Below, piece by piece: positions 1 to 34,990 of a stretch of DNA of 34,990 nucleotides (positions are counted from its first letter, which is position 1; each line of letters begins with the position of its first letter). This DNA is from Candidatus Roizmanbacteria bacterium RIFCSPLOWO2_01_FULL_40_13. Lineage in GTDB: Bacteria; Patescibacteriota; Microgenomatia; UBA1406; GWC2-37-13. Under the pieces are notes generated by a model, which ran no database searches, was not told where the DNA came from, and saw only the letters and a list, made by a program, of their open reading frames with translations. Made by a program: the position numbers and the translations under genes. Location: NCBI GenBank assembly GCA_001789745.1, contig MGAN01000018.1:1-34990 (forward strand). The letters run 5' to 3'.

Positions 1-86
1 ACTTTAATCATATTAAAAAGATGAAATATTAACTTTGGAGCATTATATCAGTTTAAAGTAGTTAGTTTAGACCCATTTTTTGAAAC

Positions 87-1019
87 TTAAACCCTGAATT
101 TATACCAGCGGTGAATCCTCGCCAACAGCAGTATGATGAATTTCGCCCAGATTGTTTTAAGAAAACCCGATTTGGGCGATTTTTTCATCAATCGTCTCTT
201 TTCTTCGGCAAAACTGTTTTCAATCGAAGTAAAATTGATATTGTTCCTAAGTTCATAGGCTTTTGCATAAGTCCAAAATTCAAAAGACGCAATCTGCAAG
301 GAGATGATAAATCCCCTGAGTCCGATCGTAAAAATTTTCCCGAATATATAATGCCTGATAAAGCTGACGATTGGCATAATTATAAGTTTCAATCCGATAA
401 AGTCGGTTGAGACATGATATGCCTGTACATTTGAGTAGGAATTTAACATCTTCATCATGCCCTCGGACGTATTTACAGAAAAATGGTAGATCGAGTATTC
501 ATCAATCGGAGGTAAATAAAGAACTTCATCCGGTTTTACGTGCGAAGCGAATTTTCTTTCATGAACGGACTTATTTGTAAAATCAAGAGAATCCTTTTTA
601 AAAAAATGAACGTTTATGTAGGCTGGGATAAAATCGGTCCCCGCCTTAAACAGCAAAGTCTTTTTTCTCTGAATAACCACTTTATATTTATTCTCCTCCG
701 CAATTTTACAATATAAATCCAGACAACTTTTAGGTATAATTTCGTCTGCCGAACATATGCATAACCACTCGGTTTTTACGTGTTTGAAGATAAAATCCAT
801 CTGGTTTTTTGATTCTGCCCAACCTTTGTTCCTATACCTGATTACTCTGGCTCCCGATGACTTGGCGATCTGGACAGTTCTATCCCGGCTATAGTTATCC
901 ACCACTAAAATTTCACCATAAGGACGATATAATTTCAGCGGATACAATATTCTCTTTTCTTCGTTGAAAGAAAATATGATAAAAGTGATATTTGTATTTT
1001 TTTTGACTAAAATAGACAT
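87..1019 (-). CDS. GT2 family glycosyltransferase, WaaE/KdtX-like
   Basis: This is a cytoplasmic-side GT-A fold glycosyltransferase of about 310 residues. The N-terminus has the GT2 opening (TFIIFSFNEE), then VVDNYSRDRT, RNKGWAESKNQ and the metal-binding-region motif SADE. The C-terminal part has hydrophobic stretches around PIVSFIRHYIFGKIFTIGLRG, as in lipopolysaccharide-core-type GT2 enzymes that sit on the membrane. The ATG at 1019 is preferred. A GTG at 1040 is possible, but it would overlap the divergent gene and its Shine-Dalgarno-like GGGAGAAGG lies too close to it. The sugar and acceptor cannot be read from the sequence. The gene is last on its strand; bases 1-86 downstream show nothing recognisable. 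Confidence 0.85.
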   Translation of the reverse strand: MSILVKKNTNITFIIFSFNEEKRILYPLKLYRPYGEILVVDNYSRDRTVQIAKSSGARVIRYRNKGWAESKNQMDFIFKHVKTEWLCICSADEIIPKSCLDLYCKIAEENKYKVVIQRKKTLLFKAGTDFIPAYINVHFFKKDSLDFTNKSVHERKFASHVKPDEVLYLPPIDEYSIYHFSVNTSEGMMKMLNSYSNVQAYHVSTDFIGLKLIIMPIVSFIRHYIFGKIFTIGLRGFIISLQIASFEFWTYAKAYELRNNINFTSIENSFAEEKRRLMKKSPKSGFLKTIWAKFIILLLARIHRWYKFRV

Positions 1020-1021
1020 AA

Positions 1022-3154
1022 ATGAAAAAAATTCTACCACACCTTCTCCCCATATTGATTATCATTGCTCTTTCTATAGTCGTTCACCATGTCTGGTTTT
1101 TCAATCTCTCTCCGATCACCTATGGAGACTGGACTATAGATTACGCAGAAAGATCCAAAGAACTTTTTTCGCTACCCTTAATCTGGAAAACCGAAAATAA
1201 TTTGGGCTCGGTAGACCTGGGTGTCTTTTTTTGGCCGCTGCAATTCCTGCTTGGTTTATTATCTCAACTCAATTTACCTCCGCCGTTGGTTGAGAGATTG
1301 CTCACCCTTTGGCCGGTCGCCATTATTACTCCTTTGTCGATGTATTTTCTGGCCTATTCCGTCTTCAGAACTAAACTGCCCAGTTTTGTTGCCTCAATTG
1401 TCTTTACCTACAATACCATATTGATTGTCGCCCGATCCGGTCCGGTCCTATTAAATCTGGCTTTAAGTTTTTCTCCTCTTTTTTTACTCTTCTACATGCG
1501 GGCTTTGGAGGAAAAAAAAGTTGGATATGCCTTAGTCTCCGCTCTGATTGCCTTTATCATAAGTTTTTCGGAAATCAGGCTTTTTTATGTCTTGGTCTGG
1601 ATTGCCCTTCTATATTTTATTTACCACATGCTGATAATCAAGCCAAACTTTAAAACCGGAATTAGAATTTTTTCATTTGTATTGATTAGCCTATCGCTGC
1701 CTATCTTATTAAACTTATACGGAATTTTAAGTCTGCTTAATTTGCAGTCTTTGACTGCAAATGAAGTATTCAACCGGGCCTTGTTCGGCGGATTCTACAT
1801 CGACCTGACCAAGATTATGAGCTTATTTCATTACGATTGGACCGGAGGAAAAATCGAGGGGTGGGTAGTCCAACCTATACCTCTAAGATTTTTTATCATT
1901 CCGGTTTTTGCTTTTTTGGGATTTGTTTTATCCAGGCAAAAAAAAATAACTTTTTTTGCATTGTTGGCTTTACTCACCATCTTTCTGACTAAATTAAATC
2001 ACCCTCCCTTTCCCGATGTCTATCAATGGTTATTCGATAGCGTACCGGGATTCAGCGCTTTTAGAGAATCGGGAAAATTTGCTTACTTTATGGTGCTTTC
2101 TTACGCCGTGCTCATCGCTTCATTTGTTCACATCCTCCTCGAAAAAAATAAACAAGGCAAAGCAAAAATTCCCGTGTACGTACTTATCTCATTTATAATT
2201 TTTCTTTTTTTATGGAATACAAAACCGGTTATTACCGGTGAACTCGGGTCACTATATGTGCAAAGGAATATCCCGAATGATTATCTGATCCTCAAAAAAT
2301 TCATACTTGAACAAAAGCAGTATTTTCGAACCTTCTGGATTCCTTTATCTTCGCAGTGGGGAATCCGCACCAATAATCATCCTGTTGTCAGCAACTACCA
2401 TCTTAATCAGTCAAACTGGAAGGAATTTATTCAAAAAAGCAAAAGTGATGTTTTCGGTATAAATTTTAACGATCGGTTGCTGGATTTAACTTCAGTAAAA
2501 TACGTAATTGTCCCTCTGCAGGATAAAAAAAATGACGATGATTTCTTCCGCTTCGCGGGCAACCGCGAGTCTTATGTCCAAGAACTGGACAGTTCTTCCT
2601 ATTTAACGAGAATCGAGGTAGGAACCGCCAAAGTCCTCGTCTATGAAAATAATAACTTCCGTCCCCATTTATACGCTACTAAAATAAAAGAATCAATAAA
2701 AAGACCCGTTCCGTTTTATCAAATTGATAGCCGGTTCATCGCGCCGCACGAATATCAGATAAAATTAACTGATATTACGGCTCCTTTTTACCTTAACTTT
2801 TCCGAAAGCTATGATTCCGGTTGGAAGTTGAGAGCCGGTTCGTTTAACTGGTTCAGGTCGATTCTGGATAAAGATTATTTTTTATCCGACGAACATCACT
2901 TCGTTAACGACGCCAAGTTGAATTCGTTCTATATCGATCCGCGGGCTGTCTGCAATCTGCAGACTTGCTACACTGACGAATACGGAAATACCCGCATGGA
3001 CTTAGTCTTATTTTTTAAACCCCAGGCATATGTCTATTTGGGTTTAATAATCAGCGGATTAACTTTTATCATCCTTATTTCCGTTTTGATTTATTTTTTT
3101 CATGTATTCCCATCAAGTTATCTAAAGTATACGTCTTCAAAAATTATAACTTAA
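1022..3154 (+). CDS. large polytopic membrane protein, probable GT-C-like glycosyltransferase
   Basis: The protein has 710 residues. About the first 420 contain a dozen or so hydrophobic membrane helices, starting with LLPILIIIALSIVVHHVWFF. Residues of about 420-670 are soluble and probably outside the cell, and a final membrane helix follows (YLGLIISGLTFIILISVLIY). An early loop has acidic residues (YGDWTIDYAE), as GT-C enzymes do. The overall plan resembles AftD/DUF3367-type or YfhO-type membrane proteins that act on lipid-linked sugars, but I cannot choose between these families. It starts 2 bp from the divergent GT2 gene and overlaps the convergent aminotransferase by 11 bp. No Shine-Dalgarno sequence is visible before the ATG. 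Confidence 0.7.
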   Translation: MKKILPHLLPILIIIALSIVVHHVWFFNLSPITYGDWTIDYAERSKELFSLPLIWKTENNLGSVDLGVFFWPLQFLLGLLSQLNLPPPLVERLLTLWPVAIITPLSMYFLAYSVFRTKLPSFVASIVFTYNTILIVARSGPVLLNLALSFSPLFLLFYMRALEEKKVGYALVSALIAFIISFSEIRLFYVLVWIALLYFIYHMLIIKPNFKTGIRIFSFVLISLSLPILLNLYGILSLLNLQSLTANEVFNRALFGGFYIDLTKIMSLFHYDWTGGKIEGWVVQPIPLRFFIIPVFAFLGFVLSRQKKITFFALLALLTIFLTKLNHPPFPDVYQWLFDSVPGFSAFRESGKFAYFMVLSYAVLIASFVHILLEKNKQGKAKIPVYVLISFIIFLFLWNTKPVITGELGSLYVQRNIPNDYLILKKFILEQKQYFRTFWIPLSSQWGIRTNNHPVVSNYHLNQSNWKEFIQKSKSDVFGINFNDRLLDLTSVKYVIVPLQDKKNDDDFFRFAGNRESYVQELDSSSYLTRIEVGTAKVLVYENNNFRPHLYATKIKESIKRPVPFYQIDSRFIAPHEYQIKLTDITAPFYLNFSESYDSGWKLRAGSFNWFRSILDKDYFLSDEHHFVNDAKLNSFYIDPRAVCNLQTCYTDEYGNTRMDLVLFFKPQAYVYLGLIISGLTFIILISVLIYFFHVFPSSYLKYTSSKIIT

Positions 3155-4304
3155 GTTTCAGCAGTCTTTCACAGGCCTCATCAATTACCTTATCCTCTTT
3201 GGCAAAACAAATCCTAACTAAATTATCTCCGCCGTTACCGTGATAAAAAGCACGACCCGGGACAGTGGCAACGCCTGTTTTGCGTAAGATGTACATTGCT
3301 TTTTCTCTGCTGTCCCTGCCGGGAATTCTGCCGACATCGGACAATACGTAATAAGCGCCCTGCGGAATATAAGGAGTTAATCCCGTCTTATCCAGAACCG
3401 CGCAAATTTTATCTCTTTTTTTCGCAAAAATTCTTTTTAGATTATCGTAAAAACTTACGTCTAACTTTTCAATTCCTTGAGCAACTCCCGTCTGCAGTGG
3501 AGCAGGCGCACAGACGTAAACCAGATCACTTATGTCGCCTATGGCTTCTTTATATCTTTCGTCACAGACCAAGTAACCGATCCTCCAACCGGTTATACTA
3601 AATGTCTTGGAGTATCCCGACACCATTATAGTCTTTTCCTGAAATTCCGGGAAGCTGAAGGGAGATACGTGCTTATTGCCGTCGTAGAGAAAATATTCAT
3701 AGATCTCGTCGGTAAAAATCAAGAGGTCATGTTTTATAACCAGCTCTCCTATCTGTTTCAATTCTCCACTTGTAAAAACTTTTCCGGAAGGATTGGCTGG
3801 AGTGCAGATAATAATCCCCTTGGTTTTTGAAGAAATGCTTTTTTCCAGCCGGTCAAAATCAATTTTCCAGTCGGGTGGAGCAGTGCTGACAAATACAGGC
3901 TTTAAGTCAACCGCCAATACCGTACTTAAGTGATAACCGTAAAAAGGCTCCAATATTATTATCTCATCCCCGGGATTTAGCAGTGCAAGAAAAGCCGAAT
4001 ATAAAGCACCGGTCGCACCGGATGAAACTATAATATTTTTATCGGCATCGACTTCCAGAATATTATCCCTTTTCAACTTGCCGGCTATTGCCTGCCTGAG
4101 TTCATCCAATCCGTCATAACGGGTGTAGTGATTTATGCCTTTTTCGATTGCCCGCTTGGCAGCCTGTTCTACAACCGGATTTATTGGCAAATCGCTGACT
4201 CCCTGTGATAAATTTATTCCCTTAACTTTTTCACACTCTAAAGACATCGCTCTTATATCCGACTGTCCAAGCAGTTTGGCGCGATTGCTTAAATTAATCT
4301 TCAT
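3144..4304 (-). CDS. PLP-dependent class I/II aminotransferase (aspartate aminotransferase-like)
   Basis: At 386 residues the protein has normal length for fold-type I aminotransferases of the AspC/PatA (I-gamma) group. Visible motifs are SSGATGALYS (about 94-103, cofactor phosphate binding), NPSGKVF (171-177), FTDEIYEYF (about 197-205) and SGYSKTFSITGWRIGY (229-244), with the Schiff-base lysine at K233. It transfers an amino group between an amino acid and a 2-oxo acid. It starts 5 bp after the stop of the rfbH-like gene, so the two are probably co-transcribed. It could support sugar biosynthesis or simply be a housekeeping gene; the substrate cannot be read. Confidence 0.9.
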   Translation of the reverse strand: MKINLSNRAKLLGQSDIRAMSLECEKVKGINLSQGVSDLPINPVVEQAAKRAIEKGINHYTRYDGLDELRQAIAGKLKRDNILEVDADKNIIVSSGATGALYSAFLALLNPGDEIIILEPFYGYHLSTVLAVDLKPVFVSTAPPDWKIDFDRLEKSISSKTKGIIICTPANPSGKVFTSGELKQIGELVIKHDLLIFTDEIYEYFLYDGNKHVSPFSFPEFQEKTIMVSGYSKTFSITGWRIGYLVCDERYKEAIGDISDLVYVCAPAPLQTGVAQGIEKLDVSFYDNLKRIFAKKRDKICAVLDKTGLTPYIPQGAYYVLSDVGRIPGRDSREKAMYILRKTGVATVPGRAFYHGNGGDNLVRICFAKEDKVIDEACERLLKLKL

Positions 4305-4309
4305 AAGTT

Positions 4310-7003
4310 TTAATATTTACTTAAGAAATTTTTAATTTTCTCTTTGACATATTTGATTCTTTGAATATCTATTTCTGGAAACACTCCCAACCAAAATGCA
4401 TCATTCATCACTCTATCGGCGTTTTGTAGAGAAGCATCGCTATGCGTCTCTACAGTTTTATATTTTATATTTTTATAAGCGGGATGCCTCAACAGGTTAC
4501 CGGAAAAAATATTGCGGGTTCCGATTTTCTGCTTTTCCAGATATTCGGTTAGTTCGTTGCGGGTAAAAGGAGCATCAGATCGTACAACAACCGGAAAACC
4601 GAACCAGCAGGGATCTTCATATTTACCCGTTTTCATCAGAATAAAAAACTTCTGATATTTTTGGAAAAACTCAAAATATTTTTTGAAGTTACTTTTACGT
4701 TTTTTAATAAAATTCGGGAGCTTCTTAAGCTGGGCAACACCTATCGCTGCCTGAAAGTCTGTTAACTTCAGATTGTAGCCTATTTGGGAATAAATGTATT
4801 TGTGATCATAACCGTGAGGAAGTGCTCCCAATTTCCAACCGAAACGGCGGCGGCAAGTATCATCACGGCCCGTATCACACCAGCAATCCCTCCCCCAATC
4901 GCGAAATTGCCGAATCGCCATGTGAATTAAAGGGTTATTGGTAATTACCGCTCCTCCTTCTCCCATGGTATTGTGCAAAAACGTTCCTAAAAAACCACCA
5001 TAAAAATTTTCTTTTCCCGGTACTGAAAAATCATATACATATTGATCTTTATCATAGTCTATCTTTTCAATTTTTCTCACCTTAAAGAAAGTTAAATTAT
5101 TGTTAACTAAAGAATATAGCTGAGAATTAGATTTAAGGTATTTAAGCAATCTTTTTTTAGAAATAATTTCTTGTTTTTTACTAACACTTATATATCTTCT
5201 AAATATCGGTAGAAGAGGAATTTGATCGGCAAGATTATTTCTTTCTTTTAAATTCTGCTTTTTTATGGTCTTATTACTATAATTATATCCGCTAAAACAT
5301 AGAGAATAATTTTCACTACTGGAAGTTTTTACTTGTTTAATTAATTTATCTTTGTTAGATTTGTTTCTTCTATAGAATGAAGCGCTAATTCCTATTCTTG
5401 ATAAAAGGTATTGAAAATCATTTAATAATTCTTTAGAAACACTAGTAACATCAATTCTATATGTATTATTTTTTAGTTTTTTAATCGAACCGTCTCCTTT
5501 TGTATAAGCATATATAAATGATTTAATACATTTTTCATCTGTATGATACAAAAACCAAGGAATTCTTTTATTTTTGGCACCTTTTTTAATTTTAAGAATA
5601 TCTTTAAAAACTATTTCTATGTTTTTTGATTCAATTTCAACGTTTGAAATATTATGGTAAGTTTTTGATACTCTTGCTTTAAGGTTAAATTTATTTTTAG
5701 CTATCATAATAACATCTTCAATTAAATCTAATTCTGCTTTATTAAATGAAAAAATTAATCCATTTTGATATGATCCTTCAGCAAGAAAGTATCCGATTAA
5801 TCTACATAATTCTTCATTAACTAAAATTGTTGCAGGGATTTTATTTGATTGCGAGATACCTAGAATAATTTTTTCTTTATTTAAATCATATGAAGTAAAA
5901 TATTTTATCGGCAAAGTATTTCTCGATTTGAACTGCCATCGGTAATCCCAGTTTTTTACATTCTTTAAATTCTCATGAGAGAAATTTGAAACATAAGTAT
6001 TTAAATTTTTAAAATAATCTAGTGTATTTAAATGAGTAACTGGTTGTGGAGTGGGAATAAAATTGGCTGAAACAATAAAGTCATCTAAAGTAAGTTCATT
6101 GACTTTTTTTGCTTCAATTTCTGCCGTTTCTTTATTTATAACAAAAATACTATGGTCTTGTGTTACGTCTACAAATCTACCATGTTGAGTTGTGACTCTG
6201 TACATTTTTTTCACAGATCCTAATTTATATCTTAAAATTGAGGATGGAGTAGTCCAGTTAACCTTACTATTTTTATCAAATGACAACACTTTTATTTTTT
6301 TAGGATTATTTACATATTGAAAATAGAGTTTTTCAATTGTATCGAGATTCCAAATTCCTTTCTCGTCTAAATAGGGAACAGGAGTATCAAAAGAACAACT
6401 CATCTGATGGGCCGGGTAAAAACTGAAAGTGGCGACATGCCCGAATGTTCCGACCAATTGACCGCCGTACTTTGATCCTAGTGCGTCACAACAATCCTCA
6501 ATTAACCAAAGACCATGCTTTTTAACCAGCCTCATCACCGCATCCAGATTATATGGTTTTCCCAAAGTATGCGCCATCATGATCAGGCGCGTTTTTTTTG
6601 TAATTGCTTTTTCCAGCTGATCAATATTGGCATTCAGCGTATCAAGTTCGGAGTCGATAAAAACGGGTTTAAGACCGTAGAGTAGAGCGGGATTGACAGT
6701 AGTCGGGAAAGCGACTGCAGTTGTGATAAACTCGTCTCCGGCTTTTAGTCTTTTTTCACCGAATTTCTCGGAAGTCAGAGCCGCCAACGCGCTTAGATTG
6801 GCGGAGGATCCGGAATTAACCAAAGATACATAACGCACTCCCATGAATTTTTTAAAATCGTTTTCAAAACGTTTGCCGAATTCTCCCTCTGTCCACCAGC
6901 CGTCGCGCGCAACTTTTATGGCATTGTTAATTTCCTCTTGGTCAAAGACTTTCCCGGAAACTCTGACGTAAGTCGTACCGGGAATAAATTTTGAATTTTT
7001 CAT
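4310..7003 (-). CDS. rfbH: RfbH-like CDP-4-keto-6-deoxyglucose 3-dehydrase (E1) precursor with in-frame intein
   Basis: The precursor has 897 residues, and removing a 477-residue intein leaves a 420-residue host protein, close to the E1/RfbH length. E1 is a PMP-dependent [2Fe-2S] enzyme that removes the C3 hydroxyl of CDP-4-keto-6-deoxyglucose. Its hallmark is His in place of the usual DegT-family lysine, seen here as SFYPAH with H199. The iron-sulfur cysteines match the published C-X57-C-X1-C-X7-C pattern after splicing: C172 in EDCCDALGS, then C707, C709 and C717 in RDCWCDTGRDDTC (precursor numbering). RfbF- and RfbG-like genes in the window support the role. No E3 reductase (rfbI/ascD) is in the window. 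No Shine-Dalgarno sequence is seen before the ATG. Confidence 0.9.
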   Translation of the reverse strand: MKNSKFIPGTTYVRVSGKVFDQEEINNAIKVARDGWWTEGEFGKRFENDFKKFMGVRYVSLVNSGSSANLSALAALTSEKFGEKRLKAGDEFITTAVAFPTTVNPALLYGLKPVFIDSELDTLNANIDQLEKAITKKTRLIMMAHTLGKPYNLDAVMRLVKKHGLWLIEDCCDALGSKYGGQLVGTFGHVATFSFYPAHQMSCSFDTPVPYLDEKGIWNLDTIEKLYFQYVNNPKKIKVLSFDKNSKVNWTTPSSILRYKLGSVKKMYRVTTQHGRFVDVTQDHSIFVINKETAEIEAKKVNELTLDDFIVSANFIPTPQPVTHLNTLDYFKNLNTYVSNFSHENLKNVKNWDYRWQFKSRNTLPIKYFTSYDLNKEKIILGISQSNKIPATILVNEELCRLIGYFLAEGSYQNGLIFSFNKAELDLIEDVIMIAKNKFNLKARVSKTYHNISNVEIESKNIEIVFKDILKIKKGAKNKRIPWFLYHTDEKCIKSFIYAYTKGDGSIKKLKNNTYRIDVTSVSKELLNDFQYLLSRIGISASFYRRNKSNKDKLIKQVKTSSSENYSLCFSGYNYSNKTIKKQNLKERNNLADQIPLLPIFRRYISVSKKQEIISKKRLLKYLKSNSQLYSLVNNNLTFFKVRKIEKIDYDKDQYVYDFSVPGKENFYGGFLGTFLHNTMGEGGAVITNNPLIHMAIRQFRDWGRDCWCDTGRDDTCRRRFGWKLGALPHGYDHKYIYSQIGYNLKLTDFQAAIGVAQLKKLPNFIKKRKSNFKKYFEFFQKYQKFFILMKTGKYEDPCWFGFPVVVRSDAPFTRNELTEYLEKQKIGTRNIFSGNLLRHPAYKNIKYKTVETHSDASLQNADRVMNDAFWLGVFPEIDIQRIKYVKEKIKNFLSKY
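4970..6400 (-). mobile_element. intein with LAGLIDADG (DOD) homing endonuclease, inserted in RfbH
   Basis: This is an in-frame insertion of 477 residues (precursor S202-N678) three residues after the active-site H199. Splicing motifs: block A SCSFDTPVP, block B FVDVTQDHSIFV, block F QYVYDFSVPGKENFYGG and block G GTFLHN followed by Thr+1. Endonuclease motifs: LCRLIGYFLAEGSY (block C) and FIYAYTKGDGSI (block E), both with their acidic residue, so the endonuclease looks intact. The DNA is visibly more AT-rich and A/T-homopolymer-rich than the flanking host coding sequence, which suggests separate origin. A start at C203 (476 residues) is the alternative. Ser1 fits block A spacing (D5, T6, V8), the family alignment AHQM-TMGEGG, and the Fe-S cysteine spacing better. 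Confidence 0.9.
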
Positions 7004-7060
7004 AAACTAATTCCAAATTTTAAAATCCAAAGATTCAAATCAAGCTCAAATTCCAAAAAT

Positions 7061-7533
7061 TCATTTTTTCTTAAAAATTGAGGAAAAAATCAGTGCTAAT
7101 TCATGTGCTTCTTTCCATAATTTTCTACATTCTGACTTTTTATCGGGATTTGCAACTGAAATCATATGTATCCAGTGCATTGATTCTTTAGATTCTTTCT
7201 TGCAGGTATACCCTTCTTAGTTGATTTTGCAAATTTTCAACTAAAAATATCTTATTAAATCAACTTAGAGGGGTATATACTGATTGCAATCCCAATTAAT
7301 AGAAGTATAGCAATTTTATGCTTAAAATCTTTTTTTGATTCAGCTCCGTCTGCTTCCATATAATTTGCTCCTATACTAGTTGCTGCTCTAACAAATTGGC
7401 TTATTAATGAAGAGTTAACCAGATTTTTCTGAAGACGCATCACAAAGTTTATTGTATCTTCACCAAATTTTGCAGTTCTTTCTTTTAAATCAAACTTGTT
7501 TTTGCTGTTTGGATTTTGGATTTGATTTGTCAT
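7061..7533 (-). pseudogene. four-helix-bundle (S23/IVS-type) protein gene broken by a repeat element
   Basis: The 5' part encodes the typical start of the four-helix-bundle family: FDLKERTAKFGEDTINFVMRL, then SQFVRAATSIGANYMEADGAESKKDFKHKIA. The reading frame then runs into a roughly 101-bp repeat and stops after 92 residues with an unrelated hydrophobic tail. The missing C-terminal half is still readable beyond the repeat, at 7204-7061: CKKESKESMHWIHMIS, then CRKLWKEAHELALIFSSIF and a TGA stop. Removing 101 bp joins the two halves in one frame and gives about 130 residues, near the family's usual length. The function of this family is unknown; members also occur in 23S rRNA intervening sequences. 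Confidence 0.85.
7207..7307. repeat. 101-bp palindromic element, copy A (inside the four-helix-bundle gene)
   Basis: The copy runs from TATACCC to GAAGTA. The left part holds imperfect inverted arms that begin TATACCC and end GGGGTATA. About 30 conserved bases follow on the right (TACTGATTG, then AATTAATAGAAGTA). Two further copies in the same orientation lie at 13953-14053 and 27494-27595. It contains no reading frame for a transposase, so it would be a non-autonomous element. Confidence 0.85.
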
Positions 7534-7573
7534 TTGGTCTTAATTCTTTGGATTCGAACGAAAACGCCTAATT

Positions 7574-7589
7574 ATAGATGTGAATCTAT
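7574..7589. repeat. small perfect inverted repeat
   Basis: ATAGAT and ATCTAT arms (6 bp) flank a GTGA loop. It lies between the broken four-helix-bundle gene and the GNAT operon, which are divergent. A T-rich run (CGTTTTATATAT) follows on the plus strand, but no plus-strand gene lies upstream, so a terminator role is unlikely. Confidence 0.35.
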
Positions 7590-7601
7590 CGTTTTATATA
7601 T

Positions 7602-7671
7602 CTCCTCCGCGTCCAGACCGAGTGCTTTTCACGAAGGAGGGTAAATGTGTGAAATTATTTTAGCAGATTGA
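7602..7671 (+). promoter_or_regulatory. possible leader: strong Shine-Dalgarno site and an 8-codon frame before the GNAT operon
   Basis: AAGGAGG at 7634-7640 is a near-perfect Shine-Dalgarno sequence, rare in this SD-poor window. It lies 4 bases before an ATG (7645) that opens an 8-codon frame (MCEIILAD) ending in TGA at 7669-7671. CCTCC at 7604-7608 could pair with GGAGG and hide the site. The frame ends 46 bases before the GNAT start. It could be a leader peptide, a gene remnant or chance. Confidence 0.3.
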
Positions 7672-7717
7672 AATTAAAGTTGACTATTGTTTATCCCTAT
7701 ATTAGACTGGATAACTG

Positions 7718-8362
7718 ATGCCGGCAAAAAAATTAATTCTTGAAAAAATAAAGCAGGTAAAAACTCTCCCTTTTCCAAGTAAATTACTGACTTGTAAATT
7801 TGATCGGCTGACTTATAATTTGCTTCCACTGACGCATGAGTCCGTTAAGGACAAAAATGTCGTAAAACTATTGGCCAGATGGAGAAAAAAACATGAATTC
7901 TGGTTTCAATCACAGTTTAAGGTAACGGATAAAGGAACAAAGATCTGGCTGCAGAAAAAAGTCATCGATACTCCGGACAGAATTCTTTTTTTAATTAAAG
8001 CTGACGGCAAATATATCGGCCACGTCGGTTTTTTCCGCTTTAATTTTAAAGACTTAACCTGTGAAATAGATAATGTAGTCAGGGGAGAATTGCATTATCC
8101 GGGTATAATCGGCAACGCGCTTGAACATTTGATGGCCTGGGGCAAAAAAAAACTTTTTCTTAATTCTTATACCCTTGAAACAACATCCGATAATCAACGG
8201 GCGATAAAACTTTACACACGCTTAGGATTTGTCGAAGACAAAAGAATTCCCTTAATTTATGTGAAGAGAAAAGATTTTAGCGAATGGATCAAGGCAGCAA
8301 AAGACCACAAAAAAGAAATTAAAAGATATAATATTTTTATGAAGTTTGGAAGCCAACCGTGA
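7718..8362 (+). CDS. GNAT family N-acyltransferase
   Basis: The protein has 214 residues. The GNAT core covers roughly residues 85-185: ILFLIKADGKYIGHVGFFRF (strands beta3-beta4), a conserved region around VRGELHYPGIIGNALEHLMAWG, and the C-terminal SDNQRAIKLYTRLGF that is typical of GNAT acetyltransferases. The first 80 residues form an extra N-terminal region. It is likely to move an acetyl or other acyl group from a CoA or ACP donor to an amine. The stop codon overlaps the GTG start of the DegT aminotransferase (GTGA), so the two are coupled. The context suggests N-acylation of the amino sugar made by the neighbour, in the way PseH or WecD act; the substrate is inferred. Confidence 0.8.
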   Translation: MPAKKLILEKIKQVKTLPFPSKLLTCKFDRLTYNLLPLTHESVKDKNVVKLLARWRKKHEFWFQSQFKVTDKGTKIWLQKKVIDTPDRILFLIKADGKYIGHVGFFRFNFKDLTCEIDNVVRGELHYPGIIGNALEHLMAWGKKKLFLNSYTLETTSDNQRAIKLYTRLGFVEDKRIPLIYVKRKDFSEWIKAAKDHKKEIKRYNIFMKFGSQP

Positions 8363-9480
8363 AAATAAAACCCTACCCGAAAAAAATCAGTTTCGCCGGC
8401 CCTTCTATTACCCAGAAAGAAGTTAATTATGCGATCGACGGCGTTAAAAACGGTTTCTACGAAAACTATTTTTATCATACCAAGAAGCTGGAAAACACAT
8501 TCTGTAAATATTTGGGGGTAAAATACGCTATTGCCACGCATTGTTGTACTCTTGCTCTTCATCTCGCTTGCGCCACGCTTGGTCTAAAAAAAGGGGACGA
8601 AGTTGTCTGTACCGATTTCAGCTGGATAGCTACGGCTTATGCCATAGTTTATACCGGAGCAAAACCGGTGTTTGTCGATATCGACCCCGATACCTGGTGT
8701 ATAGATCCCAAGGCCATCCTGAAGGCTATTACTGCGAAAACCAAAGCGATTATGCTGGTTCATTCTTTCGGACAACCTGCCGAGATGGACAAAATCATGA
8801 AAATTGCCCAAAAGCATAATTTAAAAGTAATCGAAGACGCTGCTCCTGCCTTTGGCTCAAAATACAAGGGAAAAAATGTCGGAACCTTTGGAGATATTGC
8901 CTGTTTTAGTTTTCAGGGAGCTAAAATAGCCGCAAGCGGCGAAGGCGGGATAATGGTAACGAATAACAAGAAACTTTATGAAAAAGCTTTACTGCTGTCA
9001 TCGATGGGCAGGACCGACAGCCAGGCTGTTTTTTGGTCGGATATGATCGGTTACCAGTATACTATTGCCAATCTGACTGCGGCGCTGGCTCTTGCCCAAG
9101 TCGAAAGGATCGACCAGCTTGTGGCAAAAAAAAGGCAGATATTTTCCTGGTATTATGACCGCCTGAAAAATATTCCGGGGCTTAAAATAATCACTGAACA
9201 ACAAAACAGTTTTTCAAATTACACCTACCCCTCAATACTTTTGCAAAAGAAATTTGGATTATCCAGGGACTCTATCTTAAAAATTTTAAAAGAGCATAAC
9301 ATCCATGCCCGTCCCGGTTTTCCGAGAATGTCGCGCTTTCCGGTTTTTGCCAAACCCCGATTTAAAAATCCTGAAGCGGAAAAGGTGGAGAAATACGGCA
9401 TTTCCTTACCGGCAGCAGCCAACCTGAATAAGAGAGATGTCGATTTTGTCTGCGCTATACTGACTGAACTGTTAAAATGA
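8359..9480 (+). CDS. DegT/DnrJ/EryC1/StrS family sugar aminotransferase
   Basis: The protein has 373 residues, normal for the family. It forms amino sugars from keto-sugar nucleotides with PLP. Visible motifs: CTLALHLAC (about 63-71), DFSWIATAYAIVYTGAKPVFVDIDPDT (about 86-112), VIEDAAPAFGSKYKG (about 157-171) and SFQGAKIAASGEGG (184-197), with the PLP lysine at K189. This lysine separates it from the RfbH-like dehydrase, which has His at this place. It starts with GTG, overlaps the GNAT gene by 4 bp and the next aminotransferase by 4 bp (ATGA), forming a three-gene operon. Its sugar substrate is not evident. Confidence 0.92.
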   Translation: MKIKPYPKKISFAGPSITQKEVNYAIDGVKNGFYENYFYHTKKLENTFCKYLGVKYAIATHCCTLALHLACATLGLKKGDEVVCTDFSWIATAYAIVYTGAKPVFVDIDPDTWCIDPKAILKAITAKTKAIMLVHSFGQPAEMDKIMKIAQKHNLKVIEDAAPAFGSKYKGKNVGTFGDIACFSFQGAKIAASGEGGIMVTNNKKLYEKALLLSSMGRTDSQAVFWSDMIGYQYTIANLTAALALAQVERIDQLVAKKRQIFSWYYDRLKNIPGLKIITEQQNSFSNYTYPSILLQKKFGLSRDSILKILKEHNIHARPGFPRMSRFPVFAKPRFKNPEAEKVEKYGISLPAAANLNKRDVDFVCAILTELLK

Positions 9481-10649
9481 AAAATCTTCAGCAACTCAGC
9501 AAACCGGATGATGAGATTTTTCGACTCAAAGCGGAGTTTGATAAGGACTCGCGAACAGAAAAAATCAACGCCGGAATAGGAATCTATCTTGACGAAAAAG
9601 GTAAACCTTTTATACTACCCGTCGTAAAAAAAGCTGTCAAAAAACTTGAAATCAAGAATTTTAATTATTTACCGCTCTCTGGAGACCCATTATATCTTGA
9701 AGAATCTGCAAAAATTGTCTTGGGGAAATACCTTTATCAGGAAACCGCTAAAAAAATCGCCAAACAGGGAACTATAGGGGGAACCAATGCACTTTATATG
9801 TGGTGTAGATTGATCAAAGCCGTCGATAATCAGCCTGTCATAATTTTAAGTAATCCGACCTGGGAAAACCATCTCAAGATGTTTGAATATTTCGGCTTTA
9901 AGATAATTGAATATCCCCAGCTCAAAAAAGACAGGTCGTTTAACTTTGAAGGTCTTGCATCAACGCTGGAAAAAAACCGGAGCGCTTGCATACTCTTTCA
10001 AGCCGGGCCAACGCATAATCCTACAGGCATTAATCCCGATAAAAGCCAGTGGCAAGAGCTTGCCAAAATGATTAAACAAAATAAAAATCAGGTTTTGTTC
10101 GATTTTGCCTACCTTGGTCTGGGGGAGGGCATTGATTCGGATAGCTTTTGCCTTCGCCATTTTATCCAATCAAAAATTCCGACTTCCGTCGCCGTCTCCT
10201 ACTCAAAAAATATGTCCTTATATCAACATCGGGCAGGAGTATTAATGGTTTCATCCTCTTCAATCCGGGAAAAGGAGTTGATCGAAAAATACTTGCAGAA
10301 TGCTTTTAGATTGGTAAATTCTAACCCGTCGGCCTTTGCCGAACAAATCGTAAAGACTATCTTAGCCAGTAAGCAGTTGATTTCCGAGTGGCTGATTGAA
10401 ATCCGCAACATCCGCAACAGTCTTAAAAAACGAAGAGATATGTTTATGCAAAAATCTTCCAACCGGTTTGAGTATCTTAAAACAAATCGGGGATTATTTT
10501 CCCTGCTGTTTCTAAAAATTGATCAAATACATAAACTCAGGAAAAAATATGCTATTTACATGCTTAAAAATAGCAGAATTAATTTCGGTGGAGTAGCTGA
10601 AGATAAAATCAAATACCTGGCTGACGCTGTCCTTGACGTCACCACCTGA
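9477..10649 (+). CDS. aspartate/aromatic aminotransferase family (class I-alpha, AspC/TyrB-like)
   Basis: The protein has 390 residues. The N-terminal layout (INAGIGIYLDEKGKPFILPVVKKA, then YLPLSGDPLYLE) is that of AspC/TyrB enzymes, followed by GPTHNPTG (177-184), LFDFAYLGLGEG (about 207-218) and VSYSKNMSLYQHRAGVL (240-256), with the PLP lysine at K244. It probably swaps amino groups between aspartate, glutamate or aromatic amino acids and 2-oxo acids. As the third gene of the GNAT-DegT operon it may supply or recycle the amino donor, or act on a special precursor; that is inference. It converges on the ThDP enzyme gene with a 4-bp gap. Confidence 0.88.
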   Translation: MKNLQQLSKPDDEIFRLKAEFDKDSRTEKINAGIGIYLDEKGKPFILPVVKKAVKKLEIKNFNYLPLSGDPLYLEESAKIVLGKYLYQETAKKIAKQGTIGGTNALYMWCRLIKAVDNQPVIILSNPTWENHLKMFEYFGFKIIEYPQLKKDRSFNFEGLASTLEKNRSACILFQAGPTHNPTGINPDKSQWQELAKMIKQNKNQVLFDFAYLGLGEGIDSDSFCLRHFIQSKIPTSVAVSYSKNMSLYQHRAGVLMVSSSSIREKELIEKYLQNAFRLVNSNPSAFAEQIVKTILASKQLISEWLIEIRNIRNSLKKRRDMFMQKSSNRFEYLKTNRGLFSLLFLKIDQIHKLRKKYAIYMLKNSRINFGGVAEDKIKYLADAVLDVTT

Positions 10650-10653
10650 TAAT

Positions 10654-11763
10654 TTAAAGCGACAGGGCTGCTTTAAGATTGTCTTCACCGATAAATGGGG
10701 CCAGGTCTTCATAAGGACTATTTATGAATCCTCCTGCTTTTCTGACCGAAGTAATTCGCGGTTCTAATTTTTCCCAATAGGGAGTTTTAATTTCACAAAG
10801 CACGGCTCCTTTCATTTTTAACGAATCAGCGATGTTGTTTGAATAAGAAATGCCATAAGCTTCGGCCACTTTTTTAAAATTTGGGAAACCTAACCCGCTT
10901 CCGGCTCCTTCTCCAACCAACCTGTTCCCGCAGTGCGTTTTTTGCGTATTCCTGATGAGAAGATAACCGCTGTTATTCAGGAGAAAAATTTTGATATCCA
11001 ATTTATGCTTTACGACTGTCGCCAGTTCCTGTATGTTCATCTGAAAACACCCGTCTCCCGTAATGCAGATTACCCTTCTCTCGCTGGCCAGACTGGCTCC
11101 GATTGCCGCCGGCCAGTATCCCATGGTGGATATTCCACCGGTGGTGATATATATTTGACCTTTTTTAATCTGCCAGACCTGCGCCACTACATGAAAAGAT
11201 GACGAAGTATCTACTACGATTACATCTTCTTTTTCTGCCAGATCTGATATTTTTTTAATTTGTCCGTAAGAACCGGTCTGTTGCAAGGGATACTTTTTCT
11301 TCCAGCGCGCAATAAGCGAAAGCCAGTCTTTATAGTCTTTGTTGTGTTCATATTTTTTTAATTTGTCGATAAACATTTTCGCGTCCATTCTTACTTTCAA
11401 ATCTATATTTATTCCCGGTTTATTCAACTCCTCTTTATCAATATCGACTACTATTTTCTTGGCTTTTCTTCCCCAATCTGAAAATGTATAACCGACCATT
11501 CCTGTATCAAGTCTGGCGCCGACCGTTAAGATTAAATCAGCTGTTTGAACCGCAAAATGGGATATTCGATCGGACACCAGGCCGGGCCTGCCGATAAAAT
11601 AAGGATTGTCGGACTCGATCAGATCAATTCCCAGTCTGGTTGTGATCGTGGGAAGCTTTAAACTCTTGAAATCACTTCCCCTTGCGCCGTTGCCGACGAT
11701 TAAGATCGGCCGGTTGCTTTTTTTAATTAAGTCTGCTGTACGTCTAACGGGATCTCGAGCCAT
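10654..11763 (-). CDS. ThDP-dependent enzyme, central and PP domains (acetolactate synthase/YerE-like, C-terminal part)
   Basis: The product has 369 residues. Residues of about 10-135 form the central TH3 domain (ADLIKKSNRPILIVGNGARG, then ADLILTVGARLDTGMVG). Residues of about 165-330 form the ThDP-binding PP domain with GDG at 236-238 and NN at 263-264. The PYR domain with the catalytic Glu is in the upstream gene, in another frame, overlapping by 37 bp. Together they make up one acetolactate-synthase-like enzyme that lacks most of the usual linker between the PYR and TH3 domains. AAAAGGA lies 5 bases before the ATG, so independent translation is possible. By context it may transfer an acyl group to a CDP-keto-sugar, as YerE does; this is not proven. 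Confidence 0.8.
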   Translation of the reverse strand: MARDPVRRTADLIKKSNRPILIVGNGARGSDFKSLKLPTITTRLGIDLIESDNPYFIGRPGLVSDRISHFAVQTADLILTVGARLDTGMVGYTFSDWGRKAKKIVVDIDKEELNKPGINIDLKVRMDAKMFIDKLKKYEHNKDYKDWLSLIARWKKKYPLQQTGSYGQIKKISDLAEKEDVIVVDTSSSFHVVAQVWQIKKGQIYITTGGISTMGYWPAAIGASLASERRVICITGDGCFQMNIQELATVVKHKLDIKIFLLNNSGYLLIRNTQKTHCGNRLVGEGAGSGLGFPNFKKVAEAYGISYSNNIADSLKMKGAVLCEIKTPYWEKLEPRITSVRKAGGFINSPYEDLAPFIGEDNLKAALSL

Positions 11764-12242
11764 ACCGGTCCTTTTCTGCCAGTTGTCGCTAACTTATAAC
11801 TTTTTTCCATAAGTGCTTCTATGTTTGTTCTTCTGGTAACGGTTTTAAAATACTTGACGATTGATTTGGCTAAAGGCTCTATGTAAATTCCCTGAAGTCC
11901 GTACTGTCTGATTTTCGTCTTTGCCATCTGGATCACGTTAAATTCTGAAGAAGCACCCGATAAAATTAACAGCGGGGACGAATCTACGTAGGCTCCAACA
12001 ACTCCATTGATAACATTGACGCCGCCGGGACCCGCCGTAACCAAGACAACCCCCAATCCCGAAATTCTACCGTATGCCTCAGCCGCCATTCCCGCAGCTT
12101 GTTCATGATGGCAGGGAACATATTTTATTCTGCTCTTATAAATAGCATCCGTAAGAAACATAATTTGACCTCCGGCAACCAAAAAAATGTGTCTGACGCC
12201 CTTATTCTCTAAAAACTTAATTATCTTTTCGGCTTTATTCAT
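11727..12242 (-). CDS. ThDP-dependent enzyme, PYR domain (N-terminal part of the split acetolactate synthase-like enzyme)
   Basis: The product has 171 residues and covers only the pyrimidine-binding domain: FLVAGGQIMFLTDAI, then CHHEQAAGMAAEAYGR with the ThDP-activating Glu at E47, TAGPGGVNVINGVVGAY, and KGPVWLEIPLDVQ at the end. In full-length family members about 20-30 linker residues follow before the central domain; here TAA comes two codons after the last conserved residue. The rest of the enzyme is in the -1 frame downstream. The gene may be split by a deletion with frameshift, or be a true two-subunit enzyme. It overlaps the aldolase gene by 8 bp, so the operon is translationally coupled. 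Confidence 0.8.
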   Translation of the reverse strand: MNKAEKIIKFLENKGVRHIFLVAGGQIMFLTDAIYKSRIKYVPCHHEQAAGMAAEAYGRISGLGVVLVTAGPGGVNVINGVVGAYVDSSPLLILSGASSEFNVIQMAKTKIRQYGLQGIYIEPLAKSIVKYFKTVTRRTNIEALMEKSYKLATTGRKGPVWLEIPLDVQQT

Positions 12243-13218
12243 GCTTTAAGAATTTGGCAACTTCTATAATCTGATCCTCTTGGCCCGCCACAACTTTCCT
12301 TTTTCCCAACTCTCGGAAAATGTCACTGGCCTCTACCTTATATTTGTGCGCGGCTTTGATAACCAGCGGCGCAAAACCGGAAAATACTCCGTTAAGACCG
12401 GACATTATCGATAAGGGTGAAATGAGCTGCGGTTCTTTTAACTTGGCAATAACTTCGCTTCCCTTAAAAAGGGAATATAAATCCACTTCCGTATCATACC
12501 CTAATTTTTCTAAAACCGCCAGTACAACTTCCAGTTGGGCGTTGCCGGCTCCGGCGCCGAATCCGCGCGTGGTTGCATCGATCAGGGTTGCTCCGTTTTT
12601 AACTGCAACAACGCTGTTTATTACTGCCATGCCTAAATTATTATGAGCGTGAAAACCAACCGGGATAGTCAGGTTATTTGCCAAAAAGTTTATCTTGGAC
12701 TCAACTTCTTCCGGCAAATATGCTCCGGCAGAGTCCATGAGCAGAACTCCGGCGGCCCCGTAATTCTCCATCAGTTTTGCCTGCTCAAGCAATTTTAATT
12801 TGTCAGCCATATGGCTCATCATCAATACGCCGTAGGTGAGGACTTTTGAATGTTTGATATATCTTTTGGTCACGTTAGCTTCTGTGCAATGCGACGCAAC
12901 AAATAATACCTCAACCCCTTCGGATACTGCCAGGTCAATATCTCTTAAGGTAGCAAAACCCGGTATGGCAAACGCCGCAAGCTTAGTCCTTTTTAGTTCT
13001 TTTTTGGCTGTCGAAAGCATCTCTTGATCTGAAACTGCTGATTGGCCAAGATGAATTGATGAGGCGCTAAGACCGTTTCCATGCCCGACTACCAATATCT
13101 CGACACCCGCCGACTCTGCGGATTTGGCATAATCTTCGATTGCATTTTTGGGAATTTGGTGTCTTATAGCGTGACTTCCATCTCTTAAAGTAGAGTCAAT
13201 GATTGTTATTTTTTGCAT
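12235..13218 (-). CDS. mhpE: 4-hydroxy-2-oxovalerate aldolase (DmpG/MhpE family)
   Basis: The protein has 327 residues from the ATG at 13218; an upstream in-frame TTG is less likely. The family splits 4-hydroxy-2-oxovalerate into pyruvate and acetaldehyde, or runs the reverse condensation. Motifs: DSTLRDGSHAIRHQ with metal and catalytic residues R12, D13 and H16, and GFHAHNNLGMAV with metal-binding H190 and H192. ATTRGFGAGAGNAQLE is also family-typical. It forms a complex with acetaldehyde dehydrogenase in other bacteria, and that gene lies directly upstream, overlapping by 23 bp. Downstream it overlaps the ThDP PYR gene by 8 bp. A catabolic role is unlikely here, because the operon otherwise makes nucleotide sugars. 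Confidence 0.92.
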   Translation of the reverse strand: MQKITIIDSTLRDGSHAIRHQIPKNAIEDYAKSAESAGVEILVVGHGNGLSASSIHLGQSAVSDQEMLSTAKKELKRTKLAAFAIPGFATLRDIDLAVSEGVEVLFVASHCTEANVTKRYIKHSKVLTYGVLMMSHMADKLKLLEQAKLMENYGAAGVLLMDSAGAYLPEEVESKINFLANNLTIPVGFHAHNNLGMAVINSVVAVKNGATLIDATTRGFGAGAGNAQLEVVLAVLEKLGYDTEVDLYSLFKGSEVIAKLKEPQLISPLSIMSGLNGVFSGFAPLVIKAAHKYKVEASDIFRELGKRKVVAGQEDQIIEVAKFLKHE

Positions 13219-13948
13219 AGGCTTCAGCCACTTCAACTGCAGTTTTATTTATAATGTCAAGATTTCCTTCCCATTCTTTAAGATAATCTCCGTTTCCCTT
13301 GATTTCAAATTGTATAACCTCGGGTTGATTTTTATTTTTGAACTTTATATAGATGGTATTAAACATGTCAATCGGTGGTTCAGCCGGATTAATTATAAAG
13401 ATGCTTTTTGCCGGAATTCCAAAAAATTTGCCGATTGACATGGCGGTGGTTTCCAAATATTCGGACATATTATCCCTAGTCCCGATACCTGCCGAGACTG
13501 AAGAAATTGTCGTCACCACTTCTATATATTCGGCATTCTTTAGATTTTTAACTCCGGCGATTTTAGGGAGCATTACTTGAGCGCCGCACGAGATGAGAGA
13601 AACTTCGCTGGATTTTAATGCTTCATCGAGGTTAAGGCTCGGCACACACATTAAGCCCATTTTTGCAGGTGTTAAATCGATGACAAATCTGTTCTTTATT
13701 GGAAAATATTTCTTGTGGATTTCTGCCGAAGTAGCATCAAAAATTATTTCGGCATCGCTTTTTAATATTGCTTTTATGCTCTCTGTTGAGGTGTTTACTT
13801 TTAAGCTTTTGGCGAAGGCGATCCCCGGCGATTCTTTGCGGATTCCGGAAAATATGACACATTCCAAGAGCTCGGATTTTAGGATTTTAATTAAAAGATC
13901 CGTACCTACTTTACCCGTACCGATAATTCCGACTTTAGTTTTTTTCAT
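13196..13948 (-). CDS. mhpF: acetaldehyde dehydrogenase (acylating), DmpF/MhpF family
   Basis: The protein has 250 residues, shorter than the usual 300 or so, but both ends are family-like. The NAD-binding loop GIIGTGKVGTDLL is at 8-20, the catalytic cysteine C121 is in SLISCGAQVMLPKIAGV, and the SISSVSAGIGTRDN-like and INPAEPPIDMFNTIY segments are typical. The end, EWEGNLDIINKTAVEVAEAY, matches the normal C-terminus. It interconverts acetaldehyde and acetyl-CoA and normally channels acetaldehyde to or from the aldolase encoded next to it. The start codon lies 4 bp from repeat copy B, so its leader or promoter is probably the repeat itself. Confidence 0.88.
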   Translation of the reverse strand: MKKTKVGIIGTGKVGTDLLIKILKSELLECVIFSGIRKESPGIAFAKSLKVNTSTESIKAILKSDAEIIFDATSAEIHKKYFPIKNRFVIDLTPAKMGLMCVPSLNLDEALKSSEVSLISCGAQVMLPKIAGVKNLKNAEYIEVVTTISSVSAGIGTRDNMSEYLETTAMSIGKFFGIPAKSIFIINPAEPPIDMFNTIYIKFKNKNQPEVIQFEIKGNGDYLKEWEGNLDIINKTAVEVAEAYAKNNNH

Positions 13949-13952
13949 TTTT

Positions 13953-14053
13953 TATACCCATCTTAGTTGATTTTGCAAATTGTCAACTAAAGTTATCTTA
14001 TCAAATCAACTTAGAGGGGTATATACTGATTGTGATTTCGATTAATAGAAGTA
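13953..14053. repeat. 101-bp palindromic element, copy B
   Basis: This copy runs from TATACCC to GAAGTA like copy A, with left and right arms of about 21 bp that match at 19 positions. It sits directly before the start of the acetaldehyde dehydrogenase gene. On the minus strand its end reads GGGTATAAAAAATG, so it may supply a -10-like box. Confidence 0.88.
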
Positions 14054-14114
14054 CAACCTGCTATTTTAGCTTTTAAGTCTATCATATAGTTAGCGCAAAA
14101 CAAAATGTCGTATT

Positions 14115-14176
14115 TGTCATCCTGAACTTGGTTTGGGACCCGATTGATAAGATGCTGAAATAAATTCAGCATGACA
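14115..14176. repeat. palindromic intergenic repeat (TGTCAT...ATGACA)
   Basis: Terminal inverted repeats TGTCAT and ATGACA enclose an inner hairpin, TGCTGAA and TTCAGCA. It belongs to the same general class as the GTCATTCC...GGAATGAC repeat at 24751. The 14054-14259 gap between transketolase and dehydrogenase genes otherwise shows nothing. Confidence 0.6.
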
Positions 14177-14259
14177 CAAAAATACAATCTGTCATTTCAT
14201 TTTGCGATCGCTATATTAATCATGGAAAATTTTTAATTTAATACACCCGCTAAAGACAT

Positions 14260-15180
14260 TTATTTTAATTGCCCAAATATTGTTGAATGGATTCCCTGAA
14301 AATCCAATCCCAACTGTTTACGCAGATAAGATCTTAATCCTACCTGGCTTATAACATTAGTATCTGTGCCTATTCTGACAACTTTAACTCCCGGACAAAA
14401 TTCCGATAAAATCTCGGAAACCGCAGACCCCAAACCTCCAACTTTACAATGTTCCTCAACCACGAATATTTTTTTTGCGTTTTTCGCTTTGCCGATGATC
14501 AAATCTTTATCAATTGGTTTTATGGTATGGATAACTATGACGGCAGTTTTAATTTTATTTTTTTCCGTCAGAATTGTTGCGGTTTTTAAAACTTCGCTCA
14601 CTATTGGCCCTGAAGAAAAAATGACGGCATCTTTGCCTTCTCTTAAAACCACTCCCTTTCCAAATTCAAAATTGTATGGTTTTTCGTAGACGTCCGGCTC
14701 TTCCCGGCCTCCGATTCTAATGTAGACCGGATGCTGGTATTTCTGCAAATATTTCAATCCCAGTCCGGCTTCTAATTGGTCGGCCGGTGAGAAAATACCG
14801 ATATTGGGCAAAGATCTAAGAATTGCGACATCTTCCAGAGCAAAATGCGTACCGCCCAATACTCCATAAGCCAAACCTGCCCCGATTCCCAGTAAGGTTA
14901 TATTCAGATCGTGAAAACAAATATCATCTCTAATCTGTTCAAAACAACGCATGAGCAGAAAGGGGATGATGGAGTAGACGAATACTTTCTTGCCGGATAA
15001 CGCCAATCCTGCCGCAATCCCTATCATATTCTGCTCGGCAACTCCCGCATTGATAAAGCGCTCCCTGAATTCACGTTCAATCTCCTCAAGTGAGTGAAAC
15101 CCCAAATCACCGGTCAAAAAATAGGTGTCTTTATTTTGTTTCATCTGGTTGTAAACTTCTTTTAAAATTGCTGCGCGCAT
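14260..15180 (-). CDS. transketolase, C-terminal subunit (PYR and C-terminal domains)
   Basis: The protein has 306 residues. It has the PYR domain with the catalytic Glu in GVAEQNMIGIAAGLALSG (about 45-62), then RDDICFHDLNITLLG and FSPADQLEAGLGL, and a C-terminal domain with VVEEHCKVGGLGSAVSE. It pairs with the N-terminal subunit gene upstream (gap of 21 bp) to form a two-subunit transketolase. Such enzymes move two-carbon ketol units with ThDP. Its place in a CDP-sugar operon suggests a dedicated role in making or branching a sugar, not in the pentose phosphate pathway; that is an inference. Confidence 0.92.
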   Translation of the reverse strand: MRAAILKEVYNQMKQNKDTYFLTGDLGFHSLEEIEREFRERFINAGVAEQNMIGIAAGLALSGKKVFVYSIIPFLLMRCFEQIRDDICFHDLNITLLGIGAGLAYGVLGGTHFALEDVAILRSLPNIGIFSPADQLEAGLGLKYLQKYQHPVYIRIGGREEPDVYEKPYNFEFGKGVVLREGKDAVIFSSGPIVSEVLKTATILTEKNKIKTAVIVIHTIKPIDKDLIIGKAKNAKKIFVVEEHCKVGGLGSAVSEILSEFCPGVKVVRIGTDTNVISQVGLRSYLRKQLGLDFQGIHSTIFGQLK

Positions 15181-15201
15181 AAGTTTAATAGCAAATGTTT
15201 T

Positions 15202-16026
15202 TTACAAATTTGCTTGAAAATCTTTTAATAATTTTTCCTTCGTCTGCTCGTCTATCGACTGATAATGGCTGTCAAATCTGCCTTCAAAAAAGGGGATGCC
15301 TTTTCCCTTAACAGTCTTTGCCAGAATCATCTTCGGCTTATTCTCATTACCGGTTTTTAAAGCCAAAAAAGCATTTTCCAGACTGCCAAAATCATGTCCG
15401 TCCGCTTCAACCACATTCCAGCCAAAAGTTGTCATCTTTTGGACCAGCGGAGAAAGGTCAATGACTTTTTTGGTTTCGGCATAACCTTGAAAGCCATTGA
15501 CGTCGACTACTGCTGTGAGATTTTTTAATTTATGATGCGCGGCATACATGATCGCCTCCCAATTCGATCCTTCATTCAACTCGCCGTCTGACATGAGTAC
15601 TACAATTTTATTATTTTTCCCGTCGTTTAAAAAAGATGTGGCAATGCCGACTCCCACGGGCAGACCGTGACCCAAGGAACCGGTTGACACCTCAACGCCC
15701 GCAACCTGATGGTGAATATGCTCCGGCAAATGCCCGCCGTCTTGATCGTAGGAAAAATAAACTTCTTTTGGAAAAAATCCTTTTTGATAAAGCACTGTGT
15801 ATACGGCTAAAGCCGCATGGCCTTTGCTCAAAATAAAAATATCCCTATTTTCTTTTTTTGGATTTTTTGGGTCAATATGAAGTACTCTGTAATACAGATA
15901 AGTTAATATATCGACAATCGAGAAAGAACATCCTATATGATGGGTTTCTTTGGCGCGAACCGCCTGAAGTATCAGATATCTACTTTCCCTGGCTATTTTT
16001 TTTAATTCCCGAAAATTATTTTTCAC
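15202..16026 (-). CDS. transketolase, N-terminal subunit (ThDP-binding PP domain)
   Basis: The protein has 274 residues. ThDP-binding features are STGSLGHGLPVGVGIA, then MSDGELNEGSNWEAIMYAAHHKLKNLTAVVDVNG, which stands for the GDG...N motif with the first Gly replaced by Ser. The early segment AVRAKETHHIGCSFSIVDIL is typical of transketolase N-terminal subunits. It starts with GTG, overlaps the rfbG-like gene by 11 bp and is followed after 21 bp by the C-terminal subunit gene. It carries the cofactor pyrophosphate and Mg site; activity needs the partner. Confidence 0.92.
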   Translation of the reverse strand: MKNNFRELKKIARESRYLILQAVRAKETHHIGCSFSIVDILTYLYYRVLHIDPKNPKKENRDIFILSKGHAALAVYTVLYQKGFFPKEVYFSYDQDGGHLPEHIHHQVAGVEVSTGSLGHGLPVGVGIATSFLNDGKNNKIVVLMSDGELNEGSNWEAIMYAAHHKLKNLTAVVDVNGFQGYAETKKVIDLSPLVQKMTTFGWNVVEADGHDFGSLENAFLALKTGNENKPKMILAKTVKGKGIPFFEGRFDSHYQSIDEQTKEKLLKDFQANL

Positions 16027-17032
16027 TGCTGATTTGGGATTTAATTATCTTTTTATACCAAAAATATATGTTTTTACCAACCGTCATCAAGTTAAACTTC
16101 GGTTTCCAACCTAGAACTTTTTTTATTTTGGAGTAATCCAGAGATTGATAGGGTATTTCGTTTTTTGCACTGTTTAGAATCTTAAAGTCGATTTTTTTAT
16201 GCAAAATTTTTTCAAACCGGTTAATGACCTCGATCACCGATAAACTTTCTTCCGAGCCAAAATTAAATGCTTCACCCTGCGCTTTATCGATATTATCTGC
16301 CAATAACAAATAACCACTCACCACATCTTTTACGTAAAGATAGTCTCGGACATAACTTCCGTTGCTTCTTACTTCTAACTTCTTGCTTTGTACTACTGAT
16401 TCAATTATTCCCGGAACTATTCTTGAGAAATTCAGATCGCCTTCGCCATAGATATTGCCGAATCGGGTGATGACTACAGGTAAATTATAAGTCCTGTAAT
16501 ATGCGGTACTGATTAAATCCGCAGCTGACTTTGACACTTCGTAAGGATGATCTCCCCGCAAAGGATCAGACTCTTGATATCTTAATTTTGACTTTTGACT
16601 TTTGACTTTTGACTTTATTTTGCCGTACGCCTTATCCGATGAAGCCACAATCACTCCTGTAACCTTAGGATATAATCGTGCGGCCTCCAATATATTTATC
16701 GTTCCCGTAATATTTGATTCCAAAGTCTTTCGGGGATTGTAATAAGCTGTCTCAACCAGAGCTTGAGCCGCCAGATGAAAAATAAAATCTGTTTCAAATT
16801 TTGTAACAATATCCGTCATGCTTTCAAAATCCGCCACATCCGCGTGCACCATCTTGACTTTTTTATTTAATCCCTGGCTAAAAAAGTAGGATAGGGGAGA
16901 GGTGGATATAAAAGTAGTCACCACATTAGCCTCTAACCTGACCAATTCCTCGACCAAGTGAGAACCTACAAATCCTGTCCCACCGGTAACTAAAATGTTT
17001 TTACTTTTTAAATTTGTACTGTAACTTTTCAC
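16016..17032 (-). CDS. rfbG: NAD-dependent sugar epimerase/dehydratase, probable CDP-glucose 4,6-dehydratase
   Basis: The protein has 338 residues and is an extended short-chain dehydrogenase: GGTGFVGSHL (about 17-26), HLAAQALVETAYYNP, ASSDKAYG with the S/D/K active-site triad region, YEVSK with the Tyr-Lys pair, and FGNIYGEGDLNFSRIVP. These fit RfbG, and the gene follows the cytidylyltransferase, so CDP-glucose to CDP-4-keto-6-deoxyglucose is the likely reaction. An unusual K/S-rich loop (KIKSKVKSQKSKL) between SSDKAYG and the YQESDPLRGDHPYE segment is encoded by four perfect 7-bp repeats. The GTG start lies inside another 7-bp repeat tract. The substrate assignment rests partly on context. 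Confidence 0.85.
   Translation of the reverse strand: MKSYSTNLKSKNILVTGGTGFVGSHLVEELVRLEANVVTTFISTSPLSYFFSQGLNKKVKMVHADVADFESMTDIVTKFETDFIFHLAAQALVETAYYNPRKTLESNITGTINILEAARLYPKVTGVIVASSDKAYGKIKSKVKSQKSKLRYQESDPLRGDHPYEVSKSAADLISTAYYRTYNLPVVITRFGNIYGEGDLNFSRIVPGIIESVVQSKKLEVRSNGSYVRDYLYVKDVVSGYLLLADNIDKAQGEAFNFGSEESLSVIEVINRFEKILHKKIDFKILNSAKNEIPYQSLDYSKIKKVLGWKPKFNLMTVGKNIYFWYKKIIKSQISSEK
16586..16613. repeat. 4 x 7-bp perfect tandem repeat (TTTTGAC) inside rfbG
   Basis: Four exact copies of TTTTGAC, read as GTCAAAA on the coding strand. Because 7 is not a multiple of 3, gain or loss of one copy would shift the reading frame. Confidence 0.95.
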
Positions 17033-17052
17033 TTTTCACTTTTAACTTTTAA
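17025..17052. repeat. 4 x 7-bp tandem repeat at the rfbF-rfbG junction
   Basis: Two CTTTTCA units and two CTTTTAA units fill the space between the rfbF stop and the GTG start of rfbG, and include that start codon. Copy number would change the spacing of the two genes. Confidence 0.9.
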
Positions 17053-17057
17053 TTTGT

Positions 17058-17837
17058 TTATTTCCACACCTTCCACGCCGCCTTACCGGTAGCCCAGATT
17101 TTGTTTAACTCCTCAAACTCGCGATAGGTATCGATCGCATACCAAAATCCGTTATTCTTAAAAACTGCCAGTTGCTTAGCTCTTGCCAGTCTTTCTAAGG
17201 CCGGATGTTCTGTTTCACCGGGCCTCAAGTAATTGAAAAACCTCTTGTCAAAAACCATAAAACCTCCGTTTACCCAGTTGTCCAAAATCGGCTTTTCTTT
17301 AAATGATTCAACCATTCCGTTTCTTCCGATCATCACCAATCCATACCTGCTTCTGGGATGGACAGCGGTAATGGTTCCTATGGTTTTTTTGCTTTTATGA
17401 AATTTTACTAGTGCGGCCAAATCAAGATTCGTCACGCCATCCCCATATGTAACCATAAAATATTTGTCACGCTCGGGAATATAATCTCTGCATTTTAAGA
17501 TTCGCTCACCGGGCATCGTCTCGAGTCCCGTATCGACAAAAGTAATTCTAAAATCGTCAATCTCGGATCTGTTTTCCAGAAAGAATTTGGTATGGTGATT
17601 TCTGGTATTTAAGGTGAAATCCGAAGTGAAAGCTTTTTGATTGAGGAAAAAATCTTTGATATAGTCGCCTTTATATCCGAGCGCCAGAATAAATTCGTTA
17701 AACCCGTAGGAGGCATAGATTTTCATAATATGCCAAAGGACGGGTTTGTTGCCGATCATCACCATCGGTTTGGGTTTGAATTCGGTTTCCTCCTTCATTC
17801 TGGTGCCGCGTCCGCCGCAGAGTATGATAGCCTTCAT
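17058..17837 (-). CDS. rfbF: glucose-1-phosphate cytidylyltransferase
   Basis: The protein has 259 residues, like RfbF/AscA enzymes. It makes CDP-glucose from CTP and glucose 1-phosphate, the first step to 3,6-dideoxy and branched CDP-sugars. Motifs: ILCGGRGTRMKEETEFKPKPM (about 5-25, nucleotide binding), GNKPVLWHIMKIYA, YGDGVTNLDL (metal/nucleotide Asp) and NGGFMVF. It is the first gene of the minus-strand operon that continues with rfbG and the transketolase pair. Its start lies 24 bp from the divergent EamA gene, so both promoters share this short spacer. Confidence 0.95.
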   Translation of the reverse strand: MKAIILCGGRGTRMKEETEFKPKPMVMIGNKPVLWHIMKIYASYGFNEFILALGYKGDYIKDFFLNQKAFTSDFTLNTRNHHTKFFLENRSEIDDFRITFVDTGLETMPGERILKCRDYIPERDKYFMVTYGDGVTNLDLAALVKFHKSKKTIGTITAVHPRSRYGLVMIGRNGMVESFKEKPILDNWVNGGFMVFDKRFFNYLRPGETEHPALERLARAKQLAVFKNNGFWYAIDTYREFEELNKIWATGKAAWKVWK

Positions 17838-17849
17838 AAATATAAAGTA

Positions 17850-17855
17850 TATAAT
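17850..17855 (+). promoter_or_regulatory. -10 box for the EamA gene (likely leaderless transcript)
   Basis: A perfect TATAAT ends 6 bases before the ATG at 17862, so transcription should start at or next to the start codon. No clear -35 box is seen. Confidence 0.5.
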
Positions 17856-17861
17856 AATTTG

Positions 17862-18740
17862 ATGTCCGACCGTAACAAAGCTATTATAGCAATTTTTCTC
17901 AGTTCTATCTTCGGAGGAGCTGTGTCAACTGTCATCAAAATCGCCGTCCGGCAAATTCCTCCTTTTAACTTTTCTTTTATCAGGTTTTTGATCGCCTCGA
18001 TATGTCTTTTTCCGCTTTTTATGAAAAAAAAACCGAAATTCGACGTAGATTTTGGCAAATTAATTCTGATTTCTTTGCTCGCCACTGCAAATATCGCGTT
18101 TTTCGTTATCGGAATAAAGACCACAACTGCTTCAATAGGACAGATGCTTTACGCAGGAACCCCGCTAATCGTCGGAACTTTAGGCTATATTATATTTGGT
18201 CATAAACTTCCCCTTAAAAAATGGTTTTTTATCTTAATCGGTCTTGTCGGAGTTTCTGTCGTGATTATTCTTCCCATAATTCATAAAAAGTCAGCTTTTT
18301 CAGGCGATTTGATCGGAAACGTATTAATTTTACTGGGAGTAATCTCTTGGTCTTTTTACGCGCTACTCTCTAAACAAATGCAAAAAAAGTACAGCCCGAT
18401 TGTTATTACGGCGGTTTTTTGTTTTGTGGCAACTTTCCTCTTTCTTCTTCTCTCTTTTTTTGAACTTTCCCAAAATAATTATTGGTGGAATAATTTAAGC
18501 CCCGGGGCTATCGTCGGAGTACTCTACGTTTCTCTGTTTGCCACAGTCGGGACTTATCTTCTGAATCAGTATGCGTTAAAATTCTCTAACGCGGTTTTGG
18601 GTTCTTTAAGCCTGTATCTGCAGCCGATTTTTGCTTTTGTTACCGCTTATCTATTATTGGGAGAAAAGTTAAACTTCGGTTTATTCCTCGGGACTGTCCT
18701 CGTCTTCACGAGCATTGCTTTGACTACTTATTCAAAATAA
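17862..18740 (+). CDS. EamA/DMT family membrane transporter
   Basis: The ATG at 17862 gives 292 residues and about ten membrane helices in two repeats of the EamA fold, the normal size for this family. The first helix starts right after MSDRNKA (IIAIFLSSIFGGAVSTVIKIAVR), with the family-like PPFNFSFIRFLIASICLFPLF and, in the second half, LNQYALKFSNAVLGSLSLYLQPIFAFVTAYLLLGE. Earlier in-frame codons overlap the divergent rfbF gene and lack conserved features, so they are not used. Substrates of this family vary (metabolites, undecaprenyl-linked aminoarabinose in ArnE/F). Its place beside sugar genes hints at a glycan or precursor role, unproven. Confidence 0.85.
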   Translation: MSDRNKAIIAIFLSSIFGGAVSTVIKIAVRQIPPFNFSFIRFLIASICLFPLFMKKKPKFDVDFGKLILISLLATANIAFFVIGIKTTTASIGQMLYAGTPLIVGTLGYIIFGHKLPLKKWFFILIGLVGVSVVIILPIIHKKSAFSGDLIGNVLILLGVISWSFYALLSKQMQKKYSPIVITAVFCFVATFLFLLLSFFELSQNNYWWNNLSPGAIVGVLYVSLFATVGTYLLNQYALKFSNAVLGSLSLYLQPIFAFVTAYLLLGEKLNFGLFLGTVLVFTSIALTTYSK

Positions 18741-18777
18741 ATAACTAATCTTTATGAAACTCCCACGAGCTTATCCA

Positions 18778-18805
18778 CCCTCCGTAACATTGCTACTGCG
18801 GAGGG
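18778..18805 (+). terminator. GC-rich hairpin downstream of the EamA gene
   Basis: CCCTCCG and CGGAGGG arms (7 bp) flank a 14-base loop, 37 bases after the stop. No T-run follows (GCGAGCGGGGG instead), so it may be a repeat hairpin and not a classic terminator. Confidence 0.35.
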
Positions 18806-18875
18806 CGAGCGGGGGATTTCATTTACGTACGCTTTATAACTTTAAACATGCCTTAGCTTAGAATCGTTTCAAAGA

Positions 18876-18903
18876 TGCTTCAATGCTATGTAGCATTGAA
18901 GCA
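18876..18903. repeat. palindrome family P1, copy 1 (perfect 13-bp arms)
   Basis: TGCTTCAATGCTA and its exact reverse complement are separated by 2 bases. Related copies at 19033, 19150, 24593 and 28908 share the core GCTACATAGC. Confidence 0.9.
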
Positions 18904-19032
18904 GAGATGACTTTGTTTATAAAAATTATTTAAGTCTGCATGAGTTTTCTATATAAAGATTGTTATAGTGATAAAATCTATTTTGTACATCCATTTAATT
19001 AAGGTATTGAAATTAATATTCATATTTCTTTT

Positions 19033-19060
19033 TGCTTCAATGCTACATAGCGCTGTAGCA
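19033..19060. repeat. palindrome family P1, copy 2
   Basis: TGCTTCAA is followed by arms TGCTACA and TGTAGCA around a TAGCGC loop. It is almost identical to the copy at 28908. Confidence 0.9.
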
Positions 19061-19149
19061 AAAGTACAAAATTATTTCGTCATACAACTCGGGATTAGTC
19101 AATTTATATTTTCTGGAAGGGAAAAATCATATTGCTCAAACACTACAAC

Positions 19150-19167
19150 ACTACATAGCGCTGTAGT
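19150..19167. repeat. palindrome family P1, copy 3 (short)
   Basis: ACTACA and TGTAGT arms flank the same TAGCGC loop. Both arms carry the matching change (GCTACA to ACTACA, TGTAGC to TGTAGT), which keeps the pairing. Confidence 0.85.
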
Positions 19168-19196
19168 AAGTGGTTATCTTTATATGTTACAGACTC

Positions 19197-20219
19197 TCAT
19201 TCTGGCAAATTTAGCAGTTGAGGATATTGGGCAAAATATTCCGGAAAAACTTCTTGCATTTTTACACCGGAAGGGGCGCAATACGCTTGTCTTATTCTAT
19301 ATTCCCATGCATACGGAGGAATATTTTTAAGTTCAGCAAACAAATCAATACCTAAAATAGAATTAACCGTTGATTCAAAGGTTGTTCCGCAAGATTCTAA
19401 AGTTTTTAAAATTTCACCAGGAATATCTTTTCTGTATTCCCGCAGTCTGGCAAATCTTGATTTTAGCTCTATAGGTGATCTTTCAAAAGTCCAGTCAACA
19501 TAAGTTAAGATTGCGTCAACTATAAACGGGAAGTATTTGCTACCTTCTTCACCATCTATAGCTCTTTCTGCCAATTGATGAACATGATCTTCAATTCTGA
19601 TTAGATTTAAAAATTCAACCGGAGCCTTATATTTAAACAATAAATTCCGAGCCATCTCTCCCGGACTTTCCCCTGAAAGACCCGTAATATTTACACCGTC
19701 CGATCTGCGTTCGTCCCAAATTCTTCTTGATAAGTGATCTATCATCATGAAGTCTCTCACAACTCCCGGTTCCAAATCATCACATTCTTCAAAAGAAAAT
19801 CCTGCTTGCTCAAATGCTGCTCTTTGTTGCGGAGTCAACTGCTTAAAAAGATTAAATACGAACCAAGCTTGTCTGGCTGTACCGAGTCCGTGTCCAAATA
19901 TCCCGGGCCATCGTCTCGCATCATCCGGATTTTCTAAGCCAAACATACCCGATCCTTCAAGAAGGGAATAAATAGGTCTGGAGACTTTGTCAGGTTGGAG
20001 TCTATCAGTTGTCCCACTAGACTCTCCGCTTACTCTACCTAACATATAAACTAATGGCGGGTGCAGTTTTAAAACTTCCCTTACTCCGGGATTATTTACT
20101 CCAAATCGATCAATAAATAAATTGACAGGAATACCATAATTAAACCTGGTATCTGTAGTTATTAGAGCTTCCAACGGTAAATTTATTGCAGGTCCATTAT
20201 CTATTAATTGAGCAGTCAT
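19197..20219 (-). CDS. protein with a degenerate HD-domain pattern, function unknown
   Basis: The protein has 340 residues with no signal peptide or membrane helix, so it is probably cytoplasmic. Spacing of conserved residues recalls an HD phosphohydrolase: H110 in PGIFGHGLGTARQAWFVF, then VRDFMMIDHLSRRIWDE, where the expected HD pair reads D161-H162, and D242 in DAILTYVDWTFERSPIELKSRFARLREY, which resembles the last HD-domain Asp and the segment after it. With the pair reversed, normal metal binding is doubtful. Assignment to the HD superfamily is tentative. Repeats surround its 3' side, and it heads toward the EamA gene. Confidence 0.6.
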   Translation of the reverse strand: MTAQLIDNGPAINLPLEALITTDTRFNYGIPVNLFIDRFGVNNPGVREVLKLHPPLVYMLGRVSGESSGTTDRLQPDKVSRPIYSLLEGSGMFGLENPDDARRWPGIFGHGLGTARQAWFVFNLFKQLTPQQRAAFEQAGFSFEECDDLEPGVVRDFMMIDHLSRRIWDERRSDGVNITGLSGESPGEMARNLLFKYKAPVEFLNLIRIEDHVHQLAERAIDGEEGSKYFPFIVDAILTYVDWTFERSPIELKSRFARLREYRKDIPGEILKTLESCGTTFESTVNSILGIDLFAELKNIPPYAWEYRIRQAYCAPSGVKMQEVFPEYFAQYPQLLNLPE

Positions 20220-20262
20220 TTATCCTGATTTTATCAAGACGTATATCGATTTGCAAATCAGG

Positions 20263-20454
20263 TCAAGCCAGATGGGAGTGGTTATCGCCCGGTTTAAAGT
20301 AGGCTCCGCACTCGTGGCACTTAAGTACCTTTTCGAAGCTGTGGCCGAAATGAGTGCAGTCCTTGGTTCCGCATTTCGTCAAGCCTTCTTCATATTCTTT
20401 ATCTGATACCTCGGCATGGCAAGTACCGGTACAGACATATACGACTTTATCCAT
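20263..20454 (-). CDS. small Cys-rich zinc-ribbon-like protein
   Basis: The protein has 63 residues with likely zinc ligands C8, C12, C28, C33, C46 and C49 and several His near the C-terminus (VCTGTCHAE, KCGTKDCTHFGH, KCHECGAYF, DNHSH). The spacing suggests two small metal sites. The role is unknown. Its start lies 48 bp from the divergent GT-C gene at 20503, and it lies upstream of the HD-like gene on the same strand, with a 43-bp gap. Confidence 0.75.
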   Translation of the reverse strand: MDKVVYVCTGTCHAEVSDKEYEEGLTKCGTKDCTHFGHSFEKVLKCHECGAYFKPGDNHSHLA

Positions 20455-20484
20455 ATTTGGTCTTTAATTTCTAATGATTAGATA

Positions 20485-20490
20485 TATAAT
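20485..20490 (+). promoter_or_regulatory. -10 box for the GT-C gene at 20503
   Basis: A perfect TATAAT lies 12 bases before the ATG, leaving a leader of only a few bases. No clear -35 box or Shine-Dalgarno sequence is seen. Confidence 0.45.
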
Positions 20491-20502
20491 TGTAGCAGAT
20501 GA

Positions 20503-22077
20503 ATGATAGTTATTCCAAAAATCGGATCAAAAATTAATTGGGAGTTGTTTTTCATCATTTTGCTCTTTGCTGTTTCTTTTTTGTACCGGATATACGGTCT
20601 CTCGACCCATAATCCGCCTTTCTGGGTCGACGAGTTTTCTTCGGCTAACCAGGGTAAAATTTTGTTAAAGCACGGATTTTCCGCATTCGTAAATCCCGAA
20701 TTTGTCATTGAGCATTACAATGTTACCACTCATTTGCTTATTGCCGCCACATACCGGCTTTTTGGGGTCAACGAACTTGCAGCCCGCCTGCCGATTGTCT
20801 TAATCGGATCTTTTGTCCCAATCGCCGTATATTTACTGGCGAAATTTTTATTCAACCAGGCTGTAGCCATATCCGCTTCGCTATTGACTCTCTTTTCCTA
20901 TTTTGAAATTGTCTGGTCGCGGCAAGCCAGGGGTTATATTATTGTTCAATTTTTGCTGCTTTTGACGCTTTTGTTTTATCTGCGGATAATTGGCCAAAAA
21001 AAATCGCGGCCCTTCTTGATTTTATTATTCTCATTCTCGATTCTGAGTGGAATACTGACTCATCCCTTTTTTTACCTGGTGTTATTGACGCTGGTTCTTC
21101 ACTTCCTCATCACCAACTTGAAGCGAATTCCCAAACTTATCAAAAATCCATTTTTCTATCTGACAGCCTTGGGTCTGGCAGTATCAGCTAGCCAGATAGG
21201 ACTGGTAAAAGGCTTAATCTCGCAATTTAAAGCTGGCACTTTTGTCAGCAATAATCTGTGGTATTATCACTCCTTTTTATGGCGCGAATATGGGATTCTG
21301 ACTCTTCTGGGAATTCTGGGATATCTTATCTACTTTTTCCGGAATAGAAAAACCGCCATTCTGCTTTTGCTTTATCTGGCCATACATCTGCTTTTCGTCT
21401 CTTTTGGTTTTAAACCCTATGTATCAAGGTATTTGCTGCCGGTTTTTCCCTTGTTTTTAATTGGTATGTCTTTTTCTCTCTGGCAGCTCCTTTCAACCTT
21501 ACCTTCAAGACATAGTCGTTTCAGGGTAATCTGGTTAACTTTGCTGACGCTGTTTATCGTACTAAGCGGTCATAAATTCACCGGCAAGCCCAAAAAATAT
21601 TATTCGCTCAACCACGATTTCAGGGAGATTGCCAATATCGACTACAATCTCGTCTATGATATTATCAAAGCTAAACTGCCGGAGGATAGGGAGAAAAGCG
21701 TAGTTATAGAAACTTGGTGGGACAGAGCACGCTGGTATCTTGACGAAAACTTTAAAAACATCAAGATTCTTCGTTGGAATGATGCTGGTTATATCAATGG
21801 CCTTCCGACCAGAACTGAATGCTCCGTAAACAGTATTGGTGAAAAAATACTCAAGGGAACAACGGTAAAATTAGTGTTGGAAAAAAAAGATCTCGAATTT
21901 TACTTGAAAAATTATCCGGTTGGTTTTATCTTTATCGACGATTCCTCCCTGCCTAATGATGTAATCGAATTTGCCGAGAAAAATTTTAAAAAAGAGCAGT
22001 ATCTTGATCATTATCCCCTCGACGATAATCCTTATTCAATCTGGCCGGCAACCCTTTATAGTTGGGGCGTTGAATAA
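20503..22077 (+). CDS. GT-C membrane glycosyltransferase, PMT/ArnT (GT39/GT83)-like
   Basis: The protein has 524 residues and about ten to twelve membrane helices, followed by a soluble C-terminal domain of about 150 residues. The first outside loop carries the catalytic acidic pair WVDEFSS (D43, E44), and a WSRQARGY motif follows in a second loop; both are typical of dolichol- or undecaprenyl-phosphate-sugar-dependent transferases. It should move a sugar from a polyprenyl carrier to a glycan or protein outside the membrane. It starts a plus-strand run with another GT-C gene and a flippase. Confidence 0.85.
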   Translation: MIVIPKIGSKINWELFFIILLFAVSFLYRIYGLSTHNPPFWVDEFSSANQGKILLKHGFSAFVNPEFVIEHYNVTTHLLIAATYRLFGVNELAARLPIVLIGSFVPIAVYLLAKFLFNQAVAISASLLTLFSYFEIVWSRQARGYIIVQFLLLLTLLFYLRIIGQKKSRPFLILLFSFSILSGILTHPFFYLVLLTLVLHFLITNLKRIPKLIKNPFFYLTALGLAVSASQIGLVKGLISQFKAGTFVSNNLWYYHSFLWREYGILTLLGILGYLIYFFRNRKTAILLLLYLAIHLLFVSFGFKPYVSRYLLPVFPLFLIGMSFSLWQLLSTLPSRHSRFRVIWLTLLTLFIVLSGHKFTGKPKKYYSLNHDFREIANIDYNLVYDIIKAKLPEDREKSVVIETWWDRARWYLDENFKNIKILRWNDAGYINGLPTRTECSVNSIGEKILKGTTVKLVLEKKDLEFYLKNYPVGFIFIDDSSLPNDVIEFAEKNFKKEQYLDHYPLDDNPYSIWPATLYSWGVE

Positions 22078-22086
22078 AATAATTTA

Positions 22087-22134
22087 ACCACCCCGTATCC
22101 CCCTCCTTGATAAGGAGGGGAGAGAAGGGGAGGT
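22087..22134. repeat. nested GC-rich hairpin repeat between two GT-C genes
   Basis: The inner arms CCCCTCCTT and AAGGAGGGG (9 bp, loop GAT) sit inside outer arms ACCACCCC and GGGGAGGT with one mismatch. It fills the gap before the gene at 22144, whose start follows 9 bases later, and GGGGAGGT could act as a ribosome binding site. Confidence 0.8.
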
Positions 22135-22143
22135 ATTCAAATA

Positions 22144-23400
22144 ATGTTCAAACATAAAAAACGGGAAATTATTTTAATGTTGTTTTTATTAATCGTTTAT
22201 GTCTTTGTCAGATCGGTAAACTACACCTATCACCTAAATTTTTCTTTTGATCAGGCTTGGATTTCATCCCGGGTTCTTGAAATCTGGCGGAATAAGGAGT
22301 TGACGCTGGTTGGACCCGGAAATTCGATCGTCACCGGCGGAAAACAGATTCTACAAGGGTCTTTAATCTATTATTTCCTGTTAGTCTTTCTGCTCTTGGG
22401 TAATTTTGATCCTATAATCTCCTCTTATCTTTTTATGTTATTTTCGGCCGTGATGCTTTTCCCGCTTTATTTTGGAGTAAAACTCCTTTATGGAAAAAAT
22501 GTGGCTGTATTAATCGCTCTTCTTTATACTCTAATTCCGCTGTATATCGATTTTAGCCGTTTTTTCTTTGGCCCTGGATTCCAACTCGCTTTAATTCCCC
22601 TATTAATATTATTTTCAGGGTTATATAGAAAAACGCAAAAATCATTATATCTTTATTTGCTGTTTTTTCTCATTGGGGTGATTTCCCAAATTCATTTCGC
22701 TAGTTTAATTTTGTTGCCGATATTTTATATATATGTATATTATGGACATCGGTTCAAAAAGCAAGCTGGGTTCAAGTTGTGGATGACTTCTTTTCTTGCT
22801 TTTGTCGTTGGCTTTTCTCCGATCCTGCTTTTCGAACTTAAAAATAAATTCTATAATGTGATCGTATTTGTAGAATACCTGAAAAATTCAAGAAGTTTCT
22901 CGAACTTCAAACTGCTCCCGCACCGCTATCTTTCTTTAAGTTTAATATTTATTATTTTCCTGGCGGGAAAATTTAATAAAATCATTACCGGCAGGGTAAT
23001 ACTTTTTTCTTGCTTCTTACTTCTTTTTTTGGACCTGGTTATCTATCTGCCGAAACCTGAATCTGCCTTTGGCATGGCTGACCGCTGGAATTTTCTTATG
23101 GAAAAAAAGGCTTATGGGATAATTAAAAAACTAGGCCTTAAAGACTACAATGTTGCCAATCTTATCTATGATAACCTGGCGGTCGTCATAAAATATCAGT
23201 TGAAAAAAGACGGAATCAAAATAAATTTCGACGATTACTATAACAATAAATATCTTTTCGTCATTGACGAAAGCGAAAAACATCTTGCCGAAAATCCGGC
23301 CTACGAAATAGCTGCTTTTAGGCCAAGGAAAAAAATCAGGCAGTGGAATTTAAACGATACTTACAATTTATATTTGTTTGAAAGATTAAAACCGCAATGA
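22144..23400 (+). CDS. GT-C-type membrane glycosyltransferase-like protein
   Basis: The protein has 418 residues and about nine to ten membrane helices. The first outer loop has FSFDQAW (D36), the position of the catalytic Asp in GT39-like enzymes, followed by a GGKQILQGSLIYY segment like the loop 1 region of the family. It is shorter than usual, with a C-terminal soluble part of about 100 residues. It overlaps the flippase gene by 4 bp (ATGA), so the two are coupled. The sugar donor and acceptor are unknown. Confidence 0.75.
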   Translation: MFKHKKREIILMLFLLIVYVFVRSVNYTYHLNFSFDQAWISSRVLEIWRNKELTLVGPGNSIVTGGKQILQGSLIYYFLLVFLLLGNFDPIISSYLFMLFSAVMLFPLYFGVKLLYGKNVAVLIALLYTLIPLYIDFSRFFFGPGFQLALIPLLILFSGLYRKTQKSLYLYLLFFLIGVISQIHFASLILLPIFYIYVYYGHRFKKQAGFKLWMTSFLAFVVGFSPILLFELKNKFYNVIVFVEYLKNSRSFSNFKLLPHRYLSLSLIFIIFLAGKFNKIITGRVILFSCFLLLFLDLVIYLPKPESAFGMADRWNFLMEKKAYGIIKKLGLKDYNVANLIYDNLAVVIKYQLKKDGIKINFDDYYNNKYLFVIDESEKHLAENPAYEIAAFRPRKKIRQWNLNDTYNLYLFERLKPQ

Positions 23401-24602
23401 TCAAAGATCTATTTAAACATTCGGGAATTTTTTTTGCCGGTTCTATCGTCAGCAAAGTAGCAACTACCTTAGCCTGGATACTTTTGGCTAAAATTCTGGT
23501 TCCCCCGGAGTATGGCATATTTACACTCTATTTCATGATTTTGCAACTTTCAACCTTTTTTGCCGATTTTGGTTTGAACCAGTATTATTTAAAAAAAGTG
23601 GAAGGGTTTGACAAGAGCGGCTTGTTCAATAAAATACTGGCGGTAAGAACGCATACTTTAGCAATCAGCATAGTCGTATTATCGGTTATTTTATTCGGCT
23701 TAAAAATTTTTACGCCCGCGGTCAACCTGATATTTTTGATCAGTCTTGTTCCCATGGCATACTTGTCCATTTTGGACGGATATTATCTGGAGCAAAAAAT
23801 GGGTTTGCGTGTCTCTTTAAAGTTGGGGAGTATAGGAGGAATCTGCATCATGGGTTTTGTATTATTTCAACCATATCTTGACTTAACCAGAGTCTTTCTG
23901 CTTTTATTGTTTGCGTTTTCCGCTACTTTAATTTGGATAGCGCCTTGGAGGAAAATTAAATTAACGTCGATTTCATTTTCGGATTTTTTGTCTGTGATAA
24001 AATCTTCATCCCCTTATGCTTATTTAACATTAACCTCATTTTTCTACAATCGGGGGGACGCATTTCTGGTTTCCTATTTTAAGGGAGACGCGGCATTGGG
24101 AATTTACGGTCTGGCATACAGATTTTTAGAGTCTGTCGCATTGTTTCCCTCATCACTAATCCAGGTGCTTTTTCCCGTAGCTGCTAAAAAAACAGGTATT
24201 TCGGCCGGGCAACTTATTAAAATTACGCTGGCAATGGTTCTGATCGGAATTTTATTCGGCTTGGGAATATATTTAATTGGTCCTTTTTTTATCCTGACAT
24301 TTTTCCGACCGGAATACTTTCAAGCTGTTCCCATCCTCAAAATATTCTCGCTTGTGCTTTTTTTGTTTTTTTTGAATTCGCCTCTGGCAACTGTGGTACA
24401 AAGCTCGCGTCTGGTCGGGAAATTTTTACCCTACGGAATTGCCAATACTGCGGTAAATCTTGTATTGAATATTGTCTTTATACCAAACTATGGTATTATT
24501 GCCGCGGCTTGGATTATGGCTATAACCGAAGTAACGGGTTTTATTATAAATCTGATTTTTGTTAAAAAATTGTATCAGGCAAGACGCTACAATGCTACAT
24601 AG
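23397..24602 (+). CDS. polysaccharide flippase (MOP superfamily, Wzx-like)
   Basis: The protein has 401 residues and about twelve membrane helices. The start is characteristic (LFKHSGIFFAGSIVSKVATTLAWILLAKILVPPEYGIFTLYF), and LFFLNSPLATVVQSSRLVGKF and NTAVNLVLNIVFIPNYGIIAAAWI are typical of the C-terminal half. It should move lipid-linked sugar units across the membrane. The last codons and the TAG stop lie within palindrome P1, so the end NAT is encoded by the repeat. Confidence 0.92.
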   Translation: MIKDLFKHSGIFFAGSIVSKVATTLAWILLAKILVPPEYGIFTLYFMILQLSTFFADFGLNQYYLKKVEGFDKSGLFNKILAVRTHTLAISIVVLSVILFGLKIFTPAVNLIFLISLVPMAYLSILDGYYLEQKMGLRVSLKLGSIGGICIMGFVLFQPYLDLTRVFLLLLFAFSATLIWIAPWRKIKLTSISFSDFLSVIKSSSPYAYLTLTSFFYNRGDAFLVSYFKGDAALGIYGLAYRFLESVALFPSSLIQVLFPVAAKKTGISAGQLIKITLAMVLIGILFGLGIYLIGPFFILTFFRPEYFQAVPILKIFSLVLFLFFLNSPLATVVQSSRLVGKFLPYGIANTAVNLVLNIVFIPNYGIIAAAWIMAITEVTGFIINLIFVKKLYQARRYNAT

Positions 24603-24612
24603 CACTGTAGCA
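24593..24612. repeat. palindrome family P1, copy 4, covering the flippase stop codon
   Basis: TGCTACA and TGTAGCA arms flank a TAGCAC loop. The TAG in the loop is the stop codon of the flippase gene. Confidence 0.9.
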
Positions 24613-24665
24613 TAAAATTGTTGTTTACCAATCGTCAATAAAATTGAAAAAATATTTTTGTGAAT

Positions 24666-24694
24666 GGCTTGGGATCCCCTATTGGGGTGAAGCC
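24666..24694. repeat. intergenic hairpin
   Basis: Outer arms GGCTT and AAGCC and inner arms CCCC and GGGG surround a TATT loop. It lies in the 250-bp gap between the flippase and the tandem GT2 gene. Confidence 0.55.
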
Positions 24695-24750
24695 GAAACA
24701 AAAAATCGTTTTTGCGATCTTAAATCATATCAAATCCGCTTGATCACTTT

Positions 24751-24808
24751 GTCATTCCGCACTTGATGCGGAATCTATTTAATAGACTCCTGCTTCCGCA
24801 GGAATGAC
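24751..24808. repeat. palindromic intergenic repeat (GTCATTCC...GGAATGAC)
   Basis: Perfect 8-bp terminal inverted repeats enclose two sub-hairpins, TTCCGCA with TGCGGAA and TCCTGC with GCAGGA. Repeats of this shape are widespread between bacterial genes. Confidence 0.8.
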
Positions 24809-24852
24809 ATAATGTGTATTATTCAAGAGGATCTGATATATGATAAACACGT

Positions 24853-26454
24853 ATGAATAATACTAAGGTTACGGTAATTATTGTCCATTGGAATACATCG
24901 GAAAAATTAAAGAAGTTGCTCTCGTTAGTCGCAGTCAATAACAGTTATCAGGTCATTGTCGTCGACAACAATTCTAAAAAAAGACCCGACTGGTTAAAGA
25001 GCAACTATTCACCGGTTGAACTCATGCAAAACGGATTCAACCGAGGTTATGCCGCAGCCTGTAATCAAGGTATGACTAAAGCGCTAGGAGACTGTGTATT
25101 GGTTCTCAATCCGGATGTAGAAATCACTCCGTCACAGATAGATAAATTAATTATCTATGCGAAAACTAACGATTTAGACGCCTGTTCCGTAAGAACCACG
25201 GAATCGTATCGGAAGCCCTTGCCTTCCTGGGGCTCGCTTCTTGTCGAATTTACTCCCTTAGCTAAAATCTTCCCTTTAGACATTTTTAAAACAAAAACAC
25301 TATTCGGCGGTTGTCTGCTTTTGAAAAAATCCGTTATTAAAAAGCTTGGGGGATTTGACGAAAGATTTTTCCTTTGGTTTGAAGATAGCGATATAACCAA
25401 AAGGCTGATTGATAACGATTACAAAATCGGCTGGTTTGATTTACCGATTAAACATAGTGGAGGAGAGTCTTTCAAATTGTTTGCAAATCAGCTGAAAAGA
25501 GATATTTTCTTTTCGGCGATGGAAATTTACGCAAACAAGCATTTTTCTGCTTTCGGCAAATTGATTATATATTTACTCAAAAGAAAATACTCAACCGGCA
25601 AACTGCTTCCACACCTGCAAAATATAACTTCTATTACGGTTCCCAACCTGAAAACCCGACTGCTCGGCGACTTTTTTAAAAAAAATCAGATATATATTGA
25701 TCTGAAATCAGGATACACCTTACAGGTGGAGTGGATTGTTGTGACAAGCTCCATAACAAATTCTCACGTGTGGCAATGGCGAAGAAAATATCCCGGGGTC
25801 AGATTCATTCCCATCGACAATAATAAAGGTTTTGCCTCAACCGCCAATATAGGCTTTCGCGCCTCCTCCGGCAATTGGCTTGGAACGGTAAATGATGACG
25901 TGCTCTTGACAAAAGACTGGCTGAAAAACTTACTGTCTTCTGCCGATAATTTAATCGGCTCGCTTAACCCCGTAATTAAAAAACCCGGTGGGGAGATAGA
26001 GTCTATGGGAGTAAAGATACTGCCTAAGGGTAAAGCCGAATCCATCACTGAAAACCGCATTGCTTCCCATCGATCAACAACGGTATCTAAAAATAAACGG
26101 GAGGTGGACGCAACTAATGCCGCCTGCGTAATTTACTCTAAATCGGCATTAAATAAGGTAGGAATATTTGCTGAAAAATTCGGATCCTATCTCGAAGACA
26201 TAGATCTGTCTCTGCGATTAAAAAGTGCGGGGTTTAAAAATCTGGTCTCACCGGATTCGGTAGTGATCCACTTCGGTCAATCTACCTCAAAAGACTTACG
26301 CTGGAAAAAACAATATCTCGACTGCAGGAATTGGTTTCTGGTAATACTTAGGAATTGGAGCGTAAAAGATTTGATTATAAATTTTCCTGCAATTTTACTT
26401 GAGAGGCTTAAAAATATTTCCGGACTCCTAAAAGCTGTTTTCAACCTGTTTTAA
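24853..26454 (+). CDS. tandem GT2 glycosyltransferase (two GT-A domains)
   Basis: The protein has 533 residues. Domain 1 (about 1-250) has VTVIIVHWNTSEKLKKLL, VVDNNS, NGFNRGYAAACNQG, the VLNPDVE metal motif and FLWFEDSDITKRL. Domain 2 (about 290-500) repeats the pattern: VEWIVVTSS, IDNNKGFASTANIGFRAS, GTVNDDVLLTKDW and YLEDIDLSLRL. Both resemble rhamnosyltransferase-like GT2 enzymes, so the protein may add two sugars in a row. Domain 2 has a less regular start, so its activity is less sure. It converges on gmd with a 4-bp overlap. Confidence 0.85.
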   Translation: MNNTKVTVIIVHWNTSEKLKKLLSLVAVNNSYQVIVVDNNSKKRPDWLKSNYSPVELMQNGFNRGYAAACNQGMTKALGDCVLVLNPDVEITPSQIDKLIIYAKTNDLDACSVRTTESYRKPLPSWGSLLVEFTPLAKIFPLDIFKTKTLFGGCLLLKKSVIKKLGGFDERFFLWFEDSDITKRLIDNDYKIGWFDLPIKHSGGESFKLFANQLKRDIFFSAMEIYANKHFSAFGKLIIYLLKRKYSTGKLLPHLQNITSITVPNLKTRLLGDFFKKNQIYIDLKSGYTLQVEWIVVTSSITNSHVWQWRRKYPGVRFIPIDNNKGFASTANIGFRASSGNWLGTVNDDVLLTKDWLKNLLSSADNLIGSLNPVIKKPGGEIESMGVKILPKGKAESITENRIASHRSTTVSKNKREVDATNAACVIYSKSALNKVGIFAEKFGSYLEDIDLSLRLKSAGFKNLVSPDSVVIHFGQSTSKDLRWKKQYLDCRNWFLVILRNWSVKDLIINFPAILLERLKNISGLLKAVFNLF

Positions 26455-27449
26455 CCGCTATCAGCCAAGTCAGACTTGGTTTTAACTCTCTTGAGATCGG
26501 CTTCAACCATCATCTTTACCAACTCTTTAAAACTGACCTTCTGCTTCCAGTTTAGGAGTTTTTTGGCTTTATCTGGTTTGGCTTTTAGTTCGTGCACTTC
26601 TGCCGGTCGCTTAAAGCGGGCATCGCTCACCACATATTTTTGCCAATCCGAAATTCCTCCATATTCAAAAGCCAATTTGACAAACTCCTTAACACTATGG
26701 TTTTCCCCCGTTCCGACTACAAAATCGTTTGGTTTTTTTTCCTGCAGCATGCGGTACATTACCTCGACGTAGTCCCCGGCAAAACCCCAATCGCGCTTGG
26801 CGTCGAGATTACCGAGATATAATTTGTCGGCCAGACCGAATTTGATTCTGGCAACCCCGTCGGTAATTTTGCGGGTTACGAATTGAATTCCTCTGATCGG
26901 CGACTCGTGATTGAAAAGAATCCCGCTGCAGGTAAAAAGCCCGTAGGATTCTCTGAAATTTATCGTCATCATATGAGCGTAGACTTTGGCTATACCGTAA
27001 GGGCTTCTGGGATGAAAATTCGTTTCCTCATCCTGGTATCCGTTTGAGTTACCGATACCGTACATTTCCGACGTTGAAGCTTGGTAAAATCTGGTCATTG
27101 GTGAGAAAAGTTTAATCGCGTTTAGCAGAAATAAAACTCCCAGAGCATTGACTTCCGTAGTTAACTTTGCCATCCGCCAGGAATCTCCGACGAAAGACTG
27201 GGCAGCCAAGTTATAGACCTCATCGGGTCTTACAACTTTTATCACGTTAATCAGAGAGGACTCATCAGACATATCTCCCTCGATATAGTCTATTTTGTCG
27301 GTGATGCCAAGATAGTCTAAATTTCCAAAATTAGGATTTGAGTAGCGCCTGATCATCCCGTAAACCTTGTACTTTTTGCTTAAAAGAAGTTTTGCCAAAT
27401 ACGGACCGTCCTGACCTAAAATTCCTGTAATTAAAGCGGACTTTGACAT
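26451..27449 (-). CDS. gmd: GDP-mannose 4,6-dehydratase
   Basis: The protein has 332 residues from the ATG at 27449; an in-frame ATG at 27461 is possible. It is an extended short-chain dehydrogenase with TGILGQDGPYLAKLL (cofactor loop), STSEMYG (active-site Ser/Thr and Glu), PYGIAK (Tyr and Lys) and NHESPIRG, followed by FVTRKI, all specific for GMD. It makes GDP-4-keto-6-deoxymannose, precursor of GDP-fucose, rhamnose or perosamine. No GDP-fucose synthase or GDP-perosamine synthase is evident beside it. The DegT gene at 8359 could act on this 4-keto sugar, which is speculation. Confidence 0.93.
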   Translation of the reverse strand: MSKSALITGILGQDGPYLAKLLLSKKYKVYGMIRRYSNPNFGNLDYLGITDKIDYIEGDMSDESSLINVIKVVRPDEVYNLAAQSFVGDSWRMAKLTTEVNALGVLFLLNAIKLFSPMTRFYQASTSEMYGIGNSNGYQDEETNFHPRSPYGIAKVYAHMMTINFRESYGLFTCSGILFNHESPIRGIQFVTRKITDGVARIKFGLADKLYLGNLDAKRDWGFAGDYVEVMYRMLQEKKPNDFVVGTGENHSVKEFVKLAFEYGGISDWQKYVVSDARFKRPAEVHELKAKPDKAKKLLNWKQKVSFKELVKMMVEADLKRVKTKSDLADSG

Positions 27450-27493
27450 AGAATAATACATTCTAACAAATCAATTCCCAATTAACAATTAAC

Positions 27494-27595
27494 TATACCC
27501 GTCTTAGTTGATTTTGCAAATTGTCAACTAAAGTTATCTTATCAAATCAGCTAAGGAGGGGTATATACTGATTGCGATTTCAATTAATAGAAGTA
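27494..27595. repeat. 101-bp palindromic element, copy C
   Basis: This copy is 102 bp, TATACCC to GAAGTA, with one extra base in the right arm. It sits in the divergent promoter region between gmd and the second flippase gene. Confidence 0.88.
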
Positions 27596-27609
27596 TATAT
27601 CTTTTTTGC

Positions 27610-27615
27610 TACAAT
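27610..27615 (+). promoter_or_regulatory. -10 box for the second flippase (likely leaderless transcript)
   Basis: TACAAT ends 6 bases before the ATG at 27622, the same spacing as at 17850 and 30316. No Shine-Dalgarno sequence is present. Confidence 0.45.
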
Positions 27616-27621
27616 TATGCA

Positions 27622-28905
27622 ATGATCCCCCGAATTCTTAACTTCATCAAAAGACCCACCAGCAAGAATGTAATCATCAACACAGTCGGCAATTACCTGA
27701 ATATCTTCTTCACTGCTTTTTTTGCCTTAATTTTGGTGCGGATCCTGACTCCTGCTCAATACGGAGTTTTAAGCGTACTTCTGGGCATTGCCTATGTTTT
27801 AGCCAACATTCTTGATTTTGGCATCACCGCAACCATCTATTCTTATTTTCCCTCGCTTTACGAAAAAAGGACAGAGGAGCTTTACAGCTTCATCAAAAGT
27901 ACCTTTTTTTATCAGTCCTTTCTGTCTTTACTGGTAATTGCGGGTTTATTTATCTCATTTCCCTCCCTTGATAAAGTATTTTTTAAAACCGGTGCGCCTT
28001 TATGGGAGTTGTGGCTCACCTCTTTTTCCGTACTTTTCTTAATCTGGCAGAATTTCTTTCAAAATATTCTTTTTGCCGCGAAAAAATTTTTAAAAACCAA
28101 TATCTACCTGAATCTTTCCAATATCCTGAAAACTTCGGTCATCCTCTTTCTTTCATCTGCTAAGCTGGTGACCGTAGGCTCGATCATTTTTGTTTTCGGC
28201 ATCATCGGCCCGGCTATCTTCTTTTTGTTTATTTTTATCGAAAAAAGGGAAGTTGTTAATAAGATCATCAGGTCTGCCCTGGATAGAAAAGAGGTTAGGT
28301 TTGGTTATACTTTCACTTACTTTATCGCGTCTCAATTTTTCAATCTGGGACTCCGGATGGATTTGTTTTTATTGTCTTTTTTCCGCTCCAAAACTGAAGT
28401 TGGATTCTATGGACTTTCGCAAAAGATAATTTTGACTATCATCACGACCGTCATCAGCATCACCCAAGTTCTCTCTCCTTCATTCTCCAAAATTAGACTG
28501 AAAAACGAAATTATAAGCAATCTTAAGACTGGCTTTATGTATCTGCTGGTTCCTGCTTTTTTATTTTTGGCCTTATTTTTCACTCCCGATCAAGTCTATG
28601 AACTCTTCTTTACCCGAAGTTTTAATCAGACATCCGCGATTACCAAAGCCCTGAGCCTGCCGTTTATACTTTATGCATTGGGGAGTCTTCCAATGCTCTT
28701 TCTGCTGTACACCGTCAAAAAGCCCGGCTACATACTGATATCAAATGTCATCTTTTTTGTGATACTGACTCTGGGTTGCTACTTCTTAATTCCACGCTAT
28801 GGAGTCTTCGGACCTCCTTATGCCATCGCTTTTGCTTTGATCGTAGCGATCTTTATCCAAGTTTACGCAAGTCTTGTCGAATTCAAAAAAATGTTCTCAA
28901 GCTGA
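27622..28905 (+). CDS. second polysaccharide flippase (MOP superfamily, Wzx-like)
   Basis: The protein has 427 residues and about twelve to fourteen membrane helices. The N-terminus IINTVGNYLNIFFTAFFALILVRILTPAQYGVLSVLLG and the C-terminal PRYGVFGPPYAIAFALIVAIF follow the flippase pattern. It is clearly different in sequence from the flippase at 23397, so the locus may export two lipid-linked glycans, or one gene may serve another polymer. It ends just before palindrome P1 copy 5 and converges on a GT39-like gene. Confidence 0.9.
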   Translation: MIPRILNFIKRPTSKNVIINTVGNYLNIFFTAFFALILVRILTPAQYGVLSVLLGIAYVLANILDFGITATIYSYFPSLYEKRTEELYSFIKSTFFYQSFLSLLVIAGLFISFPSLDKVFFKTGAPLWELWLTSFSVLFLIWQNFFQNILFAAKKFLKTNIYLNLSNILKTSVILFLSSAKLVTVGSIIFVFGIIGPAIFFLFIFIEKREVVNKIIRSALDRKEVRFGYTFTYFIASQFFNLGLRMDLFLLSFFRSKTEVGFYGLSQKIILTIITTVISITQVLSPSFSKIRLKNEIISNLKTGFMYLLVPAFLFLALFFTPDQVYELFFTRSFNQTSAITKALSLPFILYALGSLPMLFLLYTVKKPGYILISNVIFFVILTLGCYFLIPRYGVFGPPYAIAFALIVAIFIQVYASLVEFKKMFSS

Positions 28906-28907
28906 TC

Positions 28908-28934
28908 TGCTTCAATGCTACATAGCGCTGTAGC
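28908..28934. repeat. palindrome family P1, copy 5, between convergent genes
   Basis: It has the TGCTTCAA start and GCTACA and TGTAGC arms around TAGCGC, nearly identical to the copy at 19033. It contains the stop codon of the minus-strand gene that ends at 28918. A bidirectional terminator role is possible, but no T-run follows. Confidence 0.9.
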
Positions 28935-30309
28935 GTTTCCACTTTTCCAGTTTTAACCCTCTAAAATCGATTTGTCCCTGCTGCCGGAAATTTTTTTTAG
29001 CCAAAATTGCTCTGTAATCTATCCTGTGAATATCGGCAGAGTAGGGGATTAGATAAATCTCCTTGTCTGACAATCTCATGCTACTTAATTCATTTAAGTC
29101 AACAGTCCGGATGTCTCCTCGGTAATACTGCAAGGGATCCGACGAACTGTAGATCATGTACACCTCATCGCTTTTTATGGCATTAGCCAAGCTTTTCCAG
29201 TCTTCACGGTAAAAAGCAGGCACCAATAAATATATTAAAGTGAAAACCATAAACCCTGCTTTGATTAATCGATTAATTGAAGCATTCATACCCGATACAA
29301 GTAAAATACTCATGATTGGAATCAGATATATAAATCTGAAGTACTGAAGCAGGGGAGTCCAAAAAGAAAAAATAAATCCCAAACCGATCGGAGTCATAAG
29401 CAGATATAGCAATAATTTTTGTTTTATGCCTCCCTTCACGACATTAAACCAGGTAATAATTGACCACACTCCCGCAGCAAACCAGTAGATCCATTTCGGC
29501 TTAAAACTGATTCGACCAATCGAAAACTTCAGAGGTATAAGCAGCAGATTCTTCAGATTGGCCGATCCCAGAACCTGCGACCAATCGGCAACCAACTGCA
29601 ACTGTTGTTTAGCGTTCATCAGTTGGCGGTAGAGTAGGGGAGACAGAAGTAAACACGCAACACCAAACATTAAGCATGAAACATAAAACATTCTGAATTT
29701 CTTTTTAAAAAGAAGATAAAACAACATCGAAGCTGTCAAAAAAACTGAGCCGTAGAAAGTCAAGAAACTTAAAACAGAAAAAAGCGTAAAAAGTACTAAA
29801 TTTTGAGCTTTGAACTTTGATTTTTGAATTTGCGACTTTTTTTCTTTTAACATTAAAATTAAATAAAAAATTGATATAGAAAGAAAAAAAGTCGTCATCA
29901 TATACATCCTCGCCTCCTGACTATAATATACTATTAAAGGATTAAACAGAAAAAAAACAGCCGCCCGGATTCCAACTTCCCTCTTAGCCATCCCGCCTAT
30001 GGCGGGATCGTTGTCTCCAATTTTTTTTCCTAACAGGTAAACCATATAGCCTGTTGCCAGACTAAAAAGTACCGAAGGCAGTCTTAAAACAACTTCGGCG
30101 TAACCAAATATATTAGTCCATAATTTCATCAACATGTAATAAAGTGGGGGATGAAAATCATGAGGAGAGAATTTGGTAATTATTTCCCAATAATTATACC
30201 GTTGTACGACTCTAGCCGTCGTCGCCTCATCCAGCCAGAGTGACTGGTTGATAGCTATAAGACGAATTAAAAATGCCGCCAGGAAGATAAGTGTAATTTT
30301 ATATTTCAC
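28918..30309 (-). CDS. GT39/ArnT-like membrane glycosyltransferase
   Basis: The protein has 463 residues and about ten to eleven membrane helices. Key motifs: LWLDEATT (D27, E28) in the first outer loop, HPPLYYMLMKLW, and YSQEARMYMM, as in polyprenyl-phosphate-sugar-dependent transferases. The start is GTG at 30309, with TACAAT 6 bases upstream. Two low-complexity segments in the coding region come from repeats: KSQIQKSKFKAQ from a degenerate 7-bp tract, and DPAIGGM from a perfect hairpin. The last residues (YSAM) and TAG stop are inside palindrome P1. Confidence 0.87.
   Translation of the reverse strand: MKYKITLIFLAAFLIRLIAINQSLWLDEATTARVVQRYNYWEIITKFSPHDFHPPLYYMLMKLWTNIFGYAEVVLRLPSVLFSLATGYMVYLLGKKIGDNDPAIGGMAKREVGIRAAVFFLFNPLIVYYSQEARMYMMTTFFLSISIFYLILMLKEKKSQIQKSKFKAQNLVLFTLFSVLSFLTFYGSVFLTASMLFYLLFKKKFRMFYVSCLMFGVACLLLSPLLYRQLMNAKQQLQLVADWSQVLGSANLKNLLLIPLKFSIGRISFKPKWIYWFAAGVWSIITWFNVVKGGIKQKLLLYLLMTPIGLGFIFSFWTPLLQYFRFIYLIPIMSILLVSGMNASINRLIKAGFMVFTLIYLLVPAFYREDWKSLANAIKSDEVYMIYSSSDPLQYYRGDIRTVDLNELSSMRLSDKEIYLIPYSADIHRIDYRAILAKKNFRQQGQIDFRGLKLEKWKRYSAM
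29802..29836. repeat. degenerate 7-bp tandem repeat (TTTGAnn) inside the GT39-like gene
   Basis: Units TTTGAGC, TTTGAAC, TTTGATT and TTTGAAT, then a decayed unit, code for a charged loop. It is the same repeat class as the exact TTTTGAC tract in rfbG. Confidence 0.7.
29990..30008. repeat. perfect hairpin inside the GT39-like coding sequence
   Basis: ATCCCGCC and GGCGGGAT (8 bp) flank a TAT loop. It is GC-rich in an AT-rich gene and translates as part of a loop (DPAIGGM), so it looks like an inserted REP-like sequence. Confidence 0.75.
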
Positions 30310-30315
30310 CTAACT

Positions 30316-30325
30316 ATTGTATAAT
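30316..30325. promoter_or_regulatory. overlapping divergent -10 boxes (GT39-like gene and tRNA-Gly)
   Basis: TACAAT on the minus strand (30321-30316) lies 6 bases before the GTG at 30309. TATAAT on the plus strand (30320-30325) would give a transcript starting about 30 bases before tRNA-Gly. No clear -35 boxes are seen. Confidence 0.4.
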
Positions 30326-30363
30326 TAAATCTTGAAAATTTAGGATTGATTAAAAATCTATAA

Positions 30364-30434
30364 GCGGGATTAGTTGAGCGGTTCAATGTCTCCCTTCCAA
30401 GGAGATGAGACGGGTTCGACTCCCGTATCCCGCT
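30364..30434 (+). tRNA. tRNA-Gly (anticodon TCC)
   Basis: Full cloverleaf: acceptor GCGGGAT with ATCCCGC (7 bp), D stem GTTG with CAAT, anticodon stem TCTCC with GGAGA around loop CTTCCAA (anticodon TCC at 30396-30398), T stem ACGGG with CCCGT around TTCGACT. The discriminator base is T. CCA is not encoded. No integrase or att-like duplicate of the 3' end was seen nearby. Confidence 0.95.
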
Positions 30435-30459
30435 CTAATTGTTCACATCAAGATCAGTT

Positions 30460-31320
30460 CTATTTTTCTGAAGCTAAAATAAAAAACAGATTATTATAGA
30501 ATCCTACAAATCGACCTGAGGCAAATCCTACAACTTCAAATTGTCTTTTTGAAGTATTATATCTTAGTATCGGCGATCCACTATTTCCGCATTTCAGGAT
30601 TTTATCCGCTTCAAATGTAGTTAAGTAACATGCCTGCGATGCGCAATCACCATAATCATAATTGATGGTCTCCCCGGAAAAAATAAACGGCCAACTCACC
30701 GGGTGATCCAATTTTTGCTCTCCCGTTGCCATACTTATGCTATCCTGATTAATTGTAATCAAATAAAGTGTCTCGCCTGTTTCGGGAGGATTATCTGATA
30801 TGGGTATAAAACTTTTTTGACTGCCTTCCAAATTATTAAAATAAAAGGTCACAATACGATTAGATAAATCTACGGCAGTCGGTTTTGAATCTTGTGTTAA
30901 TTTATTTTCCGAAAATAAATAATCAATGCTTAAAATCGGTAATGCTGAATCACTGAAATCCTCCATAATGCAGTGTGCAATCGTTGAAATTTGATTTGGA
31001 CCTACGAAAACACCCGAACAGGTTTTGTAATCGTTTCCGCTATCTAACATCTGACTAAAGTTCAACTTAAGAAATGTAATGCTGTCATAGACGTCTTCTA
31101 AATTTGTCGCAGCGCTTACACCAGTCTCAGGAGATATCAATTCGCCTCCGGTAGATACTGGGATGCAACTTGATAGTAAAATAGCTCCAAAAAAGATTGC
31201 CGCCAGTCCTGAACGAACATTTTTTCGAATTGAGATGCGTTTCTCTTTAAAAAATGAGGCGGGTGAAAATCTTTTAGCCCTCTCTAAAGCTCCCATAGAC
31301 TCAAGAACATGATATAGCAA
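30460..31320 (-). CDS. trypsin-like serine protease, predicted lipoprotein
   Basis: The product has 286 residues. A hydrophobic stretch (SGLAAIFFGAILL) ends in the lipobox LSSC with C52, so the mature protein should be lipid-anchored outside the membrane. The basic N-terminal region before it is long, so the true start may be the Met at residue 9. Trypsin-fold motifs: CSGVFVGPNQISTIAHC with catalytic H116, a possible Asp near D151 (AVDLSNRIVTFY), and KCGNSGSPIL with catalytic S247. Cysteines at 101, 117, 226, 231 and 244 could form disulfides. The substrate is unknown; other surface proteins or envelope processing are possibilities. Confidence 0.75.
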   Translation of the reverse strand: MLYHVLESMGALERAKRFSPASFFKEKRISIRKNVRSGLAAIFFGAILLSSCIPVSTGGELISPETGVSAATNLEDVYDSITFLKLNFSQMLDSGNDYKTCSGVFVGPNQISTIAHCIMEDFSDSALPILSIDYLFSENKLTQDSKPTAVDLSNRIVTFYFNNLEGSQKSFIPISDNPPETGETLYLITINQDSISMATGEQKLDHPVSWPFIFSGETINYDYGDCASQACYLTTFEADKILKCGNSGSPILRYNTSKRQFEVVGFASGRFVGFYNNLFFILASEK

Positions 31321-31419
31321 TTAACTTAGAAAGTCTGTGATTTGGGATACATATTCTTTAGTGAGATTCCCGGATCAGGAAGAGAAAGAAATTAGTTGAA
31401 GTTTAAGAAATGTTCCCAG

Positions 31420-31785
31420 CTATTTGTTTGAAGTCCGAAAATGAAAATACATAATTTGGGTAAAGATCAATACTACGAAAAGTAAAAGTAATGGCACTAT
31501 GATTGGATAATTTAATATAATAAATCTTGATTTTTCTTCAAATGTAGCATTAACTGCAAGCAGAACTGGAGGTTTTTTAAATACATATTTGCTGAAAAAT
31601 ACATTTGTAGCATAAATTGCCGAAATTAATAATACGATAATTATCGATTGTTCGATAACTATTTTTTTACGCTTGTTATTTTTTTTCCTCAACAGCAAAT
31701 CTTTTACTTCAATAAAAATCATCACCGCTACGGAAAACATATAAAACAACCCTCCTATCCCTGTACCCGGTAATCCAGTATTCAT
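31420..31785 (-). CDS. small membrane protein coupled to the GT2 gene
   Basis: The protein has 121 residues and three predicted membrane helices (about 10-28, 43-65 and 92-113). The N-terminus MNTGLPGTGIGGLFY holds an LPGTG motif that looks like a sortase signal but is at the wrong end. Its start lies 3 bp after the GT2 stop, so it is probably co-translated and may partner the GT2 enzyme. I do not recognise the family. Confidence 0.65.
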   Translation of the reverse strand: MNTGLPGTGIGGLFYMFSVAVMIFIEVKDLLLRKKNNKRKKIVIEQSIIIVLLISAIYATNVFFSKYVFKKPPVLLAVNATFEEKSRFIILNYPIIVPLLLLFVVLIFTQIMYFHFRTSNK

Positions 31786-31788
31786 AAT

Positions 31789-32823
31789 TTAATGACCCTT
31801 TTCGTATTGGGTCAGTCGTTTTTTAAGAATAATTTCCGACCAGTACGCCTCCATGATAAATACAGCATTAACTATTCTTAAAACAAAAAAGGCTGGAAAA
31901 CTGATAACGATTTTTAACAATTCTTTTCTCTTTAAACCTTGAATAAAAGCCGGGATAAAGACAATCGGAGCATCAATAATAAATAACAACAAAAGCCACG
32001 GAGATTTGAATAAAATTGAGAATATAGGTATTACTAATAAGTACATTATCGACGCCACAATAGAATCCCACGTCATTACCGCAATAATATAATTTAAGTA
32101 GGGAACTGCCAATACATCCTTCCAGTGCAGCATTAGGTTCTGAACAAATCCGTGCGACCAGCGTATTAGCTGCTTTTTCATAAAAGTAAAATTTTGCGGC
32201 TCAATAGGATAACAGACAGCTTCGGGAATAAATCTGACATTAAACTTTTTTTTATGGAAACTCCAGGTCAGATCCATATCTTCAGCCATAGTGCGCGTAG
32301 GCCAACCATTGTTTTCTTTCAAAAATTTAGTCTTATACATGGAAAAGCAACCCGAAGAAATCAAAGGTTTACCGAAGTACTCCTGAATAGGTTTGTAGTA
32401 AGTAAAAGCAATAAGATATTCTATATATCTGCCTCTTTCCCAGACTGTATTTACAAATCTTGGGATTACGAATCCGCAGGCCGCGGCTGTTTTTTTATCT
32501 TCAAAAGCATGAAGAAGCTTTTCAACCGCATATTTATCCATCGTCGTATCTGCGTCAAGCGCCATAACATATTTGGTCTTAACTTTTGTCAAAGCATAAT
32601 TTTGTGCTCCTGCTTTTGATCCAGTATTGTTAGGAGTTTCTAAAACAGTAAAGCCGGCTTTTCTCACAACTTCGGCTGTCTTATCTGTCGAGTGATCGTC
32701 AACAACTATTACTCGTTTTGGTTGAATAGATTGGCCGTTTATGCTCTGCAACGTATCATTAATAGATTTTTCTTCGTTGTAAGCGGGAACGATTATTGAA
32801 AGATCGGCAACTTTAGTTGACAT
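31789..32823 (-). CDS. processive-type GT2 glycosyltransferase (PgaC/IcaA-like)
   Basis: The protein has 344 residues. Catalytic features of inverting membrane GT2 synthases are complete: IIVPAYNEEKSI, VVDDHSTDKT, LDADT (D90, D92), MAEDMDLTW (E180, D181) and QLIRW (Q217-W221). Two to three C-terminal membrane helices follow (about 234-325). Such enzymes polymerise UDP-sugars and may pass the chain across the membrane, as in poly-GlcNAc or hyaluronan synthesis. The GlmU-like and galE genes upstream could supply UDP-GlcNAc or UDP-galactose precursors. It starts 20 bp after the HD gene. Confidence 0.9.
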   Translation of the reverse strand: MSTKVADLSIIVPAYNEEKSINDTLQSINGQSIQPKRVIVVDDHSTDKTAEVVRKAGFTVLETPNNTGSKAGAQNYALTKVKTKYVMALDADTTMDKYAVEKLLHAFEDKKTAAACGFVIPRFVNTVWERGRYIEYLIAFTYYKPIQEYFGKPLISSGCFSMYKTKFLKENNGWPTRTMAEDMDLTWSFHKKKFNVRFIPEAVCYPIEPQNFTFMKKQLIRWSHGFVQNLMLHWKDVLAVPYLNYIIAVMTWDSIVASIMYLLVIPIFSILFKSPWLLLLFIIDAPIVFIPAFIQGLKRKELLKIVISFPAFFVLRIVNAVFIMEAYWSEIILKKRLTQYEKGH

Positions 32824-32843
32824 AAATTGATTCTAAACAAATT

Positions 32844-33752
32844 TTAATGATTAAAAAGATGTAACTCTATTGTCTGTTCTCTGACTCTTTGATAAATATT
32901 ACCAAACTGAACACCCGTTAATTTTTCGGTTAAGTATCTGCCACTATTTGTAATGTCTCTGTCTCTCTTTTTATATTCGTCCGCTGAAATTTCCCAGATA
33001 GTACGTACATGTTTTTTGTCTCGGGCAAAAGCTTTCAGCGGAAACCTCTTTTTTTCAGTTTGGTAATCAATCCACCGGTCATGTGACATTCCCTTATTAA
33101 AAATCGTATCGGGGTCAATCAATTTACCGTCGCTTCCCTTACTAACAACATCTATAAGTTTTAAAATTAAAGCAATTTTTTCCGGATTGCTAGCTGTATC
33201 GGGATTTGGAGGCTCGACCTCTCCGATCATCCACCTAAAAGTATGGAAGTAGGGTATAAAATCTTTAGCTACCTCTTTGCCAAACATTTCGGTCATGATT
33301 CTTTGTTCAACTGCATCCGAAACTCTTTCGGTATAGTCCAGCGGATACTCGCCGTTAATCACATACCTGGTAAAATCGTGCAGATCTACCAGCATATACA
33401 GAAACTCAAGCGGTTTTCCATCAAGCAATTGTCTAAATTCGGGATATTCGTAAAGTTCTTTAAAATACATTTTCATTATTGTAAGATGAGCAGCAAAAGT
33501 CTCACGGTTAAAAGTATCTTCCTCGCTTGATTGCACTTTATCTTTAGGTATAGCTTCGATAAATCGTCTAAGTTCGGTTGTATAATTATTAAAATTAGTT
33601 TGAAAACAGACATAATCAATTGACCCGTTAATCATTTGAGGAGGCATTGGCCTATCACTAGCCAAATCAGGATGTTTTTTATGCCATACTGGAGCATCCA
33701 AAGTTGCCGACATTCTAAAGGCCATTAAAGGATATCTATGTGTGTTTTCCAT
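32844..33752 (-). CDS. HD-superfamily protein in a glycan gene set
   Basis: The protein has 302 residues and no membrane helix. The HD pattern is complete: H89 in FAAHLTIMKMYFKEL, H125-D126 in MLVDLHDFTRYV, and D201 in ALILKLIDVVSKG. HD proteins are metal-dependent phosphohydrolases acting on nucleotides or signalling molecules. It lies 18 bp after the GlmU-like gene and 20 bp before the GT2 gene, so it is part of their operon and may control the flow of nucleotide sugars or a signal for polymer synthesis. That link is inferred only from position. Confidence 0.65.
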   Translation of the reverse strand: MENTHRYPLMAFRMSATLDAPVWHKKHPDLASDRPMPPQMINGSIDYVCFQTNFNNYTTELRRFIEAIPKDKVQSSEEDTFNRETFAAHLTIMKMYFKELYEYPEFRQLLDGKPLEFLYMLVDLHDFTRYVINGEYPLDYTERVSDAVEQRIMTEMFGKEVAKDFIPYFHTFRWMIGEVEPPNPDTASNPEKIALILKLIDVVSKGSDGKLIDPDTIFNKGMSHDRWIDYQTEKKRFPLKAFARDKKHVRTIWEISADEYKKRDRDITNSGRYLTEKLTGVQFGNIYQRVREQTIELHLFNH

Positions 33753-33770
33753 ATATATCGGACAAAAAAA

Positions 33771-34520
33771 TTAATCTTGAAGATATAACTTCTGACTTAT
33801 TTGCAGCTCCGGTGATTTGTTGATCCCTATTCCCACTTCTTCGAAAGGAACTTTAAGTCCTATGACTTTTCTGCATTGCTTTACGGCAATTTGAATTAAT
33901 GAGTTAACGTAATATTCGCCAGATTTTGGCGATTTTTTGATTTTGTCTATATTCTTATTTAAGAATTCATAATCAAAGCAGTAAAAACCCGCATTAATCT
34001 CTCCTATTTTCCGCTCTGCTGCAGTTGCATCTCTTTGCTCTATATTATCGATGATGTAGCCTGCACTATCTCTTATGATCCTGCCCCAGGCCAGTTCATC
34101 CGGGCTGTTATGCTTTACGGTAATCAAAGATACTGCAGCCGAATTTTCCGCATGCAGATTTATTAATTTTTTAACAGTCTCTTTTTTATAAAACATCATG
34201 TGGTCTCCATACCCGACCAAGACAGCCTCCGGAGTAGGGGAGTATTTCTCTAAAACTTCCAATCCGACTTTTACCCCATGACCCGTTCCTAATCTCTTTT
34301 TTTGGTCTGCGTAAACAACTTTTACTCCTTTAAGGACTTTTTTTACACTTTCCGAATAAGCTCCGACCACAATGATTAACGGATTTACCATCCCCTTAAA
34401 TAAATTAACTCCGTAGGAAATGAGTGGTTTACCCAAAAAGGGGAGTGCGACTTTATTTATCTTGTGTGAATTAATTCTTGTGCCTTTTCCCGCAGCCAAA
34501 ATTATTCCTGCTATCTTCAT
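33771..34520 (-). CDS. GlmU-like sugar-1-phosphate nucleotidyltransferase (N-terminal domain only)
   Basis: The protein has 249 residues. Motifs: GIILAAGKGTRINSHKINKVALPFLGKPL (5-33), ADQKKRLGTGHGV, GYGDHMMF, GRIIRDSAGYIIDNIEQRDAT and EINAGFYCF. These match the uridylyltransferase domain of GlmU, which makes UDP-GlcNAc from GlcNAc-1-phosphate and UTP. The left-handed beta-helix acetyltransferase domain is absent, so GlcN-1-phosphate acetylation would need another enzyme. It begins an operon with the HD gene, GT2 and small membrane protein. Confidence 0.85.
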   Translation of the reverse strand: MKIAGIILAAGKGTRINSHKINKVALPFLGKPLISYGVNLFKGMVNPLIIVVGAYSESVKKVLKGVKVVYADQKKRLGTGHGVKVGLEVLEKYSPTPEAVLVGYGDHMMFYKKETVKKLINLHAENSAAVSLITVKHNSPDELAWGRIIRDSAGYIIDNIEQRDATAAERKIGEINAGFYCFDYEFLNKNIDKIKKSPKSGEYYVNSLIQIAVKQCRKVIGLKVPFEEVGIGINKSPELQISQKLYLQD

Positions 34521-34532
34521 ATAAGACCTATA

Positions 34533-34538
34533 ATTATA
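34533..34538 (-). promoter_or_regulatory. -10 box for the GlmU-like operon
   Basis: A TATAAT on the minus strand lies 12 bases before the ATG at 34520. No convincing -35 box or Shine-Dalgarno sequence is seen. Confidence 0.4.
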
Positions 34539-34592
34539 ACATACAATTGTTTAATTTGAACACGAAAAAAGAATTTTATCACCTTTTTTAAG

Positions 34593-34990
34593 TTATTTCC
34601 AGCCTTGAGGATTATTTTTATACCACGCAGACAAAGACCTGATCGAATCTTCGATCTCACGCTCAGGTTTCCAGTTCAGAAGTTTTTCCGCTTTCGCAAT
34701 CGACGCTATCATCTTGGCATACTCTCCCTGGCGGGGAGTGGTATTTTTAAGCTTCATCTGCTTACCGGTTACTTGCTCAACTGTCCGTACTATCTCCAGC
34801 ACTGAATTGCCGGTACCGGTACCCAGATTAAAGATCTCGCTTTTTCCTCCCTGATTCAGATATTCTACAGCCTTAAGATGAGCCTCATTAAGATCGACGA
34901 CATTGATATAGTCTCTGATTGGAGTTTTATCCGGTGTATCTACAGTAACACAGGTCAAGAAAAAAGGCTCGATCCCCAAAGCGCCGCGGA
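34593..34990 (-). CDS. galE: UDP-glucose 4-epimerase, C-terminal part (cut by the window end)
   Basis: The visible 132 residues are the C-terminal substrate-binding part of a GalE-type epimerase: FFLTCVTVDTPDKTPIRDYINVVDLNEAHLKAVEYL, then SEIFNLGTGTGNSVLEIV, NTTPRQGEYAKMIASIAKAEKLLNWKPE and the end SLSAWYKNNPQGWK. The IRDYINV segment and the RQGEYA variant of the family's RPGD motif are typical. The NAD-binding N-terminal half lies beyond the window, so its integrity cannot be judged. The reaction is UDP-glucose to UDP-galactose (or the N-acetyl forms). Confidence 0.9.
   Translation of the reverse strand, partial: RGALGIEPFFLTCVTVDTPDKTPIRDYINVVDLNEAHLKAVEYLNQGGKSEIFNLGTGTGNSVLEIVRTVEQVTGKQMKLKNTTPRQGEYAKMIASIAKAEKLLNWKPEREIEDSIRSLSAWYKNNPQGWK

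Follow-up and report, generated by a model that had tools for sequence, protein, structure and literature searches.

The window (the whole stretch of DNA analysed, 34,990 nucleotides) contains on its minus strand an uninterrupted frame of 897 codons without a stop (4310–7003), which encodes the sugar-nucleotide enzyme RfbH with a long internal insert. The first-pass annotation had placed an intein within an RfbH-type dehydrase at 4970–6400, and these coordinates proved exact, precursor residues 202–678 corresponding to window positions 6400–4970. The features of the gene, and two further genes that bear on its function, are as follows.

4310..7003, minus strand: RfbH precursor gene (host protein plus intein, 897 aa); open frame, 596.8 bits with NF011936
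6401..7003, minus strand: N-extein, RfbH residues 1–201, ending ...FYPAHQM; aligned to Protein Data Bank (PDB) entry 3bcx up to its residue 222
6407..6409, minus strand: codon of His199, the cofactor-site His replacing the PLP lysine; aligned with residue 220 of 3bcx (Lys in 3bb8)
4970..6400, minus strand: intein, 477 aa, Ser1 to Asn477 (precursor residues 202–678), from profiles, motifs, and fold model
6362..6400, minus strand: block A, SCSFDTPVPYLDE, with the Ser1 nucleophile, Thr6, and Val8; kept in five complete copies
6140..6181, minus strand: block B, GRFVDVTQDHSIFV, with T80 and H83; T80, D82, and H83 invariant in six copies
5771..5800, minus strand: LAGLIDADG motif 1, LIGYFLAEGS, acidic residue E208; A207, E208, and G209 invariant
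5558..5581, minus strand: block D, GAKNKRIP; K276 invariant
5486..5518, minus strand: LAGLIDADG motif 2, FIYAYTKGDGS, acidic residue D303; G302, D303, and G304 invariant
4994..5044, minus strand: block F, QYVYDFSVPGKENFYGG; D457, N465, and F466 invariant, with an intein_Cterm match
4970..4981, minus strand: block G, FLHN, penultimate His and terminal Asn; H476 and N477 invariant
4310..4969, minus strand: C-extein, RfbH residues 679–897 plus stop, beginning with Thr+1 (TMGEGGA); aligned to 3bcx from its residue 223
16016..17032, minus strand: CDP-glucose 4,6-dehydratase-like gene (RfbG type); TIGR02622 211 bits, below the cut-off of 278
17058..17837, minus strand: glucose-1-phosphate cytidylyltransferase-like gene (RfbF type); TIGR02623 272 bits, below the cut-off of 300

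The identity of the host protein, as proposed in the first-pass annotation, was borne out by the NCBIfam RfbH equivalog profile NF011936, which scores well over its cut-off of 423 bits and matches the frame on both sides of the insert. The N- and C-terminal parts of the protein align end to end with PDB entry 3bcx: H199, Q200, and M201 correspond to residues 220, 221, and 222 of that structure, and the C-terminal part resumes at T223. H199 is the cofactor-site His that replaces the PLP lysine, as described from the sequence; 3bb8 has Lys at this position. The host is thus the same protein as RfbH/E1, CDP-6-deoxy-L-threo-D-glycero-4-hexulose-3-dehydrase (3bcx, 3bb8), although the solved enzyme lacks an insert. 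The C-extein also contains a Cys-rich stretch, CWCDTGRDDTC, of interest with regard to the [2Fe-2S] cluster cysteines of this enzyme type.

Profile searches, proposed with the original intein call as a check for a Hint domain, identified both Hint and LAGLIDADG domains within the frame. Among Pfam profiles, Intein_splicing (PF14890) reaches 67.6 bits against a cut-off of 35.8, and LAGLIDADG_3 (PF14528) reaches 62.9 bits (cut-off 22.5) in two stretches; the NCBIfam profiles intein_Nterm (TIGR01445) and intein_Cterm (TIGR01443) score 31.0 and 21.5 bits, with cut-offs of 24.5 and 15.6, respectively. Blocks A, B, F, and G and the two endonuclease motifs (FLAEG and TKGDG) lie in frame, as first described. 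In an AlphaFold2 model of the insert, the best structural match is 2cw7 (E 1.3e-20), followed by the TliVMA and PhoVMA inteins (7qss, 7qst); confidence in this model is moderate (mean pLDDT 68.5), being low at residues 384–436 and at the C terminus. The catalytic set comprises Ser1, T80/H83, H476, N477, and Thr+1. Normal intein nucleophiles are Cys or Ser at position 1 and Cys, Ser, or Thr at position +1 (2020 review, PMC7765530), and hence the residues at position 1, in block B (T..H), at the penultimate His, at the terminal Asn, and at +1 are all of the permitted kinds for a class 1 intein. By profile and by fold, the Hint splicing domain carries blocks A, B, F, and G, and the acidic residues of the two LAGLIDADG motifs, E208 and D303, are invariant in the six copies found. 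We are therefore highly confident that rfbH is interrupted, between its Met201 and Thr679 codons, by a class 1 intein that is complete and carries a LAGLIDADG homing endonuclease with two motifs. Self-splicing and DNA cutting are the predicted activities of this insert.

The exact insertion point was deduced from RfbH homologues with empty sites (65 rows, one gene having been entered twice, which leaves 64 distinct proteins). All 64 lack the insert and have, without gaps, the spacing that the window protein acquires upon excision (PAHxx|TMGEGG), reading H-x-[I/M/L]-TMGEGG, in which TMGEGG is always separated from the His by exactly two residues. Once residues 202–678 are removed, PAHQM is thus followed directly by TMGEGG, in line with the continuous numbering of 3bcx (220–222, then T223). 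The insertion is thus precise, with intein-free host genes in relatives. The junction lies two residues past H199 (H199-Q200-M201|S202), and the original wording, which put the intein three residues after the His, is correct when taken to mean intein residue 1.

Because of the spacing in the 64 empty homologues, residue 1 is assigned to the Ser and not to the Cys that follows it. A start at Cys203, with Ser202 remaining in the host, could be considered since most inteins begin with Cys and since each of the five copies covering the intein start has kept the Ser-Cys pair. Such a start would, however, leave one surplus residue in the cofactor loop of the spliced product, and Thr and Val/Ile would no longer fall at positions 6 and 8, as they do when Ser is residue 1. 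In the intein_Nterm match, profile position 14 falls on residue 215, which likewise sets position 1 at residue 202 and agrees with a block A that has Thr at 6 and Val at 8. In CPR bacteria, FtsH inteins open with Ser in a like context, SVTGDTPV as compared with SCSFDTPV here. We regard the later start as very improbable.

The empty sites also bear on whether the insert could be a structural part of RfbH in this lineage, as might be suggested by its identical length of 477 aa in three Roizmanbacteria. The closest relatives, which belong to the same genus and are 85 to 86% identical, lack it, and by profile and fold the insert is a Hint–LAGLIDADG protein. This reading, for which absence of the insert from homologues had been proposed as a check, is refuted by the empty sites, and we give it next to no credence.

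A scan of RfbH homologues for insertions at the same site, also suggested in the first-pass annotation, revealed five carriers besides the window. Within the order searched, the intein occurs in G005, which belongs to the genus of the window genome, and in G063, from its family; both copies have 477 aa and an identical codon boundary. A genome scan yielded three more, in two Saganbacteria (60% identity) and in one Elusimicrobia genome (55%). In total, there are six carrier genomes in three lineages (three Roizmanbacteria, two Saganbacteria, and one Elusimicrobia), and the relatives at this site are 55 to 71% identical to the window intein. All carriers share the junctions ...H[QH]M|S-C...HN|TMGEGG. 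The rfbH gene of G005 spans two contigs, which were joined through a 14-base overlap, and the copy in G063 ends 28 residues into the C-extein. G063 additionally encodes a divergent RfbH with an empty site (L019, G063:C46), which has an end branch of 1.78 in the tree described later.

These copies also inform on the state of the element. If the intein had decayed, with motifs left but splicing or endonuclease function lost, RfbH would be dead or the element fixed. Both acidic endonuclease residues are kept in all six copies, however, and the nucleophiles and helper residues of splicing are kept wherever a copy covers them; none of the copies contains a stop. The pN/pS of the intein is 0.23 to 0.31, so the intein protein is under constraint. 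Decay is accordingly quite improbable.

The insert occupies the identical spot in three distant lineages and is missing from close relatives, which marks it as a mobile element. How it reached its present distribution was analyzed with a tree of 49 RfbH proteins from which inteins had been removed. On this tree, the six carriers require six changes, a number not below that obtained with shuffled labels (mean 5.8), and by identity the proteins closest to that of the window are empty-site ones from its own genus. A single clade for all six carriers was rejected (p-AU 1.7e-5), whereas one for the same-genus carriers, the window genome (G000) and G005, was not (p 0.53), so a single gain within the genus is possible. 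The ratio of intein to extein Kimura distances is 1.52 within lineages (95% 1.27–1.84) and 0.74 between them (0.61–0.90), the groups being Roizmanbacteria on the one hand and Saganbacteria plus Elusimicrobia on the other; the two ratios overlapped in none of 1000 resamples, in a test that presumes a like relation of intein and extein rates across all lineages. Since inteins thus evolve faster than their hosts within lineages, yet are more alike than their hosts between lineages, the intein would have moved between rfbH genes after these had split. Vertical inheritance of an old intein followed by many losses would fit the parsimony count, which does not distinguish gain from loss, and also the Met at position −1 that carriers share with each other and with some empty relatives. 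That inteins are less diverged than exteins between lineages, despite their faster change within them, speaks against it, and we consider this history unlikely. Judged from these sequence comparisons, the sporadic distribution over six genomes clearly points to lateral spread between lineages, probably by homing. The intein DNA is AT-rich, with a G+C content of 25% as opposed to 39 to 45% in its exteins. No relative was found among the viral contigs and annotated phages searched, and hence no vector was identified there; in the plasmids searched, a haloarchaeal helicase and a hypothetical protein gave the only two matches, both of them distant (23–26% identity).

Met precedes the junction in 6/6 carriers and in 22/64 empty sites (Fisher p about 0.003, with one duplicate row included), but the difference is not significant in a kinship-aware pair test, which had too few pairs (median p 0.5). 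This is a hint that Met at −1 may be required for homing or splicing or may result from co-conversion. Empty RfbH copies in the window's genus have Ile at this position.

A different insert occurs in RfbH of G1034, a genome from the phylum set of the Elusimicrobia carrier (L142:2179-3525, G1034:C41). This 449-aa insert, LIEDN|C...HN|CDAFG, adjoins another cofactor motif. It has canonical Cys1, His-Asn, and Cys+1 residues and LAGLIDADG-like stretches (YCAEGS and INGDG), and its match to Pfam Intein_splicing is weak, reaching 22.1 bits where the cut-off is 35.8. Like the window intein, it lies in RfbH beside a cofactor-binding motif (LIEDN|CDA), but with its Cys1/Cys+1 chemistry, its different length, and only ~25% identity over 136 residues it represents a separate lineage. 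Intein insertion sites tend to be near active sites (mean distance 8.3 Å; PMC3359363), a tendency that RfbH fits, with unrelated inteins at two of its cofactor motifs. The second insert suggests that RfbH is a recurrent intein target.

Among characterized inteins, PI-PkoII (2cw7), TliVMA, and PhoVMA share a Hint fold into which a two-motif endonuclease is inserted, but reside in other hosts (DNA polymerase and V-ATPase) and are only 15 to 18% identical to the window intein. The CPR FtsH inteins (L039, L040, L041, and L074) are among its closest non-RfbH relatives in the phylum, at about 65 to 82 bits against the RfbH intein model; they have the same Ser1/Thr+1 combination and LAGLIDADG motifs but differ in host and site. 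Outside RfbH, the highest-scoring match in the class (89.5 bits) is an intein in a UDP-glucose dehydrogenase-type protein of G698 (L071), also a sugar-nucleotide enzyme and from the same class as the window genome, although of another host family and with a Cys+1 junction instead of Thr+1. Of the 374 genomes in the class, 67 had intein-like matches to the RfbH intein model; the host proteins include FtsH, UDP-glucose dehydrogenase, and DnaG-like, VirB4-like, and NifU-like proteins, and inteins look common in this class. Separately, an NAD-dependent sugar-nucleotide epimerase/dehydratase of Cyanobacteria bacterium QS_4_48_99 (L066:3408-6734) apparently contains two inteins, the second of which matches Pfam Intein_splicing (78.4 bits) and LAGLIDADG_3.

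We propose that, after translation, the Hint domain would shift the N-extein onto Ser1, from which it would be passed to Thr+1; cyclization of Asn477 would then join ...PAHQM to TMGEGG..., yielding normal RfbH. In a cell that receives an empty rfbH, the endonuclease would cut close to the junction, ATG|AC, and the intein would be copied in during repair. Before splicing the cofactor-site loop is broken, and the precursor should therefore be inactive, which would tie survival of the intein to efficient splicing. The RfbG- and RfbF-type genes, together with transketolase halves and acetolactate synthase-like and aldolase genes in the window, are consistent with a CDP-3,6-dideoxysugar pathway, perhaps a branched one. 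No second RfbH over the NF011936 cut-off was found in the 89%-complete assembly of the window genome, so the enzyme would need splicing, and dependence of sugar synthesis on this step is plausible. Two other genes of the window show irregularities: an acetolactate synthase-like gene (10654–12242, minus strand) is frameshifted near 11730–11760, which could be an assembly error or decay, its homologues in L033, L034, and L037 being intact, and an acetaldehyde dehydrogenase-like frame (13196–13948, minus strand) matches only the first 215 to 221 of 285 to 303 profile positions and overlaps the next gene, being truncated or frameshifted.

Ser-Cys opens the intein in every copy that covers the start, and one could imagine that the intein is kept as a switch, the Cys after Ser1 making splicing at the cofactor loop responsive to redox state or metals. 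We think this improbable; if true, it would mean that synthesis of a 3,6-dideoxysugar coat is gated post-translationally in these small-genome bacteria.

Most described inteins reside in proteins of DNA and nucleotide metabolism, and inteins in other sugar-nucleotide enzymes are known from UDP-glucose dehydrogenase and from GFAT of Methanocaldococcus. The literature searched, which was partial and included few subscription papers, yielded no report of an intein in RfbH or DegT-family enzymes, nor any on inteins in CPR protein genes of this kind or in Saganbacteria, and nothing in it contradicted the first-pass statement that none had been described in the CDP-sugar 3-dehydrase family. Within that literature, both the host gene, rfbH, and the site of insertion are new for what is otherwise a well-known type of element. 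The RfbH inteins, with Ser1 and Thr+1 and with empty sites to match, form a set usable for tests of splicing and homing; the same residue combination also occurs in the FtsH inteins of the phylum. Surface-sugar genes are often transferred between bacteria, and such frequent transfer would supply a homing element with many empty targets. The presence of a single intein allele in a surface-sugar enzyme across Roizmanbacteria, Saganbacteria, and Elusimicrobia points to DNA exchange, which would have taken place between tiny uncultured bacteria and unrelated lineages.
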